This document shows positions 1 to 64,000 of a DNA stretch of 64,000 nucleotides, one piece after another. The position numbers and the translations under genes were made by a program. The notes under the pieces were generated by a model. That model was given only the letters and a program-made list of their open reading frames with translations, was not told the origin of the DNA and ran no database searches. Origin of the DNA: Streptomyces davaonensis JCM 4913 (GTDB lineage: Bacteria; Actinomycetota; Actinomycetes; Streptomycetales; Streptomycetaceae); the NCBI RefSeq assembly GCF_000349325.1, contig NC_020504.1:806001-870000 (forward strand), given 5' to 3'. Positions within the stretch are counted from its first letter, which is position 1. Every line of letters begins with the position of its first letter.

Positions 1-252
1 CTCCTCGCCCGTGTCGTACATCATCCGGCCCATGACCACCGCCCCGGTGGCGTCGAACCACTCGCGCATCAGCTCGGAGTCGCGGTTCTCCGCGCCGCCC
101 GTCATGCCCTGACGTTCCCGCCAGCTCGCCAGGCCGTGGATCCAGTCGAAGATCACCTCGGCTCCGTCGCCTCCCGGGTTGTCCAGGCTGACACCGGGTC
201 CGGCGACGAAGCCGTCGAGGGAAATCGCCATGTCCGCGGTCACGGTCACCAT
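1..252 (-). CDS. dihydrofolate-reductase-family protein (RibD C-terminal type), partial
   Basis: Only the N-terminal 84 residues lie in the window; the gene runs off the left edge. The start MVTVTADMAISLDGFVAGP followed by a conserved VVMGRMMYD segment is typical of the small RibD_C / dihydrofolate-reductase-like reductases common in actinomycetes, where the N-terminal strand binds NADPH. These proteins are usually about 190-210 residues, so more than half is missing. The start is the ATG at 252, preceded on its strand by an AGGAG-like element (CCCAGAGCCCAGGAGCAACTC). The substrate of this reductase group is generally unknown, and no folate role should be assumed. It is divergent from the O-acetyltransferase gene. 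Confidence 0.8.
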   Translation of the reverse strand, partial: MVTVTADMAISLDGFVAGPGVSLDNPGGDGAEVIFDWIHGLASWRERQGMTGGAENRDSELMREWFDATGAVVMGRMMYDTGEE

Positions 253-346
253 GAGTTGCTCCTGGGCTCTGGGGTCCTGAGGGCCCTTGGAATCCTGCCT
301 TCACCCTCACGTCGATCGGGACCCACCGCATTCGACACGCACCGGA

Positions 347-362
347 GTGTACGTTCGTACAC
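347..362. promoter_or_regulatory. perfect inverted repeat abutting a start codon; candidate TetR operator
   Basis: GTGTACG-TT-CGTACAC is a perfect 7-2-7 palindrome whose last base directly precedes the ATG at 363. It occupies the place where a Shine-Dalgarno sequence would be, so the downstream mRNA may be leaderless or nearly so. A TetR-family gene follows the acetyltransferase gene and is the natural candidate to bind it. That assignment is inference; the palindrome itself is directly visible. Confidence 0.6.
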
Positions 363-944
363 ATGGCGACGGACTACTTCGCGGACGATCCCCGCACCAA
401 CCTCGAACGCATGCTGGCGGGCGACCTCTACATCGCCGACGACCCCGAGATCGCGCGCAGGCAGCAGCGGGCCGTGCGGCTGGCCGCCCGCTACCAGACC
501 GCCCATGCCGAGGATCCGGACAACGCGCAGGGGATCCTGGCGGAGTTGCTCGGTGCGCTGGGTGAACAGGCTTATGTGCGGCCGCCGTTGTTCGTCGACT
601 ACGGCAGCAACATCACCATCGGCGCGCGCACCTTCGTCAACTTCAACCTCACCGCACTGGACGTCGCGACGATCACCATCGGCGAGGACTGCCAGATCGG
701 GCCGAATGTCCAACTGCTCACTCCCACACACCCGTTGGAGCCGCAGCCCCGGCGCGACAAGCTGGAGGCCGCGCGGCCGATCACCATCGGGAACAATGTG
801 TGGCTCGGCGGCGGGGTCATCGTGCTGCCCGGGGTGAGCATCGGGGACGACTCCGTGATCGGCGCCGGTTCGGTCGTGACGAAGGACCTCCCCGCGGGTG
901 TCGTCGCCGTCGGCAGTCCCGCCCGCGTCGTCCGCACCCTCTGA
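363..944 (+). CDS. sugar O-acetyltransferase (maltose/galactoside acetyltransferase family)
   Basis: 193 residues. The N-terminal part (about 5-58, DDPRTNLERMLAGDLY) is the Mac/maltose-acetyltransferase helical domain. Residues about 75-190 are a left-handed beta-helix of hexapeptide repeats (ITIG, VATITIGEDCQIG, ITIGNNVWLGGG, VSIGDDSVIGAGSVV). The likely catalytic histidine is His123 in the TPTHPLE loop. Family enzymes transfer acetyl from acetyl-CoA to a sugar hydroxyl in the cytoplasm, often as a detoxification step. No Shine-Dalgarno sequence precedes the ATG; a palindrome ends at the base before it, so translation may be leaderless. The TetR gene 15 bp downstream is probably co-transcribed and may control both genes. 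Function is firm at family level; the sugar is unknown. Confidence 0.85.
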   Translation: MATDYFADDPRTNLERMLAGDLYIADDPEIARRQQRAVRLAARYQTAHAEDPDNAQGILAELLGALGEQAYVRPPLFVDYGSNITIGARTFVNFNLTALDVATITIGEDCQIGPNVQLLTPTHPLEPQPRRDKLEAARPITIGNNVWLGGGVIVLPGVSIGDDSVIGAGSVVTKDLPAGVVAVGSPARVVRTL

Positions 945-959
945 GAGCGGGCCGCCGCC

Positions 960-1517
960 ATGGCCACCGGACACACCGATCCCCAGCGCCGCGAGCGCAT
1001 CCTGACCGCCACCCTCGATCTCATCGCCGAGGAAGGGGTCGCGGGCGTCTCCCACCGGAAGATCGCGACGCGGGCCGGGGTGCCGCTGGGGTCGATGACG
1101 TATCACTTCGGTGGGATGGAGGAGGTGCTGCGGGAGGCGTTCGGGCGGTTCGCCGATCACATCGTGGGCGTCTTCGACGCCTACCTCGCCGCCCCGGAGG
1201 GGCCCGAGCAGGCCCGCGAGGCCGTGACGGACCTTGTGCACGCGCTCTCCGAGGGCAGCCGACGCGATCTCGTCCTCACCCAGGAGCTGTACACGCTCGC
1301 CGCGCGCCAACCGGCGTACCGGGAGCTGACCGACGCCTGGATGCGGCGCAGCCGGGACCATCTGGAGAAGCACTTCGCCCCGGACACCGCACGCCAGTTG
1401 GACGCCCTGATCGAAGGGCTGACCCTGCACCGGGCGCTCTCGCGGGAGCCGCACGAGCGGGCGCTGACCGCCGAGGCGGTCCGGCGCATCACCACCGCCG
1501 GTGGCGTCAGTCGATGA
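960..1517 (+). CDS. TetR-family transcriptional regulator
   Basis: 185 residues, the usual TetR length. The N-terminal helix-turn-helix lies at about residues 14-55 (RRERILTATLDLIAEEG, then VSHRKIATRAGVPLGSMTYHF). The C-terminal ligand domain is typical of the TetR_C group that includes RutR/BetI-like proteins. The gene follows the acetyltransferase by 15 bp, which implies one transcript, and the perfect palindrome at 347-362 in front of that pair is the best candidate operator, giving autoregulation. Its last 11 bp overlap the 3' end of the convergent RidA-like gene. The ligand is unknown. Confidence 0.88.
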   Translation: MATGHTDPQRRERILTATLDLIAEEGVAGVSHRKIATRAGVPLGSMTYHFGGMEEVLREAFGRFADHIVGVFDAYLAAPEGPEQAREAVTDLVHALSEGSRRDLVLTQELYTLAARQPAYRELTDAWMRRSRDHLEKHFAPDTARQLDALIEGLTLHRALSREPHERALTAEAVRRITTAGGVSR

Positions 1518-1914
1518 CCGCGGTGGCCTCCACCTCCACCAGGTGTTCGGGTACGTCGAGGGCGGCGACGCCAATGAGGGTGGCGGGCGGCAGCGGCGCC
1601 GCCCCGAGGGCCTCGGCCGCTCGGGCGATGCCCGCCATGAGCAGGGGCATCTTGTCGGGCGTCCAGTCGACGACGTAGACGGTGAGCTTCGCCAGATCCG
1701 CCAGGGAGGCGCCGGCCCCGGCCAGGGCGGTCGCGACGTTCAGGTAGCAGCGCTCGACCTGGGCGGCGAGGTCGCCCTCGCCGATCGTGACGCCCTTGTC
1801 GTCCCAGGACACCTGCCCGGCGACGAAGACCAGCCGGGATCCGGTCGCGACCGACACCTGACGGTAGGCGTCGATCTCGGGCAGTCCGTCGGGGTTGAGG
1901 AGGGTGATGGCCAT
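1507..1914 (-). CDS. RidA/YjgF/TdcF-family protein lacking the catalytic arginine
   Basis: 135 residues covering a complete RidA domain (NVATALAGAGASLADLAKLTVYVVD, ending VEVEATAVID). RidA proper hydrolyses reactive enamine/imine intermediates with an arginine in a VARLP-like motif near the C terminus. Here the corresponding segment reads VAALD, so that arginine is missing. This places the protein with the Rid subfamilies of unknown activity rather than with RidA itself. The gene is divergent from an HxlR regulator 100 bp away, a common regulator-target arrangement, and overlaps the TetR gene by 11 bp at its 3' end. Confidence 0.85.
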   Translation of the reverse strand: MAITLLNPDGLPEIDAYRQVSVATGSRLVFVAGQVSWDDKGVTIGEGDLAAQVERCYLNVATALAGAGASLADLAKLTVYVVDWTPDKMPLLMAGIARAAEALGAAPLPPATLIGVAALDVPEHLVEVEATAVID

Positions 1915-1967
1915 GGTGTGCGCCCTTCATGTGGTCACTTGTGGTTACTCAGGAACCGTAGGAGAGT

Positions 1968-1991
1968 GTGCGTTGACATGGAAGAACGCAC
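1968..1991. promoter_or_regulatory. inverted repeat in the ridA-like/hxlR divergent promoter
   Basis: GTGCGTT and AACGCAC are perfect 7-bp arms around a 10-bp spacer. A TTGACA hexamer (1973-1978) sits inside the repeat. Just beside it (1931-1950) is a near-perfect tandem repeat, GTGGTCACTT/GTGGTTACTC. The position between a divergent HxlR regulator and its probable target makes this the best HxlR operator candidate. No binding is shown. Confidence 0.5.
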
Positions 1992-2013
1992 TTTTCGGTG
2001 ACGGAGGAACCTG

Positions 2014-2397
2014 ATGGTGACCAAGCAGGTCAGGGGCGACACGGCCGAGGACGCGGATCTGGCGCGCGCGGACTCGCTGGCGCGGGAGATCTTCTCGGAC
2101 GTCGCCAACAAGTGGGCGCTGCTGATCATCGAGTTCCTCGGTGACCGGACGCTGCGCTTCAGCGAGCTGCGCCGGGAGGTCGAGGGCATCAGCCACAAGA
2201 TGCTCACCCAGAACCTGCGCATGCTGGAGCGCAACGGCCTGGTGGAGCGGACGGTGTACGCCAGCGTGCCGCCGCGCGTGGAGTACACGCTGACCGCGCC
2301 GGGCCAGGACCTGCGGGAGACGATCGACGGCCTGTGCCGCTGGACCCGCCGTCACCTCGGCCATATCGAGTCCTCCCGGCGCGGCTTCGACGGCTGA
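2014..2397 (+). CDS. HxlR-family winged-helix transcriptional regulator
   Basis: 127 residues, the standard HxlR length. The winged helix is clear: KWALLIIEFLGDRTLRFSEL, then ISHKMLTQNLRMLERNGLVER, then a wing with YTLTAPGQDL. HxlR proteins usually bind the intergenic region shared with a divergent redox or detoxification gene. The ATG has a good GGAGGAAC ribosome site 4-10 bp upstream. Its likely target is the RidA-like gene on the other strand. There is no cysteine in the N-terminal part, so a QorR/HypR-like thiol-sensing mechanism is not indicated. Its stop codon faces that of the Abhydrolase_9 gene 7 bp away. Confidence 0.88.
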   Translation: MVTKQVRGDTAEDADLARADSLAREIFSDVANKWALLIIEFLGDRTLRFSELRREVEGISHKMLTQNLRMLERNGLVERTVYASVPPRVEYTLTAPGQDLRETIDGLCRWTRRHLGHIESSRRGFDG

Positions 2398-2404
2398 GCG
2401 CTCG

Positions 2405-4075
2405 TCAGCCGTTCGCGATGATGTCCCGCAGTCGCGCCAGGTCCTCCTCCGTGACGTCGGCCGGGCGCAGGACGGCGTTCCAGGCGTCCACGTACTCGGT
2501 GCGGTACTTGTGGCCGTGCCCGGCCGGGACCTCGGTGGCGAACGGCAGGTCGGCGGTGATCTGCCAGAACGTCACGAAGGGCACCCAGAACATGTCCTCC
2601 AGGACGTCACGGCCGGGCGCCTCCCCGATCCAGTCCGGTTCGTCGAGGATCAGGTGCGGCCCCCACCACACGATCGGGTCGGAGGGGTGCAGCAGGTACA
2701 GCACCCGGCTGTCGTCCCAGGGGTCCCCCGTAGGCGGGATCGTCTCGCTCGCGTCGGTGGCGAAGCGCACGGTCCGGCCGTCCTTGTAGACGGGCTGCAC
2801 CTCCGGGGTGCCGGACTCGCGGTGATCGGTGAACTCCCGGTACAGGGTGTTGAAGTTGGGCGGTCCCGCGAAGAGGGTGCCGGCGGTGCGGTTGCGCAGG
2901 TCGTACTCGCCGCTGAAGGCCGTTTCGCCGCCGAAGGAACCGAGGCTCTCGCCGGCGACGTAGAGCCGGGGGCGCTCGTCCGGAGGCAGGTTCGACCAGG
3001 TGTCGTAGACGGCATCGAACAGTTCACGGCCTGCCGCCCGGGCCTTGGACTGGTCGACGAGGTAGGAGAGCCAGGACGGCAGATAGGAGTACTGGAGCGC
3101 CACGGTCGCGGTGTCACCGTTGTTGAGGTACTCGAAGGTGTCCACACAGGCCGGGTCCAGCCAGCCGCTGCCGGTCGTGGTCGCCACCAGGAGGTTCGCG
3201 CGCTCGAAACCGCCGGCGCGGCGCAGGTCTGCGACGGCCCGTGCGGCACGGTCCTCGGTGTCCTCGGCGGTGTCCAGACCGGCGTAGGCCCGGATCGGTT
3301 CCGGTGCGGGCCGGTCGCTGAACCGGGTGAGGGCCTCGGACGAGGGGCCCGAGCCGATGAAGACCCGGCCTTCCCTGCCCAGCGAGTCCCACGGGACGAG
3401 GGATCCCGGGCCGCCCGAGCGGGTGCTCGTGGTGGGCTGTTCGATGCCCTGCGGGGTCTCGGTGTCGCGGATCGAGAAGGCACTGTTGGCGGCGCTGACG
3501 ATGCCGTCGAGCAGGAGTCCGCTGATGGCCAGCCAGGACAGCCCGGCCACCAGGATCCAGCCCACCGCCTTCGCGGCCCGCTCCCCGATCCACCGCATCA
3601 GCTGCCGGGACACCCACCGGTACAGGCCGCGCACCGCGCGGCCGAGGAGCAGGATCAGGGCGAGGACCAGCAGGGCGATCAGGGGTGCGAAGACCGCCTG
3701 GACGACGCTGAACTCCCGTACGCCCATGATGTCGCGGATCTCGTGCTGCCAGTACTGGCCGAGCCCGAAGGCGATGCCGAACAGGGCGGTCCCGCCGATC
3801 AGGAACACCGGCCAGGACCAGCGGCGTGCGGGGCGGGGGTCGCGGTCGGCGAAGGCGCGCCAGACGGCGGCGGCGAGGACGCCGAGGCCGTAGCCGATGC
3901 CCGCGTTGATGCCGCAGATCAGTCCTTGCAGCACGCCCCCGCGCGGGAGGAGCGAGGGGGTGAAGGACAGGCAGGCGAGCAGGAGTGCGCCCCAGCAGCC
4001 GGGGAGGGTGACGTGCAGGTGCCGGCGCCATCGGCCGGGTGGCGCCGGCTGATCCTCCGCGGGCTGCTCGGTCAT
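2405..4075 (-). CDS. integral-membrane alpha/beta-hydrolase (Abhydrolase_9 family)
   Basis: 556 residues. The N-terminal third (about 20-200) carries four to five hydrophobic segments matching the Abhydrolase_9_N region, which is found almost only in Actinobacteria. The C-terminal half is an alpha/beta-hydrolase-like domain with a nucleophile elbow GESLGS (375-380, Ser377). Later acidic and histidine residues, including HPSDP and a GHGHKY segment, could complete the triad. The topology suggests a membrane-anchored domain on the outer face. The family has no established substrate, although lipase, esterase or cutinase-like activity is often guessed. The gene stands alone, convergent to HxlR and about 45 bp upstream of nothing co-directional in its path. 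Confidence 0.8.
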   Translation of the reverse strand: MTEQPAEDQPAPPGRWRRHLHVTLPGCWGALLLACLSFTPSLLPRGGVLQGLICGINAGIGYGLGVLAAAVWRAFADRDPRPARRWSWPVFLIGGTALFGIAFGLGQYWQHEIRDIMGVREFSVVQAVFAPLIALLVLALILLLGRAVRGLYRWVSRQLMRWIGERAAKAVGWILVAGLSWLAISGLLLDGIVSAANSAFSIRDTETPQGIEQPTTSTRSGGPGSLVPWDSLGREGRVFIGSGPSSEALTRFSDRPAPEPIRAYAGLDTAEDTEDRAARAVADLRRAGGFERANLLVATTTGSGWLDPACVDTFEYLNNGDTATVALQYSYLPSWLSYLVDQSKARAAGRELFDAVYDTWSNLPPDERPRLYVAGESLGSFGGETAFSGEYDLRNRTAGTLFAGPPNFNTLYREFTDHRESGTPEVQPVYKDGRTVRFATDASETIPPTGDPWDDSRVLYLLHPSDPIVWWGPHLILDEPDWIGEAPGRDVLEDMFWVPFVTFWQITADLPFATEVPAGHGHKYRTEYVDAWNAVLRPADVTEEDLARLRDIIANG

Positions 4076-4120
4076 GGCTCCTCCGCCGAAATCGTCTCCC
4101 CGCGGCCTGCTCGTCGCCAG

Positions 4121-4648
4121 TCAGGCCGGCTGGCGCACCCGCTCGCGGGCGGCGGCCGAGGTGCGCAGACGCCGTCCGCGGCGGGTGAGGCCCCAGGGCT
4201 TGAGGACCGAGATCACGGTCATGAAGACGTATGCGGTCAGGGAGACGATCGGGCCGAAGAGGACATCACCGGAGTCGGGCAGCGGGCCGCCCGCGGCGAC
4301 GGCGGTGACCGCGGAGTTCACTCCGGGGCGCAGCGCGAAGACGGTGGCGGTGGTGGTGGCCAGGGTCAGCCAGAACTTGGTCCAGACCCAGCGGTGCCTG
4401 GCCAGCCCCCAGGGCGTGCCGAGGGAGAGCAGCAGGCCGCTGAGGAGGGTCAGGAAGGCGACGGGGAGCAGGAGCCAGTCCGCGAACAGCTTCATGGCCC
4501 GGACCGACGCCTCCACCGTCACCGGTGAGCCGGTGCCCGCGGCGGTGGAGCCGAGCGCGAGCAGGCCGAGGCTGAGGCCGAGCCAGGCGGCGGAGGCGAT
4601 GACGTGGACGGCGAGGGTGGCCCGGCGAGCGGGGCGGCTGAGTTTCAC
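4121..4648 (-). CDS. four-helix integral membrane protein, DUF2269-like
   Basis: 175 residues with four predicted transmembrane helices (TLAVHVIASAAWLGLSLGLL; LFADWLLLPVAFLTLLSGLL; WTKFWLTLATTTATVFAL; FGPIVSLTAYVFMTVISVL). The first helix contains His-xx-xxxxx-Trp spacing (HVIASAAWLG) seen in DUF2269/CopD-like membrane proteins. No enzyme motif is visible. It precedes the Abhydrolase_9 gene by 45 bp on the same strand and may be co-transcribed with it. The function is unknown; the family name is tentative. Confidence 0.65.
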   Translation of the reverse strand: MKLSRPARRATLAVHVIASAAWLGLSLGLLALGSTAAGTGSPVTVEASVRAMKLFADWLLLPVAFLTLLSGLLLSLGTPWGLARHRWVWTKFWLTLATTTATVFALRPGVNSAVTAVAAGGPLPDSGDVLFGPIVSLTAYVFMTVISVLKPWGLTRRGRRLRTSAAARERVRQPA

Positions 4649-4734
4649 GCACTTCAGCGTGCCGAGCCGTCCGGCTCCGGTCGTCTGACGGCGGGAGCAA
4701 CCTCATGTACTCGCCGGGGCGTACGCCGCGCTCG

Positions 4735-5034
4735 TCAGGCTGCTCCGCCGGCCTGCTGCACGACGAAGTGCCGGTGCAGGGGGGACATCGTGACCTGGGG
4801 GTCGCTCTGCACGTTCAGCTCGCCCTTGAGCACGGGAGCGATCCGTTCGGCGATGAACGTCGAGAACTGGCCCTCGGACTCCCAGACGTCGAGGACGTGG
4901 AGGCCGCCGTCGAACCAGCTGGCGTGCAGGACCAGGCCGTCGGGTACGTCCTCGTCCCAGCGCACACGGGAGCGGGCCGTCTCGTACAGGTCGGGGGTGA
5001 TCTCCTGCCAGTGGATGTTCACGGCGATGGCCAT
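4735..5034 (-). CDS. small ABM-like (dimeric alpha/beta barrel) hypothetical protein
   Basis: 99 residues from the ATG at 5034, chosen over an upstream ATG at 5121 because the first 29 residues of the longer form are low-complexity and the inner start is preceded by AGGACCCACC. The sequence (LHASWFDGGLHVLDVWESEGQFSTFIAERIAPVL) has the alternating strand-helix pattern and a W/F-rich core of antibiotic-biosynthesis-monooxygenase-like or stress-responsive barrel proteins. No catalytic residue can be named. The gene stands alone, divergent from the F420-reductase-like gene. Confidence 0.6.
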   Translation of the reverse strand: MAIAVNIHWQEITPDLYETARSRVRWDEDVPDGLVLHASWFDGGLHVLDVWESEGQFSTFIAERIAPVLKGELNVQSDPQVTMSPLHRHFVVQQAGGAA

Positions 5035-5214
5035 GGTGGGTCCTGCCTTTCCGGGTGCCGTCGTTCTGCCGTACCCGCCCCAGTCTTGGCCGGGGCCATC
5101 CGCCCCACAACCGGAGATCACCTCCCCCAGGACCGCAGGACTACGACTTTGGTGCCTCCCGACCTGGGCCCGGCGCCCGATGGGCCGGGCCGCGGCAGCG
5201 GTTAGCGTCGCGGC

Positions 5215-5835
5215 ATGCGTATAGGACTACTTGGCACCGGCAATGTCGCCCGAGCACTGGCCCGTGGTTGGAGCGCCGCGGGACACGACGTACTCCTCGG
5301 CTCCCGTAGGCCGGACGAGCGTAAGGAACTCGGCCTTCCCGTGGCGGGGCTGAGCGAGACCGCCGCGCACGCGGAGGTTCTGGTCAACGCCACTCCGGGG
5401 AACGTCTCGGTGGAACTGCTGCGCTCCATCGGGGCGCCCGCACTGTCCGGCACCCTGCTGATCGACGTGGGGGTCGGCATGTCCGACGACTACAGCGAGC
5501 TCTCGCACCCCAACAGCAGCCTGGCCGAGCAGATTCAGGCGGCCTTCCCGCAGACCCGCGTGGTCAAGACGCTGTGCACCATGGACTCCACCGCGATGGT
5601 CGCGCCGGCCAGTCTCGAAGGACCGAGCACCGTGTTCCTGTCCGGCGACGACGCCGAGGCCAAGCGGACGACCGGCAGGCTGCTGACGGACCTCGGCTGG
5701 CCCGAGTCGTCCCAGCTGGACATCGGCGGCATCACCAGCGCTCGCGGACAGGAGCACTTCGCCCTGCTGTTCACAGGGATCGCGAACGGACTGGGGTCGC
5801 ACACCTTCAACATCAAGGTGGTCCCGCTGTCGTGA
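5215..5835 (+). CDS. NADPH-dependent F420 reductase-like protein (F420_oxidored fold)
   Basis: 206 residues. The N terminus MRIGLLGTGNVARALARG is a Rossmann nucleotide-binding motif followed by GHDVLLGSRRPDE, where the SRR segment suggests NADPH preference. The rest (VLVNATPGN, LLIDVGVGM, VVKTLCTMDS, and the Asp/Leu-rich C-terminal part) matches the pyrroline-carboxylate-reductase/F420-oxidoreductase family. Streptomyces carry many such paralogues, and not all are genuine Fno enzymes, so the electron acceptor is uncertain. A TTAGCGT element about 13 bp before the ATG may be a -10 hexamer, implying a very short leader. Convergent with a TetR gene and separated from it by a hairpin. Confidence 0.78.
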   Translation: MRIGLLGTGNVARALARGWSAAGHDVLLGSRRPDERKELGLPVAGLSETAAHAEVLVNATPGNVSVELLRSIGAPALSGTLLIDVGVGMSDDYSELSHPNSSLAEQIQAAFPQTRVVKTLCTMDSTAMVAPASLEGPSTVFLSGDDAEAKRTTGRLLTDLGWPESSQLDIGGITSARGQEHFALLFTGIANGLGSHTFNIKVVPLS

Positions 5836-5842
5836 ACCCGTG

Positions 5843-5881
5843 TCCTGCGCGGGGGCTACTGCGGACGGCACCCGCGCAGGA
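5843..5881. terminator. bidirectional hairpin between convergent genes
   Basis: TCCTGCGCGGG and CCCGCGCAGGA are perfect 11-bp arms around a 17-nt loop. The hairpin spans the end of the F420-reductase-like gene and the stop codon of the TetR gene, and could stop transcription from both sides. There is no U-tract, which is usual in Streptomyces. Confidence 0.55.
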
Positions 5882-6449
5882 TGGACGCGATGACATCGTC
5901 CAGTCCGTTCTCGGACACCTCGGGCGGCAGCATGCCGCTCACCCGCAGACCCACGTAGCCGTGCAGGGCCGCGAACACCGGCAGTGCGACGCGCTCCAAC
6001 GGGCCCTCCTGCACCTCTCCCCTGCGCTGGCCCTCGCTGATCAGCGACAGGAGCAGCTCGGACCAGCGGTGCGCGGCGCCGCTCAGCGCCTCCGACGCCT
6101 CGGGGCTGTGCTTCACCGAGAACATCAGGTCCAGCAGGGCGGCGTCGGCGACGGCGAACCCCACGTACGCGCGGGCCGCGGCGTCCAGCCGCTCGGCGAA
6201 GGTCTCGCCGACGCCCTCCTGAGAAGCCGCGATGGCGTCGGCCATCCGCTCGAACCCCGTCAGCGCCAGCGCGTCCAGCAGAGCCTGCTTGGACTTGAAG
6301 TGGCGGCTGGGCGCGGCGGGGCTCACCCCGATGTCACGGGCCAGTTCCCGCAGGGACAGCGCGCCCGATCCCTTCTCGCGCAGGGTCTGTTCGGCTCGGG
6401 CGAGCAGTTGGGCGGGCAGGTCTCCGTGGTGGTAGGAGCGGTTTCTCAT
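5856..6449 (-). CDS. TetR-family transcriptional regulator (WHG-type C-terminal domain)
   Basis: 197 residues. The start MRNRSYHHGDLPAQLL and the helix-turn-helix LSLRELARDIGVSPAAPSRHFKSKQALL (about 32-58) are characteristic of the TetR group with a WHG C-terminal domain. It is divergent from an SDR gene across 79 bp that hold a palindrome and three phased ACATTG boxes, so it very likely represses that gene and itself. No ligand can be deduced. Confidence 0.88.
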   Translation of the reverse strand: MRNRSYHHGDLPAQLLARAEQTLREKGSGALSLRELARDIGVSPAAPSRHFKSKQALLDALALTGFERMADAIAASQEGVGETFAERLDAAARAYVGFAVADAALLDLMFSVKHSPEASEALSGAAHRWSELLLSLISEGQRRGEVQEGPLERVALPVFAALHGYVGLRVSGMLPPEVSENGLDDVIASILRGCRPQ

Positions 6450-6472
6450 GCCTCAACCCTAGCGGGGTGTGA

Positions 6473-6523
6473 GCAACGCACACATTGTGAACGTTGCATA
6501 CATTGTTATCACCGCCTACATTG
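6473..6523. promoter_or_regulatory. phased operator array upstream of the SDR gene
   Basis: A 25-bp element (6473-6497) has GCAACG and CGTTGC arms around a near-palindromic CACACATTGTGA core. In addition the hexamer ACATTG recurs at 6482, 6500 and 6518, exactly 18 bp apart, the last copy next to the GGGGG that precedes the ATG at 6529. The arrangement lies between a TetR gene and an SDR gene and is consistent with co-operative binding of two or three TetR dimers. Binding is inferred. Confidence 0.55.
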
Positions 6524-6528
6524 GGGGC

Positions 6529-7452
6529 ATGGCAACGAACCAGAACACCCAGCCCTGGGCCGTCACGGCCCTCCCCGACCTCACCGGCCGCAGCGCCGTC
6601 GTCACCGGCGCCAACAGCGGGCTCGGCCTCGCCACCGTGGAAGCGCTGGCGGGCGCGGGCGCCCATGTGGTGCTCGCGGTACGGGACCCCCGGCGCGGCG
6701 AGTCCGCGGCGGCCACGGTGAACGGCAGCGTGGAGGTACGCCGTCTTGACCTGGCCGACCTGGCCTCGATCCGGGAATTCGCCGCCGCCTGGCACGGCGA
6801 CCTCGACCTGCTGATCAACAACGCGGGTGTCATGAACATCCCCGAGGCGCGTACCAAGGACGGCTTCGAGATGCAGTTCGGCACCAATCACCTGGGCCAT
6901 TTCGCCCTGACGAACCTGCTGCTGCCGCACATCACAGACCGCGTGGTGACCGTGTCGTCGGGCGCGCACCGGATGCCCGGCAACCCCGTCATCCGCTTCG
7001 ACAACCTCGACCTCACCGGCGAGTACAAGCCGATGACCGCCTACAGCCAGTCCAAGCTGGCCAATCTCCTCTTCACGCTGGAACTCCAGCGCCGGCTCGG
7101 CGCGGCCGGCTCCCCGGTACGCGCGCTGGCCGCACACCCCGGCTGGGCGGCCACCAACCTCCAGGGGCACGACGCCAGTGCCGCCCGCCGCCTCTTCATG
7201 GCCCTGGGCAACCGCCTGATCGCCCAGGACAACAAGGCGGGCGCCCTCCCCACCCTGTACGCAGCGGTTCAGGACCTTCCCGGAGCCAGCTATGTCGGCC
7301 CCAACGGCCTGTTCGAGATGCGCGGCGCCCCGGCCCTGGTCGGCCGCTCGGACGCGGCGAGCGATCCTGCCGCGGCACGACGGCTGTGGAGCGTCTCGGA
7401 GGAGCTGACCGGCGTCAGCTTCCCCGAACTCGCCGCCGCGGCGCGGGTTTGA
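6529..7452 (+). CDS. short-chain dehydrogenase/reductase (SDR)
   Basis: 307 residues from the ATG at 6529, which has GGGGG immediately upstream. An in-frame ATG at 6469 would add 20 residues translated from the operator and is rejected. Motifs: TGANSGLG (26-33, cofactor binding), NNAG (97-100), Ser144 and YSQSK with Tyr172 and Lys176 as catalytic pair. The overall type resembles the retinol-dehydrogenase/protochlorophyllide-reductase-like SDRs common in actinomycetes. Cofactor is probably NADP(H), given VRDPRRGES after strand 2. Substrate unknown. Probably controlled by the divergent TetR. Its 3' end overlaps the convergent coiled-coil gene by 38 bp. Confidence 0.88.
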   Translation: MATNQNTQPWAVTALPDLTGRSAVVTGANSGLGLATVEALAGAGAHVVLAVRDPRRGESAAATVNGSVEVRRLDLADLASIREFAAAWHGDLDLLINNAGVMNIPEARTKDGFEMQFGTNHLGHFALTNLLLPHITDRVVTVSSGAHRMPGNPVIRFDNLDLTGEYKPMTAYSQSKLANLLFTLELQRRLGAAGSPVRALAAHPGWAATNLQGHDASAARRLFMALGNRLIAQDNKAGALPTLYAAVQDLPGASYVGPNGLFEMRGAPALVGRSDAASDPAAARRLWSVSEELTGVSFPELAAAARV

Positions 7453-8284
7453 GGGCGCTCGGGTGCCCCTCCAGTCGGGCGGCGGCCGTCTCCGCGCGGC
7501 GTCTCGCCTCGCGGACCCGGCGTTCCGTCGCCCGTAGTTCCTCCCGGACTCGGCGTTCCTCCTCGGACGCCTGGCGGTGGTCCGCCTTGGCGCGGCCGAG
7601 TTCCTCGGTCAACTCGCCTACCCGTTCCTTGAGTCGGGCGGTTCGCTGCTGGGACTCCGCCGCCTCCCGCTCGGCCGTGGCCGCCTCCTTCTCCAGCGCT
7701 CGCAGGGCGCGTTCCGCCGCCTCGGCATCCTTCCGGGCCCGGGTCAGCGCCTCGTCGTCGCGGCCCTTCCTCGGGCGGGCCGGGGGCCGGGGTGCCGCGG
7801 TCGGGCTCACCTCGGGGAAACCGACAGTCGCCTCCAGCGGTCTCACCAAGTGGCCGGTGGCCCAGTGCGCGGCCGCCTCGGGGTCGGCCAGTACGGCGTG
7901 CAGGGTGCCCTCCACCTCGCGCCCCACGTCCTCCCCGACCGGGTGACCCGCCCGCGTCGCCAGTTGCCTGGCCTCCCGGGAAACGGCTCTGATCAAGGTC
8001 CGCTGCTGCCCGGTCAGTTCCCGTAGCCGGGCTCCGTCCAGATCCTGGTGCGCCTGTCGCAGGCCCTCTCCGAGCCGGAGCAGGGCCTCGACCTCTTCCG
8101 GGCGTTCCCGGACCAGGAGATTGCTGACCCAGGCAGCGAGGCTGGGGCGGCGCAGTGCGCCGATCCGCTCCGCGAGGGCCCGGTCGCCCGCGGTGCGGGC
8201 CTCGGCCATACGGGCATTGCGTGCCGCCGTGAAGTGTTCCGGCCGCAGCGCGTACAGCTCATCGGCGACCGTGTCGATGTCCAC
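7415..8284 (-). CDS. coiled-coil hypothetical protein
   Basis: 289 residues from a GTG at 8284, with AGGAG five bases upstream. Residues 1-150 are a predicted helical domain (LYALRPEHFTAARNARMAEA, then RPSLAAWVSNLLVRERPE) that recurs in actinomycete hypothetical proteins. After a Pro/Arg-rich linker (about 160-175), residues 176-270 form an uninterrupted highly charged heptad-like coiled coil rich in Glu, Arg and Ala. There are no signal peptide, membrane segment or enzyme motifs. The family is not recognised by me beyond this description. It could be a structural or nucleoid/cytoskeleton-associated protein, but nothing proves it. Confidence 0.7.
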   Translation of the reverse strand: MDIDTVADELYALRPEHFTAARNARMAEARTAGDRALAERIGALRRPSLAAWVSNLLVRERPEEVEALLRLGEGLRQAHQDLDGARLRELTGQQRTLIRAVSREARQLATRAGHPVGEDVGREVEGTLHAVLADPEAAAHWATGHLVRPLEATVGFPEVSPTAAPRPPARPRKGRDDEALTRARKDAEAAERALRALEKEAATAEREAAESQQRTARLKERVGELTEELGRAKADHRQASEEERRVREELRATERRVREARRRAETAAARLEGHPSALKPAPRRRVRGS

Positions 8285-8441
8285 TGGGCTCCTGTCGACG
8301 GGCGCGCTGACTCTTCGAGCGTAGGAGGGGTGATCGCGGTGTGCTCGTCGGAGGCGGATCCGCCGCGCTCCCCGGTCACATCCGCCGTCCGGGATCCGTC
8401 AGGCCAGTGACAGCAATGCTGAGCCCGAGAGGACGACCCTG

Positions 8442-8948
8442 ATGAACGCACGCTCGATCACCACCGAGATTCCCCTGCGCCCGCGGATGACCCAGGACCC
8501 TTCCCACCTCGTTCCCGAGATGGCGGAGGTGTCGGCCTCGCTGTTCAAGGCCACCGGCAACCAGTCCGTACCCCGGGCCACGATCAGCCTCGTACAGCTG
8601 CGCGCCGGTCAGATCGTCGGCAGCACCTACCTGACCGTCCTGCATACCGGGTTCCTGCGCAAGGCCGGGGAGTCCGAGGAGCGGATCACCTCGGTGTCCT
8701 CCTGGCCGGACTCGCCGTACTTCACCGCCGCGGAGCGCGCCGCGCTGGCTCTGGTGGAAGCCGTGCTCCAGCCCTCGGCGGAGGGTGAGCGGGTGTCCGA
8801 TGAGCTGTACGCCCAGGTGGCCGAGCACTACGACGAGACGGCGCTCGCCACCCTGACCATCGCCATCGGACAGGTCAACTTCTTCATCGCCCTCGCCCTG
8901 GTCACCAAGCCGGTACCCGGACGCTCCTTCACCGACCCCTGGGCGTGA
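8442..8948 (+). CDS. carboxymuconolactone-decarboxylase/AhpD-like protein without redox cysteines
   Basis: 168 residues. The central segment RAGQIVGSTYLTVLHTGFLRKAGESEER (about 55-80) matches the CMD/AhpD core, normally written with a CxxC followed by His. Here the positions of the two cysteines are Ser61 and Leu64, while His68 is kept, so peroxidase-type thiol chemistry is impossible. AhpD-like proteins reduce peroxiredoxins, while true decarboxylases lack the CxxC, so a non-redox activity is likelier. ATG at 8442 with AGAGG eight bases upstream. Followed by a strong terminator. Confidence 0.75.
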   Translation: MNARSITTEIPLRPRMTQDPSHLVPEMAEVSASLFKATGNQSVPRATISLVQLRAGQIVGSTYLTVLHTGFLRKAGESEERITSVSSWPDSPYFTAAERAALALVEAVLQPSAEGERVSDELYAQVAEHYDETALATLTIAIGQVNFFIALALVTKPVPGRSFTDPWA

Positions 8949-8991
8949 ACCCGGCCGGGTGAACCGGCCTATGGAAAGGGTTTCGTCGAAC

Positions 8992-9031
8992 CACTGTGGC
9001 CGGGCGGGTCTGTTCCCGCCCGGCCACAGTG
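8992..9031. terminator. strong Rho-independent-type hairpin
   Basis: A perfect 17-bp stem with a 6-nt TCTGTT loop (arms begin CACTGTGGCC and end GGCCACAGTG). It lies 44 bp after the CMD-like gene and isolates it from the sulfonate operon. Confidence 0.8.
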
Positions 9032-9089
9032 CGTTCCGGGAGGGAATTATGAACCCCGTACTGCGTACGTATGTCACACCATTGCGAAC

Positions 9090-9264
9090 GTGAGTCACGA
9101 TCGCCGACGACATTGACCTGGCTGGTTTTCGCTGCAACTGTCTTGGCTGTGAGCAAGTTCGAGATCCCCGGCACGATTCCGCTTCGCTCCCTTTAACCGT
9201 CGGATTCCGCGGGAAGCCGCTCAATTCACCGACGCCTGCCCATTTTCCTGCCCCGCTTTCCTGA
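9090..9264 (+). promoter_or_regulatory. frame-disrupted Cys-rich leader peptide ahead of the sulfonate operon
   Basis: GTG at 9090 reads M-S-H-D-R-R-R-H and then stops at TGA 9114. In the +1 frame the sequence continues as IDLAGFRCNCLGCEQ and stays open to a TGA at 9262-9264, 13 bp before the operon's first ATG. Joined by a single +1 shift or one base difference, the product would have the R-R-H-I-D-L...C pattern of actinomycete sulfur-gene leader peptides, with three Cys codons in six. Either the leader is decayed, or it depends on a frameshift. The intergenic region otherwise holds no gene. Confidence 0.45.
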
Positions 9265-9277
9265 ACAGGACCCTGCC

Positions 9278-10300
9278 ATGGCCACGACGGCATCGACCCG
9301 ACGTCAGTTCCTCACTCTGCTCGGCCTCTCGACCGTGGCCGTCAGCTGCGGCACGGCCGGAGCCACCGCCGGCAAGGGCGGGACCAAGACGCTGCGGTAC
9401 CAGGGGTGGGCCGGCCAGGTCACCCTGCCCGAACTGGCCGAGGACCTCGGCTATCTGAAGGACGTGAAGCTGGAGTGGGTCGGCAACACGATCAGCGGAC
9501 CGCAGGACATCCAGTCCGCGGCGACCGGCCAGGTCGACTTCGGCGGCGCGTTCAACGGCGCGGTGGTCAAACTGGCCGCGAACAACGCCCCCATCAAGTC
9601 CGTCATCAGCTACTACGGCTCCGACAAGCACGCGTACAGCGGCTATTACGTCCTTGAGGACAGCCCCATCCGCTCGGCCCGGGACCTGATCGGCAAGAAG
9701 GTCGGGATGAACACGCTCGGCGCCCACGCCGAGGCCATGCTGGACATCCATCTCCAGCGCGAAGGGCTCTCCCCGGCCGACATCGACAAGGTCGAGCCCC
9801 TCGTCGTGCCCCCGGTCAACACCGAACAGTCACTGCGGCAGAAGCAGATCGACGTGGCCGTACTCGGCGGCGTACTGCGGGACAAGGCGCTGGCGACCGG
9901 CGGCATCCGTCCGCTGTTCACCGACTATGAGCTGCTCGGCGCGTTCAGCGCCGGCACCTACGTGATGACGGAACGCTTCCTCAAGCAGAACCCCGACACC
10001 GTACGGACCTTCGTCACCGCCGTCGGAAAGGCGATCGAGTGGGCCCGTACCACTCCGCACGAGGAAGTCGTCGCCCGTATGACGAGCATCGTGAAGAAGC
10101 GCGGCCGGAACGAGGACGCCGCCGCACTGAAGTACTGGCGTTCCTTCGGCGTCGCCGAAACGGCGGGCCGGATCACCGGAAAGGAACTCCAGCTGTGGAT
10201 CGACTGGTTGACCGAGCGCGGCGATATCGACAAGGGCCAGGTCACACTGTCGGACCTCTACACCAATGAATTCAACGCCGCCCCGAAAAGCGGGAGCTGA
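9278..10300 (+). CDS. ABC transporter substrate-binding protein, sulfonate/taurine type (SsuA/TauA-like)
   Basis: 340 residues. The N terminus TTASTRRQFLTLLGLS carries a twin-arginine motif (residues 8-9) and is followed by AVSC, a weak lipobox, suggesting Tat export and possible lipid anchoring. The mature part (LRYQGWAGQVTLPELAEDLGYLKD, then a two-lobed NMT1/SsuA fold with FGGAFNGAVVKLAANNAPIK) is typical of binding proteins for aliphatic sulfonates, taurine or related small organics. First gene of a five-gene operon. The ATPase gene follows by 5 bp. AGGA precedes the ATG by 7 bp. The exact ligand cannot be told; the two oxygenases downstream point to an organosulfur compound. Confidence 0.87.
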   Translation: MATTASTRRQFLTLLGLSTVAVSCGTAGATAGKGGTKTLRYQGWAGQVTLPELAEDLGYLKDVKLEWVGNTISGPQDIQSAATGQVDFGGAFNGAVVKLAANNAPIKSVISYYGSDKHAYSGYYVLEDSPIRSARDLIGKKVGMNTLGAHAEAMLDIHLQREGLSPADIDKVEPLVVPPVNTEQSLRQKQIDVAVLGGVLRDKALATGGIRPLFTDYELLGAFSAGTYVMTERFLKQNPDTVRTFVTAVGKAIEWARTTPHEEVVARMTSIVKKRGRNEDAAALKYWRSFGVAETAGRITGKELQLWIDWLTERGDIDKGQVTLSDLYTNEFNAAPKSGS

Positions 10301-10305
10301 TTCCC

Positions 10306-11124
10306 ATGACGATCGTGTTCGAGGACGTCAGGAAGGAATTCACCGTCAAGGACCGCGCGGGGAATCGGCAGGCCAGTCGATTCACCGCCCTCGACGGAAT
10401 CGATCTGGAGATAGCGGCCGGGGAGTTCGTGGTCCTGGTCGGTCCGAGCGGCTGCGGGAAGTCGACGCTGCTGGATCTGCTCGGCGGCCTCACCCGGCCC
10501 ACCTCCGGACGGATCCTGCTCGACGGTGAACCCGTCACAGGGCCGGGCCTGGACCGGGGCATCGTGTTCCAGCAGTACGCGCTGCTGCCGTGGCGCACCG
10601 CGCAGGGCAATGTCGAGTTCGGCCTGGAGGCCACCGGCGTGCCCCGGCGGCAACGCGCCGCCCGCGCCAAGGAGTTCCTGGACCTGGTCGGCCTCACCGG
10701 GTTCGAGGACCGCCACCCCCACGAACTGTCCGGCGGCATGCGCCAGCGCGTCGCCATCGCCCGCAGCCTCGCCTACGACCCCCAGGTGCTGCTGATGGAC
10801 GAGCCGTTCGCCGCGCTCGACGCCCAGACCCGGGAGTCGCTCCAGGACGAGCTCCTGCGCATCTGGCAGCGCACCGGCAAGACCGTCGTGTTCATCACCC
10901 ACGGCATCGACGAAGCCGTCTACCTGGGTCAGCGCGTCGCCGTCATGACGTCGAGGCCGGGCCGCATCAAGCGGATCGTGCCGGTCTCCTTCGACTCCCG
11001 TACGGCGACCGACGACCTGCGTTCCAGTCCCGAGTTCGCGCGACACCGGCACGAGATCTGGTCGCTGCTGCACGACGAGGTCGCCAGGACCCAGCAGTTG
11101 GAGAAGGAGGAGGCCGCCGTATGA
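10306..11124 (+). CDS. ABC transporter ATP-binding protein (SsuB/TauB-like)
   Basis: 272 residues. Walker A GPSGCGKST (46-54), Q-loop FQQYALLPWRT (around 89-98), ABC signature LSGGMRQR (141-148), Walker B LLMDEPF (162-168) and the H-loop ITHGIDEA are intact. The ALLPW after the Q-loop and the length are characteristic of the nitrate/sulfonate/taurine importer ATPases. It energises the permease encoded next, whose ATG overlaps its stop codon (ATGA at 11121-11124). Confidence 0.92.
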   Translation: MTIVFEDVRKEFTVKDRAGNRQASRFTALDGIDLEIAAGEFVVLVGPSGCGKSTLLDLLGGLTRPTSGRILLDGEPVTGPGLDRGIVFQQYALLPWRTAQGNVEFGLEATGVPRRQRAARAKEFLDLVGLTGFEDRHPHELSGGMRQRVAIARSLAYDPQVLLMDEPFAALDAQTRESLQDELLRIWQRTGKTVVFITHGIDEAVYLGQRVAVMTSRPGRIKRIVPVSFDSRTATDDLRSSPEFARHRHEIWSLLHDEVARTQQLEKEEAAV

Positions 11125-12005
11125 GCACCACCACGACCACCGGGACGGCCACGGCACCGAGCGACACGGTCCAGGCGCTCTCCGTCGGGTCGCCGACGAA
11201 ACGGGACTCCCCGTCTCCCGCGGCCCGTGTCCGCCGTGTGACGCGGCTGCTGCTCACCGCCGTCACGAAGTCCGCGGCCATCGCGGCCCTGCTGCTGCTC
11301 TGGGAGACCGCACCGCGGCTCGGCCTGGTCGACCGGACCTTCCTGCCACCGTTCAGCGAGGTCGCCGAGGCGTGGTGGGGGCTGGCGGCCGACGGCCAGC
11401 TCGCCGACAACGCCCGTGCCAGCCTGGTCCGTTCGTTCAGCGGATTCGGCATCGCGGTTGCCGTCGCCGTCCCGCTCGGCCTGCTGATCGGCTGGTACCG
11501 GCCGGTCGCCGACCTTCTCGGACCGCTGCTGGAGGTGTTCCGCAACACCGCCGCGCTGGCCCTGCTGCCGGTGTTCGTCCTGCTGCTGGGCATCGGCGAG
11601 ACCTCGAAGATCTCCATCGTGGTGTACGCGTGCACCTGGCCGATCCTGCTCAACACGATCAGCGCGGTCCGCAACGTCGATCCGACCCTGCTGAAGCTCG
11701 CCAGGTCGATGGACCTGTCCGCGCCCCGGCTGTTCCAGAAGGTCATCCTGCCGGCGTCGGTGCCGGTGATGTTCACCGGCATCCGGCTGGCCGGGGCCGT
11801 GTCCATCCTGGTGCTGGTCGCCGCCGAGATGATCGGCGCCAAGGCGGGCCTCGGCTATCTGATCAACGCCTCCCAGTACAACTTCGCGATCCCGCAGATG
11901 TACGCGGGCATCATCACGATCTCCGCCATCGGCGTGGCCTTCAACCAGCTCCTGGTGACCGTGGAACGCCGACTCAGCTCCTGGCGCGTGCCCGCCGGAG
12001 CCTGA
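11121..12005 (+). CDS. ABC transporter permease, sulfonate type (SsuC/TauC-like)
   Basis: 294 residues from the ATG at 11121 that overlaps the ATPase stop by 4 bp. A Ser/Thr-rich N-terminal tail (about 45 residues) precedes six hydrophobic segments. The permease EAA-like loop is visible (ARSMDLSAPRLFQKVILPASVPVMFTG, with the conserved G replaced by L after D). This BPD_transp_1 fold pairs with the SsuB-like ATPase. The protein crosses the plasma membrane and works with the binding protein of the same operon. The NtaA/DmoA gene follows by 37 bp. Confidence 0.9.
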   Translation: MSTTTTTGTATAPSDTVQALSVGSPTKRDSPSPAARVRRVTRLLLTAVTKSAAIAALLLLWETAPRLGLVDRTFLPPFSEVAEAWWGLAADGQLADNARASLVRSFSGFGIAVAVAVPLGLLIGWYRPVADLLGPLLEVFRNTAALALLPVFVLLLGIGETSKISIVVYACTWPILLNTISAVRNVDPTLLKLARSMDLSAPRLFQKVILPASVPVMFTGIRLAGAVSILVLVAAEMIGAKAGLGYLINASQYNFAIPQMYAGIITISAIGVAFNQLLVTVERRLSSWRVPAGA

Positions 12006-12042
12006 CGCCCCCTGTGCCCATCCCCATCTTCCGAGGAACCCC

Positions 12043-13395
12043 ATGACCGCGACCAGCGATCGCCAACTGCATCTCAACGCCTTCCTGATGAACGCCGGCC
12101 ACCACGACGCCGCCTGGCGGCACCCCCTCACCCAGCCCGAACGGGTCACCGATCTGCGCTACTTCCAGCAGCTCGCGCAGACCGCCGAACGGGGCCTGCT
12201 CGACTCGGTGTTCCTCGCCGACGGCCTCGCCCTGTGGGGCAACGTCCGGCACAACGCGCTCGGCGGGTTCGAGCCGCTGACCCTGCTGTCCGCCCTGGCG
12301 GCGGTCACCGAGCACGTCGGCCTGATCGCCACCGTCTCCACCACCTTCAACGAGCCCTTCCACACCGCCCGCAAGTTCGCCTCCCTCGACCACATCAGCG
12401 GGGGCCGGGCGGGCTGGAACATCGTCACCTCCGGCACCGTGAACGAGGCCCGCAACTTCGGGCAGGACACCCACCTGGAGCACGCGCTGCGCTATGCGCG
12501 GGCACGGGAGTTCGTCGATGTCGCCACCAAGCTGTGGGACAGCTGGGAGGACGACGCGATCCTCCTGGACCGGGAGCGCGGACTGTACGCCGACACCGCC
12601 AAGGTGCGGGACGTCGAGCACCGCGGCGAGTACTTCGGGGTGCACGGCGCCCTGAACGTGCCGCGCTCCCCGCAGGGGTATCCGCTGCTGGTGCAGGCCG
12701 GTTCCTCGGAGGACGGCAAGGAGTTCGCCGCCCAGTACGCCGAGGCCGTCTTCACCGCGCAGCAGACCCTCGCCGACGGCCAGGCCTTCTACAAGGACCT
12801 CAAGTCCCGGCTGGCCCGCCACGGCCGTACCGAGGATCAGTTGCTGGTCCTTCCCGGCATCGCCCCGGTCATCGGCTCGACGGAGGCCGAAGCCCGCGCG
12901 TTGGAACAGGAGTTGACGGAACTTCAGGTCCCCGAGTACGGACTCGCCCAGCTGTCCGGGATGCTCGGCACCGATCTGACCAGGCTGCCGCTGGACGGAC
13001 CGCTGCCGGAGCTGCCCGAGGAGCGGGACATCAACGGCAACAAGAGCCGCTTCACGCTCGTCGCCGAACTCGCCCGGCGGGACGGTCTCACCCTGCGCGA
13101 GCTGATCGCCCGCCTCGGCGCCGGTCGCGGCCACCGTGTCTTCGCCGGCACCCCCGAGCAGGTCGCCGACCAGATCCAGGAGTGGTTCACCCAGGGCGCC
13201 GCCGACGGCTTCAACATCATGCCGCCCCATCTGCCGGGCGGCCTGGAGGACTTCGTCGACCACGTCGTACCGATCCTCCAGCGGCGCGGCCTGTTCCGCA
13301 CCGAGTACACCGGCCGCACCCTGCGCGACCACTACGGCCTCCCCCGCCCCGCCAACCGGCTCGCCGCGTCGGCCGGACAACCGATCACCGCCTGA
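12043..13395 (+). CDS. NtaA/DmoA/SnaA-family FMNH2-dependent monooxygenase
   Basis: 450 residues, a bacterial-luciferase-like flavin monooxygenase of the NtaA/SnaA/DszA group, identified by HLNAFLMNAGHHDAAWR at the start, SLDHISGGRAGWNIVTS (about 116-132) and PLLVQAGSSEDGKEFAA. Family members use FMNH2 from a separate reductase to cleave C-N or C-S bonds (nitrilotriacetate, dimethyl sulfide, dibenzothiophene sulfone). In this operon it follows a sulfonate-type importer and precedes a TauD-like enzyme, so release of sulfite from an organosulfur compound is the likely task. No flavin reductase gene lies nearby. Confidence 0.88.
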   Translation: MTATSDRQLHLNAFLMNAGHHDAAWRHPLTQPERVTDLRYFQQLAQTAERGLLDSVFLADGLALWGNVRHNALGGFEPLTLLSALAAVTEHVGLIATVSTTFNEPFHTARKFASLDHISGGRAGWNIVTSGTVNEARNFGQDTHLEHALRYARAREFVDVATKLWDSWEDDAILLDRERGLYADTAKVRDVEHRGEYFGVHGALNVPRSPQGYPLLVQAGSSEDGKEFAAQYAEAVFTAQQTLADGQAFYKDLKSRLARHGRTEDQLLVLPGIAPVIGSTEAEARALEQELTELQVPEYGLAQLSGMLGTDLTRLPLDGPLPELPEERDINGNKSRFTLVAELARRDGLTLRELIARLGAGRGHRVFAGTPEQVADQIQEWFTQGAADGFNIMPPHLPGGLEDFVDHVVPILQRRGLFRTEYTGRTLRDHYGLPRPANRLAASAGQPITA

Positions 13396-13410
13396 GAGGA
13401 AGCCCACCCC

Positions 13411-14310
13411 ATGACCACCAGCACCGGATTCGACGTACGCCGGATCGGCGGACGCATCGGCGCCGAGATCCACGGCGTGGACCTGACCACCGAACTCGCC
13501 CCCGCTCTGATCTCCGAGATCAACACCGCGCTCCTGGAGCACAAGGCGCTCGTCTTCCGCGGCCAGCACCTGGACGACGCGGGACAGCTCCGCTTCGCCG
13601 CCCTCTTCGGTGAGCTGACCACCGCGCATCCCACGGTCCCCGCCGTCGACGGCCAGCCGCACATCCTGCCCGTCGACGGGGAGGAGGGCATCCGGGCCAA
13701 CCAGTGGCACACCGACGTCACCTTCGTCCGCACTCCGCCGAAGGCGTCCACGCTGCGCGGCATCGTGATCCCGCCCTACGGCGGCAACACCCTCATCGCC
13801 AACTCGGCCGCCGCGTACCGGGATCTGCCCGAGCCGCTGCGCGAGCTGGCGGACAAGCTGTGGGCGGTGCACACCAACGACTATGACTACGCCGCCCCGA
13901 AGAGCGAGAAGGCCGCCGAACACCGCCGCCAGTTCGTCTCCCGGAAGTACCGCACCGCCCACCCGGTCGTCCGGGTCCACCCCGAGACCGGCGAACGCGG
14001 GCTGTTCATCGGCGGGTTCGCCCAGAGCATCGTCGGCCTCGGCCCGTCCGACTCAAGGGATCTGCTGCGCCTGTTCCAGTCGTACGTCACCCGCCCGGAG
14101 AACATCGTGCGGGTGGCCTGGAATCCGGGCGACGTCGTCCTGTTCGACAACCGCATCACCCAGCACTACGCCCCCGACGACTACGGTGACCTGCCCCGCC
14201 TCCTGCACCGCGTGACCGTCGCGGGCGACATCCCCGCCGGAGTCGACGGCAAGCACAGCCACGTCATCGAGGGCGACGACGCCTCCCACTACACACCGGC
14301 CGCGGTGTAG
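13411..14310 (+). CDS. TauD/TfdA-family Fe(II)/2-oxoglutarate dioxygenase
   Basis: 299 residues. The facial triad is His100 and Asp102 (NQWHTDVTF) with His252 (ITQHYAPDD); Arg267 (LLHRVTV) would hold 2-oxoglutarate. The start GFDVRRIGGRIGAEIHGVDL is typical of TauD and alkylsulfatase-type members. Such enzymes hydroxylate the carbon next to sulfur so that sulfite or sulfate is released. It is the last gene of the sulfonate operon, 15 bp after the monooxygenase, and is followed by a strong terminator. Taurine is one possible substrate; alkyl sulfonates or sulfate esters are equally possible. Confidence 0.9.
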   Translation: MTTSTGFDVRRIGGRIGAEIHGVDLTTELAPALISEINTALLEHKALVFRGQHLDDAGQLRFAALFGELTTAHPTVPAVDGQPHILPVDGEEGIRANQWHTDVTFVRTPPKASTLRGIVIPPYGGNTLIANSAAAYRDLPEPLRELADKLWAVHTNDYDYAAPKSEKAAEHRRQFVSRKYRTAHPVVRVHPETGERGLFIGGFAQSIVGLGPSDSRDLLRLFQSYVTRPENIVRVAWNPGDVVLFDNRITQHYAPDDYGDLPRLLHRVTVAGDIPAGVDGKHSHVIEGDDASHYTPAAV

Positions 14311-14333
14311 GGGGCATCCCCTGCCCCTACAGA

Positions 14334-14370
14334 CACGTCGGCCTCCCGTCCACGACGGGAGGCCGACGTG
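14334..14370. terminator. 17-bp perfect hairpin terminator between convergent genes
   Basis: The 17-bp arms begin CACGTCGGCC and end GGCCGACGTG around a CAC loop. The hairpin ends 16 bp from the DUF1996 stop codon on the other strand and probably serves both transcripts. Confidence 0.85.
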
Positions 14371-14385
14371 CCCAGTTGCCCTTCC

Positions 14386-16266
14386 TCAGACTCGGCGCCT
14401 CATCTGGCGCAGCAGCACGATCCCGACGATGACCAGTACCGCTCCGGCGGCGGCCGGCCACAGCTTGGCGCCGGTGTCGGCGAGGCTGCCGCCCGCCGTC
14501 TGCGGTGCGGTCCCGTACGCCGGGGCCTCCTGCTCGGCGCCGACGGCGGCCTGGGACGGGGTCGGCGTGGCCGTCGCGGTGCCGACCTCCTCGGCCGGGG
14601 CCACGGCGGTGCGGGTCGGGGAGGCGGTGGCCTTGGTCTTCGGCTCGTCGGCCGGAGCGGAGTCGGCCGGCGCCTCGTCCGCCGGGGCCTCGGTGTTCGG
14701 CGCCTCGTCCGCCGGGTCCTCGGTCGCGGGGGCCTCGGTCGCGGGCTGCTCCGTCTGGCCACCGTCGTCATCGGTCGGCGCCGGGTTCTCCGGCTCCTGC
14801 GGCTGCTCGGGCTCCTGCGGCTCTTCCGGCTGCTGGGGCTCCTCAGGCTGCTCCGGCTCCTGCGGCAGCGCCCCGGCGTCGCACTCGCGGCCCTCGTTGA
14901 TGCAGTCGACCATCTCGCCCATCAGCGCCTCGTCGAAGACGTTGATGAAGTCGCCGTGGTCGGTGACCGGCTTGTGCAGCTGCTCGGGGAAGGAGTCGAC
15001 CGCGAACAGCGGAGTCGTCCGGCCTCCGTCGTCGAGGCTCGGGGCGTCGACGTCGTAGACGATGCGCTGGACGAGCTGCGGGATGGCCTGGAAGCCGCCG
15101 GGGCAGGAGCCGTCGGCCGCCGCGAAGGCCACGTGGGTGCGGTGGTTGGCGCTGTCGATGTTGCGCCCGTCCCAGCAGCTCTGGAACTTGAAGGTGCGGA
15201 CCACGTCGCTGCCCTCGGGGCAGAGCGGGTACTTGTCCTTCAGCTGCCGGTCCTCAAGACCGGTGCAGCTCCAGGACGCGTTGGCGTTGGCCGTGCCGTT
15301 GACGAAGGCCTTGGCGTCGCCCGTGATGATGCGCAGCAGCCGCGGCATCGCGGTCACGTCGCCGGTCGGGCTGCCCTGGAAGGTCAGCGTGACCTCCTTC
15401 GGCGTGACGATCTCACCGGCGTTGCCCTCGATACCGCCGCCGGGGGAGTTGGCGTCCTGCTCCTGGGTGCCGTTCTGAAGACGCAGGACGGGCCAGTAGT
15501 ACGTGGACTTGTCACCCTGGTTCTCGCAGCTGGTGTCGGCCGCGGCCAGGTCCTCGTCGCTGGCGAAGGCGTTGTTGGCCTGGTTGCCGATGTAGTCGTG
15601 GAAGTGGTGGGCGCCGTTGGTGACACCCGGGGCGACGATCACGTTGTCCGAGTTGAACAGGCCGTTCTCGTTGACCCCGCAGCTGGTGGTGAAGGTGCCC
15701 TGGGAGGCGCCCTCCCCGGCGGGCGGCGCCTGGACGTTCGGCTGGATGGTGTTGATGTCGACGAAGTCCGCGGCGACGGGCCCGTTTCCGCCCTGGCCGC
15801 CCTCCGGCTGCTCCTCGGGAACGCTCAACTCGCAGCCCGCCAGCGCTTCGAGCCCCTCGGGACGCTCCCCCGCCGCGTTGCCGATCGCCACCGCGATCCG
15901 CTCGATGCTCGCGCCCCGCTGCTCCTCCAGCGGGTTCATGATCGAGCCGTCGGTGAAGCCGGTGTCCTGCCGCTGTTCCGGTGTCGCCGCCCGCAGTTGC
16001 TTGTAGGCCTCGGTTATCTGGCCGTCCAGAGCGGCGAGTTCGTTGTCGACGTCAGTCCTGGCGGCGTCCGGAACCTGCGTCAACTCCGCGCCCACATCGG
16101 GGCAGTCGATCGTGGCCCCGCCGTCCTGGGCCGACGTGCCGTCCCCCTCGGTCGCCGAGGCGTAGATGTTGGTGGCCACCAGCCCACTGCCACCCAGGAT
16201 CAGCGCGATCGCGGCGAAGGTCGCGCGTCGTGGGCCGGTCGGGCGCCTGCGCGTATTGCGTCTCAA
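14386..16266 (-). CDS. DUF1996-domain cell-wall protein with LAxTG sortase signal
   Basis: 626 residues from a TTG at 16266, chosen because GTAGGAG lies 7 bp upstream; open frame continues further but without a ribosome site. An Arg-rich head and hydrophobic segment ([19 protein letters not shown]) form the export signal. DUF1996 occupies about 175-450 and contains the hallmark [11 protein letters not shown] and paired cysteines. It is followed by a Pro/Glu-rich repetitive stalk ([12 protein letters not shown]...) and an Ala/Pro/Asp/Glu tail. The C terminus LADTG (595-599), hydrophobic helix and RQMRRRV is a class E sortase signal. DUF1996 is best known from fungal secreted proteins, with no established activity. 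Confidence 0.85.
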
Positions 16267-16500
16267 GGCAGTACTCCTACGTGAAGGGGCGAGCGAGCGG
16301 ACATACAAATCCCTCGCCCCCATACGGACCACGCGCCCACCGTGTTCAACCGCGCCCCGGATTCTTACGAACCTCTCAGCAGACCCGGACATATCTGTCG
16401 CCACGGATCCCCCCATTTGCATTTAGCCCGCGTTCGCAACTATTGTTTCCGCTCGTAAGCGCCTCACGCAAGGACGGTGCCCGGCGCACCCCGCCACCCC

Positions 16501-16554
16501 CACGCCCGAGAACACCCCCACGCCCGAGAACACCCGCACGCCCGAGAACACCGG
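16501..16554 (+). repeat. three 18-bp tandem repeats upstream of the GlcG-like gene
   Basis: CACGCCCGAGAACACCCC, CACGCCCGAGAACACCCG and CACGCCCGAGAACACCGG lie head to tail and end 11 bp before the ATG at 16566. The third copy supplies the GGAG ribosome site through its last bases. Unit length equals six codons, and the frame through the repeats is open into the gene, so a translated PRTP/RPRTPP-like extension cannot be fully excluded. Confidence 0.75.
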
Positions 16555-16565
16555 AGCCCACCCCC

Positions 16566-16973
16566 ATGAGCACCACCTTGACCACCCAGGACGCCGAGAT
16601 CCTGCTCACCGCGGCCCGCCGGGCCGCCGACGCCGCGGGCGTGACGGTCAGCGTCAGCGTGCTGGACGCGGGCGGTCACCTGCTCGCCTTCCGGCGCGAC
16701 GACCGGGCGCTGCTGATCTCCGGCGAGACCAGCACCCGCAAGGCGTACACCGCGCTCCAGCTGAACAGCGCGACGGCCGACCTCGTCGACGCCGTCAAGC
16801 CCGACGGGCCCTTCCACAGCCTGACCACGGCCCTGGACCAGCCGCTGCTCTTCATCGCGGGCGGCCTGCCGGTCCACCGCGACGGCCGGCTCATCGGCGC
16901 CGTCGGCGTCGGCGGCGGCGCCCCCGAGCAGGACCACGCCTTCGCCACCGCGGCCGTAGCCACCCTCCACTGA
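16566..16973 (+). CDS. GlcG/HbpS-family (heme-degrading/heme-binding-like) protein
   Basis: 135 residues, the size of a single GlcG/HbpS domain (LTTQDAEILLTAARRAADAAG, VSVLDAGGHLLAFRRDDRALL, GGLPVHRDGRLIGAVGVGGG, then EQDHAFATAAVA). HbpS of Streptomyces binds heme and signals through a sensor kinase, but it is exported; no signal peptide is present here, so this is a cytoplasmic relative, of which many are annotated as cob(I)alamin-adenosyltransferase-like or of unknown role. ATG at 16566 with GGAG nine bases upstream. An aldo/keto reductase gene follows 26 bp later, indicating a two-gene operon. Confidence 0.82.
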   Translation: MSTTLTTQDAEILLTAARRAADAAGVTVSVSVLDAGGHLLAFRRDDRALLISGETSTRKAYTALQLNSATADLVDAVKPDGPFHSLTTALDQPLLFIAGGLPVHRDGRLIGAVGVGGGAPEQDHAFATAAVATLH

Positions 16974-16999
16974 CCCCCGACATCCGAGGAATCACCACC

Positions 17000-17824
17000 A
17001 TGACCACGGTCCCCACCGTCACGCTCAACAACGGCGTCGAGATCCCCCAGCTCGGCTTCGGCGTCTTCCAGGTCCCGGACGCCGAGACCACCGCCGCCGT
17101 CACCGAGGCACTCAAGGCGGGCTACCGCTCGATCGACACCGCCGCGATCTACGGCAACGAGGCGGGCGTGGGCAAGGCGCTCGCCGCCGCCGAGCTCGCC
17201 CGCGAGGACGTGTTCGTCACGACCAAGCTGTGGAACGCCGATCAGGGCTACGACGCCACCCTCAAGGCGTTCGACGCGAGCCTGGAGGCCCTCGGCCTCT
17301 CCTACGTCGACCTCTATCTCATCCACTGGCCGACCCCGGCCCGCGATCTGTACCGGGACTCCTGGAAGGCCATCGAGCGCCTGGTCGCCGACGGCAAGGT
17401 CCGGGCGGCCGGGGTGTCCAACTTCCAGCCCGCTCATCTGCGGCGGCTCATCGACGGCGCCTCGATCGTGCCCGCCGTCAACCAGATCGAGCTCCACCCC
17501 GGCCTCCAGCAGGCCGCGCTGCGCGCCCTGCACTCCGAGCTGGGCATCGCCACCGAGGCCTGGAGCCCGCTGGCCCAGGGTGCGGTGCTGGGCGACGAGG
17601 CGATCGTGTCCATCGCCCGGCGGCACGGGAAGTCCCCCGCCCAGGTCGTCCTGCGCTGGCACCTTCAGCTCGGGAACGTCGTGATCCCCAAGTCCGTGAC
17701 CCCGGAGCGCATCCGGCAGAACCTCGACGTGTTCGATTTCACACTCTCCGACGACGAGATGGCCGCCGTCGCCGCTCTGGACCGTGACCTGCGCACCGGC
17801 CCGGACCCGGACGCCTTCAACTGA
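17000..17824 (+). CDS. aldo/keto reductase
   Basis: 274 residues, full length for the family. The catalytic tetrad is Asp46, Tyr51, Lys76 and His109 (SIDTAAIYGNE, TTKLWN, LYLIHWP). The C-terminal IPKSVTPERIRQN is the NADPH-binding segment (Lys-Ser followed by Arg). The protein resembles 2,5-diketo-D-gluconate reductase-type AKR5 members and reduces aldehydes or ketones with NADPH. It is probably co-transcribed with the GlcG-like gene 26 bp upstream. Physiological substrate unknown. Confidence 0.93.
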   Translation: MTTVPTVTLNNGVEIPQLGFGVFQVPDAETTAAVTEALKAGYRSIDTAAIYGNEAGVGKALAAAELAREDVFVTTKLWNADQGYDATLKAFDASLEALGLSYVDLYLIHWPTPARDLYRDSWKAIERLVADGKVRAAGVSNFQPAHLRRLIDGASIVPAVNQIELHPGLQQAALRALHSELGIATEAWSPLAQGAVLGDEAIVSIARRHGKSPAQVVLRWHLQLGNVVIPKSVTPERIRQNLDVFDFTLSDDEMAAVAALDRDLRTGPDPDAFN

Positions 17825-17895
17825 CCGACCCCGATCAAGCCCGTTCGAGCAGGCGGGTTAGCATATGAGCACCGCCTAGCTCGAAAGAGACTTAC

Positions 17896-19341
17896 GTGAC
17901 TGTCAACGACGACTCGTTCACCAACTGGAAGAACCGCGAGGAGATCGCGGAGTCGATGATCCCGATCATCGGGAAGCTGCACCGGGAGCGGGACGTAACG
18001 GTTCTGCTGCACAGCCGCTCCTTGGTGAACAAGTCGGTGGTCAGCATCCTGAAGACCCACCGGTTCGCGCGGCAGATCGCGGGCGAGGAGCTGTCGGTCA
18101 CCGAGACGCTGCCCTTCCTCCAGGCGCTCACCGCGCTGGACCTCGGCCCGTCCCAGATCGACATCGGCATGCTGGCCGCGACGTACAAGTCGGACGACCG
18201 CGGTCTGTCGGTGGCGGAGTTCACCGCGGAGGCGGTCGCCGGCGCCACGGGCGCCAACAAGCTGGAGGGCGGCGCGGGCCGCGATGTGGTCCTGTACGGC
18301 TTCGGCCGCATCGGCCGCCTGGTCGCCCGGCTGCTGATCGAGAAGGCGGGCTCCGGCAACGGTCTGCGGCTGCGGGCCATCGTGGTCCGCGGCGGTGGCG
18401 AGGCGGACCTGGTCAAGCGCGCCTCGCTGCTGCGCCGCGACTCCATCCACGGCCAGTTCCAGGGCACGATCACGGTGGACGAGGAGTCCTCCACGATCTT
18501 CGCCAACGGCAACGCGATCAAGGTGATCTACGCGAACGACCCGTCCGAGGTCGACTACACGGCGTACGGCATCAAGGACGCGATCCTCATCGACAACACC
18601 GGCAAGTGGCGGGACCGCGAGGGCCTCTCCAAGCACCTGCGCCCCGGTATCGACAAGGTCGTGCTGACCGCGCCCGGCAAGGGCGACGTCCCGAACATCG
18701 TGCACGGCGTCAACCACGACACGATCAAGCCGGACGAGCAGATCCTGTCCTGCGCCTCCTGCACGACCAACGCGATCGTGCCGCCGCTGAAGGCGATGGA
18801 CGACGAGTACGGCGTGCTGCGCGGTCACGTGGAGACGGTCCACTCGTTCACCAACGACCAGAACCTGCTGGACAACTACCACAAGGCCGACCGCCGCGGC
18901 CGCAGCGCGCCGCTGAACATGGTGATCACCGAGACCGGTGCCGCCTCCGCCGTCGCGAAGGCGCTGCCGGACCTCAAGGCCCCGATCACCGGCAGCTCGA
19001 TCCGCGTCCCCGTCCCGGACGTCTCGATCGCCATCCTCAGCCTGCGCCTCGGCCGTGAGACCAGCCGCGAGGAGGTCCTCGACTACCTCCGCGAGGTCTC
19101 GCTGCACTCGCCGCTGAAGCGTCAGATCGACTTCACCACGGCCCCCGACGCCGTCTCGATGGACTTCGTCGGCTCGCGCCACGCCTCGATCGTCGACGCC
19201 GGCGCCACCAAGGTCGACGGCGACAACGCCATCCTCTACCTCTGGTACGACAACGAGTTCGGCTACTCCTGCCAGGTCATCCGGGTCGTGCAGCACGTCT
19301 CCGGCGTGGAGTACCCGACCTACCCGGCTCCGGCGGTCTGA
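17896..19341 (+). CDS. gap: glyceraldehyde-3-phosphate dehydrogenase, long actinobacterial form
   Basis: 481 residues from a GTG at 17896. About 125 N-terminal residues of helical sequence (NWKNREEIAESMIPIIGKLHRER...) precede a canonical GAPDH: GFGRIG (135-140) for NAD(P), the active-site SCASCTTN with Cys289, and WYDNEFGYS near the C terminus. The extension distinguishes this form from the roughly 335-residue glycolytic Gap; it is annotated as GAPDH across actinomycetes. The coenzyme and direction (glycolytic or gluconeogenic) cannot be read from sequence. It stands alone with its own terminator. Confidence 0.9.
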   Translation: MTVNDDSFTNWKNREEIAESMIPIIGKLHRERDVTVLLHSRSLVNKSVVSILKTHRFARQIAGEELSVTETLPFLQALTALDLGPSQIDIGMLAATYKSDDRGLSVAEFTAEAVAGATGANKLEGGAGRDVVLYGFGRIGRLVARLLIEKAGSGNGLRLRAIVVRGGGEADLVKRASLLRRDSIHGQFQGTITVDEESSTIFANGNAIKVIYANDPSEVDYTAYGIKDAILIDNTGKWRDREGLSKHLRPGIDKVVLTAPGKGDVPNIVHGVNHDTIKPDEQILSCASCTTNAIVPPLKAMDDEYGVLRGHVETVHSFTNDQNLLDNYHKADRRGRSAPLNMVITETGAASAVAKALPDLKAPITGSSIRVPVPDVSIAILSLRLGRETSREEVLDYLREVSLHSPLKRQIDFTTAPDAVSMDFVGSRHASIVDAGATKVDGDNAILYLWYDNEFGYSCQVIRVVQHVSGVEYPTYPAPAV

Positions 19342-19359
19342 TCCCGCGAGCGATTCGAG

Positions 19360-19396
19360 CGTCACGGCGGTGCCCCGCACCGCCGTGACGCCTTTT
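19360..19396 (+). terminator. Rho-independent terminator of gap
   Basis: CGTCACGGCGGTGC / GCACCGCCGTGACG, a perfect 14-bp stem with a CCC loop, followed by CCTTTT. It lies 19 bp after the gap stop codon. Confidence 0.9.
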
Positions 19397-19406
19397 GTGC
19401 TGCGCG

Positions 19407-19859
19407 TCAGCCCATCAGTCCGGCGGCGACCGTGGCCCCCAGCTCCCAGCACGCCTCGATGTCCGCTTTGGCCGGTTCGCCCGTCACTGTGACGGCCTCC
19501 GCCGCGCGCCGCCAGCCGAGCCCCGTGGTGACCGACTCGATGGACCGCACCGCGCCGGTGACGTCGTTGCCCCCGTGCACGTAGTAGCCGAAGGGCCGCC
19601 CGCGCGTGGCGTCCAGGCACGGGTAATACACCTGGTCGAAGAAGTGCTTCAGGGCGCCGGACATGTAGCCGAGGTTGGCCGGGGTGCCGAGGAGGAAGGC
19701 ATCGGCGTCCAGCACGTCCGTCGCGGTGGCGGACAGCGCGGGCCGCCGCACCACGGCGACGCCCTCGATCTCGGGCGCGGTCGCGCCGGAGAGCACGGCC
19801 TCGAACATCGCCTGGCAGTTCGGCGAGGGCGTGTGATGCACGATCAGCAGAGTGGCCAC
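19407..19859 (-). CDS. flavodoxin-like / NADPH-dependent FMN-reductase-type protein
   Basis: 150 residues from the GTG at 19859, which has GCAGGG 7 bp upstream; a GTG at 19886 would add nine residues but its GGGAG is only one base away. The start ATLLIVHHTPSPNCQAMFEAVLSG, with the phosphate-binding loop, LDADAFLLGTPANLGYMSGALKHFFDQVYYP and FGYYVHGGND, match the WrbA/flavodoxin_5 type FMN-binding fold. The role is probably quinone or other redox chemistry. The gene stands alone, convergent with gap. Confidence 0.78.
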   Translation of the reverse strand: MATLLIVHHTPSPNCQAMFEAVLSGATAPEIEGVAVVRRPALSATATDVLDADAFLLGTPANLGYMSGALKHFFDQVYYPCLDATRGRPFGYYVHGGNDVTGAVRSIESVTTGLGWRRAAEAVTVTGEPAKADIEACWELGATVAAGLMG

Positions 19860-20003
19860 ACGACCGAACCCTGCCGCCGCGATCACGCTCCCGCAAGTCC
19901 GGAGTCTTTACGTCCGTTTATGCCTGTCATCATGCGATTCTCAGCGAAATCCCATGCGCCGCACGGGGAATGGACGACATTCAACAACGGTAGGGTCACG
20001 GCG

Positions 20004-20372
20004 GTGAGCGATCCGAGATGCCGGTGTACCTGCCCCGGCGCGACGGTCTGGGTCACCGGGCGGCCGCTGGCCGACCGGCTGGCCGCCGCTTACGCGCTCG
20101 CCGAGCGACTGCTCGCACAGGGCCGCCGGGTGACCGTGCTCGACCGCTACGACGACCTGTCCGCGGATGCGGCACACCTGGGCCTGGCCGCCGAAGTGCT
20201 GGCCCGCAACGGCCTGGTGGCCATCGTCCCGTGCGCCACGGACGGCGTGGAAGCAGTGCGTTCACGGCACGAGGCGAGTGGTACCCGGTACGTCGAATTG
20301 TCCGTGACCGACCGGACAAGTCCGGAGGAATCCGCCTTGGCCGCGCTCGGGCGGATCGTCACACACGACTGA
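20004..20372 (+). CDS. degenerate APS-kinase-like protein without Walker A
   Basis: 122 residues from the GTG at 20004, with AGGG 8 bp upstream. Compared with adenylylsulfate kinase (CysC, about 180-200 residues), the order of elements is kept: ATVWVTGRPLADR for the P-loop strand, LAAAYALAERLLAQGRRVTVLDRYD, LAAEVLARNGLVAIVPC, VRSRHEASGTRYVELSV. But the P-loop GLPSxGKST has become GRPLADRLA, so ATP binding by a Walker A is lost, and the segment between is shortened. It therefore cannot be an ordinary kinase; a regulatory or vestigial role is more likely. The Cys-rich head CRCTC is unusual. Confidence 0.6.
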   Translation: MSDPRCRCTCPGATVWVTGRPLADRLAAAYALAERLLAQGRRVTVLDRYDDLSADAAHLGLAAEVLARNGLVAIVPCATDGVEAVRSRHEASGTRYVELSVTDRTSPEESALAALGRIVTHD

Positions 20373-20403
20373 ACGCGAGCGGCTGAGCGCGCGGGAGATA
20401 CGG

Positions 20404-20420
20404 CGGTCACATCATGACCG
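20404..20420. promoter_or_regulatory. inverted repeat upstream of the acyltransferase gene
   Basis: CGGTCA-CATCA-TGACCG, perfect 6-bp arms. It lies 137 bp before the acyltransferase ATG in a region without a gene. Could bind a regulator; no candidate is encoded next to it. Confidence 0.35.
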
Positions 20421-20556
20421 TCCGGGTTTACGCGGCTGTGGGTGCGTGACTACGGTGTCCCGGGTGTCGGCACATGGGCCACACAGGTAACTCACTAAGA
20501 GGTGTTCTGCTCTGTCCGGGTTCCATCGAGAAGGTCTCGATCAGCAAACGCTGCCC

Positions 20557-21663
20557 ATGCGCAGTCTCGGACAGGCCCAGGCGCCGCCCGGAGCGAACGA
20601 CGGCACGGCCGCGGCGCCGGCCGGACGGACTGCTCGGTCGGTCAAGGAGCGGGACGCGTTCTTCGACAACGCCAAGTACCTGGCCATCGTGCTGGTGGCG
20701 ATGGGGCACGCGTGGGAGCCGCTGCGGGACGAGAGCCGTACGGTCACCGCGCTGTACATGGTCGTCTACGCCTTCCACATGCCGGCGTTCATCGTCATCT
20801 CCGGCTACTTCTCGCGGACCTTCGATGCGACCCCGGGACGCGTGAAGCGGCTGGTGACCGGAGTCGCCGTGCCGTACGTCGTGTTCGAGGTGGCGTACAC
20901 CTTCTTCACGCGCTGGACGGACAACGAGCCGGGCCGTGACATCAGCCTGCTGGACCCGCTGTATCTCACCTGGTTCCTGGCGGCACTGTTCATCTGGCGG
21001 CTCACCACGCCGATCTGGCGGATCGCGCGCTGGCCGCTGCCGGTGGCGCTCGGCATAGCGAGCCTGGCCACGCTGACGCCGACCATCGGCAAGGACCTCG
21101 ACCTCCAGCGCGCGCTCCAGTTCCTGCCGTACTTCGTCCTCGGCCTGATTCTGAAGCCGGAGCACTTCGCGCTGGTGCGTCGGCGCGAGGTGCGCCTGGC
21201 CGCGGTGCCGGTGCTGCTCGGCGCGGCCGTCGTCGCCTACTGGGCCGTGCCGCGGATGAACTACGCGTGGTTCTTCCACCGCACCAGCGCCGAGGACCTG
21301 GCGGCGCCCGCCTGGTACGGGCCGCTCATGACGCTCGTACTGTTCGGCTGCTCGATGATCCTGGTGGCGTGCTTCCTGTCGCTGGTCCCCGGCCGCGGCA
21401 CGTGGTTCACGGCCCTGGGCGCGGGCACGCTCTACGGCTATCTTCTGCACGGCTTCGTCATCCAGGCCGCCAACAAGTACCACTGGTCCCACCTGGACTG
21501 GGTGCAGGAGCCGCTCGGGAAGATCGTCGTGACCCTCGTCGCCGGCGCGATGGTGACGGCGCTGTGCACGGCGCCGGTGCGGCGGGTCTTCCGGTTCGCG
21601 ATGGAGCCGAAGATGGAGTGGGCCTTCCGCCGCGATCCGGTCGCCGAGGCCCGGTCCCGCTGA
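20557..21663 (+). CDS. acyltransferase-3 family membrane protein (fucose 4-O-acetylase type)
   Basis: 368 residues with about ten hydrophobic helices. The N terminus after a short Ala/Pro-rich tail reads RDAFFDNAKYLAIVLVAMGHAWEPL, the acyltransferase-3 signature in which the His of the first loop is thought to be essential. FHMPAFIVISGYFSRTF is typical of the fucose 4-O-acetylase/OafA-like subgroup. Such proteins move acyl groups across the membrane onto carbohydrates or other surface molecules. The gene stands alone; the acceptor is unknown. ATG at 20557 is the only reasonable start. Confidence 0.85.
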   Translation: MRSLGQAQAPPGANDGTAAAPAGRTARSVKERDAFFDNAKYLAIVLVAMGHAWEPLRDESRTVTALYMVVYAFHMPAFIVISGYFSRTFDATPGRVKRLVTGVAVPYVVFEVAYTFFTRWTDNEPGRDISLLDPLYLTWFLAALFIWRLTTPIWRIARWPLPVALGIASLATLTPTIGKDLDLQRALQFLPYFVLGLILKPEHFALVRRREVRLAAVPVLLGAAVVAYWAVPRMNYAWFFHRTSAEDLAAPAWYGPLMTLVLFGCSMILVACFLSLVPGRGTWFTALGAGTLYGYLLHGFVIQAANKYHWSHLDWVQEPLGKIVVTLVAGAMVTALCTAPVRRVFRFAMEPKMEWAFRRDPVAEARSR

Positions 21664-21679
21664 CTCCGGCCACCGAGTC

Positions 21680-22177
21680 TCAATCGGGCTCGGCGTCGAC
21701 GGGCAGGGAGTAGCGCAGTTTCTCCTTGGCGCGGGCGCCGAGGCGGTCGTAGAACCGGATCGCGTCGGTGTTCCACGGCGGGGTCTGCCACTGCACGAGG
21801 TCGAGGCCGCGGGCGCGCGCCTCGGCCACCACCGCATTCATAAGCAGGGGTCCGAGGCCCAGGCCGCGGTGGCCGTCGCGGAGGAAGAGGCAGTCCATGT
21901 GGAGGTACTCGGTGCCGTCCCAGGTGGAGACCTCGGGGGCGCAGGAGGCGTAGCCGACGATCTCGCCGCCGTCGAGTTCCGCGACGAAGCAGGACAGGCG
22001 GGGCGGGTTCGCCGGGCCGAACAGAAGTTTCTCCAGCCGCCGCGGCAGGTCGGCGGGCGGCGGCAACGCTTTCTCGTACGCGGCGTGTTCGGCCGCCAGT
22101 TCCGCGACGTACGGCAGATCGGCGGGGCGCGCGGGGCGTACGCGGGCCTGTGCGGCGCCTTGTTCGATGTCCGTCAC
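21680..22177 (-). CDS. GNAT-family N-acetyltransferase
   Basis: 165 residues covering a single GNAT domain: RPARPADLPYVAELAAEHAAYEKA at the start, MDCLFLRDGHRGLGLGPLLMNAVVAEARARG with the acetyl-CoA-binding R-G-x-G-L-G loop, and WNTDAIRFYDRLGARAKEK, the typical C-terminal strand-helix. Similar to diamine/spermidine-type acetyltransferases, but the acceptor is not evident. It converges on the acyltransferase gene and diverges from the lipoprotein gene. Confidence 0.88.
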   Translation of the reverse strand: MTDIEQGAAQARVRPARPADLPYVAELAAEHAAYEKALPPPADLPRRLEKLLFGPANPPRLSCFVAELDGGEIVGYASCAPEVSTWDGTEYLHMDCLFLRDGHRGLGLGPLLMNAVVAEARARGLDLVQWQTPPWNTDAIRFYDRLGARAKEKLRYSLPVDAEPD

Positions 22178-22262
22178 AAGGTCATCATGCCTGAGCCCGA
22201 CTCACGGGAGTCGGCAGTCTCTCGGTTACCCTGTGCCGCCGGGTTCGCGAGGGGAGATCGAA

Positions 22263-22874
22263 GTGGCGGGGCGTCGAGCGGCTTGTGCCGCGGTGCTGGT
22301 CGTGCTGTTGGCAGGGTGTTCGTCGGGGGCCGAGGACAACGACGCGAAGGCGTCGGCGAGTCCGTCGGCGGCCGCGAAGGACTCCTCCGTCGCGGACAGT
22401 GGCCGTTCCCTCGGGGCCAAGGGCTCCGACTGCGAGTTGCCCGTCACCTTCGACATCGCCGAGGAGTGGACCGCGGAGTCCGTCGAGGCCCCGCTGGACC
22501 AGGGTCCGGTCAGCCTGGCCTGCGAGGTCGACGCCAAGCCCGCGGGCAACATCGGCTTCCTGCGGGCGTGGACCGGTGAGCCGGGCGACGACGACGCCCG
22601 TGCCGTACTGGAGGCCTTCGTCGCCGCCCAGGGCGGGGTGAGCAAGGAGAAGTACGGCGAGTTCGGCGCGGGCGATCTCGACGGTGCCGAGGTGACGTAC
22701 CTCTACTCCAACGAGCTTCTGGAAGAGACCAAGGAGGAGAGCGCGCTGGCCGTCGTCACCGCGCAGGGGCCGGTCGTTCTGCACCTCGGCGGCCTCGACA
22801 CCGAGGAGCACCGGGCGATGCTCCCCGCCTTCGAGCTGGCGAAGAAGACGCTGCGCTCCGGCCGGGCCGAGTAG
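22263..22874 (+). CDS. small lipoprotein of unknown function
   Basis: 203 residues from the GTG at 22263, with GGGAGA 7 bp upstream. The signal AACAAVLVVLLAGCSSG has a perfect lipobox LAGC, so the protein is lipid-anchored on the outer face of the membrane. A low-complexity Ala/Ser linker is followed by a compact domain with two cysteines (CELPVTFDIAEEW, SLACEVDAKPAGNIGFLRAW) and the pattern of small actinomycete lipoproteins resembling LpqN/DUF families. No enzymatic motif. Its stop codon lies in the loop of a terminator hairpin. Confidence 0.75.
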   Translation: MAGRRAACAAVLVVLLAGCSSGAEDNDAKASASPSAAAKDSSVADSGRSLGAKGSDCELPVTFDIAEEWTAESVEAPLDQGPVSLACEVDAKPAGNIGFLRAWTGEPGDDDARAVLEAFVAAQGGVSKEKYGEFGAGDLDGAEVTYLYSNELLEETKEESALAVVTAQGPVVLHLGGLDTEEHRAMLPAFELAKKTLRSGRAE

Positions 22875-22894
22875 GAGACTCGGCCCGGCCGGAG
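22856..22894. terminator. bidirectional hairpin with the lipoprotein stop codon in its loop
   Basis: The 16-bp arms begin CTCCGGCCGG and end CCGGCCGGAG around TAGGAGA. The lipoprotein TAG (22872-22874) is in the loop, so the last five sense codons of that gene form the stem. It ends 9 bp before the GH1 stop codon on the other strand. Confidence 0.85.
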
Positions 22895-22902
22895 GCGCTG
22901 GG

Positions 22903-24258
22903 TCAGGCCTGCGACTGCCGGTGCAGGCGGATGATGTCCGCGTACCGCAGACCGCTCGACTTCATGGTCCGCTGCTGCGTCGCGTAGTCGACGTGGACCA
23001 GGCCGAAGCGCTTGTCGTAGCCGTAGGCCCACTCGAAGTTGTCGAGCAGGGACCAGGCGTAGTACCCCGCGAGCGGGGCCCCCTTGCGCACCGCGCGGGC
23101 GCAGGCGGCGATGTGCTGCTCCAGGTACCGCGTGCGCTCGGGGTCGTGGACGGAGCCGTCCGGCGCGACCGTGTCCGGGAAGGCGGAGCCGTTCTCGGTG
23201 ACGTACAGCTTGCGCACGCCGTAGTCGTCGGTCAGGCGCAGCAGCAGGGCCTCGAGGCCGTCGGCGTCGATCTGCCAGTCCATGCCCGTGCGCGGCACGT
23301 CGGGCAGCAGGACCTCACGGGCGTGCGGGACGGGCCCCTCGGGGTCGTCGGCGACGGTCACCGGGAAGTAGTAGTTCAGGCCGTGCCAGTCCAGCGGCGC
23401 GGCGATCGTCTCCAGGTCGCCCGGCCGCTCGGGGAGTTCGACGCCGTACAGCTCCCGCATGTCGGCCGGGAAACCGCGGCCGTAGACCGGATCGAGCCAC
23501 CAGCGGTTGCTGTGGCCGTCCATGCGGGTCGCGGCCGCGATGTCGGCGGGGCTGGTCGAGGCGGCCTCGATGGTGGAGTGGTTGGTCACCAGGCCGATCT
23601 GCGCGCCCGGCACCGCGGCGCGGATCGCCTGGGTGGCGAGGCCGTGCCCGAGGAGCAGGTGGTACGACGCCTGCACGGCCGCGGTGAGATCGGTGAGGCC
23701 GGGGGCCATGCGGCCCTCCAGGTGGCCGATCCACGCCGAGCACAGGGGCTCGTTGAGGGTGCACCACTGGGTGACCCGGTCGCCGAGGCGTGCGGCGACG
23801 GCGGATGCGTAGGCGGCGAGGTGCTCGGCGGTGTCGCGGGCGGTCCAGCCGCCGCGGTCCTGGAGGACCTGGGGCAGGTCCCAGTGGTACAGGGTGATGT
23901 TGGGCGTGATGCCCGCCTCCAGGACGGCGTCGACCAGCCGGTCGTAGAAGTCGAGGCCGGCCGCGTTGACGGGGCCGTCGCCGCCGGGGACGACCCGGGG
24001 CCAGGCGAGGGACAGCCGGTAGGAGTCGACGCCGAGGCGCCGCATCAGCGCCACGTCCTCGGGCCACCGGTGGTAGTGGTCGCAGGCCTCGTCGCCGTGG
24101 TCGTCGTTGTCGACCTTCCCCGGGGTGTGGGAGAAGGTGTCCCAGATGGACGGCGACCGGCCGTCCTCGGCGGCGGCGCCCTCGATCTGGTAGGCGGATG
24201 TGGCCGTGCCCCAGCTGAAGTCGTCGGGGAAGGCGGCGAGGTCTATCGGTTCGGGCAC
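22903..24258 (-). CDS. GH1 beta-glucosidase
   Basis: 451 residues from the GTG at 24258, preceded by CAGAGAGG 6 bp upstream; open frame continues upstream but is the shadow of the permease gene. The start [23 protein letters not shown] is the GH1 N-terminal signature. Acid/base is Glu170 (TLNEP) and nucleophile Glu355 (YVTENGS). No signal peptide, so it hydrolyses imported beta-disaccharides such as cellobiose, gentiobiose or laminaribiose inside the cell. It is the last gene of the ABC-sugar operon (30 bp after the second permease gene), the same order as cebEFG-bglC, but its neighbour regulator is ROK and not LacI type. Confidence 0.93.
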
Positions 24259-24287
24259 AGAGAACCTCTCTGGGTCGGGGCAGACGC

Positions 24288-25151
24288 TCACTTGACGGCT
24301 CCGGCCGTCAGGCCGGTGACGAGGTAGCGCTGCAAGAGCAGGAAGCCGGCGACGACGGGCAGGCTGACGACGAGCGAGGCGGCCATGATCTGGTTCCAGT
24401 ACACGTCGTTCTGGGTGGAGTAGCCCTGGAGCCCGACCGCGAGGGTGCGGGTGGTGTCGTTGGTCATGACGGAGGCGAAGAGGACCTCGCCCCAGGCGGT
24501 CATGAACGCGTAGACGGCGACGGCGACGATGCCGGGGATCGCGGCCGGTACGACGACCCGGAACAGGGCGCCGAGGGGCCCGCAGCCGTCCACCTTGGCC
24601 GCCTCGTCGAGGTCCTTGGGTACCGAGTCGAAGTACCCGATCAGCATCCAGATCGAGAACGGCAGCGAGAAGGTCAGATAGGTGAGGATCAGACCGCCGC
24701 GGGAGCCGAACAGGGCGATGCCGGTGGCGTTGCCGATGTTGACGTAGATGAGGAAGAGCGGCAGCAGGAAGAGGATGCCCGGGAACATCTGGGTGGAGAG
24801 CACCGTGACCGTGAAGACGCGCTTGCCGCGGAAGTTGTAGCGGCTGACCGCGTAGGCCGCGAAGACGGCGATGGCCACGGAGCAGACGGTCGCCGCGCCC
24901 GCCACGATCAGCGAGTTGACGAAGTAGTCGGCGAGCGGGACGGTCTCCCAGATGTCGAAGTACGGGCGGATCGTGAGGCCGGAGGGGATCCACTGGAACT
25001 TCCCCGACACGTCCTGGAGCGGCTTCAGCGAGCTGGAGATCATCACGTACACCGGCAGCAGCACGAAGACCGTGAGCAGGGTGAGGAAGATCCGGCGGCT
25101 CCACAGGAAGGACTGCGGGGCGGCCATCGGCGAGCGGGGCGCCTTAGACAT
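24288..25151 (-). CDS. carbohydrate ABC transporter permease (MalG-like)
   Basis: 287 residues with six hydrophobic segments. The EAA-like loop [28 protein letters not shown] (about 190-215) is typical of the second CUT1 permease. ATG start overlaps the end of the first permease gene by 8 bp. It forms the translocation channel with its partner; no ATPase is encoded here, as usual for Streptomyces CUT1 systems, which share MsiK. Confidence 0.92.
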
Positions 25152-26139
25152 CGGCGGTCTTCCTTCCGCGGGAGGTGACGGCGAGGTAGACCCCGGTCAC
25201 CAGGAGCAGGAACAGCAGGAGCAGGACCGACATCGCGGAGCCGGTGCCGAAGTTCCAGGTCTGGAACGACGACTGGTAGATGTGGAGCGAGATCAGGTCC
25301 GCCGATTCCGGCGCCGCCCGGCCGAACAGCACGAAGGGCGTGTTGAAGTCGTTGAACGTCCACAGGAACAGCACCAGGACGAGGACCTGGTTGACCGGGC
25401 GCAGGGACGGCATCGTGATCCGGCGGATCTGCTGCCAGATCCCGGCGCCGTCGAGCGCGGCGGCCTCGTACATCTCGCGCGGGATGTTCTGGAGCCCGGC
25501 CATGATGATGAGGAAGGCGAACGGCCAGCCCTTCCACACCGAGACCACGAGCAGGGTGTAGAAGCTGTTGTCGCCGATCAGCCAGAAGGGCGGTGAGTCG
25601 GTGAGCCCCAACTGGTCGTGGATCACATGGTTCACCAGGCCGTTGTCGCGCTGGAACATGAACGCCCAGGTGATGACGGCGGCGTAGACGGGCAGCGCGT
25701 ACGGCACGAGGAAGATCGTGCGCAGCAGGCCGCGGCCGCGGAAGGACTCCTGGAGGTAGATCGCCGCGGCGGCACCCAGCAGCCAGCACAGGCCGACCGA
25801 GAGCACGGTGAACAGACAGGTCGTGACGAACGACTTGAGCAGGGCCTCGCCGACGGGGGCGTCGAAGTCGACCGCGATCTTGTAGTTGTCCAGGCCCGTC
25901 CAGGGCGCGGTGTTCCAGTCCCGGATGTAGAACTGGGTGAGCTCCCTGAAGCTGACCACGATGCCGATGACCATCGGCACCAGGTGGACCAGGAGTTCCA
26001 GGAGCAGGGCGGGCAGGAGGAGCAGATACGGCAGGGACACATCGCGCAGCCGCCCGAAGCGGCGCTTGGGGGGCGCCGCTTGGGGGTCCTGCTTCTGTAC
26101 TGTCCGCTCGCCCGTGCCGTAGGCAGCGGTGGTGGTCAT
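25144..26139 (-). CDS. carbohydrate ABC transporter permease (MalF-like)
   Basis: 331 residues from the ATG at 26139. A GTG at 26157, overlapping the binding-protein stop, would add six residues. The cytoplasmic tail is followed by six helices (SLPYLLLLPALLLELLVHLVPMVIGIVVS...) and the EAA loop MYEAAALDGAGIWQQIRRITMPSLRP. It is the first CUT1 permease, encoded between the binding protein and the MalG-like gene with near-overlapping ends, so a single transcript is certain to be favoured. Confidence 0.92.
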   Translation of the reverse strand: MTTTAAYGTGERTVQKQDPQAAPPKRRFGRLRDVSLPYLLLLPALLLELLVHLVPMVIGIVVSFRELTQFYIRDWNTAPWTGLDNYKIAVDFDAPVGEALLKSFVTTCLFTVLSVGLCWLLGAAAAIYLQESFRGRGLLRTIFLVPYALPVYAAVITWAFMFQRDNGLVNHVIHDQLGLTDSPPFWLIGDNSFYTLLVVSVWKGWPFAFLIIMAGLQNIPREMYEAAALDGAGIWQQIRRITMPSLRPVNQVLVLVLFLWTFNDFNTPFVLFGRAAPESADLISLHIYQSSFQTWNFGTGSAMSVLLLLFLLLVTGVYLAVTSRGRKTADV

Positions 26140-26153
26140 GGTGGAATCCGTCG

Positions 26154-27470
26154 TCACGAGGTGGACATCTGCTGCTGGGCCTTTTCGAGCTTGGCCTTCA
26201 CCGACTCGGTGGTGACCGCCCGGCCGGCCGCGGCGTCGGCGAACAGCTCCTTCACGGCGGTGCCCACGACGGTCTCGAACTGCGACTCCTCGGGGACCTG
26301 GGGCAGCGCGCTGGCGCTGGTGGCGAGGGTCTCGCGCAGGACGTCGAGCGCGGGGCCGCTGAACGCGGGGTCCTCCTGGGCGGCCTTGACCGGCGGGATG
26401 GAGCCGTAGGCGCCGTTGAGGATCTTCTGTTCGGCGTCGCTCGTCATGAACTTCACGAACTTCTTGGCGCCGTCGATGTTCTTGGTGTTCTTGAAGACGG
26501 CCATGTTGATACCGGCGACCATGGAGTTGGTGTTGGTGCCCGTGCCGGGGGTGCCGTCCTGGACGGGGGCGGGGGCGACGCCCCACTCGTCGTCCTTCAT
26601 GCCCTGGGACTTGAAGGTGGCCGAGGCGGTCTGCCAGAGCACCATCGCCGTCTTGTCCTTGGCGAAGTCGCTCAGGGACTGGTTCTGCGCGTACTCCGCG
26701 TTGCCCGGCGCGATGATCTTGTCCTTGGCCATCAGGTCGACGTACTGCTTCACGGCGGCGACAGCGCCGTCGGAAGTGAAGTCGGCCTTGCCGTCGGGGG
26801 TGAAGAAGTCCGCACCGTGCTGCTTGCCGAGGACGAACACCTGGTGGATGTTGTTGGAGAGGTTCGAACCCTCGGCGCCGAGCGCCCACTTGCCGTCCTT
26901 GGACAGCTTCTTGCCGACCTCGGCCATCTCGTCCCAGGTGGCCGGCGGCTTCTCGATGCCCGCGTCGGCGAACATCTTCTTGTTGTAGTAGAGCGCGTAG
27001 GCCATGGAGTACAGCGGTACGGCGGCCGGGTCCTGGCCCTGGACGCCGGTGGAGCCGAGCGCGGAGTCGACGAAGCGGTCCTTGCCGCCGATCGCGTCGA
27101 AGTTCTTCGCGTCCCAGGGCAGCAGGGCGCCGGTGGCCTGGAGCGAGGCGCTCCAGGTGTTGCCTATGTTCAGGACGTCGGGGCCCTGGCCGGAGGTGGT
27201 GGCGGTGAGGATGCGGTTGAGCAGGTCCGACCAGGGCACCACCTCCAGCTTCACCTTGATGCCGGTCTCCTTCTCGAACTTGTCGAGTTCGGGCTGGAGG
27301 ACCTTCTTGTCGACCTCCAGGTTGGCACCCTGGTTGGAGGCCCAGTAGGTCAGCGTCTTGGGCTGCTCGTTGGAGCCCTCCGAGCCGGACGACCCCCCGC
27401 CGCAGGCAGCCGACGTGAGGACGAGCGAGAGGGTGACGGCGCCGATGGCTGCGACTCTGATTCTGCGCAT
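26154..27470 (-). CDS. sugar ABC transporter substrate-binding lipoprotein (CUT1)
   Basis: 438 residues from the ATG at 27470. The signal MRRIRVAAIGAVTLSLVLTSAACGGG ends in a TSAAC lipobox. The mature part is a family-1 extracellular solute-binding protein (LTYWASNQGANLEVDKKVLQPELDKFEKETG, then YALYYNKKMFADAGIEKPPATWDEM). It captures an oligosaccharide at the cell surface for the two permeases encoded next. The GH1 enzyme at the end of the operon indicates a beta-glucoside. The divergent ROK gene and the inverted repeat at 27560-27582 suggest substrate-controlled repression. Confidence 0.92.
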   Translation of the reverse strand: MRRIRVAAIGAVTLSLVLTSAACGGGSSGSEGSNEQPKTLTYWASNQGANLEVDKKVLQPELDKFEKETGIKVKLEVVPWSDLLNRILTATTSGQGPDVLNIGNTWSASLQATGALLPWDAKNFDAIGGKDRFVDSALGSTGVQGQDPAAVPLYSMAYALYYNKKMFADAGIEKPPATWDEMAEVGKKLSKDGKWALGAEGSNLSNNIHQVFVLGKQHGADFFTPDGKADFTSDGAVAAVKQYVDLMAKDKIIAPGNAEYAQNQSLSDFAKDKTAMVLWQTASATFKSQGMKDDEWGVAPAPVQDGTPGTGTNTNSMVAGINMAVFKNTKNIDGAKKFVKFMTSDAEQKILNGAYGSIPPVKAAQEDPAFSGPALDVLRETLATSASALPQVPEESQFETVVGTAVKELFADAAAGRAVTTESVKAKLEKAQQQMSTS

Positions 27471-27559
27471 GAGTTCAGTGGGCCTTCCAGGAAGGAGCGA
27501 CTGTTCGCCTGCGGAGGATCCGGAGCTGCGCCCCGCGTGCGGACCCGAAACCCCCACGG

Positions 27560-27582
27560 CTTAATTTAGGACGTGAGTTAAG
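27560..27582. promoter_or_regulatory. inverted repeat between the sugar operon and the ROK gene
   Basis: CTTAA-N13-TTAAG in an AT-rich patch that stands out from the surroundings, followed by another CTAAG at 27590-27594. It lies in the divergent promoter region and is the most likely binding site of the ROK regulator. Inference only. Confidence 0.45.
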
Positions 27583-27655
27583 CGTCAAGCTAAGATCGCG
27601 TCAAGAGCCCCGGCCCAGGTCGTTGCGGCGCGGGCGTCAGAAAGAGGGAGCAGGG

Positions 27656-28960
27656 GTGACAGTACGCAGCGGTCGTACGGTACGTGACCTGCGGCGGGAG
27701 AATCGCACCGCCGTGTTGCAGCGGCTGTACTTCGACGGGCCGCTCAGCCGGTTCTCGCTCGGGCCCGCCACCGGCCTCAGCTCCGGATCGGTGAGCAACG
27801 TGGTCTCCGAGCTGATGGCGGAGGGACTGGTCGAGGAGGCCGGAAGCGTCGATTCCGTCGGCGGACGGCCTCGCACCCTGCTGCGGGTCAGCCCGCAGAG
27901 CGGGCACATGATCGGCATCGACGTGGGCGAGACCCGGGTCCGGATCGAGCTGTTCGACCTGGCGCTCACCGAGCTGGCCCGGGTGGAGAAGCCACTGGCC
28001 ACGGAGGGGCCCCGGCGGGTCGACCGGTACGACGTCGATGTCGTCGTCCGGTACCTGCGCGAGGGCATTGCCGAGGTGCTGGAGCGGACCGGGATCCCGG
28101 CACAGGGGCTGCTGGGCGTCGGCATCGGCGTCCCCGGCATCGTCGCGCACTCCGCGGCGGAGGGCGCCATTGTGCACGGGCAGACGATCGGCTGGGACGC
28201 CGTACCGCTGGAGCGGTATCTGCGGGAGTCGGGGCTGCTGCCCGAGACGGTGCCCTACTACGTCGACAACGGCGCCAAGACGCTCGGCCAGGCCGAGATG
28301 TGGTTCGGCGCCGGGCGGGGCGCCAAGAGCGCGGCCGTGGTCCTCTTCGGGTCGGGTGTCGGCGCTTGCGTGGTCTCCGCCGACATGGGGCCGGGGCGGG
28401 CCGTGGAGTGGGGCCATCTGACCGTACGGGTCCGGGGGCGGCGCTGCCGCTGCGGCGCCCAGGGCTGCCTGGAGGCCTACGCGGGCGCCGAGGCGCTGCT
28501 GGAGCGGTGGGCGGAGGCGGGAGGGCGGCCGCCCACGGGAGTGGACGAGGAGACGGCGCTGACGGCGATGCTCGCCGCGGCCTATCCGGCCGAGGGCGCC
28601 GCGGACGAGACCGCGCTGGAGGTCCTGGAGGAGACCGCCGAGTACCTGGGCGCGGGCTTCTCCGACCTGATCAACCTGTTCCAGCCGGAGCGCATCCTGG
28701 TCGGCGGCTGGGCGGGGCTCCAACTGGGCCGCCGGTTCCTGGACTCGGTCCGGGCCCACGCCACCGCCTATTCGCTGCGCTACCCGGCCGCGCACGTCAC
28801 CGTCGACCTGGGCACCCTCGGCCCGGACGCGGTCACGGTCGGCGCGGCGATCCTCCCGCTCGCCGACTTCTTCGCGCGCGGCGGACGCCCCGTGGAGACG
28901 GAGCAGAAGGAGCCGAACCCGGCCTGGCAGACCAACCTCCAGGACCGGGCGGCTCAGTAA
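27656..28960 (+). CDS. ROK-family transcriptional repressor
   Basis: 434 residues from the GTG at 27656, with GGGAG 5 bp upstream. The N-terminal winged helix (about 15-75: LRRENRTAVLQRLYFDG, FSLGPATGLSSGSVSNVVSELMAEGLVEE) is followed by a ROK sugar-kinase-like domain with DVGETRVRIELFDL, GVGIGVPGIV and the zinc motif His...CRCGAQGCLEAYAG. Proteins of this type (XylR/NagC/Rok7B7) repress sugar genes until a sugar binds. It is divergent from the binding-protein gene of the GH1 operon, which is its likely target. Terminator at 28977-29015. Confidence 0.9.
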   Translation: MTVRSGRTVRDLRRENRTAVLQRLYFDGPLSRFSLGPATGLSSGSVSNVVSELMAEGLVEEAGSVDSVGGRPRTLLRVSPQSGHMIGIDVGETRVRIELFDLALTELARVEKPLATEGPRRVDRYDVDVVVRYLREGIAEVLERTGIPAQGLLGVGIGVPGIVAHSAAEGAIVHGQTIGWDAVPLERYLRESGLLPETVPYYVDNGAKTLGQAEMWFGAGRGAKSAAVVLFGSGVGACVVSADMGPGRAVEWGHLTVRVRGRRCRCGAQGCLEAYAGAEALLERWAEAGGRPPTGVDEETALTAMLAAAYPAEGAADETALEVLEETAEYLGAGFSDLINLFQPERILVGGWAGLQLGRRFLDSVRAHATAYSLRYPAAHVTVDLGTLGPDAVTVGAAILPLADFFARGGRPVETEQKEPNPAWQTNLQDRAAQ

Positions 28961-28976
28961 GAACAGGCTGTGAGGG

Positions 28977-29015
28977 CCCTCCGGGCCGGGCGTGGGGACA
29001 GCCCGGCCCGGAGGG
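28977..29015. terminator. bidirectional terminator between ROK and beta-helix genes
   Basis: CCCTCCGGGCCGGGC / GCCCGGCCCGGAGGG, a perfect 15-bp stem with a 9-nt loop, 16 bp after the ROK stop and 6 bp before the convergent stop. Confidence 0.82.
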
Positions 29016-29021
29016 AGTCGG

Positions 29022-31184
29022 TCACGGGAAGGACGTGACGGTGGACGGGACGGTGGAGCTGCCGGACGGGACCGTGGACGGGCCCGTGTCGTTGATGACG
29101 TGCTCGTAGTGGCCGTTGCCGCCGAGCGAGACCACCAGCAGGCTGTGGAACTTCACGCCCGGCTTCACCGGCGCCTTGAAGCCGTGGTCCTGGCGGATGC
29201 TCGGGTCGACGTTGTAGTAGCAGTAGCTGCCCAGGCCCCACCCCTCGTGCGTGGTGACCGAGTCGTCGACGCGATAGGCCGCGTACCCCTTGGTGGTGCC
29301 GTTCTGGATGGCGGCCTGGTTGGGCGCGTCGTAGGCCTTCTCGTTCTGGAAGAAGATCGTCCGGCCCCGCTCGCCGTACCACTCCACGTCGTACTTGTTG
29401 AAGTGCTCGACGAACAGTCCGGTCGCCAGCACGTCGTCGCCGTTGACGCGGACGCCGTAGTCGGCCCGGTTGGTCTCCCAGCCGACGCCGTCGCCGTGGT
29501 CGGCGCGCCACACCCAGGTGTGGTCGATGATCGTGTCGTCGCTGTTGACGACCATGCTGGTGGTGGCCTTGCCGGGGCCCGCGCCGCCGATCCGGATGTA
29601 CACGTCCTGGACGGTGGTCGGGTTGGCCGCGTGGTCGGCGCTCGCGCCCTGCGGGCCGACCTCCAGCAGGGTGCTGGAGTTGACCGTGCCGGCGTCGATC
29701 AGGAAGCCGGCCAGCCGGACGCCGTCGACATCGCCGACGCGCATCGCGGTGACGCCGTTGTCCGGGATGATCGTGGCGAGGCCCAGGCCGAGCACGATGG
29801 TGCCTGCCCGGTTGACCTGGATCGTCTGGTCGACGTGGTAGACGCCGGGGGTGAACAGCAGGTGCAGGCCCTGGCTCACGGCCTGGTTGATGGTGGCCGC
29901 GCTGGCGCCCGGCTTGACCACGTAGAAGTCGCTGAGCGGGATGGACTGGCCCTGCGGGGTGCCGCTCTCCCAGGTCGTGCCGCGCGCGTTGGTGCGCAGG
30001 GCGGGCGCGAACACCTTGTACTCGTTGCCGTCGAGGTACAGGAACGGCTTCTCGCGCGACACGGGCGTGTTCGCCAGGGTGGTGTACTTCGGCTCGGGGA
30101 AGCCGGTCGCCGGGGCGCCGACCGTGCCGGAGAAGACCTGGTTCCACACCGAGTTGGACCAGCCGCCGATGGAGCTGTCCCGGGTGTACCACTGCTGCTG
30201 CGAGTAGTTGCCGACCTGACCGTCGACCTTGGAGTCGGCGATGTAGCCGCCGCTGGCCCAACCGTAGCCGTCCGGCGAGAGGTTGAGGCCGCCCTTGACG
30301 TGCATGCGGCGGAAGGAGGAGGCCTGCGAGACGGCCCAGCGGTCGGTGCCGTTGACCGGGTTGACCGCGAGGTTCTCCGCCGAACGCCAGAAGTTCTGCG
30401 TGGCGTTGCCGTTGAACCAGCCCGCGTCGACGGTGATGTCACCGTTGATCAGGGTGTCGTCGGGCTTGAGTCCGAGCCCGGCGATCTGGGTGTAGAAGCC
30501 GATCTGGGCGTTGAGGCCGTTGTAGGTGCCGGGCTTGAAGAGGAAGGCGTGCCGGCCGCTGCCGAACTGGGCCGACTCCTGCTGCTCGAACACCTCGTCC
30601 AGCTTGGCCTGGATGCCGGGTGTGGAGGGGTCGATGACATGGACGTTCGGGCCGAGGTCACCACCGCCGGGGAGGGTGGGGCCGCCGTCCTGGGTGCCGT
30701 AGACCTTGAACTCCCAGAGGGAGTAGCCCCATCCGGTGGCGCGGGCGGTGCCGTACACCCGGACGTAGCGGGCCGTGCCGGAGACGTTCAGGGTCTCGGT
30801 GCCGCCGGTGCTGGTCGTGGTGGAGTAGGCCGTCGACCAGTCGGTGCCGTTCTGGGAGATCTCGATGCGGTAGGCCGACGCGTAGGCGGTCTCCCAGCGC
30901 AGTTCGACCTGACTGAGCGCGGCGGGGGCGCCGAGGTCGACGCGGATCCACTGCGGGTCGGAGAAGGCGCTGGACCAGCGGGTGCCGTTGTCGCCGTCGA
31001 CCGCTGCCGTGGCGGGCGTGCCGGCGTTCTCCGTACTGGAGGCGGTCACCGGCTTGCCCTGCGACAGCAGGGTCGGGGCAGCTTCCGCCCTGGTCGCGGG
31101 CGCGAGGGCGAGCAGGGCCGCGGCGAGCGCCAGGACGAGCGCGGCGATGAGGGAGCGTCTGTGCGGTGGGCCGACTGCGGGCAT
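29022..31184 (-). CDS. secreted discoidin (F5/8 type C) plus right-handed beta-helix protein
   Basis: 720 residues from the ATG at 31184 with GAGGAG 8 bp upstream. Signal peptide 1-34 (RRSLIAALVLALAAALLALAPATRAEA). A discoidin/CBM32-like domain covers about 38-165 (SQGKPVTASSTENAGTPATA, WIRVDLG, YVRVYGT). Residues about 185-700 form a pectate-lyase-like beta-helix with HAFLFKPGTYNGLNAQIGFYTQIAGLG and many N/D/G turns, similar in style to GH55/GH87 glucanases. I cannot assign a GH family. Probably a secreted polysaccharidase. Divergent from a small secreted protein; palindromic sequence at 31203-31232 may control it. Confidence 0.75.
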   Translation of the reverse strand: MPAVGPPHRRSLIAALVLALAAALLALAPATRAEAAPTLLSQGKPVTASSTENAGTPATAAVDGDNGTRWSSAFSDPQWIRVDLGAPAALSQVELRWETAYASAYRIEISQNGTDWSTAYSTTTSTGGTETLNVSGTARYVRVYGTARATGWGYSLWEFKVYGTQDGGPTLPGGGDLGPNVHVIDPSTPGIQAKLDEVFEQQESAQFGSGRHAFLFKPGTYNGLNAQIGFYTQIAGLGLKPDDTLINGDITVDAGWFNGNATQNFWRSAENLAVNPVNGTDRWAVSQASSFRRMHVKGGLNLSPDGYGWASGGYIADSKVDGQVGNYSQQQWYTRDSSIGGWSNSVWNQVFSGTVGAPATGFPEPKYTTLANTPVSREKPFLYLDGNEYKVFAPALRTNARGTTWESGTPQGQSIPLSDFYVVKPGASAATINQAVSQGLHLLFTPGVYHVDQTIQVNRAGTIVLGLGLATIIPDNGVTAMRVGDVDGVRLAGFLIDAGTVNSSTLLEVGPQGASADHAANPTTVQDVYIRIGGAGPGKATTSMVVNSDDTIIDHTWVWRADHGDGVGWETNRADYGVRVNGDDVLATGLFVEHFNKYDVEWYGERGRTIFFQNEKAYDAPNQAAIQNGTTKGYAAYRVDDSVTTHEGWGLGSYCYYNVDPSIRQDHGFKAPVKPGVKFHSLLVVSLGGNGHYEHVINDTGPSTVPSGSSTVPSTVTSFP

Positions 31185-31202
31185 GAAAGGGGCTCCTCGG
31201 AA

Positions 31203-31232
31203 CGAGAGTTGACGGAAATGAGCGCGCTCTCG
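31203..31232. promoter_or_regulatory. palindromic elements upstream of the beta-helix gene
   Basis: CGAGAG (31203-31208) and CTCTCG (31227-31232) form an inverted repeat that contains a perfect GAGCGCGCTC palindrome (31220-31229), about 20-45 bp upstream of the ATG at 31184. LacI-family regulators of Streptomyces glycosidase genes bind similar GAGCGCTC-like sites (CebR box is TGGGAGCGCTCCCA). Suggestive only. The rest of the 313-bp gap to 31498 shows AT-rich promoter-like sequence (about 31270-31305) but no gene. Confidence 0.4.
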
Positions 31233-31497
31233 GGAACCCTGCCGCCGGTCCTCCGGTCCGGTCAATAACTCCGTCACGACTTTTCTTTCACCTTTCATTA
31301 AGTAGGGAGCAGCCTTCGGCGCCCTCGCGATACGCGCCAATCGGCATCGAAGCGGGTACAGCCCGACCCGGGCGGCCCACACCTCGTACCGCCACTTCAC
31401 ACCGTCACCACGAATCCATCACGCCAGGATCACTTCCGGTCGATCCGGCTCCGGTGGTGCAGACGGGGCGGACGGCGCGCGCCTAGCCTCCCGGGCC

Positions 31498-32025
31498 ATG
31501 CGATCACCTCTGATGAGACGCCTCGGTCTCACCGCCGTCCTCGCTCTGCTGCTCGCCGCGTTCGGCCTCGCGCCCGGCGCGAGCGCGGCCGAACCCGCCC
31601 CGGCCACCCTGACGTTCAGCTCCGACAGCGCGACCACCACGCCCGGCGGCACGGTGAACCTGTCGATGACGCTCACCAACAACGCCACCTACGACATCTG
31701 GTTCGTCTACCAGACGATCGACCCGACGTGGCTCACCACGCAGCGACCTGACCTGAAGTACAGCTTCACGTCGTGCACTCTGGCCACCGCCGCGGGCGCC
31801 ACCCCGTGTTCCGGCACCGGCCCCGCCAACCTCGGCGCGAACTACGGCGCCACGATCCCGCCGGGCCAGAGCCGCACCGTCACGCTCACTCTCCAGATCG
31901 CCGCCGACTCCGGCTGCAACGGCAACATCGGCTTCTACTCGTACTACTACGCCGAGTTCAGCGACCGCACGAGCGTCAGCGGCGGTCCGGCCTACACCCC
32001 CGAGACGCGGGTCCTGTGCGCCTGA
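31498..32025 (+). CDS. small secreted protein of unknown function
   Basis: 175 residues. A clear signal peptide (MRRLGLTAVLALLLAAFGLAPGASA, cleavage about residue 30) is followed by an all-beta domain rich in Thr, Ser and Tyr (LTFSSDSATTTPGGTVNLSMTLTNN) that resembles an Ig-like/CARDB-type fold, with four cysteines positioned to form two disulfides (SCTLATAAGATPC, SGCNGNIG...VLC). No enzyme motif. The protein may be a structural or adhesion component. Followed by a terminator, so it is separate from the downstream polysaccharide cluster. Confidence 0.65.
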   Translation: MRSPLMRRLGLTAVLALLLAAFGLAPGASAAEPAPATLTFSSDSATTTPGGTVNLSMTLTNNATYDIWFVYQTIDPTWLTTQRPDLKYSFTSCTLATAAGATPCSGTGPANLGANYGATIPPGQSRTVTLTLQIAADSGCNGNIGFYSYYYAEFSDRTSVSGGPAYTPETRVLCA

Positions 32026-32091
32026 CGGGCCACGGCTGACCTGAAACCGGTCTGCGGCCGCCCTCCCCGCGTGGTCCAGACCTCCGGAAGA

Positions 32092-32124
32092 CGCGCCGGC
32101 GGGCCCGAGTGGCCCGCCGGTGCG
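32092..32124 (+). terminator. GC-rich hairpin after the small secreted protein gene
   Basis: CGCGCCGGCGGGCC and GGCCCGCCGGTGCG pair over 14 positions with one G-T pair and a CGAGT loop. Confidence 0.7.
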
Positions 32125-32197
32125 CCGCGCAGGCCCCCGGCCAGCGCTCCAGGCATCTCGCGCCGCCGCCCGATCGCCCCTCGACCGGGCCCCGGCA

Positions 32198-32257
32198 CGT
32201 CATGTTCCGCACGTAAGTGACCAGTTGGACACCTGCGCTTTTCCGTCATGTTTCGCA
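32198..32257. promoter_or_regulatory. direct repeats in the promoter region of the polysaccharide cluster
   Basis: CGTCATGTTCCGCA (32198-32211) and CGTCATGTTTCGCA (32244-32257) agree in 13 of 14 bases with start points 46 bp apart. They lie within the 384-bp gap before the CE18-like gene. Apart from a terminator and these repeats I see no gene or riboswitch there. They may be activator or repressor sites. Confidence 0.45.
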
Positions 32258-32409
32258 AGACGACCACGAAAGCTACACACAGACACCACCATGTGACGCG
32301 ACGGATGCGTCGACGACCGGCTACTGAGGGGGGCTCGGCGTCGCGCAAGGGGGTGCGTCCGCTCGCTGTGAGCAGTGCCCACCCCTGCCCGGGGAGGGGA
32401 CAAAACCGC

Positions 32410-34527
32410 ATGAAGCGGATCTTATGCACCACCGCGCTGACGGTGGGCGCGCTCATCGCCGCGCTCGGCCTGCCGGCCGGGGCGGCCCAGGCCGACACCA
32501 GACCCCGTATCGATCTGCGGGTGCTGGTCGTCAGCGACGGCGGTCCGTCGACGGACGCGATAGCCGCCGAACTGGAGGTGGCGGGAACCCCGTACACCGA
32601 GATCGACCTCACCAGCGCCGACCGGCCGGTGATCGACGCGGAACTGCTCGCGGACACCGTCGACGGCCGGCCCCGGGCGAAGTTCCAGGCGGTCGTGCTG
32701 CCCAGCGACAACCCGTTCGCGGCCGGATCGGCCGAGATGGCCGCCCTGGTCGCCTATGAGCAGACGTACGACATCCCGCAGGTCGACGCCTACACCTACG
32801 CGCGTCCAGAGGCCGGGCTGAAGTACCCCGTCGAGGGCGGCTACGCGGGCAGCGCCGACGGGATGCGGGCGGAGGTCACGGCGGCCGGGCTCGCCGGACC
32901 CTTCGGATATCTCGACGGTGCGGTGCCCTTCGAGGACAACTCCCCCACCGTGGGCGAGAGTTACGCCTACCTGTCGACGCCGGTCGCCGGTGCCGACTTC
33001 ACTCCCTACGTCGAGGCGACGATCCCCGGGACGCAGCGGCGGGGCTCGCTGGTGGGCGAGTACCGGCACGACGGGCGCCGTGAGCTGGTCGTCACCTTCG
33101 TCTACAACCAGTACCAGCAGCAGTTCCGGCTGCTGGCCCGCGGAATCGTGGAGTGGCTGACGGGCGGGGTCCACCTGGGCGCGTCCCGGAACTACTTCGC
33201 CGTCCATGTGGACGACGTCTTCGCCGCCGACGACCGCTGGAACACCGAGCTGAACTGCACTCCCGGTGACGTCGACTGTCCCGAGGGGGCGGGTACGCCC
33301 GACCCGATCCGGATGACGCCCGAGGACGTGTCCTACGCCGCCGACTGGCAGGACAGCCACGGCTTCACGCTGGACCTGGCCTACAACGGCGCGGGCAGTG
33401 TCGAGCACCGCGAGGACCACGGCGGCGCCGACCCGCTCGCCGACCGGTTCCTCGCCGAGCGCGCCCGGTTCCGCTGGCTCAACCACACCTACACGCACGC
33501 CTTCCTCGGCTGCGAACAGGACACCACCGTCGTGCCGTGGCGCTGCGCCACCGAGGCCGACGGCAGCGTCCGCTGGGTGAGCCGCAACGCCATCGCCGAC
33601 GAGATCGCCACCAACCGGGTCTGGGGCCAGAACGCCGGACTGCCGCTGGAGAACGACGAGGTGGTCACCGGGGAGCACTCGGGCCTGCGGGTGCTGCCGC
33701 AGCAGAGCGACGACAACCCGAACCTGGCGCTCGCGCTCGACGACACCGACATCGCCTGGCTCGGCTCCGACAACTCCCGCGAGCCCGGACAGCGGCAGGT
33801 CGGCCCGGCGGTCACCGTGCCCCGCCACCCGATGAACGTCTTCTACAACGCGGGCCGGGCCGCCGAGCAGGTCGACGAGTACAACTGGATCTACACCGGC
33901 CGCGCCCAGGGCGGCAGCGGCATCTGCGAGGACAACCCGGCGACCTCCACCTGTCTGGACCAGCCGCTGGACACCGCGACCGGGTACGCCGAGTACATCG
34001 TGCCGCTGGAGACGCGGACGGCCCTCGGCCATGTCCTCTCGGGCGATCCGCGGCCGCACTACATCCACCAGTCGAACCTCGCCGAGGACCGCATCGCCTA
34101 TCCGGTGCTGAACGGCGTACTCGACGGCTACGCAGGGTTGTTCGCCACCGACACCCCCGTGGTGAATCTGCGCATGAAGGACATCGGCGTCGAGCTACAG
34201 CGCCGTACGGCCTGGCAGGCGGCGCTGGACGACGGACAGGTCACGGCCTACCTGATCGGTGACACGGTCACCGTCGAGGCCCCGGACGGGGTCGCGGTCA
34301 CCGCGACCATGCCCACCGGCACCACTCTGGCCGGCGCCGCGTTCGGCGAGCCCTACGCCGGTGAGCGGTCGGGGTGGACGCCGTCCGCCGGGACCCCGCT
34401 CACCCTGAGCCTGCCGTCGTCCGCGCCTCCCGCGCCCACGGCCTCGGGCACCGACTCGGCGACGGTCACGGACCCGGCGCCCGACACCTTCGTCCCGCGA
34501 GGGACGAGAGAGCCCTCGGCGAGCTGA
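32410..34527 (+). CDS. secreted Agd3-like polysaccharide deacetylase (CE18-like)
   Basis: 705 residues from the ATG at 32410 with GGGGAGGGG 10-18 bp upstream. Signal peptide about 1-29 (TTALTVGALIAALGLPAGAAQA). Residues about 33-255 (VLVVSDGGPSTDAIAAELEVAGTPY) resemble the N-terminal carbohydrate-binding region of Agd3. The deacetylase part has HVDDVF (266-271), where Asp would bind metal, and NHTYTH (358-363), the His-x3-His metal motif. A C-terminal beta domain follows. Agd3 removes N-acetyl groups from fungal galactosaminogalactan. Here it heads an operon with PelF-, Sph3- and GH114-like genes. Codon 5 is TTA (32422-32424), so translation should need the bldA tRNA. CE18 assignment is by motif and context. 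Confidence 0.75.
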   Translation: MKRILCTTALTVGALIAALGLPAGAAQADTRPRIDLRVLVVSDGGPSTDAIAAELEVAGTPYTEIDLTSADRPVIDAELLADTVDGRPRAKFQAVVLPSDNPFAAGSAEMAALVAYEQTYDIPQVDAYTYARPEAGLKYPVEGGYAGSADGMRAEVTAAGLAGPFGYLDGAVPFEDNSPTVGESYAYLSTPVAGADFTPYVEATIPGTQRRGSLVGEYRHDGRRELVVTFVYNQYQQQFRLLARGIVEWLTGGVHLGASRNYFAVHVDDVFAADDRWNTELNCTPGDVDCPEGAGTPDPIRMTPEDVSYAADWQDSHGFTLDLAYNGAGSVEHREDHGGADPLADRFLAERARFRWLNHTYTHAFLGCEQDTTVVPWRCATEADGSVRWVSRNAIADEIATNRVWGQNAGLPLENDEVVTGEHSGLRVLPQQSDDNPNLALALDDTDIAWLGSDNSREPGQRQVGPAVTVPRHPMNVFYNAGRAAEQVDEYNWIYTGRAQGGSGICEDNPATSTCLDQPLDTATGYAEYIVPLETRTALGHVLSGDPRPHYIHQSNLAEDRIAYPVLNGVLDGYAGLFATDTPVVNLRMKDIGVELQRRTAWQAALDDGQVTAYLIGDTVTVEAPDGVAVTATMPTGTTLAGAAFGEPYAGERSGWTPSAGTPLTLSLPSSAPPAPTASGTDSATVTDPAPDTFVPRGTREPSAS

Positions 34528-34613
34528 ACGGCGCACCGCACCGAGGTCCCGGCCGCCCACCGCGCCGCCGGGACCGGAACGACCACCCCACACCTCGGCC
34601 GTGGAGCCCATGG

Positions 34614-36104
34614 ATGCACGTTCACCACGGCGCGCGACGCTCGGACGCGACGCGTGTCACCCTGCTCACCGAAGGCACCTACCCGCACAGCCACGGCGGC
34701 GTGAGCGTCTGGTGCGACCAGCTCGTGCGCGGCATGCCGGACCTGGAGTTCGACGTCGTCGCCGTCACCGGCACCGGCCATGAACCCGTCGTATGGGAGC
34801 TGCCCTCCCAGGTGTCCCGCGTCTGGTCCGTGCCGATGTGGGGCGCGCCCCCGGAGGGCGAGCCGCCCCGCGGGCGGGCGCGGCGGCGGCTCGCCCACTC
34901 CTACGAGCGGTTTCTCGCCGCGCTGCTCGACCCCTGCGCCGAGGACGGTTTCGCCCCCGCGCTGTACACGATGGCGCGGGCCGCGGCGGACGGCACCCTC
35001 AGCCCTTTTCTCCGCGGTGACCGGGCGGTCTCGGTGCTGGCCTCGGTGTGGAACCGCCCCGGTCTCGTGGTGCGGGAGGCCCGGCCCTCGCTGCACGACG
35101 CGCTGACCGCCACCGGACTGCTGGAGCACGCCCTGCGCCCACTGACCGCTCCAGTGCCCAGCGACGGCGTGACCCACGCGGTGAGCGGCGGAGTCGCGGT
35201 CCTCCCCGGACTCGCGGCGCTGGAACGTCACGGCACTCCGCTGCTGCTGACCGAGCACGGCGTCTACTTGCGTGAGCGCTATCTCGGCTACCGCACCGCT
35301 CCCTATCGCTGGCCGGTGAAGGCCGTGGTGCTGGGCTTCTTCCGGCTGCTGGCGGAGGAGACCTACCGCAGGGCCGCGCTGATCACGCCGGGCAACCGCT
35401 ACAACCGGCTGTGGGAGGAGCAGGGGGGCGCGGCACCGGAGTCGATCCGGACCGTCTACAACGGCGTGGATCCGGCGGCGTTCCCGCCCGCCGGGCCCGA
35501 ACCGGAGGGGCTGACCCTCAGCTGGGCGGGCCGGGTCGACCCGATCAAGGACCTGGAGACCCTCATCCGCGCGTTCTCCCTCGTACGCGAACAACTGCCG
35601 GACGTCCGACTGCGGTTGTTCGGCGGGACTCCTCGCGGCGGTGAGGCCTACCGGGAACGCTGTGAGGCGCTGGCCGCCGAGTTGGGGCACGCGGACGCGG
35701 TGACCTTCGAGGGCCGGGTCGACGACATCAAGGACGCCTACGCGGCGGGGTCCGTCGTGATGCTCTCCAGCATCAGCGAGGGCTTCCCGTTCACGCTGAT
35801 CGAGGCGATGTCCTGCGGCCGGGCCACCGTGTCCACGGACGTCGGCGGTGTCCGCGAGGCCGTCGGCGACACGGGGCTCGTGGTGCCGCCGAGGGATCCC
35901 GCCGCCATGGCGGCCGCCGCGCTGGAACTGCTGGCCGCGCCCAAACGGCGGGCGGCGATGGGCGAGGCGGCCCGGCTGCGAGTGATCGAGCAGTTCACCC
36001 TGCGGCGGACCATCGACACCTTCCGCGCCATCTATCAGGACCTTCCCTACATGGAACGGGTGTTGACACCGGAGTCGGAGCCGGAGAGGAGCCTCGCCCT
36101 ATGA
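34614..36104 (+). CDS. PelF-like GT4 glycosyltransferase
   Basis: 496 residues from the ATG at 34614 with GGAG 7 bp upstream. The start VTLLTEGTYPHSHGGVSVWCDQLV, the middle LLLTEHGVYLRERYL and VYNGVDP, and LSWAGRVDPIKDLETLIRAF closely follow PelF, the cytoplasmic GT4 enzyme that polymerises the galactosamine-rich Pel polysaccharide from UDP-GalNAc/GlcNAc. The GT4 E-x7-E motif is Glu389 and Glu397 (EGFPFTLIE). It overlaps the next gene by ATGA, pointing to tight coupling with the membrane protein. It probably forms the polymer of the cluster. The sugar donor is inferred. Confidence 0.82.
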   Translation: MHVHHGARRSDATRVTLLTEGTYPHSHGGVSVWCDQLVRGMPDLEFDVVAVTGTGHEPVVWELPSQVSRVWSVPMWGAPPEGEPPRGRARRRLAHSYERFLAALLDPCAEDGFAPALYTMARAAADGTLSPFLRGDRAVSVLASVWNRPGLVVREARPSLHDALTATGLLEHALRPLTAPVPSDGVTHAVSGGVAVLPGLAALERHGTPLLLTEHGVYLRERYLGYRTAPYRWPVKAVVLGFFRLLAEETYRRAALITPGNRYNRLWEEQGGAAPESIRTVYNGVDPAAFPPAGPEPEGLTLSWAGRVDPIKDLETLIRAFSLVREQLPDVRLRLFGGTPRGGEAYRERCEALAAELGHADAVTFEGRVDDIKDAYAAGSVVMLSSISEGFPFTLIEAMSCGRATVSTDVGGVREAVGDTGLVVPPRDPAAMAAAALELLAAPKRRAAMGEAARLRVIEQFTLRRTIDTFRAIYQDLPYMERVLTPESEPERSLAL

Positions 36105-37456
36105 GCGGCCCCATGGCTCTCGAACCCGGCGGCACCGGGCAGGACACGCTCGCCCTCCGCCTCGCCGACGACTCCACCCTGGCGCTGCGGCTCCCGGACC
36201 GAGGCACGCACCGCGCCGAGGTGGACGGGCTGGCCGCCGAACTGGCCGACCGGATCGGCCCCGCCGTCCATCCCTACGAGGTGGCCGCGCTGCTGGAGTC
36301 GGAGGGCCTGACCGCCGCGGTGGTCAAGGAACGGTACGGGCACCGCGACATCTTCACGCTCGCCTCCGCCCTGTACGAGCGGGTCCCCCGGTCCTTTCCG
36401 GAGCCCACCCCCACGGCCGACCCCTGGCGGCCCGACCATGTGCGCTGTCTGCTGCGCGGGGTGCTCTTCGCGCTGCCCGGCCTCGCCTACCTCCTCGCGG
36501 CACCGCTGTGGCACGCCTCGGAGCACGCCACGGCACTGATCCTGGCGGGGCTCGTCTCCTGGGCGTGGGGGCAGGGGCTGGGCCACCGGGCCCACCTGCG
36601 CCGGGCGGTGGGGCGCCGCGAGGCGGGCCGTACGCTGCTCCTCGGCGCTCCGGTGGGCGCGGCCCTGGCTACAGCCTGCGCCGCGGTGCCCGCGCAGGGC
36701 GGACCGGTCACCCTGCTCGCGGCGGCGCAGTCGGTCTATCTGGCCGCGGCGGGCGTGCTGTTGGTGCTCGGCGCGGAGTGGCTGTTGCTGGCCGCGCTGA
36801 GTCCGCTGATCGCCGGTTCAGCCGTACTGCCGTGGTGGGAGCCCGGCCAACTGCTGCGCGCCGGGCTGCCCTTGCTCGCACTGCTCGCCACTCTCGCCGT
36901 CACCGCCCACGCCCTGCGCTCCGCCGTCACCGCCCCGGCCGCCACCGGCGCTCCCCCGCCACCGGTCCACCGGTCGCTGCCGTACGGCCTGTTCGGGCTC
37001 GCGGCCGCGATCCTGGTGCTGCTGGAGGGCCGCCGGCATCCGTACGCGGTGATCGCGCTGACCGTGTCCATGGGTCCCGCCGAGTGGCTGCTGTACCGCT
37101 ACCGGGGACTGTCCGTCGGCGCCCTGCGCGCAGCCGCCACTCCCCTCGGATTCCTGTGGCGCTCGGCCGGAGTCCTCGGCCTGTGCCTGCTCGCCTATCT
37201 CCTGCTCCTGCTGCCCGCGGCGCTGCTCACCGACAGCGATCCGGTGGCGCTGCTGCCGCTCGCGGCCACCTTGTGGACGGCGCTGCTGCTCCAGGCGTTC
37301 GGTACGGCCTGGCCGCCGGCGGCGATCTGCCTGACCGCCGCGGCCTGCGCCGCCGCCGTGCCCCCGGACCACCTCTGCCTGCCCTACGGGGCGGCGGCCC
37401 TGTGTCTCGCGCTCTGTGTGCTGCGGACGCTGGGCCGACCCGCTCCCCATGTCTGA
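36101..37456 (+). CDS. polytopic membrane protein, PelG-like by position and topology
   Basis: 451 residues starting in the ATGA overlap with the PelF-like gene. Residues 1-110 are soluble and include VHPYEVAALLESEGLTAAVV then ERYGHRDIFTLASALYERVPR, a conserved-looking domain. From about 117 on there are eleven to twelve hydrophobic helices. PelG, which always goes with PelF, is a 12-helix transporter of about 450 residues, so length and context match, though I see no sequence motif that proves homology. It may export the polymer across the plasma membrane. No other export gene is in the cluster. Confidence 0.6.
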   Translation: MSGPMALEPGGTGQDTLALRLADDSTLALRLPDRGTHRAEVDGLAAELADRIGPAVHPYEVAALLESEGLTAAVVKERYGHRDIFTLASALYERVPRSFPEPTPTADPWRPDHVRCLLRGVLFALPGLAYLLAAPLWHASEHATALILAGLVSWAWGQGLGHRAHLRRAVGRREAGRTLLLGAPVGAALATACAAVPAQGGPVTLLAAAQSVYLAAAGVLLVLGAEWLLLAALSPLIAGSAVLPWWEPGQLLRAGLPLLALLATLAVTAHALRSAVTAPAATGAPPPPVHRSLPYGLFGLAAAILVLLEGRRHPYAVIALTVSMGPAEWLLYRYRGLSVGALRAAATPLGFLWRSAGVLGLCLLAYLLLLLPAALLTDSDPVALLPLAATLWTALLLQAFGTAWPPAAICLTAAACAAAVPPDHLCLPYGAAALCLALCVLRTLGRPAPHV

Positions 37457-37489
37457 GTCCCGTTTCAACCCTCCGGAAGGACCCCCGAG

Positions 37490-38491
37490 TTGACCTCCGC
37501 ACCGCTCGCCGCCGTCACCGGAGCCGAGGGTTTCATCGGCTCCCACCTCACCGAGACGCTCGTCGCCTCCGGGCACCGGGTGAGGGCGATGGCCCAGTAC
37601 AACTCCTTCTCCTCCTACGGCTGGCTGGAGACCCTGGCACCGGACGTCCTGGAGCACGTCGAGATCGTCCTCGGCGACGTCCGGGACCCCGGCTCGGTCC
37701 GCGGCCTGATGGAAGGCGCCGACTGCGTCTACCACCTGGCCGCCCTCATCGCGATCCCGTACTCCTACCAGGCGCCGCACAGCTACGTGGACACCAACGT
37801 CACCGGCACCCTCAACGTGCTGGAGGCCGCGCGCGCCCTCGGCACGCCCCGCCTGGTGCACACCTCCACCAGCGAGACCTACGGCACCGCGCAGACCGTG
37901 CCGATCACCGAGGAGCACCCCATCAACACCCAGTCCCCGTACGCCGCTTCGAAGGCGGGCGGCGACCGGCTGGCCGACAGCTACCACGCCAGCTTCGGCA
38001 CTCCCGTGGTGACGCTGCGGCCGTTCAACACCTTCGGTCCGCGCCAGTCGATGCGGGCCGTCATCCCCACGGTGATCGGCCAGGTCGCCGCCGGGGAACG
38101 GACGATCACCCTCGGCGATCTGCGTCCCACCCGGGACTTCACCTACGTCAAGGACACCGCGCGGGCGTTCCTCGCGGTGGGCACCGCGCCCGCCGAGCAG
38201 GTGGTGGGCCGCACCCTCAACGCCGGTACCGGCGGCGAGATCTCGGTCGGCGACCTGGTCGCGCTGATCGGCAAGGTGATGGACACCGCCCTCGACGTGC
38301 GGGAGGACACCGAGCGGCTGCGGCCCGCCGCCTCCGAGGTGATGCGGCTGGTCGCGGACGCCTCCCGGCTGACCGCGGCCACCGGCTGGCAGCCCGCGCA
38401 CACGCTGGAGGAAGGGCTCGCCCACACCGTGGAGTTCTTCCGCGACCCGGCCAATCTGGCCCGCTACAAGACCGGCATCTACAACATCTGA
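37490..38491 (+). CDS. NAD-dependent nucleotide-sugar 4,6-dehydratase/epimerase (LegB-like extended SDR)
   Basis: 333 residues from a TTG at 37490 with GGAAGG 11 bp upstream. Cofactor motif GAEGFIG (11-17); catalytic Tyr151 and Lys155 (SPYAASK) with TSTSETYGTA before them. The segments RAMAQYNSFSSYGWLE, PFNTFGPRQSMRAVIPT and PTRDFTYVKDTARAF are close to LegB-type UDP/GDP-GlcNAc 4,6-dehydratases and to UDP-glucose/GlcNAc 4-epimerases. It supplies an activated sugar for the PelF-like enzyme or a side group. Whether it dehydrates or epimerises cannot be settled by eye. Confidence 0.85.
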   Translation: MTSAPLAAVTGAEGFIGSHLTETLVASGHRVRAMAQYNSFSSYGWLETLAPDVLEHVEIVLGDVRDPGSVRGLMEGADCVYHLAALIAIPYSYQAPHSYVDTNVTGTLNVLEAARALGTPRLVHTSTSETYGTAQTVPITEEHPINTQSPYAASKAGGDRLADSYHASFGTPVVTLRPFNTFGPRQSMRAVIPTVIGQVAAGERTITLGDLRPTRDFTYVKDTARAFLAVGTAPAEQVVGRTLNAGTGGEISVGDLVALIGKVMDTALDVREDTERLRPAASEVMRLVADASRLTAATGWQPAHTLEEGLAHTVEFFRDPANLARYKTGIYNI

Positions 38492-38524
38492 ACCCCCCAC
38501 CCGTTTCATGAAGGAGCAGTCCCC

Positions 38525-39238
38525 ATGCACGCAGTGATCCTGGCGGGCGGCAAGGGCGTCCGGTTGCGGCCCTACACCACGGCCCTGCCCAAGCCGCTCG
38601 TCCCCATCGGCGATCAGCACGCCATCCTGGAGATCGTGCTGCGCCAGCTCTCGGCGTCCGGCTTCACCCACTGCACCCTCGCCATCGGCCATCTCGGGGA
38701 GATCATCCGCGCCTACGTCGGCGACGGCTCGCAGTGGGGCATGAACGTCTCCTACGCCACCGAGGACAGCCCCCTCGGCACGATGGGCCCGCTGCTGGCG
38801 TTGCGCGACCAACTGCCGGAGACCTTCCTGGTCATGAACGGCGACATCCTCACCGATCTCGACTACGCCGACGTACTGCACCGGCACCGGGAGTCGGGCG
38901 CGCCGCTGACCATCGCCACCTACGCGCGCAAGGTGCACATCGACTTCGGGGTGCTGACCACCGACGCCAGCCGGGTGGTGGCTTTCACCGAGAAGCCGAG
39001 CATGGACTACCGGGTCTCGATGGGCGTCTACGGCCTGTCCCGCGCCACCCTCGACTCCTACACCCCCGGCCTGCCGCTCGGCTTCGACGAGCTGGTCCTG
39101 GATCTGCTGGCGGACCAACGCCCGCCGTACGCCTACGAGTTCGACGGGTACTGGCTGGACATCGGGCGGCCCGACGACTACGACCGGGCGAACGCGGAGT
39201 TCACCAGCCGCAAGTCGCTTCTGCTCAAGGGAGCCTGA
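38525..39238 (+). CDS. sugar-1-phosphate nucleotidylyltransferase
   Basis: 237 residues. The N-terminal MHAVILAGGKGVRLRPYTTALPKPLVPIGD contains the pyrophosphorylase signature GGKGVRLRP with the catalytic Arg and PKPL lysine; NGDILTD carries the metal aspartate. The length corresponds to the short LegF/RfbF-like type without a C-terminal beta-helix. It forms an NDP-sugar from NTP and a hexose-1-phosphate. Located between two SDR genes and separated by only 33 and 7 bp, it belongs to the same operon. Confidence 0.88.
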   Translation: MHAVILAGGKGVRLRPYTTALPKPLVPIGDQHAILEIVLRQLSASGFTHCTLAIGHLGEIIRAYVGDGSQWGMNVSYATEDSPLGTMGPLLALRDQLPETFLVMNGDILTDLDYADVLHRHRESGAPLTIATYARKVHIDFGVLTTDASRVVAFTEKPSMDYRVSMGVYGLSRATLDSYTPGLPLGFDELVLDLLADQRPPYAYEFDGYWLDIGRPDDYDRANAEFTSRKSLLLKGA

Positions 39239-39245
39239 GCACCGT

Positions 39246-40139
39246 ATGCGCATTCTCGTCCTGGGCCGCACCGGCTATCTGGGCGGCCATGTCGTCGAGC
39301 GACTGCGGGCCCTGCCGGGCACGCGGGTGCTCGGCGGCGGGCGCTCCGCCGACGCCGACCATCGCATCGACCTCGCCTCGGCCGACCCCGAACAGCTGGC
39401 GAAGACCCTGGCGTCGGCGGCACCCGACGCCGTGGTCAACTGCGCCGGAGCCGTCGCGGGTGACGCCGTCACGCTCGCCGAGGTCAACACCCGTGGCCCC
39501 GCCGTGCTGTGCGCGGCGCTGCGGGCGGTGGCACCGGCGGCGCGCCTGGTCCATCTGGGCTCGGCCGCCGAGTACGGGCCCGGCGCGCCCGGCGTTCCGG
39601 TCACCGAGTCGGCGCCGACCAGCCCGGTCGGCCCGTACGGCGCGACCAAGCTCGCGGGCACGGCCTGCGTGATGGCCTCCGGCCTCGACGCGGTGGTCCT
39701 GCGCGTGGGCAACCCGGTAGGGCCGGGCGCACCGGCCGCCGGGCTGCCGGGCCGGGTCGCCGCACTGCTCCGCGAGGCGGGACCCGGCCCCGAGGCGGTG
39801 CTGCGGCTCGGCGATCTGTCGGCCTACCGCGACTTCGTCGACGTACGGGATCTGGCGCGCGCGGTGGAGCTGGCTGTGCGGGCGAGCGGGCCGCTGCCGC
39901 CCGTGCTGAACATCGGCGGCGGGGCGGCGGTGCGGGTGCGCGAACTGGTGCACTCGCTCGCCGAGTTGGCGGGGTTCCGAGGCCGGATCGAGGAGTCCGC
40001 ACCCAGCTCGGCGCGCTCGGCTCAGGTGTCGTGGCAGTGCTCGGACATCACCGCCGCGCACGACGCCCTCGGCTGGCTGCCCGCCCACACCCTGGAGGAG
40101 TCTCTGCACGCTCTGTGGGAGGGCGGCCGAGCACCGTGA
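39246..40139 (+). CDS. NAD-dependent epimerase/reductase (extended SDR)
   Basis: 297 residues, 7 bp after the nucleotidylyltransferase gene. GRTGYLGG (7-14) binds NAD(P); Tyr131 and Lys135 (GPYGATK) are catalytic. The sequence is closest in style to dTDP-4-dehydrorhamnose reductase and short epimerases (ALRAVAPAARLVHLGSAAEYG). As the third nucleotide-sugar gene it may reduce or epimerise the product of the LegB-like enzyme. Its stop codon overlaps the next start (GTGA). Confidence 0.85.
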   Translation: MRILVLGRTGYLGGHVVERLRALPGTRVLGGGRSADADHRIDLASADPEQLAKTLASAAPDAVVNCAGAVAGDAVTLAEVNTRGPAVLCAALRAVAPAARLVHLGSAAEYGPGAPGVPVTESAPTSPVGPYGATKLAGTACVMASGLDAVVLRVGNPVGPGAPAAGLPGRVAALLREAGPGPEAVLRLGDLSAYRDFVDVRDLARAVELAVRASGPLPPVLNIGGGAAVRVRELVHSLAELAGFRGRIEESAPSSARSAQVSWQCSDITAAHDALGWLPAHTLEESLHALWEGGRAP

Positions 40140-40795
40140 GTCTGCTCATTCCGCTGTACGTCCATCCGGCCGAGGACCCGGGCGCCTGGCACCGGCTGAT
40201 CTCGGGCGCCGCCCGCACCTACGGGGTGGTCCTGAACCCGGCGAGCGGACCGGGCCGGGAGCCGGATCCGGCGTTCACGGCGGCGGCTTCGGCGCTGCGT
40301 ACAGCCGGGGCCCGGCTGCTCGGATACGCGGACACGGCCTACGGGCGCCGTGATCCGGCGGAGGTCGTCGCGGACGTGCGCCGGCACCGGGAGTGGTACG
40401 CGGCCGACGGCTGCTTCCTCGACCGGGTGCCCGCCGAACGGGCCGGGCTCCCCGGGTGCCGGAAGATGGTCCGCTCCGTCCGGCGGGCCGGCGTGGACAC
40501 CGTCGTACTCAATCCGGGCGTCCATCCGGCCCCCGGATACACCCGGCTCGCCGATCTGACGGTCACCTTCGAGGGCCACTGGTCGACCTACGTCTCGGCG
40601 TTCAGCCGCCCGGCGTGGACCGCCCGGCATCCGGCCGAGCGGTTCTGTCATCTGGTGTACGGGGTGCCGGAGGCGCTGGTGCCGCTCGCGGTGCGCACGG
40701 CGCACGATCGGGGTGCCGCGGTGTCGGGGCCGGTGACGGGCGAACAGCCCAATCCCTGGGCCGGGTTGACGCCCGCGCTGTCGGGGGTGGAGTGA
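40136..40795 (+). CDS. spherulin-4-like protein (Sph3/GH135-like), cytoplasmic form
   Basis: 219 residues, GTG start at 40136 overlapping the previous stop by 4 bp. The pattern LLIPLYVHPAEDPGAWHRLIS, VVLNPASGPG, LLGYADTAYGRRDPAEV, GCFLDRVPAE, TVVLNPGVHPAPGY and VTFEGHWSTY matches the spherulation-specific family 4 (GH135), whose fungal member Sph3 cleaves galactosaminogalactan. The catalytic Asp of FLDxxP is kept (Asp96) and so is Glu146. But the residue after Asp96 is Arg, where an acidic residue is usual. There is no signal peptide or anchor. It may trim or protect against premature polymer inside the cell, or have lost activity. Confidence 0.75.
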   Translation: MSLLIPLYVHPAEDPGAWHRLISGAARTYGVVLNPASGPGREPDPAFTAAASALRTAGARLLGYADTAYGRRDPAEVVADVRRHREWYAADGCFLDRVPAERAGLPGCRKMVRSVRRAGVDTVVLNPGVHPAPGYTRLADLTVTFEGHWSTYVSAFSRPAWTARHPAERFCHLVYGVPEALVPLAVRTAHDRGAAVSGPVTGEQPNPWAGLTPALSGVE

Positions 40796-41577
40796 TGAGG
40801 AAGGCCGCGGCCCTGACGGCGGCGCTTCTCACCCTGGCGGCGCTGGCCGGTTGCTCGACCGACGACGACAGCCGCGGGCCACGCTGGCGGCCGCGCCCCG
40901 GACTGGCCTGGCAGTGGCAGCTCGACGGCCGCGTGGACCCCTCCGTCGACGTACCGGTCTACGACATCGACGGCTTCGAGAACTCCGCCGCGGACGTGGC
41001 CCGGCTGCACCGCGACGGACGCAAGGTGATCTGTTACGTCAACGTCGGCGCCTGGGAGGACTTCCGCCCCGACCAGGACGCCTTCCCCGACTCGGTGCTG
41101 GGCCGCCCCAACGGCTGGAAGGGCGAGCGCTGGCTGGACATCCGGCGGCTGTCCGTGCTGCGGCCGATCATGGAGCGCCGGTTCGACATGTGCCGCGACA
41201 AGGGCTTCGACGCGATCGAGCCCGATCTGCTGGAGGGCTACGGCAACGACACCGGGTTCCCGCTCACCGCGCGCGACCAGCTCCGGTACAACCGCATGAT
41301 CGCGGACCTGGCCCATCGGCGCGGCCTGTCGGTGGGGCTGAAGAACGACCTGCCCCAGATTCCGCAGCTGGTGCACCACTTCGACTTCGCGGTCAACGAG
41401 GAGTGCGCCCAGTTCGACGAGTGCGGGGAGCTGAAGCCGTTCATCACCGCGGGCAAGGCGGTCTTCCATGTGGAGTATGCCGAGCCGACCGCCGCCTTCT
41501 GCCCGGACTCCCGACGCCTGAAGCTGTCGTCGATGCGGAAGAAGTTGGAGCTGGGGGTATGGCGGGCGCCGTGCTGA
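40795..41577 (+). CDS. GH114 endo-alpha-1,4-galactosaminidase-like lipoprotein (Ega3-like)
   Basis: 260 residues, starting in a TGATG overlap. Signal peptide with lipobox LAGC (Cys20), so the enzyme is lipid-anchored on the outer face. The whole domain follows the GH114 pattern: LAWQWQLDG, VPVYDIDGFE, KVICYVNVGAWEDFRPD, WLDIRRLSVL, GFDAIEPDLLEGYGND, GLKND, AVNEECAQFDEC. The likely catalytic acids are Asp144 and Glu202/203. GH114 enzymes cleave alpha-1,4-linked galactosamine polymers such as the deacetylated fungal galactosaminogalactan. In the cluster it would shorten or release the secreted polymer. Last gene of the operon. Confidence 0.85.
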   Translation: MRKAAALTAALLTLAALAGCSTDDDSRGPRWRPRPGLAWQWQLDGRVDPSVDVPVYDIDGFENSAADVARLHRDGRKVICYVNVGAWEDFRPDQDAFPDSVLGRPNGWKGERWLDIRRLSVLRPIMERRFDMCRDKGFDAIEPDLLEGYGNDTGFPLTARDQLRYNRMIADLAHRRGLSVGLKNDLPQIPQLVHHFDFAVNEECAQFDECGELKPFITAGKAVFHVEYAEPTAAFCPDSRRLKLSSMRKKLELGVWRAPC

Positions 41578-41605
41578 CCTGCGCGGCACTCCGTAAGGTG
41601 GGTGC

Positions 41606-42112
41606 ATGACCGAGGTGGAAATACAGGTGGTGCAGTTGCTCGTGTCGCCCGGGCACCGGCTCGCGGGGCGGCCCGGCGACGGACTGCCGCCCGAGGGCGA
41701 AGGGGAGCTCGTGGCCCGGGCCCAGGTGCGTGAGGGCCTCGGTCTGCTCGGGGACCGGTACTTCGGGAAGCCGGCCCATCGCGATGCCTCGCTGACCCTG
41801 ATGTCCGAGGAGAATCTGCCCGTCGGCATCGACCCGGCGGTGGATCTGCGCGGCACCCGCCGCAACGTCCTGCTGCGCGGCGTCGACATCGACGCCCTCG
41901 TCGGCTCGGCCGTCAGCCTGGACTGCGGATTCGGCCCCGTCACCTTCGCCCTGAACCGTCCGGCCCGGCCGTGCGCGTGGATGGACGTGACCATCGGGCC
42001 CGGCGCCCAGCGCGCGCTGCGCGACAAGGGCGGGGTGCGATGCACCCCGTTGTCCGACGGGGTGCTCGCGGTGGGCCCGGCGAAGTTCCGGGTGCTTCCC
42101 CCGGAACATTGA
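41606..42112 (+). CDS. MOSC-domain protein
   Basis: 168 residues. MOSC features are EIQVVQLLVSPGHRLAGRPGD, GLLGDRYFGKPAHRDASLTLMSEENL, DLRGTRRNVLLRGVDIDALVG and FALNRPARPCAWMD, where the conserved Cys would carry persulfide sulfur. MOSC proteins transfer sulfur or act on molybdenum-cofactor-related substrates (YiiM/MARC-like). The last bases, including the TGA (42110-42112), belong to the inverted-repeat end of the TnpB element, so the native C terminus may have been altered by its insertion. Confidence 0.85.
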   Translation: MTEVEIQVVQLLVSPGHRLAGRPGDGLPPEGEGELVARAQVREGLGLLGDRYFGKPAHRDASLTLMSEENLPVGIDPAVDLRGTRRNVLLRGVDIDALVGSAVSLDCGFGPVTFALNRPARPCAWMDVTIGPGAQRALRDKGGVRCTPLSDGVLAVGPAKFRVLPPEH

Positions 42113-42156
42113 ATCCTCTCCCTCGTGGACGACTCCGTTGGGGACGAGGGGGATTC
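42111..42156 (-). ncRNA. right-end hairpin, candidate 3' part of the TnpB omega-RNA
   Basis: On the minus strand tnpB is followed by a hairpin (arms CCCTCGT/ACGAGGG plus GAATCC/GGATTC, with a 3-nt bulge). In IS200/IS605 elements the guide RNA is produced from the 3' end of tnpB through this right-end structure, and its guide continues into flanking DNA. Here that flank would be the 3' end of the MOSC gene. Processing and expression are not visible. Confidence 0.5.
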
Positions 42157-42161
42157 CTGGC

Positions 42162-43385
42162 TCAGGCTGCCGCCGGGGACGGTGTCCCAGGTGGTCTTAT
42201 GCCCTCGACACCAGCCGGGAGGAGACCAGCCCGGTGGAGCATGACGCGGGCGGAGTTCTTGTCCCGTGGTTTCACGGTTCCGCACGCGGTGCAGGTGTAG
42301 GTGCGCATCCCCAGCGGCAGGGCGTGCTTGGCTCTCGCTCCGCACTGTCCGCAGTCCATCGTGGTGTACGCGGGATGCACCAAGTGCACGATCCGGCCGT
42401 GCTTGCGGCCCATGTGGATCAGGGCCTGCTTGGTGGCGCCGATGGCGGCGTCCGCGGCCTTGTTGGCCATCGTGGTCCTGGCCAGGAACTTCGGCTTGAA
42501 GTCCTCCACGGCCAGCGCGTCGTGGTCGGCGACGATCCGCTTCGCCCACTTCCTCCCCGTGTCCTGACGTTGACGGGCGACCTTCTTGTGCGCCTTCGCC
42601 CGCAGCCTCTTCGCCTCTCGGTAGCCCTTCGAAGCAGCGCAGCCCTTCTGCGGTTTGCGTCGGGCCATCATCCGGTCATAACGGCCCAGCTTCGCCTTGG
42701 ACTTCTTCCCGTGGGCGGGGTGAGGCAGATCGTGCGGGCCGGAGGTGGTGGTGGCGACCTGGGTGACGCCCCAGTCGATCCCGATCACCGCCCCCGTGTC
42801 CGGGAGCGGTTCCACGGTGGCCGGAACGACGAAGCTCGCGTACCAGTGGCCCAGAGCATCCTGGTGGACGCGGACGCTGGACGCCTCGGCGGGCAACGGA
42901 CGCGACCACACCACACGCACGACGATGCCGCCCGCCAGGTACAGCCGCCCGTCCTTCAGACGGAAGCCGTTCTTCGTGTAGTTGAGGCTGGGCAACGCCT
43001 CACGCCGCTTCTTGTACCTGGGCATTTGGGCCCTGCGGGTCTGCGGCAGCCGGTCGGTGATGTCCTTGAGGGCCTTGGCCCGGGAGCGGCCGAAGTCGCG
43101 GATGATCTGCTGCTGCGGCACCGACGAGCCCGCACGCAGCCACGCAGTACGCGCCCTCGCCTCGGTGAGCATCTTGTCCAGCTGAGCCGGACCACACGTC
43201 CGCCGGTCTTCCGGATGGGCCTGGTTGTGCAGGTGGAGGGCCTTGGACTTGGCCACGCACTCGTTCCAGACCCAGCGACACCGCCCCCACTCCTGCCTCA
43301 GCGCCGTACTGGCGGTGGCCGACAGGCGCAGCCGGTACGTGTACCGGGCATGCCCCACCCCATCGCTCACCGCCCGTGCCGTCAT
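42162..43385 (-). CDS. tnpB: RNA-guided endonuclease TnpB
   Basis: 407 residues from the ATG at 43385; the frame is open further upstream but without support. The N-terminal OrfB helix-turn-helix-like region contains RYTYRLRLSATASTALRQEW. The RuvC-like triad is complete: Asp204 (GIDWGVTQ), Glu294 (LAVEDF) and Asp375 (KPRDKNSAR). The zinc ribbon has Cys345, Cys348, Cys365 and Cys368 (CGQCG, CTACG). TnpB cleaves DNA next to a short TAM under guidance of the omega-RNA and so preserves its element. All catalytic residues are kept, so it is probably active. Isolated, without tnpA. Confidence 0.92.
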   Translation of the reverse strand: MTARAVSDGVGHARYTYRLRLSATASTALRQEWGRCRWVWNECVAKSKALHLHNQAHPEDRRTCGPAQLDKMLTEARARTAWLRAGSSVPQQQIIRDFGRSRAKALKDITDRLPQTRRAQMPRYKKRREALPSLNYTKNGFRLKDGRLYLAGGIVVRVVWSRPLPAEASSVRVHQDALGHWYASFVVPATVEPLPDTGAVIGIDWGVTQVATTTSGPHDLPHPAHGKKSKAKLGRYDRMMARRKPQKGCAASKGYREAKRLRAKAHKKVARQRQDTGRKWAKRIVADHDALAVEDFKPKFLARTTMANKAADAAIGATKQALIHMGRKHGRIVHLVHPAYTTMDCGQCGARAKHALPLGMRTYTCTACGTVKPRDKNSARVMLHRAGLLPAGVEGIRPPGTPSPAAA

Positions 43386-43640
43386 ACCCGCCCCCCTTGC
43401 CCCACGTCCCGGCCGGTTTTCCCACCCCGCCACGGGAGCGTACGTACGAGATCCGCACGCCCGCACCCTTCCTTCCGCGATCACCCCGAAAGGCGAACAC
43501 GGGCACGCGCGTTCGCCTTTCCCGGCTCCGCCGGACCGGGCGTGACGGGCGCTCCGCGCCCGGGCTCCCGGATGCGGCGACGCTCCGCGTCGCTGTCACG
43601 GGATGCAGTTCCTCCCCACAAGAATCAGGTGAACAGCCGG

Positions 43641-45131
<1,491 letters not shown>

Positions 45132-45159
45132 TCATATTCCTCGGCAGCCACTTGCCCGC

Positions 45160-45172
45160 TCGAAAGTTTCGA
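45160..45172. promoter_or_regulatory. xylanase operator-type palindrome 2 (TCGAAAGTTTCGA)
   Basis: Second copy of the CGAAANTTTCG palindrome, 124 bp from the first and 5 bp after the SRPBCC gene's stop codon. Two spaced sites suggest looping or two-dimer binding. Between the copies lie promoter-like sequences but no gene. Confidence 0.65.
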
Positions 45173-45177
45173 CCGTC

Positions 45178-45825
45178 TCAGGCGGGAGGTTCGGCGCCGG
45201 TGTAGAAGGCGATCGTCGCCTTCGTGGTGGACTCCACGGCCCGCGGATCCGCGCCGGAGGCCGTGTACGCGGCGCCCCACAGTTCGCCCGAGCGGGTGTG
45301 GGCCGCCTTGCCCTCGTCGGACATCGCCCATTCCTGCGCCTTCTCCGGGCCGGCGAAACCGCCACCGGCGAGATGCATACCGAGCCCGAGCAGCACCATG
45401 TCCCAGCCGACCCCGGTGGCGCCGGGCCCGAACTGGCCCCAGAACTCCTCGGGGACGACGGCGACATGCTCCAGTTCGAGGACGGTGCGCTCCGCGCCCT
45501 CCGCGGTCAGGCGCACGACGACCTCGCTGAAGCCCGGGTCGGGGCCGAACAGCCAGCTCACGCGCAGCAGGTTGGGTTCGTCGCACTGGAGGATCTCGCC
45601 TCCGGCCTGCCCTTCGAACTGGTAGCGTCCGCCGACCTTGAACTCGCCGCTGACCGGCAGGAACCAGCGGGCGATGCGCTCGGGGGTGGTCACCGCGTTC
45701 CACACGTCGGCGACGTCGGCGTCGTAGGAGCGCCGCAGCAGCACCGTACGGGCGTCTCCGGCCTCGACCTGCCGGGTGCCGACCTCGCGATGCAGTCGAT
45801 TGATCTCGTCGATGAAGTCAGTCAT
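45178..45825 (-). CDS. SRPBCC (AHSA1-type) domain protein
   Basis: 215 residues. The SRPBCC/AHSA1 core is LLRRSYDADVADVWNAVTTPERIARWFLPV followed by GGRYQFEGQAGGEILQCDEPNLLRVSWLF and the C-terminal helix containing GWDMVLLGLGMHL. These proteins bind small hydrophobic ligands. The gene starts inside the end of the ArsR gene (8-bp overlap), the very common ArsR-SRPBCC two-gene operon of actinomycetes. Function of the pair is unknown; toxic-organic resistance is often proposed. Confidence 0.88.
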   Translation of the reverse strand: MTDFIDEINRLHREVGTRQVEAGDARTVLLRRSYDADVADVWNAVTTPERIARWFLPVSGEFKVGGRYQFEGQAGGEILQCDEPNLLRVSWLFGPDPGFSEVVVRLTAEGAERTVLELEHVAVVPEEFWGQFGPGATGVGWDMVLLGLGMHLAGGGFAGPEKAQEWAMSDEGKAAHTRSGELWGAAYTASGADPRAVESTTKATIAFYTGAEPPA

Positions 45826-46171
45826 CCTCGTTCACTTCCTCTTGGCGTCTGCGCTCGCGCCTGCCTCGCGCGAGTTCCGTCCCGAGCGCGTCGAGCCGCT
45901 GCTCCCAGAAGCCCCGGAACCGCTCCAGCCAGTCGTCCACCTGGCGCAGCGGAGCGGCGTCCACGGCATACAGCCGCCGGGTGCCCTCCGCCCGCACGGA
46001 CGCGAAGCCGTTCTCCCGCAGCACCTTCAGATGCTGGGACACGGCCGGCTGCGAGATCCCGAACTCCTCCCGGATCACGGCACTGATCTCGCCCGATGCC
46101 TGCTCGCCCACGGCGAGCAGCTCCAATATCCGGCGCCTGACCGGATCCCCCAGAACATCGAAGGCGTGCAC
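45818..46171 (-). CDS. ArsR-family transcriptional regulator
   Basis: 117 residues, GTG start at 46171. Winged helix: MHAFDVLGDPVRRRILELLAVGE, then SQPAVSQHLKVLRENGFASVRAEGTRRLYAV. There are no cysteines, so a metal site of the ArsR/CadC type is absent; such members sense other signals or act constitutively. It overlaps the SRPBCC gene, indicating translational coupling. A perfect CTTATATAAG palindrome 24 bp upstream of the start is a possible operator. Confidence 0.9.
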   Translation of the reverse strand: MHAFDVLGDPVRRRILELLAVGEQASGEISAVIREEFGISQPAVSQHLKVLRENGFASVRAEGTRRLYAVDAAPLRQVDDWLERFRGFWEQRLDALGTELARGRRERRRQEEVNEDD

Positions 46172-46194
46172 GTGGCCGACTATGCCACCCGTGG

Positions 46195-46204
46195 CTTATA
46201 TAAG
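46195..46204. promoter_or_regulatory. CTTATATAAG palindrome upstream of arsR-like gene
   Basis: A 10-bp perfect palindrome in an AT-rich patch (46195-46219) between the ArsR gene start and the end of the hydrolase gene. Probably overlaps the -10 region and could serve for autoregulation. Confidence 0.45.
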
Positions 46205-46224
46205 GCAACTCTTAAATAGGGGGT

Positions 46225-47010
46225 TCAGGCGGCTGCGGGCGCCGTCACGAAGGAGTCGATCGCCGCGGTGAGTTCCGCCGGCCGTTCCACCGGGAGTTCG
46301 TGGCCCGCGTCGATGATGCGCACCACGGCGTCGGGGCAGGCCTTCGCCATCCGCAGCATCTGGGTGACCGGCAGCTGGATGTCGTGGTAGCCGTGCACCA
46401 ACAGGGTCGGCGTGCGGATCTCACCGAGGCGGTCGAGGACGTCGAACGCGCGCATGGCGCCGTACAGCGTCATGACCACCTCGCGCGGGGTGGCCGCCGA
46501 GGCACGGATGTACTCGCGGATCTCCGCGCGGGGGTAGCCGGGGGCGAAGGCGCGCTGGATGTTGGTGGCGACGAAGAGCTTGTAGGGCACGAGGGTCGAG
46601 GCGGCCATCAGCAGCCCGCGGCCTCGGCTGTACGTCATCCGGCTGATGGAGTTGACCAGCACCAGGCGCTCGACCCGCTCGGGGTGGGCGAGGGTGATGG
46701 TCTGGGCGATCATCCCGCCCATCGAGTGGCCGACCAGCACGCACCGCTCGATCTCCAGATGGTCGAGGAGGGCGAGGACGTCGGCGGCCAGCTCCGCGAT
46801 GGTGCGCACGCCCGCCCCGCTGCTGTCGCCGTGCCCGCGCAGGTCGAGCCGGACCACTCGGCGCCGCTCGGCGAAGTGGGCCGTCTGGTGGTCCCAGCGG
46901 TGCCGGTTCGCCGTCCAGCCGTGGACGAGAACGAGGGGCACCTCGGCGCTGTCGCGGGGGCCCTCGTCGTCGTAGGTCAGCGTGGCGCCGTCGACTGTGA
47001 GCTGCGGCAT
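46225..47010 (-). CDS. alpha/beta-hydrolase
   Basis: 261 residues. Oxyanion loop VLVHGWTANRHRWD, nucleophile elbow GHSMGG (Ser near residue 96), acid in VHGYHDIQLP and His in DAGHELPVERP form a complete triad. The overall sequence resembles haloalkane-dehalogenase/peroxidase-like or lactonase esterases. A small aliphatic ester or lactone is a plausible substrate, but none is indicated. It ends upstream of the ArsR gene's promoter and is expressed from its own promoter behind the sigma-factor gene. Confidence 0.88.
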   Translation of the reverse strand: MPQLTVDGATLTYDDEGPRDSAEVPLVLVHGWTANRHRWDHQTAHFAERRRVVRLDLRGHGDSSGAGVRTIAELAADVLALLDHLEIERCVLVGHSMGGMIAQTITLAHPERVERLVLVNSISRMTYSRGRGLLMAASTLVPYKLFVATNIQRAFAPGYPRAEIREYIRASAATPREVVMTLYGAMRAFDVLDRLGEIRTPTLLVHGYHDIQLPVTQMLRMAKACPDAVVRIIDAGHELPVERPAELTAAIDSFVTAPAAA

Positions 47011-47082
47011 GAGGGCCTCCTGCGTGCGGTCCGGTTACTCGCGAGTACGGTAACCGGTCGCCGGGCTCGCGTCACTGGTCCT

Positions 47083-48231
47083 TCAGAACTCTCGCAGGCG
47101 GGCGTTGAGCCGGGCGGCCTGGCGGGTCAGGTGGGCGACCTCGGCGAGGTTGGGCGCCTTGCGGGCCGCCTCGGAGTACAGCCGTGCCGCCGTGCGCAGA
47201 TCGCCGTCGCGCTCGTGGAGGTAGGCGGCGACCGCGGTGTAGCGGGGCAGGGAGTCGTCCAGGGCCGCGAGCGCGGCCAGCCCGGCGCGGGGGCCGTCGG
47301 CCTCGCCCACGGCGACCGCGCGGTTGAGGCGGACGACCGGGCTGTCGGTGAGCTGGGTGAGTTCGTCGTACCACTCGACGATCTGCACCCAGTCGGTCTC
47401 CTCGGCGGTGGGGGCGTCGGCGTGCAGGGCGGCGATGGCGGCCTGGGCCTGGAACTCGCCCAGCCGGTCTCGGGCGAGCGCCGCCTGGAGGATGTCGACG
47501 CCCTCGGCGATCAGCGCGGTGTCCCATCGGCCGCGGTCCTGCTCGGCGAGCGGCACCAGGCTGCCGTCGGGCGCGGTGCGGGCGGCGCGACGGGCGTGGT
47601 GGAGCAGCATCAGGGCGAGCAGCCCCGCCACCTCGGGATGGTCGATCACGGCGGCGAGCTGCCGGGCGAGCCGGATGGCCTCCGCGGCGAGATCCAGGTC
47701 GCCGGAGTAGCCCTCGTTGAAGACCAGGTAGAGGACGCGCAGCACGGTGGCGACATCGCCGGGCTGGTCGAACCGCACCTCGGAGACAGTGCGCTTGGCC
47801 CGGCTGATGCGCTGCGCCATGGTCGCCTCGGGCACCAGGTAGGCCTGGGCGATCTGCCGGGTGGTGAGTCCGCCGACGGCGCGCAGGGTGAGCGCGACCG
47901 CGGAGGCCGGGGTCAGCGACGGGTGGGCGCACAGGAAGTAGAGCTGGAGCGTGTCGTCGGTCCCGGGGGCGGGCCCGGCCGCCGGTTGTTCGTCGAGGAG
48001 GTCCTCGCGCCGACGCCGGGCGGCGTCCGCACGGGTCGCGTCGAGGAACTTGCGCCAGGCCGCCGTGACCAGCCAGCCCTTCGGGTCCCGCGGCGGATCG
48101 GCGGGCCACACCCGCAGCGCCTCGATCAGCGCTTCCTGTACGGCGTCCTCGGCCGCCGCGAAGTCCGCTCCGCGGCGGCCGAGGACACCGATCACACTCG
48201 GCGTGAGGCTCCTCAGCAGGGCCTCATCCAT
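47083..48231 (-). CDS. ECF sigma factor of the ECF42 type (DUF6596, TPR-like extension)
   Basis: 382 residues. The N-terminal 170 residues have sigma-2 (AAEDAVQEALIEALRVWPADPPRDPKGWL) and sigma-4 regions (GLTTRQIAQAYLVPEATMAQRISRAKRTV). The remaining 200 residues (YLVFNEGYSGDLDLAAEAIRLARQLAAV... and the tail LPRYTAVAAYLHERDGDLRTAARLYSEA) are the DUF6596/TPR-like extension found in ECF42. ECF42 genes lie with DGPF (YCII-type) protein genes and not anti-sigma genes; here the DGPF gene overlaps its start by 8 bp. The extension probably replaces the anti-sigma in control. Targets unknown. Confidence 0.9.
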   Translation of the reverse strand: MDEALLRSLTPSVIGVLGRRGADFAAAEDAVQEALIEALRVWPADPPRDPKGWLVTAAWRKFLDATRADAARRRREDLLDEQPAAGPAPGTDDTLQLYFLCAHPSLTPASAVALTLRAVGGLTTRQIAQAYLVPEATMAQRISRAKRTVSEVRFDQPGDVATVLRVLYLVFNEGYSGDLDLAAEAIRLARQLAAVIDHPEVAGLLALMLLHHARRAARTAPDGSLVPLAEQDRGRWDTALIAEGVDILQAALARDRLGEFQAQAAIAALHADAPTAEETDWVQIVEWYDELTQLTDSPVVRLNRAVAVGEADGPRAGLAALAALDDSLPRYTAVAAYLHERDGDLRTAARLYSEAARKAPNLAEVAHLTRQAARLNARLREF

Positions 48232-48637
48232 GGCAGTCCGTGGTGGGATTCGCGGCCAGGAAGGGGCGCAGCTCCAGCCACTCGTGGATCGGCTTGCCGC
48301 CGGCGCCGGGGGCGGCCGACAGTTCTCCGGCGAGTTCCACGGCGCGCTCGTAGGTGTCGACGTCGATCACCATCCACCCGGCGATCAGGTCTTTGGTCTC
48401 GGCGAACGGACCGTCGGTGACCGGCGGGCGCCCCTCGCCGTCGTAGCGGACCCAGGTCCCCTCGGGGGCGAGCGCCTGGCCGTCGACGTACTCGCCGGTC
48501 TTCTCCAGCCGGTCCGCGAAGTCCCGCATGTACTGCATGTGCGCCGAGATCTCCTGCGGCGTCCACTGGTCCATGGGCACGTCGTTCGCCGCCGCCGGGG
48601 CGCCGCGGTAGTGCTTGAGCAGCAGGTACTTCGCCAT
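48224..48637 (-). CDS. DGPF/YCII-domain protein linked to ECF42
   Basis: 137 residues from the ATG at 48637, with GGAG 7 bp upstream. The DGPF motif is intact (VTDGPFAETKDLIAGWMVIDV). The protein has the ferredoxin-like YCII fold (KYLLLKHYRGAP...). It precedes and overlaps the ECF42 sigma gene by 8 bp, and in other Streptomyces the DGPF gene is the sigma target. Its biochemical function is unknown, although related YCII proteins bind or hydrolyse small substrates using a His-Asp pair. Confidence 0.9.
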   Translation of the reverse strand: MAKYLLLKHYRGAPAAANDVPMDQWTPQEISAHMQYMRDFADRLEKTGEYVDGQALAPEGTWVRYDGEGRPPVTDGPFAETKDLIAGWMVIDVDTYERAVELAGELSAAPGAGGKPIHEWLELRPFLAANPTTDCHG

Positions 48638-48963
48638 GGTGGCTCTCCTTGGTACTGGTGCGACCCATTGTGGTCGCGTGCACCCCTGGGACGCAGCCGG
48701 AGACTCGTTCTCGACATCGGCGCGGAAACAGTCCCAAGATTCTTTTTCGGCCCGGTCGTCGGTGGTCGAGTCGGGTGTCAACTCGCCGTAGCCGTACGGC
48801 AATTCAGACAGTTGACGCAGAAGTGAACAGAGCGCGGGCAGATTCGGAGCGAAGTACGCGTCGACCGTGCGAGAGCGGTCGATGACGGTGTGTACTGTGC
48901 TGCGAGCGCCTCGTGAGGGGTCCTCGCCCTCACCCCTGCCCACTTCTCTGGATACCGAATTCG

Positions 48964-50373
48964 ATGATCGAACTACCGGACCTGGCCCTCGGTGGACTGG
49001 CCGTCGGCACGCTGTCCGCGTTCGCCCTCGGCGGCGGACTGCTCCGGTCGCGACGGCAACGGGCCGTGCAGCGGGACGAGATCGCCGCACTGCGGGCCCA
49101 TCTCGACGGCGTGGTGCAGACGTTCGCGGCGGAGATCGAGCACCTCGCGGCGAAGCGTGTGCCGGCCGCCGCCCGTCAGCTCGCGCACCCGCATGTCGCG
49201 GTGCCGGGCCCCCTCCAGCTCCGGGCGGCCGGGTCCTCGCTCGGCGTGGCGATGGAGAACGTCCTGAGCCAGCTGCGGGTCGAACTGACCGCGCAGCACC
49301 TGCGCGTGGACGCCGCCGCACAGGCCGGGATGCGCGGCGCCACCCGGGAGATCCAGGCCGCGCTGTACCGCCTCCAGGACGCGCTGCGCGGCCTCCAACA
49401 GAGCTACGACGACCCCGAGTTGGCGCAGACGCTCTTCGAACTCGACCACGAGAACGAGCAGTCGCTGCGGCGCGCCCAGGTCGCCGCGGTGGTGTGCGGG
49501 GCCTGGGTGGGCCTGGCCCGCGAGGAGTCCCATCTGGTGGACGCGGTGACCGGTGGCCAGGCCCGGCTCGCGGGCTACCACCGGGTCCGGGTCAACAACC
49601 ACCTCACGGCGGGCACCGCCCTGGTCTCGCACGCCGTCGAACCGGTCGCGATCATCGTCGCCGAGCTGCTGGACAACGCGCTGCGGCACTCCGCGCCGGA
49701 CACGGAAGTCGTGGTCAACCTGGAACACGTCCACCACGGCGTGTGCGTCACTGTCGACGACGCGGGCCTCGGCATGACGCTGGACGAACGCGAGCGCGCC
49801 CAAAGGCTGGTGGCCGGTTCCGAGCCGATCCTCCTCACCGACCTCGGGGATCCGCCGCGGATGGGGCTCGCCGCGATCGGCCAGCTCACCCGGCAGTTCG
49901 ACCTGACCGTGGACCTGTCCTCGCCCTCGCCGTACGGCGGAGTCCGGGCGGTGCTGCGGGTCGACAGCCATCTGCTCACCAGGATCGACCCCGAGGACCG
50001 GCCTCCGGCCGCCAGCGCCCCGCGCCCCACGCGCCGGGCGGAACCCGAGCCGACGCCCGCCCCCACCCCCGCGGCGGACACCGGCCACGACTATGTCGCC
50101 GAACCCGACGACACCCCGGCCGACACCAGGCACCACGGGACCCAGCCCGCCGCCGACCCCGACGGGCTGCCGCAGCGCCGGCGCCGCAGCAGAGCGGCCG
50201 CCGCAGCGGACGTACCCGAACCGCGCACGCCCGCCCGGCGGCCCGAGGAGTCCGCCGCCGCGCTCGGCGCGCTCCAGGCCGCCACCGCGGCGGCGCGCTC
50301 CGCGGCCCACGAGGACACCGCGGCCACCGACCACGACACCGAGCACGACGACCACGAGGGGGGAACGGCCTGA
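48964..50373 (+). CDS. cvnA: conservon histidine-kinase-like ATPase CvnA
   Basis: 469 residues. One N-terminal hydrophobic segment (ALGGLAVGTLSAFALGGGLL) suggests membrane anchoring. A coiled region (about 30-200) replaces the sensor domain, followed by a HATPase_c domain at about 215-340 with N box ELLDNALRHSAPDT and G1 VDDAGLGM. There is no His phosphorylation motif. The C terminus (345-469) is long, Pro/Ala/Glu-rich and disordered. CvnA forms a membrane complex with CvnB-D resembling eukaryotic G-protein coupled signalling. ATG at 48964 lacks an obvious Shine-Dalgarno sequence. First gene of the operon. Confidence 0.9.
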   Translation: MIELPDLALGGLAVGTLSAFALGGGLLRSRRQRAVQRDEIAALRAHLDGVVQTFAAEIEHLAAKRVPAAARQLAHPHVAVPGPLQLRAAGSSLGVAMENVLSQLRVELTAQHLRVDAAAQAGMRGATREIQAALYRLQDALRGLQQSYDDPELAQTLFELDHENEQSLRRAQVAAVVCGAWVGLAREESHLVDAVTGGQARLAGYHRVRVNNHLTAGTALVSHAVEPVAIIVAELLDNALRHSAPDTEVVVNLEHVHHGVCVTVDDAGLGMTLDERERAQRLVAGSEPILLTDLGDPPRMGLAAIGQLTRQFDLTVDLSSPSPYGGVRAVLRVDSHLLTRIDPEDRPPAASAPRPTRRAEPEPTPAPTPAADTGHDYVAEPDDTPADTRHHGTQPAADPDGLPQRRRRSRAAAAADVPEPRTPARRPEESAAALGALQAATAAARSAAHEDTAATDHDTEHDDHEGGTA

Positions 50374-50795
50374 TGACCGGCCGCGAAGCAGGAGACACGG
50401 CGTGGGTTCTGGATCCGATCCTCGAGGTGCCGCATGTCGTGGCCGCCGTGCTGCTCACCCGGGACGGCCTCGTCACCGGGTACACCGACAGGCTCACCCA
50501 GCCGTCGGCCGAGCGGGTGGCCGCCATCACCAGCACCGTGCAGGGGGCCTGCCGTACCGCCGCGGCCGCCTTCGCCGACCGGGAGCGGGCCGAGGTGCGC
50601 CAGGTCGTCATCGAGTCGGACCACGGGTACGTGCTGATCGTGCCGACGGACCACGGCACCTGTGTCGCCGCGTACGGCGATGTCGAGGTGCGCCTTGACC
50701 TGCTGGCGCACCGGGTGCACTCGCAGGTGGCGCGGCTCGGCGAGAAGGCGATGGCCGCCGCACCCAGAGGGACCGACGGCGGCGCGCCGGAATGA
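50373..50795 (+). CDS. cvnB: conservon roadblock/LC7-domain protein CvnB
   Basis: 140 residues. Starts in the TGATG overlap with CvnA. The domain (LDPILEVPHVVAAVLLTRDGLVTG, then HGYVLIVPTDHGTCVAAYG) is the roadblock/LC7 fold, known as GTPase-regulating partners (MglB-like). It is expected to bind the GTPase encoded two genes downstream and regulate its nucleotide state. Its stop overlaps the DUF742 start by 4 bp. Confidence 0.93.
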   Translation: MTGREAGDTAWVLDPILEVPHVVAAVLLTRDGLVTGYTDRLTQPSAERVAAITSTVQGACRTAAAAFADRERAEVRQVVIESDHGYVLIVPTDHGTCVAAYGDVEVRLDLLAHRVHSQVARLGEKAMAAAPRGTDGGAPE

Positions 50796-51154
50796 CCGGC
50801 CGCCCGGGCGGCCGTCCGCTGGTCCCCGCGTATCTGTCGACCGGCGGCGTGGCCCGGCCCAGCCGCCCCCAGCTGGAGCGGCTCTCGGTGCTCTCCGGCA
50901 GCGGCGAGCCCGCGCCGACCGGTCTGACCGCCGCCGAACTGGCCCTGCTGGACGCCTTGGACGGCGGCTCCCTGACGGTGGTGGAGGCCGCGGCGCACTT
51001 ACGGCTGCCGGTCTCCGCCGTACGGGTGCTGGCCGGTGCGCTGCTGGACCGGGACCTGGTCCTCGCCCGCGCCCCTATCCCGACCGCCGAACGCTTCGAC
51101 CCCGACCTGCTGAAGAGAGTGGCCGATGGCCTTCGCGCCCTCAAGCACGACTAG
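50792..51154 (+). CDS. cvnC: conservon DUF742 protein CvnC
   Basis: 120 residues. The DUF742 core is GGRPLVPAYLSTGG and LTAAELALLDALDGGSLTVVEAAAHLRLPVSAVRVLAGALLDRDLVLAR, resembling a winged helix. It is always found between CvnB and CvnD. A TTA codon (50999-51001, codon 70) makes its translation dependent on the bldA tRNA. The next gene begins 28 bp before its end. Confidence 0.93.
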   Translation: MTGRPGGRPLVPAYLSTGGVARPSRPQLERLSVLSGSGEPAPTGLTAAELALLDALDGGSLTVVEAAAHLRLPVSAVRVLAGALLDRDLVLARAPIPTAERFDPDLLKRVADGLRALKHD

Positions 51155-51734
51155 CGGCATCCACCTGCCCGAGGACGCCCGTGACCTGGTGAAGATCCTG
51201 GTCGCGGGCCCCTTCGGGGTGGGCAAGACCACGCTGATCGACTCCGTCTCGGAGATCCGGCCGCTGCACACCGAGGAGCGGCTCAGTGAGGCGTCCGCGC
51301 CGGTGGACGACCTGGCCGGGGTACGGGAGAAGGCGACGACCACGGTCGCCATCGACTTCGGCCGGATCAGCCTGAACGGCGGGATCGTGCTCTACCTGTT
51401 CGGCACACCCGGCCAGGAGCGGTTCCGCTCCCTGTGGGACGACATCGCCTACGGCGCCCTCGGCGCGCTGGTCCTGGTGGACAGCCGCCGCATCGACGCG
51501 TCCTTCGACGTGCTCGGTCTGGTCGAGGAGAGCGGACTGCCCTACGCCGTCGCCTTCAACACCTTCCCTGACTCGCCGGGCCACTACACCGAGGAGCAGT
51601 TGCGCGCCGCACTGGACCTGGAGCCGGGCACGCCGATGGTGACCTGCGACGCGCGCGACACCAACTCCTCCGTGGACGCGCTGCTCGCGCTGGTCCAGCA
51701 TCTGATCGACCGCCACCCTCCGGAGACCCGGTGA
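51126..51734 (+). CDS. cvnD: conservon small GTPase CvnD
   Basis: 202 residues. Walker A GPFGVGKTT (28-36), switch region TTTVAIDFGRISL with Thr and Asp/Gly, and GTPGQERFRSLWD (G3-like). The guanine-specific N-K-x-D is replaced by FNTFPDS, as is usual in this family. The gene overlaps CvnC by 29 bp and its own stop overlaps the P450 start by 4 bp. CvnD proteins hydrolyse GTP and interact with CvnA and CvnB. Confidence 0.92.
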   Translation: MAFAPSSTTSGIHLPEDARDLVKILVAGPFGVGKTTLIDSVSEIRPLHTEERLSEASAPVDDLAGVREKATTTVAIDFGRISLNGGIVLYLFGTPGQERFRSLWDDIAYGALGALVLVDSRRIDASFDVLGLVEESGLPYAVAFNTFPDSPGHYTEEQLRAALDLEPGTPMVTCDARDTNSSVDALLALVQHLIDRHPPETR

Positions 51735-52969
51735 CCACCTACCCCACCACCCAGCAGACCTTCTCCCGCTCGGCGCCCGTACGCCTGTGGGAGGACGGCT
51801 TCGCCCTCGACCCGTATCGCTACTACGCCGATCTGCGCGCCCAAGGTCCGGTCGGCTGGGCCGAGTTGGCGCCGGGCGTGCCCGCGTACGTGGTCACCGA
51901 CCGGCGGGCGGCGCTGGATCTGCTGCACGACACGGAGACGTTCTCGCACGATCCGCGGCCCTGGGAGGCGACGGTCGCCGACGACTCGCCGGTGCTCGGC
52001 ATGATGCGCTGGCGGCCCAACACCCTGTTCGCCGACGGCACCGCGCACGTCCGCTACCGGACCGCCCTGCTCGACGCCTTCGACCGGGTCGAACCGCACG
52101 ATCTGCGGTCCCGGGTGCACCGCGCGGTACGGCTGCTGGTGGGGCGGATCGGACCGCGCGGCAAGGCGGACCTGGTGGTCGACTTCGCCCGGCCGCTGAT
52201 GGCGCTGGTCTTCAACGACCTGTTCGGTCTCCCCGACAGCGCGAGTGACCGGCTCAACTCGGCACTCGGCAAGATGATGGAGGGCGGCGCCGAAGCGGCC
52301 GAGGGCGAGGCGGAGTTCGGCGGCTATGTGCTGGAGCTCATCGCGGCCAAGGCCGAGCGGCGCGGCGAGGACCTGCCGAGCTGGCTGCTGGACCATCCGG
52401 CGGGACTCACCCCCGAGGAGGTCACCTGGCAGGTCTTCCTCACTCTGGGCGCCGGGCACGAGCCGACGGCGAACCTGGTGTCCAACGCGCTCTCCCGCAT
52501 CCTCGGCAACCCCTCCTACTACTCCACGCTGACCAGCGGGGCGCGCCCGGTGATGGACGCCGTGGTGGAAGTGCTGCACCACGAGACGCCGCTGGCGAAC
52601 TACGGCATCCACTACGCCCGCACCCCGGTGACCTTCCACGGCGCGTGGATCAGGGCCGCGGTCCCGGTCGTCATCTCCTACGGGGCGCTCGCGCACGCCG
52701 CCGAGCAGGACCACGGCGCCCGGCGGCACCCCGGGGACGCCTCCCATCTGTCCTGGTCGGCGGGGCCGCACGCCTGCCCGGTCAAGCAGCACACGCTGCT
52801 CATCGCGACGGAGGCGATCGAGCGGCTCACCCAGTGGCTGCCCGATCTCGACCCCGTCCTGCCGCGCGAGCGCCTGACCTGGCGGCCGGGTCCGTTCCAC
52901 CGTTCGCTGACCGGCCTGCCCGTGCGGTTCAGCCCTCGCTCCCCCGATCTGCCTGGAGGCCCCTCGTGA
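51731..52969 (+). CDS. conservon P450 lacking ExxR (CYP157-like)
   Basis: 412 residues. Oxygen-activating I helix GAGHEPTAN is present. The K-helix reads VVEVLHHETP, so the ExxR Arg is replaced by His283 (E280-V-L-H). The heme loop is SWSAGPHACP with Cys349, but the usual Phe and the Gly after Cys are absent (Trp342, Pro350). Loss of ExxR is known for CYP157 of conservons. Its GTG/ATG overlaps CvnD and its end overlaps the next P450, so the pair works together. Catalytic competence is uncertain. No ferredoxin gene nearby. Confidence 0.88.
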   Translation: MTTYPTTQQTFSRSAPVRLWEDGFALDPYRYYADLRAQGPVGWAELAPGVPAYVVTDRRAALDLLHDTETFSHDPRPWEATVADDSPVLGMMRWRPNTLFADGTAHVRYRTALLDAFDRVEPHDLRSRVHRAVRLLVGRIGPRGKADLVVDFARPLMALVFNDLFGLPDSASDRLNSALGKMMEGGAEAAEGEAEFGGYVLELIAAKAERRGEDLPSWLLDHPAGLTPEEVTWQVFLTLGAGHEPTANLVSNALSRILGNPSYYSTLTSGARPVMDAVVEVLHHETPLANYGIHYARTPVTFHGAWIRAAVPVVISYGALAHAAEQDHGARRHPGDASHLSWSAGPHACPVKQHTLLIATEAIERLTQWLPDLDPVLPRERLTWRPGPFHRSLTGLPVRFSPRSPDLPGGPS

Positions 52970-54201
52970 CCGTCACCGACCGCACCGAACGCTTCGCCCT
53001 CGACCCGTTCGGCTCCGACATCGCCGCCGAGTCGGCCCGGCTGCGCGCCCTCGGCCCGGTCGTGCCGGTCGACCTGCCCGGCGGCATCCCCGCCTGGGCG
53101 CCCACCGGTTACGACACCCTCAAGCAGCTCATCCTCGACGCGCAGGTCAGCAAGGACCCCCGCAAGCACTGGCGGCTGTGGCCAGAGATCGGCGAACACC
53201 CCTCCTGGGGCTGGATCCTGGGCTGGGTCGGCGTGGTCAACATGCTGTCCACCTACGGCCCCGACCACACCCGGCTGCGCAAGCTCGTGGCGCCCAGCTT
53301 CACCCAGCGGCGCACCGAGGCGATGCGGTCCCGGGTGGAGACGATCACCGCGGAACTGCTGGAGAAGGTGGCCGGCTCCGGCGACGGCACCGTGGACATC
53401 AAGGCGGCCCTCGCCCACCCCCTCCCCCTGCGGATCATCTGCGAACTCTTCGGCGTGCCGGACGAGTTGGTGCCCGACACCACCCGGCTGATCGCGGCCA
53501 TCATGGACACCTCGGACCCGTCCCCCGAGCACGCCGCGTCCGTGCAGCAGCAGATCGGCACGGTGCTGCCCGCGCTGATCGCCCACCGCACCGAGCACCC
53601 CGGGGACGATCTGACCACCGAGCTGATCCGGGTGCGGGACGAGGACGGCGACCGGCTCAGCGACGAGGAACTGCTGTACACGCTGCTGCTGGTGATCGGC
53701 GCCGGGTTCGAGACGACGGTGAACCTCATCGGCAACGCGGTCGTCGCCCTGCTGCGCGACCCCGGGCAACTGGCGGCCGTACGGTCCGGGGAGATCGGCT
53801 GGGACGCGGTCGTCGACGAGACACTGCGGGTGCACCCGTCGATCGCCTCGCTGCCGCTCCGGTTCGCGGTCACCGACATCGAGATCGCGGGCGTCACGAT
53901 CCCGGCCGGGGACGCCATCATCACGACGTACGCCGCGGCGGGCCTGGACCCTGAGCACTACGGTCCGAACGCGGACTCCTTCGACGCCGCGCGCGGAGCC
54001 GACGACCACATGGCGTTCGGTATCGGTGTGCACCGCTGCATCGGCGCGCCGCTGGCCCGGGTGGAGGCCATGACCGCGCTGCCCGCGCTGTTCGACCGGT
54101 TCCCGGGGATGCGGCTCGCCGTCGACGCGGACGAGCTGCGACAGGTGCCGTCGTTCATCGCCTTCGGCTGGCAGGAGATTCCGGTGCTGCTCGGCGACTG
54201 A
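52966..54201 (+). CDS. cytochrome P450 (CYP154-like)
   Basis: 411 residues from the GTG at 52966, which overlaps the previous stop (GTGA). All hallmarks are normal: I-helix GAGFETTVN, ExxR E285-T-L-R288 (VDETLRVHP), heme loop FGIGVHRCIG with Cys358. In S. coelicolor and relatives CYP154 follows CYP157 in conservons, and this pair has the same order. Substrates of CYP154 enzymes include steroids and polyketide/fatty acids in vitro; physiological substrate unknown. Last gene of the operon; terminator at 54221-54260. Confidence 0.9.
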   Translation: MTVTDRTERFALDPFGSDIAAESARLRALGPVVPVDLPGGIPAWAPTGYDTLKQLILDAQVSKDPRKHWRLWPEIGEHPSWGWILGWVGVVNMLSTYGPDHTRLRKLVAPSFTQRRTEAMRSRVETITAELLEKVAGSGDGTVDIKAALAHPLPLRIICELFGVPDELVPDTTRLIAAIMDTSDPSPEHAASVQQQIGTVLPALIAHRTEHPGDDLTTELIRVRDEDGDRLSDEELLYTLLLVIGAGFETTVNLIGNAVVALLRDPGQLAAVRSGEIGWDAVVDETLRVHPSIASLPLRFAVTDIEIAGVTIPAGDAIITTYAAAGLDPEHYGPNADSFDAARGADDHMAFGIGVHRCIGAPLARVEAMTALPALFDRFPGMRLAVDADELRQVPSFIAFGWQEIPVLLGD

Positions 54202-54220
54202 CACGTGCGCGGTACGGGGC

Positions 54221-54260
54221 GCGGGGGCCGACCGGTCCCCCGTTCCGGTCGCGCCCCCGC
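54221..54260. terminator. hairpin after the conservon operon
   Basis: GCGGGGGCCGACCGG pairs with CCGGTCGCGCCCCCGC (15 bp with a one-base bulge) around TCCCCCGTT. It lies 20 bp after the last P450 gene and 73 bp before the convergent PucR-type gene's stop. Confidence 0.75.
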
Positions 54261-54332
54261 GGCTCGTCGAACTTACGCGGCGGGCAGGGTGCTTGTGAAC
54301 CGTATCGATGCCCGCTGACGGGGGCTCGGGGC

Positions 54333-55826
54333 TCACCCGTGCACAAGCGAGTCCGTTTCATCCTGATTCACCCCGCGCAGAAGGGGCTGATCGAGGTCGC
54401 CGGACGCCAGATGAGCGAGCACGACCTCGTACAGGTCACCGCCGCCGGCGAGGAGCTGCCGCTCGAGGACGGGTTCCGCGGCGCGGACGTGTTCCCGCAC
54501 GGTCTGGGCGTGGACACCGAGGGCCTGCGCGGCGCGTTCGGCGTTGCCGCCCTCCGCGATCCAGGTGCGCAGGGTGCGGCGCAGGTCGCGGGTGTCGGTG
54601 TCCAGGCGGGACAGCAGGTCGTGGGCCCAGGTACGCATCGCGGGTCCGGCGAACAGCTCACCCGCCTCGGCGGGCTCGGCATCGGGGTCGTGCTCGGGGT
54701 GCTCCTGGGTGTTGAGCGCGAGGTGGACGACGGCGCGGGCGGTGAGGTCGGTGAAGTCCGTGCCCAGCAGCGTCTCCGCGCGCTCCATCCGGGCGCGGAC
54801 GGTGTTGCGGCTGACGCCGAGGACCTTTGCCGCGCTGACCGCAGTGAACTCCAGGCCGAGACGGGTGGTGGCGAGCAGCTCGGCGCGGGTGTGGTGGGGC
54901 AGGCTGTCCAGCGGCCGCAGCACGCGGGCGGTCCAGCCGTGCAGCCCGGCGGGGTCCATCAGCCGCTCGGGGTGGGTGCGTTCGGCGTACACCGCCGCCT
55001 GGTCGGGCCGGAAGTGGGCCACGGCCAGCGCGCTCACGGCCTGACCGTAGGCGGTGGCGGTCCGGGCGAGGCTCTGGCGGGCGCTGCCGCCGAGGAAGAC
55101 CCGAGGGCGGGATCCGATCAGCGAGCGCAGGACGGCGGCCACACTGTCCCTGGGTGTCACGACGATGACATGCCCGTCCATCGCCGGGCAGCGCACGACC
55201 AGCGCCTGTTCCGCCGTCGCGTCCAGGCACTCCTCGACGAGCCGGTCGCGTTCCTCGGGCCGGCTCTCGACGACGTAGACACAGGCACTGTCGGTGTCCA
55301 GCAGTCCCGGCCACAGGCCCGCGGCGACCCGGCGTGCGGAGACGGTGTCCTCCACCATGAGCAGCTGAAGGATCGCCAACCGCAGGTCGGAGGTGGCCTG
55401 GTGGAGCCGGTGCACGGAGTCGGTGGCCTGGTGGGCCCTGAGCAGCAGTTCGAGGACCTGGACGGTGTGCGTGACGATCTCGGTGGCGCGCCGGTCGAAG
55501 GGGGCCGTGCGGGACACGGTCAGCACGCCCGCGGGTGCCGCCACGCGGACCAGCCGCAGATGGCGGCCCTGTCCCTCCCAGGCCGCGGAGGCGATCCGCC
55601 CGGCCACAATGTCCCCGAGCAGCGCCTCGAACGGCCCGCTGTCCAGGGCGGTTCCGGCGAGTACGGTGCCGGTTTCGTCGTGCAGACAGGCCGTGCCGTC
55701 GACGGCGTCCGCGAGCCAGTCGACCACGTGCCGTACGCTCTGCCCGCCCGGTCGCAGCAGGTCCAGCAACTCCCGCTCCCAGGCCCGCTCCTCCTTGGCG
55801 CGGATCCTGTCCTCTCGGCCACCCAC
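54333..55826 (-). CDS. PucR/CdaR-like regulator with two C-terminal HTH segments
   Basis: 497 residues from the GTG at 55826, with AGGGAAGG 6 bp upstream. The N-terminal part (about 20-160) looks like a GAF-type sensor (VDWLADAVDGTACLHDETGTVLAG). The middle and C-terminal regions contain two separate PucR-type HTH units: FTAVSAAKVLGVSRNTVRARMERAETLLG (about 335-365) and NAERAAQALGVHAQTVREHVRAAEPVLER (about 440-470). PucR proteins have only one such HTH, so this is a duplicated form. Convergent to the conservon. Ligand and targets unknown. Confidence 0.78.
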   Translation of the reverse strand: MGGREDRIRAKEERAWERELLDLLRPGGQSVRHVVDWLADAVDGTACLHDETGTVLAGTALDSGPFEALLGDIVAGRIASAAWEGQGRHLRLVRVAAPAGVLTVSRTAPFDRRATEIVTHTVQVLELLLRAHQATDSVHRLHQATSDLRLAILQLLMVEDTVSARRVAAGLWPGLLDTDSACVYVVESRPEERDRLVEECLDATAEQALVVRCPAMDGHVIVVTPRDSVAAVLRSLIGSRPRVFLGGSARQSLARTATAYGQAVSALAVAHFRPDQAAVYAERTHPERLMDPAGLHGWTARVLRPLDSLPHHTRAELLATTRLGLEFTAVSAAKVLGVSRNTVRARMERAETLLGTDFTDLTARAVVHLALNTQEHPEHDPDAEPAEAGELFAGPAMRTWAHDLLSRLDTDTRDLRRTLRTWIAEGGNAERAAQALGVHAQTVREHVRAAEPVLERQLLAGGGDLYEVVLAHLASGDLDQPLLRGVNQDETDSLVHG

Positions 55827-55954
55827 CTTCGGCCTTCCCTCACCTTTCGTCCCCGTTACTGCTGTACCGCTTCGGGACGTTACCGCACCGCCGCCCACCG
55901 GGCGCCCGGCGTCCACACCGAGGACGGGTCCCCACCTCCCACGGCTTCAGACGT

Positions 55955-56833
55955 TCAGGCGGCCCGCGCCCGCAGAGCCGCCACGGTCCAGCGGATCACC
56001 GGGGTGTGAGGTTCCGGCGGCGGCCAGTCGTTGATCACCGCGAGCAGCTCGAAGTACCGGTCCCGGCGCGGATCGTCGGCGGATTCCAGGCGCTGGAGCA
56101 GATCAGGGCCGGTATCGGCAGTCAGTGCCGCTACGGCGGGGTCGGCGTCCCGGGAGTCGGGAGCGATCCCGGCCGCCAGTGCCGGTCCCGCGTGCCGGTG
56201 GGCGAGCGCCACGGCGTCCGGGAGCGGTGGGCAGGAGGCGTGCCGCACGTGATACTCGGCCAGCCGGCGTACGGCGTCCCGGAAGTCCGGGTCGAGGGAG
56301 AGTTCCGCCAGCTCCAGCCAGGCCTCGGCCTGGGCCTGGGTGGGGTCGTCGGGCGGCTCCGGGGTCATCGAGCGCCGGATCGCGAAGTGGGCCGGGACCT
56401 CGTCGAGGACCGAGTCGAGGAACTCGTCCACCAGGCGGCGGCGTTCGATCGCGGTGAGGCGGGCGAGATGGTGCATCCGTCGTAGCTCCTCGGGTGTGGT
56501 GGGGGTGCGGGCGGCCACGGCCGTGAGGACCGCGCGTCGCAGGTGCAGGGCGCTGATCTGGGCGTCCAGGGCGGCCGCGTGCCGGGCGGCGACCTCGTCC
56601 AGGGGCAGTTCCCGGTCGAGGATCCGCCGGATCGTGGCGAGCCCCAGGCCGAGTTCGCGCAGGGTGCGGACGAAGGCGAGGCGGGCCACGGCCTCGGGGG
56701 TGTAGCGGCGGTAACCGGCGGGAGTGCGCTCGGCGGGGGTGACGATGCCGCGGTCGGAGTAGAGCCGGACCGTCTTGACCGTCAGGCCGGTGCGGCGGGC
56801 CAGTTCGCCGATCGAGAGGGTGTCGCCGTTCAT
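55955..56833 (-). CDS. MerR-family transcriptional regulator
   Basis: 292 residues. The HTH_MerR is typical: LSIGELARRTGLTVKTVRLYSDRGIVTPAERTPAGYRRY (2-41), followed by the dimerisation helix. The C-terminal 200 residues are an effector region with no metal-cysteine motif (TipAS/DUF-like and similar actinomycete members). ATG at 56833. It is divergent from the Sua5-type gene. A 19-bp palindrome 15 bp upstream is a probable autoregulatory operator. Confidence 0.88.
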   Translation of the reverse strand: MNGDTLSIGELARRTGLTVKTVRLYSDRGIVTPAERTPAGYRRYTPEAVARLAFVRTLRELGLGLATIRRILDRELPLDEVAARHAAALDAQISALHLRRAVLTAVAARTPTTPEELRRMHHLARLTAIERRRLVDEFLDSVLDEVPAHFAIRRSMTPEPPDDPTQAQAEAWLELAELSLDPDFRDAVRRLAEYHVRHASCPPLPDAVALAHRHAGPALAAGIAPDSRDADPAVAALTADTGPDLLQRLESADDPRRDRYFELLAVINDWPPPEPHTPVIRWTVAALRARAA

Positions 56834-56847
56834 GCGCCAAGTCTCCG

Positions 56848-56866
56848 GTCTCCCCCGGCGGGAGAC
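56848..56866 (-). promoter_or_regulatory. MerR-type palindrome GTCTCCC-N5-GGGAGAC
   Basis: Perfect 7-5-7 inverted repeat directly upstream of the MerR gene. On the gene's strand it is preceded by TTGAGT, a good -35, as in MerR promoters where the dimer binds between -35 and -10. Strong candidate operator. Confidence 0.7.
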
Positions 56867-56884
56867 TCAAGGGGGCCGGGGCCC

Positions 56885-56913
56885 GCCCTGCGCGTCGCGG
56901 GCGGGCGCAGGGC
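56885..56913. promoter_or_regulatory. inverted repeat upstream of the Sua5-type gene
   Basis: GCCCTGCGC and GCGCAGGGC, 9-bp perfect arms with an 11-bp spacer, ending 13 bp before the ATG at 56927. Could be an operator or a 5' hairpin controlling translation. Confidence 0.4.
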
Positions 56914-56926
56914 ATACCCTCGGCAA

Positions 56927-57547
56927 ATGGCCAAGTACTTCGATGTGCACCCCGAAAACCCCCAGCCGCGGGTCCTCGCGCAGATCGCCGACAGCGTCCG
57001 CGCCGACGCGCTGATCGCGTATCCGACGGACTCCTGCTACGCCCTGGGCTGCCGACTGGGCAGCCGCGACGGAACGGACCGGATCCGGGCGATCCGCCGC
57101 CTGGACGACCGGCACCACTTCACCCTGGTGTGCCAGGACTTCGCGCAGCTCGGGCAGTTCGTGCAGATCGACAAGGACGTGTTCCGCGCGATCAAGGCCT
57201 CCACGCCGGGCAGTTACACCTTCATCCTGCCCGCGACGCGGGAGGTGCCGCGGATGCTCCAGCACCCGAAGAAGAAGACGGTCGGAGTGCGCATCCCCGA
57301 CCACGTGGTGACCCAGGCGATCCTCACCGAGCTGGGCGAGCCACTGCTGTCCAGCACGCTGCTGCTGCCGGACGAGGACGAACCGATGACCCAGGGCTGG
57401 GAGATCAAGGACCGCCTCGACCATGTGCTGGACGCGGTGGTCGACTCCGGGGAGTGCGGCACCGAGCCCACCACGGTCATCGACTTCTCCGGCGGCGAGG
57501 CCGAGATCGTACGGCGCGGGGCGGGCGACACCACACGGTTCGAGTGA
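56927..57547 (+). CDS. Sua5/YciO/YrdC-family (threonylcarbamoyladenylate-synthase-like) protein
   Basis: 206 residues from the ATG at 56927. MAKYFDVHPENPQPR followed by ALIAYPTDSCYALGCRLGSRDGTDRIRAIRRLDDRHHFTLVCQDFAQLG is the YrdC domain, and the ATP/threonine-binding residues lie in this stretch. The C terminus with KKTVGVRIPDH and GTEPTTVIDFSGGEAEIVRRG matches YciO more than the longer Sua5. It could make threonylcarbamoyl-AMP for t6A37 of tRNA, but the YciO subgroup is not essential and its activity is weaker. Followed 32 bp later by a hydrolase gene. Confidence 0.85.
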   Translation: MAKYFDVHPENPQPRVLAQIADSVRADALIAYPTDSCYALGCRLGSRDGTDRIRAIRRLDDRHHFTLVCQDFAQLGQFVQIDKDVFRAIKASTPGSYTFILPATREVPRMLQHPKKKTVGVRIPDHVVTQAILTELGEPLLSSTLLLPDEDEPMTQGWEIKDRLDHVLDAVVDSGECGTEPTTVIDFSGGEAEIVRRGAGDTTRFE

Positions 57548-57579
57548 GGGCGTACGGCGATCCGTGCCACGATGATCAC

Positions 57580-58335
57580 ATGACCGCCGTACAGGGAACC
57601 GCCGTGGACATCGTCACCGAGGACGGCACCGCCGACGCCTATCTGGCCCACCCCGGTGACGGGGTGCCCCACCCGGCGGTCCTGCTCTACATGGACGCCT
57701 TCGGGATCCGGTCGCGGCTGCGGGCCATGGCCGACCGCCTCGCCGGGGCCGGTCACACCGTGCTGGTGCCGAATGTGCTCTACCGCCACGGGCGCACTCC
57801 GGTCGCCGAGTTGCCCGACTTCATCGACCCCGAGGCCAGGCCGGAGATCCTCCAGCAGCTCGGTCCGATGATCCACTCCTTGACCCCGGACCTGGCGATG
57901 CGGGACGCCGGGGCCTATCTGCGATGGCTGGCCGAGAGCCCCCTGGTCGCCGACGGTCCGGTCGCGGTGACCGGGTACTGCATGGGGGCACGGCTCTCCC
58001 TGCTGACCGCCGGCACCTACCCGGAGCGGGTCGCGGCGGCGGCCGGTTTCCACGGCGGGCGGCTGGCCACCGAGTCCCCGGACAGCCCGCACCTGGTCGC
58101 CGAACACATCACCGCCGAGCTGTACTTCGGCCATGCCGACCAGGATCCCTCGCTGCCCGAGGAGCAGATCGAGCGACTGGAGCGCACGCTGACCGAGGCG
58201 GGCGTCCGCCACCGCTGCGAGGTCTACCCGGGCGCCCGGCACGGCTTCACCCAGGCCGACACCTCCGCGTACGACCGACAGGCGGACGAGAGGCACTGGG
58301 CGGCGCTGCTGGACCTGCTGAAGCGGACCTTCTGA
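57580..58335 (+). CDS. dienelactone-hydrolase-family protein
   Basis: 251 residues from the ATG at 57580. The DLH domain has the nucleophile Cys134 in GYCMGA, Asp in GHADQDPS and His in GARHGF, the Cys-Asp-His triad of the family. The N terminus MTAVQGTAVDIVTEDGTADAYLAHPG is typical of the carboxymethylenebutenolidase-like hydrolases. Substrate uncertain; no catechol pathway genes are near. Follows the YciO-like gene by 32 bp, possibly co-transcribed. Confidence 0.88.
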   Translation: MTAVQGTAVDIVTEDGTADAYLAHPGDGVPHPAVLLYMDAFGIRSRLRAMADRLAGAGHTVLVPNVLYRHGRTPVAELPDFIDPEARPEILQQLGPMIHSLTPDLAMRDAGAYLRWLAESPLVADGPVAVTGYCMGARLSLLTAGTYPERVAAAAGFHGGRLATESPDSPHLVAEHITAELYFGHADQDPSLPEEQIERLERTLTEAGVRHRCEVYPGARHGFTQADTSAYDRQADERHWAALLDLLKRTF

Positions 58336-58382
58336 GGCGCGCCCCGATCTGGCGGTTCGCGAGGCAGTGGCATCCTTGGGCG

Positions 58383-59045
58383 GTGTTCTCGTCCGATCAT
58401 GCGGGCGCCGTGTTCTTCGACGTCGATGGCACCCTCGTCCCTGGCACGAGTTCTTCGGTCTTTCTGGCCGGCTTCTTTGGCCATCGGGACGAGTTGGCCA
58501 AGGCCGAGGATGCCTACGCCTCCGGTGGCCTGGACAATCGGCAGGTCTCCGAGCTGGATGCCGCGGGCTGGGCAGGGGTTCACGAAGACCAGGTCTCTGG
58601 CTGGCTCGACGGGCTCCCCTTGGTCTCGGGCATCACGGAGACCGTGACCCGGTGTCGGCAGAACGGGTTGGTGCCCATGCCGGCGACCCTCGCCTGGTCG
58701 CCAGTCGGCAGCTACCTGACTGACCGCTTCGGCTTCCATGGGTTCAGCGGCCCTCGGCTGGAGACCGCCGACGGCCGATTCACGGGGCGGGTCGCCCGTC
58801 ACTTCGACGAGTACGACAAGCGGGATTTCGCGCTCGCTCAGGCGCGAGAACTGGAGCTGGCTCCCAGCTCGTGCGGGGCCGTCGGGGACAGCCGATCCGA
58901 TCTGCCGCTGTTCGCATCCGTCGGGTTGAGCGTGGCGTTCAATGCCTCGGCAGGAGCGCGCGAGGCGGCGACCGTCACGGTGGACGGTGACGACCTGCGG
59001 GGCGTGCTTCCGGTCTTGAGTCACCTGGTCACAACCACTCGTTGA
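58383..59045 (+). CDS. HAD-superfamily phosphatase (SerB/HAD-IB-like), 3' end changed by an IS relic
   Basis: 220 residues from the GTG at 58383. Motif I FFDVDGTLVPG (nucleophile Asp13, acid Asp15), motif II near SPVGSYL, Lys of motif III in DEYDKRDFAL and motif IV GDSRSDLPLF make a complete HAD-IB phosphatase resembling phosphoserine-phosphatase-like enzymes. The final codons overlap the 3' end of a transposase relic on the other strand (59029-59045), so the present C terminus may come partly from IS sequence. Substrate unknown. Codon use is slightly less GC-biased than in its neighbours. Confidence 0.8.
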   Translation: MFSSDHAGAVFFDVDGTLVPGTSSSVFLAGFFGHRDELAKAEDAYASGGLDNRQVSELDAAGWAGVHEDQVSGWLDGLPLVSGITETVTRCRQNGLVPMPATLAWSPVGSYLTDRFGFHGFSGPRLETADGRFTGRVARHFDEYDKRDFALAQARELELAPSSCGAVGDSRSDLPLFASVGLSVAFNASAGAREAATVTVDGDDLRGVLPVLSHLVTTTR

Positions 59046-59388
59046 TGGCCGCGATGAGGACGGTCGCCTCGTCGCGGAGCGCGAGTTTGTCGTATCTCGT
59101 GGCTACGGCGCGGTGTCTTTGAGGCGGTTGATGCCGCAATCGACCGCGTGTGCTTCTTGCGGTTGCGCGCCTGGTCGGCCTTGTCCGGGACAGTGCAGCG
59201 GATACCGGCCCGAACTCGGGCGTGCGACGCGGACCTTGTTCAGGACCGGCTCGAACTGCGGGGAGTCGCCGCGCTGTCCAGCGGTGATCAGGTGATCAGG
59301 TCCTCGGCGTCGGCCTGGGCCCACCAGTCCGGGTGCGAAACCGTATGCCGTCGATCAGCTGCCGCCGAGTCCATATCAGCGGGCGCTA
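59029..59388 (-). pseudogene. deleted relic of an IS5-family transposase
   Basis: Minus strand. The C-terminal end reads A-T-R-Y-D-K-L-A-L-R-D-E-A-T-V-L-I-A-A-I-N-E-W-L then TGA (59029-59031), and the N-terminal end (about 59335-59388) reads IWTRRQLIDGIRFRTR, both hallmarks of Streptomyces IS5-type transposases. Between them, recognisable pieces are joined with frame changes. About 360 bp remain of roughly 830, so it is inactive. The remaining sequence to 59512 shows no gene. Confidence 0.75.
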
Positions 59389-59554
59389 GTTGTGCATCTT
59401 CAGAAAGGTCCGCATCCCAGTCACCGTGGTGCGGGCCGCCGGCACCCCACTGCCGTGGTGAGGCTGAGGGTTCTGGCCGATCGCTTGTCGGCCCAGCTCC
59501 GCCGCCGCTAGGTTGGCATATTCACCGCATGTGGCTCAGGGGGTTTGCAGCGTC

Positions 59555-60673
59555 GTGCAACGCCGTGCATTACCAGGAGCCGTACTGGGCCTGCTGCTGA
59601 CCGTCGCGCTCGGCGCCGGTGCGAGCGCGTGCCGAAGCAGCCCGGAGCAGGATGCCAAGGCGGCGGCGACGGTGTGCGATGGACTGCTGACGAAGACCGT
59701 GGCGGAGGCGTACATCGGCGCGAGCAGCGTCCGCGCGCGGCCGGAGTCGGCGGGTGGCGCACCTGCGCCGCGGCAATGGTGCGCGCTGTCCCCGACCACA
59801 CTCGTGAGCGTCACGGCCTCCGGTCGGAAAGAGTTCCACAAGACGAACCCCGGCGATGTGTGGGGTATCTCGGGCGCGCAGGGCTCTGTCCCGCTCGGCC
59901 ACGGCTGGCTCGGCGGCTACTACTCGTTCAACAGCGGAGTCGGGCCCTCGGGCGACCAGTTTCGGACCGAGGTAGCGGTACTGCTGGACTGCCCGCGGGT
60001 GGCCGGTGGCGGACTGCTCGTCGCGGCGAGGGACTCGGTGACAGCGCACGGCGAGGTGCCCGCCGTCTTCCGCACGAAACTGGCCGGGCTGGCCGCCGAC
60101 GCGGCCCGCCACACCGCGGCCCGCTGGCACTGCAGGGGCGGGCTGGGCCGTACGCCGAGCGGGATTCCCCCGGCGGAGCCGCCCCCGACGGACCTGACGC
60201 ACACGGCCGGTGTCTGCCGGGGCGTCATCACGCCGGGCCTCGCGGAAGTGACCGGGGCAGTCCAGGCGCAGGGCTCGGCCCCGGGGCTGGCCCTCAGCGA
60301 GGGGTGTGCGCTCCAGGACGCCGAAGGCAGCCTGGTGCTGTCGCTGCGGGCCCGTTACGGGCCTGCGGCCAGTGTGGCCCGAAAGGCACCCGCCAAGTTC
60401 CCCGAACCGGGCCGGACCGAGTCCCCGTTTCCGGGGCTGGAGGGGGACCGGCATGACGGCTTCGCCGGTCTCCAGACGGTGCTGCGGATGAGCTCGCGGT
60501 GCGAGCGCGGGCAGGGCACGGCGCACTACACGCTTGGGCTTCCCGGCTCGTACAGCAAGGCACCGCTCCCCGACACCCGCTGGGCTCAGATGCTGCGGAC
60601 CTTCGCGCAGAGGTCCGCGACCCGGCACGGCTGCTCCCTGCCCGCCGAATTGTCGACGGCGGGCGAACCGTGA
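59555..60673 (+). CDS. secreted/lipoprotein of unknown function
   Basis: 372 residues if started at the GTG at 59555; alternatives are GTG 59531 and TTG 59513, none with a clear ribosome site. The signal RRALPGAVLGLLLTVALGAGASAC suggests a lipoprotein (ASAC). The mature part holds two similar halves (about 30-190 and 210-370), each with VC-G near the start (ATVCDGLLTKTVAEAY, AGVCRGVITPGLAEV) and a central CAL segment (QWCALSP, GCALQDA). So the protein appears to be an internal duplication with four or more cysteines. A TTA codon at 59570 (codon 6) suggests bldA dependence. Family not recognised. Confidence 0.65.
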   Translation: MQRRALPGAVLGLLLTVALGAGASACRSSPEQDAKAAATVCDGLLTKTVAEAYIGASSVRARPESAGGAPAPRQWCALSPTTLVSVTASGRKEFHKTNPGDVWGISGAQGSVPLGHGWLGGYYSFNSGVGPSGDQFRTEVAVLLDCPRVAGGGLLVAARDSVTAHGEVPAVFRTKLAGLAADAARHTAARWHCRGGLGRTPSGIPPAEPPPTDLTHTAGVCRGVITPGLAEVTGAVQAQGSAPGLALSEGCALQDAEGSLVLSLRARYGPAASVARKAPAKFPEPGRTESPFPGLEGDRHDGFAGLQTVLRMSSRCERGQGTAHYTLGLPGSYSKAPLPDTRWAQMLRTFAQRSATRHGCSLPAELSTAGEP

Positions 60674-61027
60674 CTCAGCCCGCTCCGGCCGAGGTACGGA
60701 ACGGAGGCGAACATCACGATCCATCCCAACAACTTCACCACTCCTAGCTCCTAAAGCGGTAGTCACACGACTCTGCGGCTGACGGCAGTGACGGCAACGA
60801 CGGCGGACGGCAGCGGCGTTCGACAGCCGGGCACGATGCCGGCAGGGCGCCATCGACCCAGGGCGTGTGTTGGATGTGCTCTGGGTTGGCTGGCGTGAGT
60901 GGGCGGGGCGGAGTCATAAGTACGTCGGACCGGCCGAGCTGAAGACTGCGGTCCGGCCTGATGACAGCGGCTGCCGGATTGACTGAACCGTGATCATTCA
61001 CAGCCCAAGATCCGCTTTCGCACACGC
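60674..61027. other. intergenic region, no gene recognised
   Basis: About 350 bp between a convergent pair. Composition is a little more AT-rich than the flanks. I see no open frame with coding character, tRNA or strong hairpin. It may hold degraded sequence, but I cannot name the source. Confidence 0.4.
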
Positions 61028-62041
61028 CTAGCGCCCAAGCAGACGGTTCCAGAGGCCGGGCTTCTTCTCCTCCGCGGGGCGAGCGGGCCGGACTTCGAGC
61101 GACCAGTCGCCGTCCCCTTCGACGACCGCCAGGACCAAGGGTCCTGACGGGAGCGCCCGTGCGTCCTTCGGGCGCCGGCCCGTCTCGCTCGCCAGCGTGT
61201 CCGGGTACGGGGCGGGGGCGCCGGGACGACGCGGCTTGTGGCCCTCGATGCGCAGCCACCCGCTCCCCTCCGCCGAGCGCATCCGGGAGACCAGCTCGCC
61301 CGCGGGACCGGTGTGGAGCAGGACGTCGGAGCCTCGCCCGGTCGCCCCCTCGCCGAGCGTGCGCACCGCGCTGAGGGGCCGGATCACGACAACCCACTCG
61401 TCCTGGCTGTCGCACTGGACGCGGAAGCGCAGAGGGTACAGGTTGTCGCACCACATCACCCTCCGGTCGAACCGGTGGGGCGCGAAGCTTCTGCCGAGGT
61501 GGACGGCCTCCTTGCCGTTCCAGTCGAGGGAGTCCATCCAGAAGATGCCCGAGCCCGTCCGGGCGACGTCGACCAGGACGTAACCGGGCGGAGGCGTCTC
61601 CTCCATGGCGAACTTGGCGTCGCCCCTGCCGACGTACGCGATGTCCTCGAACTCCCCGCCGAGGATCCCGGCGACCGCGGCCGTCCCGGCGGACGGGGCC
61701 GGCGAGGGGGCTATCAGCCCCGCCCACCGTCCGCCGTCCGCGAGGTCGATCCGGAGCGGGGGCCTCGCGCGGTCCTTCCCCGGCGTGCCGGACTCGGAGC
61801 CGTCCGACGCGCCCTCCGAGGCGGAGGCCGGACCCGAGCCTGCACCCCGGTGCGTACTCGTGCCCGAACCCGGTCCCACACCGGCGTTCGGCCCCGCGCC
61901 CAGACTCGGCCCCGAATCCGTGTCCGACCCCGGGCCCGGCGACTTGCCGACGGCTCCGTGCGGGATCTCCAGCGGGACCGGTCCGGCCTGCCCTGACTGT
62001 CCGGGGGCCGGCAGGTCCTCCCCCTTGCTGATCTTCGTCAC
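61028..62041 (-). CDS. hypothetical protein with low-complexity N-terminal region
   Basis: 337 residues from the GTG at 62041; no clear ribosome site, and an upstream start at 62089 is possible. Residues 1-95 are low-complexity Gly/Pro/Ser/Thr (SGTPGKDRARPP...). Residues about 100-337 form a globular region (ADGGRWAGLIAPSPAPSAG, FEDIAYVGRGDAKFAMEETPPPGYVLVDVA, MWCDNLYPLRFRVQCDSQDEWVVVIRPLSAVR, WLRIEGHKPRRPG) that looks like a beta-rich domain repeated in some secreted actinomycete proteins, but no signal peptide is evident. Function unknown. Confidence 0.65.
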   Translation of the reverse strand: MTKISKGEDLPAPGQSGQAGPVPLEIPHGAVGKSPGPGSDTDSGPSLGAGPNAGVGPGSGTSTHRGAGSGPASASEGASDGSESGTPGKDRARPPLRIDLADGGRWAGLIAPSPAPSAGTAAVAGILGGEFEDIAYVGRGDAKFAMEETPPPGYVLVDVARTGSGIFWMDSLDWNGKEAVHLGRSFAPHRFDRRVMWCDNLYPLRFRVQCDSQDEWVVVIRPLSAVRTLGEGATGRGSDVLLHTGPAGELVSRMRSAEGSGWLRIEGHKPRRPGAPAPYPDTLASETGRRPKDARALPSGPLVLAVVEGDGDWSLEVRPARPAEEKKPGLWNRLLGR

Positions 62042-62082
62042 GACGTCATGCTGGCACGCGCCGCCCGGCCTGCCCAGGGCTT

Positions 62083-62113
62083 TTGACACACGCTCCAGAG
62101 CGCCAGGCGCTCT
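62083..62113 (+). promoter_or_regulatory. -35 hexamer and 17-bp palindrome before the SDR gene
   Basis: TTGACA (62083-62088) is a consensus -35. Nine bases later AGAGCGCC-A-GGCGCTCT (62097-62113) is a perfect 8-1-8 palindrome that would overlap the -10 region, 11 bp before the ATG at 62125. This geometry fits a repressor that blocks polymerase. The regulator is unknown; the LysR gene beyond the SDR is a possible but not typical candidate. Confidence 0.6.
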
Positions 62114-62124
62114 AGAGTGCGCCC

Positions 62125-62910
62125 ATGATTTCCCAACCCCAGTCCTATCTCTCCGAACTGTTCTCCCTCTCCGGCCGGGTCGCCCTGGTGACCGGCGGCA
62201 GCTCCGGCATCGGGCGCGCCATCGCCGGGGCCCTCGCCCGGGCGGGCGCGAGTGTCGTGGTCGTCGCCCGTAAGGAGGCCGAACTGGCGGCGATGGTAGA
62301 GGAGTTGACTGCTGATGGCTGCCGGGCCGCCTGGGTGAGCGCCGACCTGAGCACGCGGGACGGGGTGCGCGCGGCGGCAGAGGAGGCAGCCGCGGTGTTC
62401 GGGGAGCCCGACATCCTGGTCAACTCCGCCGGGATCAACCTGCGCCCGCCCATGGCCGAACTGGACGACGACGTCTGGGACACGACGATGGCCGTGAACC
62501 TGGAGGCCCCCTATCTCCTGGGCCGGCGCTTCGGTCCCGGCATGGCCGAGCGCGGCTTCGGCCGCATCATCCACATCACCTCCCAACAGGCCCACCGCGC
62601 CTTCGTCCAGAGCGGCGCCTACGGCGTCTCCAAGGGAGCACTGGAGTCGCTCGCCCGATCCCAGGCGGAGGCCTGGTCACCCCATGGCGTCACCTGCAAC
62701 ACACTCGTGCCGGGTTTCGTGATGACCCCGCTCAACGCACGGCTGTCCTCCGACCCCGAGAAGGTGGCGGCCCTCGCGGCCCGCACCATGGTCGGCCGCA
62801 ACGGCCTGGCCGAGGACTTCGCGGGGGCCGCGGTCTTCCTCGCGAGCCGCGCCTCGGCGTATGTCACCGGCCAGGCCCTCTTCGTGGACGGCGGCTTCTC
62901 CGTCCACTGA
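62125..62910 (+). CDS. short-chain dehydrogenase/reductase (FabG-like)
   Basis: 261 residues. TGGSSGIGRA (about 20-29) for cofactor, NSAGINLRPP, Ser of THITSQQ and YGVSKGALESLA with Tyr and Lys of the catalytic pair, and the C-terminal VTGQALFVDGGFSVH. It resembles gluconate 5-dehydrogenase/3-oxoacyl reductase-type enzymes. Preceded by a -35 and a palindrome, so regulated as a single gene. 47 bp of its end overlap the convergent LysR gene. The dihydrodipicolinate-synthase-family gene beyond the LysR gene suggests sugar-acid metabolism, but this is only a hint. Confidence 0.9.
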   Translation: MISQPQSYLSELFSLSGRVALVTGGSSGIGRAIAGALARAGASVVVVARKEAELAAMVEELTADGCRAAWVSADLSTRDGVRAAAEEAAAVFGEPDILVNSAGINLRPPMAELDDDVWDTTMAVNLEAPYLLGRRFGPGMAERGFGRIIHITSQQAHRAFVQSGAYGVSKGALESLARSQAEAWSPHGVTCNTLVPGFVMTPLNARLSSDPEKVAALAARTMVGRNGLAEDFAGAAVFLASRASAYVTGQALFVDGGFSVH

Positions 62911-63859
62911 ACGCTGTGTTGAGCGCCGCCAGGTCCTTCTGGGCCGCACCGCCCGTGGCGCCCACCGCTGTTCGGGCCGCCGCCACGAATGCCGCGATCG
63001 CCGGATGGGTGCCGCCGCCCGCGCGGAAGGCGACCTTGGAGCGGCGGAACAGGGGCAGCCGGGTCAGGACCACGTCCTCGGGGGCGTGTGCGGTGGCCAT
63101 CTCCGGTACGAATCCGGCGCCTTGCCCGATGGCGGCCAGGGCCAGGACCGTACGGAAGTCGTTGACCTGGTGGCGGATGCGCGGCTGGAATCCGGCCGCC
63201 TGACAGGCCCGTACGGCCATCGCGTGTCCGGTCGTGCCGTCCCGGGCCGTGATCCATGGGGCCGTGGCCCAGGGTCCGAGCAGCTCCCCCAGCGTGGCGC
63301 CGCGGGCGGCAGGACCGGCCGGGCGAGCGCCGCCGGTGGCCAGGTACATCGGCTCCTCCAACAGGGGCACCTGGTCGACCGTGGTGTCCGGCGATGCGGG
63401 CACGAAGTCGTAGTCGTGGACGAGGGCCACGTCGAGTTCGCCCGCACGGAGGCCGTCGGAGACCCGCGCCGAGTCGATCTCCCGCACCATCGGTTCCAGC
63501 GCGGGGTGTCGCAGGGCGAGTTCGGCCAGCGTGGCGGGCACGATCGCGGGACCGCCGGAGGGGAACGTCCCGATCCGCAGCGGCCCACCGATGCCCTCGC
63601 GTGCCCCGGCCAGCTCGGAGACCGCCAGTTCGAGGCGTTCGAGAACGGCGTCGGCGTGGCTGACGAGGGTGCGGCCCGCGGGCGTGAGCACCACCCGTCT
63701 GCCGCTGCGTTCCAGCAGGGGCACCCCGGCCTCGCGCTCAAGGACACTCAGCTGCTGGGAAACGGCCGAGGCGGTGAAGGTCAGCGCCTCGGCCACGGCC
63801 GCGATGGTGCCGCGTCGGTCCAGTTCGCGCAGCAGGTGGAGACGTCGGACATCGAGCAT
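62864..63859 (-). CDS. LysR-family transcriptional regulator
   Basis: 331 residues; ATG at 63859. HTH at about 2-60 (LDVRRLHLLRELDRRGTIAAVAEALTFTASAVSQQLSVLEREAGVPLLER) with the classic R-R-L-H-L-L-R-E start of actinomycete LysR members. The C-terminal periplasmic-binding-protein-like domain covers about 90-300. Divergent from the dihydrodipicolinate-synthase-family gene across 71 bp, the usual LysR-target arrangement. Its C terminus (RRSRRPRRGPGR) is unusually basic and comes from the region overlapping the SDR gene. Confidence 0.88.
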   Translation of the reverse strand: MLDVRRLHLLRELDRRGTIAAVAEALTFTASAVSQQLSVLEREAGVPLLERSGRRVVLTPAGRTLVSHADAVLERLELAVSELAGAREGIGGPLRIGTFPSGGPAIVPATLAELALRHPALEPMVREIDSARVSDGLRAGELDVALVHDYDFVPASPDTTVDQVPLLEEPMYLATGGARPAGPAARGATLGELLGPWATAPWITARDGTTGHAMAVRACQAAGFQPRIRHQVNDFRTVLALAAIGQGAGFVPEMATAHAPEDVVLTRLPLFRRSKVAFRAGGGTHPAIAAFVAAARTAVGATGGAAQKDLAALNTAFSGRRSRRPRRGPGR

Positions 63860-63930
63860 AAGGAGAGCTTACGCATTGGCCAAGAAACATGAACTGGATC
63901 TACCGGGACGGTGTCGGTCAGGCTGGGCGC

Positions 63931-64000
63931 ATGAAGCCCGAAGCGAACCTCACCGGCCTGTTCGTCCCGTTGGTGACTCCGTTCACCGCCGACCTGCACC
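63931..64000 (+). CDS. dihydrodipicolinate-synthase-family protein, partial
   Basis: Only 23 codons lie in the window. The start MKPEANLTGLFVPLVTPFTADLH is the conserved N terminus of the DapA/N-acetylneuraminate-lyase superfamily (GxxxPLVTPF). These class I aldolases use a lysine Schiff base with pyruvate; here the divergent LysR points to a catabolic aldolase, such as a keto-deoxy-sugar-acid lyase, rather than lysine biosynthesis. Confidence 0.75.
   Translation, partial: MKPEANLTGLFVPLVTPFTADLH

Follow-up and report, generated by a model that had tools for sequence, protein, structure and literature searches.

The five-gene galactosaminogalactan (GAG) cluster of Aspergillus, with uge3 and gtb3 among its genes, encodes a deacetylase, a glycosyltransferase with a membrane part, GH135 and GH114 hydrolases and a 4-epimerase. 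Operons with agd3 homologues are also described from bacteria, and the part of the paper cited here gives them a cytoplasmic glycosyltransferase, a multi-spanning membrane protein, a GH114 protein and, in some Actinobacteria, a spherulin-4 protein (Bamford et al. 2020, PMC7229062). The Gram-positive pelDEADAFG operon, as outlined in the passages cited, combines a PelF-type GT4 glycosyltransferase with a separate secreted deacetylase (Whitfield 2020, PMC7112168) of the CE26 PelADA type (PMC13254593).

The locus analysed here lies in a window of 64,000 nucleotides from Streptomyces davaonensis JCM 4913 (NC_020504.1) and has the same components as the bacterial agd3 operons, spherulin-4 included. 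It shares the deacetylase, glycosyltransferase, membrane part, GH135 and GH114 with the Aspergillus cluster, but glycosyltransferase and membrane part are two genes here, no epimerase is present, and there is a putative nucleotide-sugar cassette (E-D-F). The PelF-type GT4 and separate secreted deacetylase recall pelDEADAFG, although the deacetylase is Agd3-like and the membrane protein, unlike its Gram-positive pel counterpart, has no PelG sequence match. An earlier sequence-only reading of this DNA was aware of no described pathway with this combination, a claim overtaken by the agd3 operons already in print (Bamford et al. 2020). The novelty is the D-E-F cassette within an agd3-type operon: section 13 of that paper, to which our comparison is confined and which is separate from Fig. 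8c and the supplements, mentions neither a 4,6-dehydratase/reductase cassette nor two cluster types per genome. No description of the cassette variant was found in the open-access literature searched, a scope that leaves aside the same figure and supplements.

Results

Among the open reading frames of the window, eight packed genes (A to H) run from 32410 to 41577, all on the + strand, with successive spacings of 86, -4, 33, 33, 7, -4 and -1 bp. The overlaps on which the sequence-only reading had based its claim of tight packing are reproduced exactly, as are its gaps of 33, 33 and 7 bp, and the 86 bp gap between A and B, missing from its list, is added; the eight-gene operon is confirmed as an observation. 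Conservation of gene order, which that reading had proposed as a check, was assessed in the 80 best among 471 related stretches, a sample in which close relatives are over-represented: A-B-C-D-E-F-G are contiguous in all 64 of the named Streptomyces loci that extend 8 kb or more beyond A, so the arrangement is not due to chance, and H directly follows G in 51 of these 64. A gene for a 175-residue secreted protein (31498..32025, +) lies directly 5' of A in 69 of the 73 named loci from the same 80 stretches with at least 2 kb upstream; it is a possible accessory, and its product matches no Pfam family above cut-off in a Pfam profile search.

Gene A (32410..34527, +; 705 aa) probably encodes a secreted, Agd3/CE18-like polysaccharide de-N-acetylase. 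Its open frame begins at 32248, but 32410 is the start common to relatives, with M1, K2 and R3 invariant in 45/45 alignment rows; a signal peptide is apparent by inspection. Taken alone, the protein reaches 13.3 bits (E 0.042) against Pfam Agd3_CE, short of the cut-off of 27.6, and no PDB sequence matches it at E<=1 either alone or as a profile. Kinship appears through its relatives: every one of the 45 members of the A1 group, the window protein included, matches Agd3_CE at E<=1 (best 6.9e-7), 24 of them also match HSNSD-CE (best 6.3e-5), and PF25115 is precomputed for 9 of 120 listed relatives. The top Foldseek match of the model is Agd3 itself (6nwz, E 4.7e-6), whose fold includes an N-terminal CBM87-like domain, but at a TM-score of 0.20 and a mean pLDDT of 43.8. 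The catalytic motifs of Agd3, given in the cited part of the paper as DD, HxxxH, Arg and His (PMC7229062), have putative counterparts in D268-D269, H359xxxH363, R472 and H553, the last two assigned by order and spacing. All four are kept in 17/17 operon members of the A3 group, whereas two members outside operons (L048 and L049) lack D269 and both histidines. The earlier assignment to CE18 thus holds in part: A is related to Agd3 as a distant CE18-type deacetylase, judged by relatives, motifs and Foldseek, its own Pfam score lying below the cut-off.

The product of B (34614..36104, +; 496 aa) is a PelF-like GT4 glycosyltransferase, as first proposed, and the presumed cytoplasmic polymerase; it scores 170.9 bits against the NCBIfam PelF equivalog (cut-off 100) and E 1.1e-60 against Pfam DUF3492. 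PelG is a MOP-like membrane protein, and a PelG-like role may fall to C (36101..37456, +; 451 aa), whose model, of moderate quality, has an N-terminal part of about 110 residues followed by 12 helices in a MOP-like flippase fold. The predicted 12-helix protein is thus borne out by the model, but kinship to PelG is not seen in sequence: C matches nothing in Pfam or NCBIfam at E<=0.1, and no Pfam family is matched by more than two of 38 relatives. No PelD- or PelE-like protein occurs among the eight operon proteins by Pfam and NCBIfam, which sets the locus apart from Gram-positive pel operons.

The three genes that follow are candidates for a nucleotide-sugar pathway. D (37490..38491, +; 333 aa, TTG start) appears to be a LegB-like 4,6-dehydratase, with 456.5 bits against TIGR04180 (LegB), just under the curated cut-off of 475; the runner-up NCBIfam family is dTDP-glucose 4,6-dehydratase (171.5 bits), the GalE profile gives 139 bits, and the PDB matches also include entries named 4-epimerases. 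UDP-xylose synthases share the T-S-E found in D at 127-129, where it is followed by Y151xxxK155. The combination T-S-E ... Y-x3-K is present in 83/83 D rows (some genomes twice) and agrees with the fingerprint [ST]SExnYx3K of GDP-mannose-type 4,6-dehydratases (GMD) rather than the GalE fingerprint [ST]xnYx3K, as tabulated in PMC8987622. E (38525..39238, +; 237 aa) is probably a sugar-1-phosphate nucleotidylyltransferase resembling GDP-mannose pyrophosphorylase (Pfam NTP_transferase, E 1.2e-39; best PDB match a mannose-1-phosphate guanyltransferase, 1.8e-32). F (39246..40139, +; 297 aa) resembles GDP-6-deoxy-D-mannose reductase and is presumed to be a 4-ketoreductase of the SDR type; its best PDB matches are 6x3b and 2pk3, and GSAAEYG, without the dehydratase acid/base pair, is found in 78/78 rows kept. 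In another actinobacterial family, at locus L198, a single open frame joins E to F, next to a D that scores 458.3 bits against LegB; at the divergent locus L254, E and F occur but a LegB-like D does not. A nucleotidylyltransferase, a T-S-E 4,6-dehydratase and a 4-ketoreductase-like SDR also make up part of the LegB and GMD-RMD pathways; the Streptomyces cassette differs in being embedded in a Pel/GAG-like synthase operon and in having no aminotransferase, an enzyme that legionaminic acid synthesis includes. Together D, E and F look like a 6-deoxysugar pathway rather than a supply of UDP-GalNAc or the 4-epimerase of the fungal cluster. The early view of them as nucleotide-sugar enzymes is retained; their service to a plain alpha-1,4-galactosamine chain probably is not.

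Both hydrolases belong where the sequence-only reading had placed them. G (40136..40795, +; 219 aa, GTG start) is a GH135/Spherulin-4 protein (117 bits against Pfam Spherulin4, cut-off 30.2; E 3.3e-16 to Sph3, 5c5g) with the catalytic residues D96 and E146 invariant in 17/17 rows; Arg or Gln stands where Sph3 has a Glu adjoining its catalytic Asp. Its N-terminus shows no signal peptide by inspection, and it is presumed to be an intracellular endo-hydrolase. H (40795..41577, +; 260 aa) is a GH114 lipoprotein (286.7 bits, cut-off 27; E 1.8e-55 to Ega3, 6oj1; lipobox LAGC by inspection), in which the nucleophile D144 and the acid/base E202 are invariant in 12/12 rows, and Leu145 takes the place of an Asn in fungal Ega3.

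The same genome carries a second, cassette-free cluster of the form A-B-C-G-H, and D, E and F are all missing in the 18/18 loci classed as type 2. Across loci of at least 5 kb with a GH114 score of at least 200 bits, residue 145 is Leu or Val in 64/64 distinct proteins where B and D are both present, Asn in 23/23 where B occurs without D, and never Leu or Val in the 39/39 proteins without D, a correlation that covers few lineages (Streptomyces type 1 and, from a single further locus, two GH114 genes). The GH114 of L254 is too distant for comparison at this residue, and in the B tree the D-positive L198 falls apart from the Streptomyces D-positive clade. Between 59 type-1 and 13 type-2 GH114 rows two differences are fixed (N83S and L145N, from type 1 to type 2), while 110 columns are conserved alike, and at both positions the cassette-free state is that of Ega3. 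The other shared genes also have fixed differences (3 in A, 13 in B, 6 in C and 5 in G), so some divergence between the types is expected anyway; those in G run the opposite way, and at V9 and P127 it is type 1 that resembles fungal Sph3 and the cassette-free type that departs from it. From its position adjoining the nucleophile, we infer that residue 145 touches the sugar.

Discussion

The gene content argues strongly for an exopolysaccharide operon that is synthase-dependent and of the Pel/galactosaminogalactan type, and as a whole the locus is best explained, with a probability of roughly 0.55, as such an operon whose product is an aminosugar polymer, partly de-N-acetylated and with a 6-deoxy sugar among its constituents. 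Incorporation of the deoxysugar into the polymer we would put at even odds. In such a pathway E would activate a sugar-1-phosphate as a GDP- or UDP-sugar, D would convert it to the 4-keto-6-deoxy form, and F would reduce C4. The resulting NDP-6-deoxyhexose, most probably an N-acetylated 6-deoxyhexosamine, would be polymerised in the cytoplasm by B, either by itself or together with UDP-GalNAc, C would pass the chain across the membrane, and the secreted A would remove N-acetyl groups to leave a cationic polymer. Lipid-anchored H would cleave it at the cell surface, and G could act within the cell in chain release, length control or clearance.

Characterised relatives of the GH114, GH135, PelF and Agd3 proteins act, in the parts of the reports cited, on GalNAc/GalN polymers (PMC7229062, PMC12054363, PMC7112168), a UDP-glucose-4-epimerase is noted in a fungal GAG cluster (PMC11356417), and D also matches PDB entries named 4-epimerases. 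It could be, then, that the operon makes plain alpha-1,4-GalNAc with partial deacetylation, like Pel and GAG, for which D-E-F merely supply UDP-GalNAc with D as the 4-epimerase. This seems rather unlikely: every D row has the 4,6-dehydratase T-S-E acid/base pair, D scores far higher against LegB than against GalE, epimerisation needs neither a nucleotidylyltransferase nor a reductase-like SDR, and type-2 loci lack D, E and F altogether. Of the sequence-only proposal of a cationic alpha-1,4 galactosamine-rich polymer, the aminosugar polymer with its deacetylase is kept in the preferred reading, and plain galactosamine is probably wrong in part, given the 6-deoxysugar-type cassette and the co-variation of GH114 residue 145.

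A deoxysugar might also be destined for a side branch, for a cap at the chain end or for a different surface glycan, with D-E-F co-regulated only, since B alone could polymerise UDP-GalNAc, as is presumed for the cassette-free clusters. No second glycosyltransferase is found among the eight operon genes, and one could lie elsewhere. We consider this improbable in view of the place of D-E-F between the synthase and hydrolase genes in 64/64 loci and of the GH114 residue beside the nucleophile, whose change with the cassette suggests that the deoxysugar is in the chain that H cuts. Two hydrolases and a deacetylase in one operon would suit a locus that makes no polymer but degrades fungal GAG or the Pel of other bacteria, and so would the endo-galactosaminidase secreted by Streptomyces griseus, to which the Agd3 paper refers (PMC7229062). 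Such a role is very hard to reconcile with one packed array that also encodes a PelF-type synthase, a flippase-like protein and enzymes for nucleotide sugars, with a G that has no signal peptide, and with eight proteins among which no uptake-transporter or sugar-catabolism family is matched in Pfam or NCBIfam.

Building on the deoxysugar reading, we tentatively suggest, at somewhat less than even odds, that Pel/GAG-type operons come in interchangeable chemical versions. The version described here would make a chain with a 6-deoxyhexosamine, for example of the fucosamine or quinovosamine type, from its in-operon cassette, and the change from Asn to a hydrophobic residue in GH114 would fit the C6 methyl group; the cassette-free paralogous cluster would make an ordinary GalNAc/GalN polymer, such that one Streptomyces would produce two cationic polymers. 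A third version may be represented by L254, in which a UDP-glucose/GDP-mannose-type dehydrogenase replaces the dehydratase. Cationic galactosamine polymers are biofilm glues of fungi and bacteria, and a deoxysugar version would, if real, be a new surface polymer in one of the best-studied bacterial genera. It would also explain the split of these operons into two types, and the residue after the GH114 nucleophile would become a sequence marker from which the substrate of biofilm-cutting enzymes could be predicted. The two paralogous clusters in one genome allow a clean test of the deoxysugar reading.

Operon architecture and precedent

The eight-gene packed operon proposed in the sequence-only reading is real and conserved. 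It spans 32410–41577 (+), with intergenic spacings of 86, −4, 33, 33, 7, −4 and −1 bp, and encodes in order an Agd3-like deacetylase (A), a PelF-like GT4 (B), a membrane protein (C), a LegB-like SDR (D), a nucleotidylyltransferase (E), an SDR (F), a Spherulin-4/Sph3-like protein (G) and a GH114 lipoprotein (H). Inspection of the N-termini shows a signal peptide in A and a lipobox in H; because a signal peptide was seen in none of the 17 aligned G members, G is probably a cytoplasmic protein. Among named Streptomyces loci from the best 80 of 471 related stretches, A to G were contiguous in all 64 with enough sequence, H came next in 51 of these 64, and the gene directly 5′ of A, encoding a 175-aa secreted protein without known family (31498–32025 (+) in the window), recurred in 69/73.

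Codon 5 of A (32422–32424) is TTA, a rare leucine codon linked to bldA control in Streptomyces; TTA is present in 31 of 82 type-1 (cassette-bearing) A rows, in 17 among the first ten codons. Downstream of the operon lie a gene with a weak MOSC match (41606–42112) and, close by, an IS605 OrfB/TnpB-type gene (42162–43484 (−)); a GH10 xylanase with CBM2 (43641–45101 (−)) and a large protein carrying an F5/8 type C domain (29022–31400 (−)) are neighbours.

The gene combination, for which the sequence-only reading knew no described Streptomyces pathway, is in itself already known, because Bamford et al. (2020; PMC7229062) outline such bacterial operons. There agd3 lies within or near predicted carbohydrate-active-enzyme operons in 30 of the 35 bacterial species in the tree, all agd3 operons identified encode a glycosyltransferase and a multi-spanning membrane protein, GH114 is a highly consistent member, and some Actinobacteria add spherulin-4 genes; galactosamine in Streptomyces walls is also cited.

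Two cluster types and the D-E-F cassette

A is matched in 72 of 150 Streptomyces genomes and is rare outside the genus: of 394 genomes surveyed in the class, 26 match, and 5 of these belong to other genera. In the A-like proteins of two related loci (L048, 5423–7504; L049, 4495–6615), one Asp of the DD motif and both histidines of HxxxH are missing, which suggests that they are catalytically inactive relatives; no other operon genes were found near them. At the 82 A places analysed (from 91 rows), E lay within 9 kb of A at 30, a few of them A fragments, and was absent from that range at 52, which include some contig ends and lone A genes. Both kinds occur together in 12 genomes; S. davaonensis itself has both, with a second, shorter A-B-C-G-H cluster (type 2) at ∼7.03 Mb (L033, C1 7022000–7040000).

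The best family for D in an NCBIfam profile search is LegB (456.5 bits, under the cut-off of 475), followed by dTDP-glucose 4,6-dehydratase (171.5) and GalE (139.3). Its motifs TSTSETYG and YAASK, identical in 83/83 rows, match the GMD fingerprint tabulated in a review, which lists the 4-epimerase without the acid/base pair (PMC8987622); Campylobacter LegB acts on GDP-GlcNAc (PMC7439481). The closest solved relatives by PDB sequence match are mannose-1-phosphate guanyltransferase for E and GDP-6-deoxy-D-mannose reductase for F, and the dehydratase pair is absent from F in all 78 rows kept. The locus L198, which comes from a different actinobacterial family, has E and F fused in a single open frame adjoining a D. 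Activation, 4,6-dehydration and 4-keto reduction would yield a 6-deoxy sugar, and the window operon is most plausibly a chemical variant of the known agd3-operon kind with its own predicted deoxysugar supply. The score of D under the LegB cut-off speaks against this reading.

A third version (L254, 5181–16265) holds A (CBM87 profile over cut-off), B, C, E, F and a divergent GH114, with no LegB-like D. In the place of D it encodes a dehydrogenase of the UDP-glucose/GDP-mannose type and a further SDR, so E and F may contribute to more than one sugar. Some strains may do without deacetylation by A, because no A was found in the type-1 clusters L252 and L253 and in a third, L255, it is shrunk to a 174-residue frame.

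Co-variation of GH114 with the cassette

When 13 type-2 rows are compared with 59 type-1 rows, the window among them, GH114 shows 110 columns with the same conserved residue and just two fixed differences, N83S and L145N (type 1 to type 2), fungal Ega3 having the cassette-free state at both; the other shared genes have 3 (A), 13 (B), 6 (C) and 5 (G) such differences. Residue 145 directly follows the nucleophile. A survey covered 191 loci of at least 5 kb and 103 distinct GH114 proteins scoring 200 bits or more. Where both B and D are present, the residue was Leu in 63/64 proteins and Val in 1/64; it was Asn in 23/23 where B is present and D absent, and Asn (11), Asp (2), Glu (2) or Gln (1) in the 16 from loci lacking both.

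This pattern is not simply the state of one clade, although independent cases are few, because L198 falls outside the Streptomyces type-1 group in the B tree, and a GH114 tree built without columns 83 and 145, for which support values are not given, separates both GH114 genes of L198 (Leu, Val) from type 1. Against the GH114-based reading speaks G, where the relation is reversed, type 1 resembling fungal Sph3 at V9 and P127 and type 2 departing from it; a contact of residue 145 with the sugar is predicted from sequence position. The most useful outcome is a testable rule that ties the presence of D-E-F to the residue following the nucleophile of GH114.
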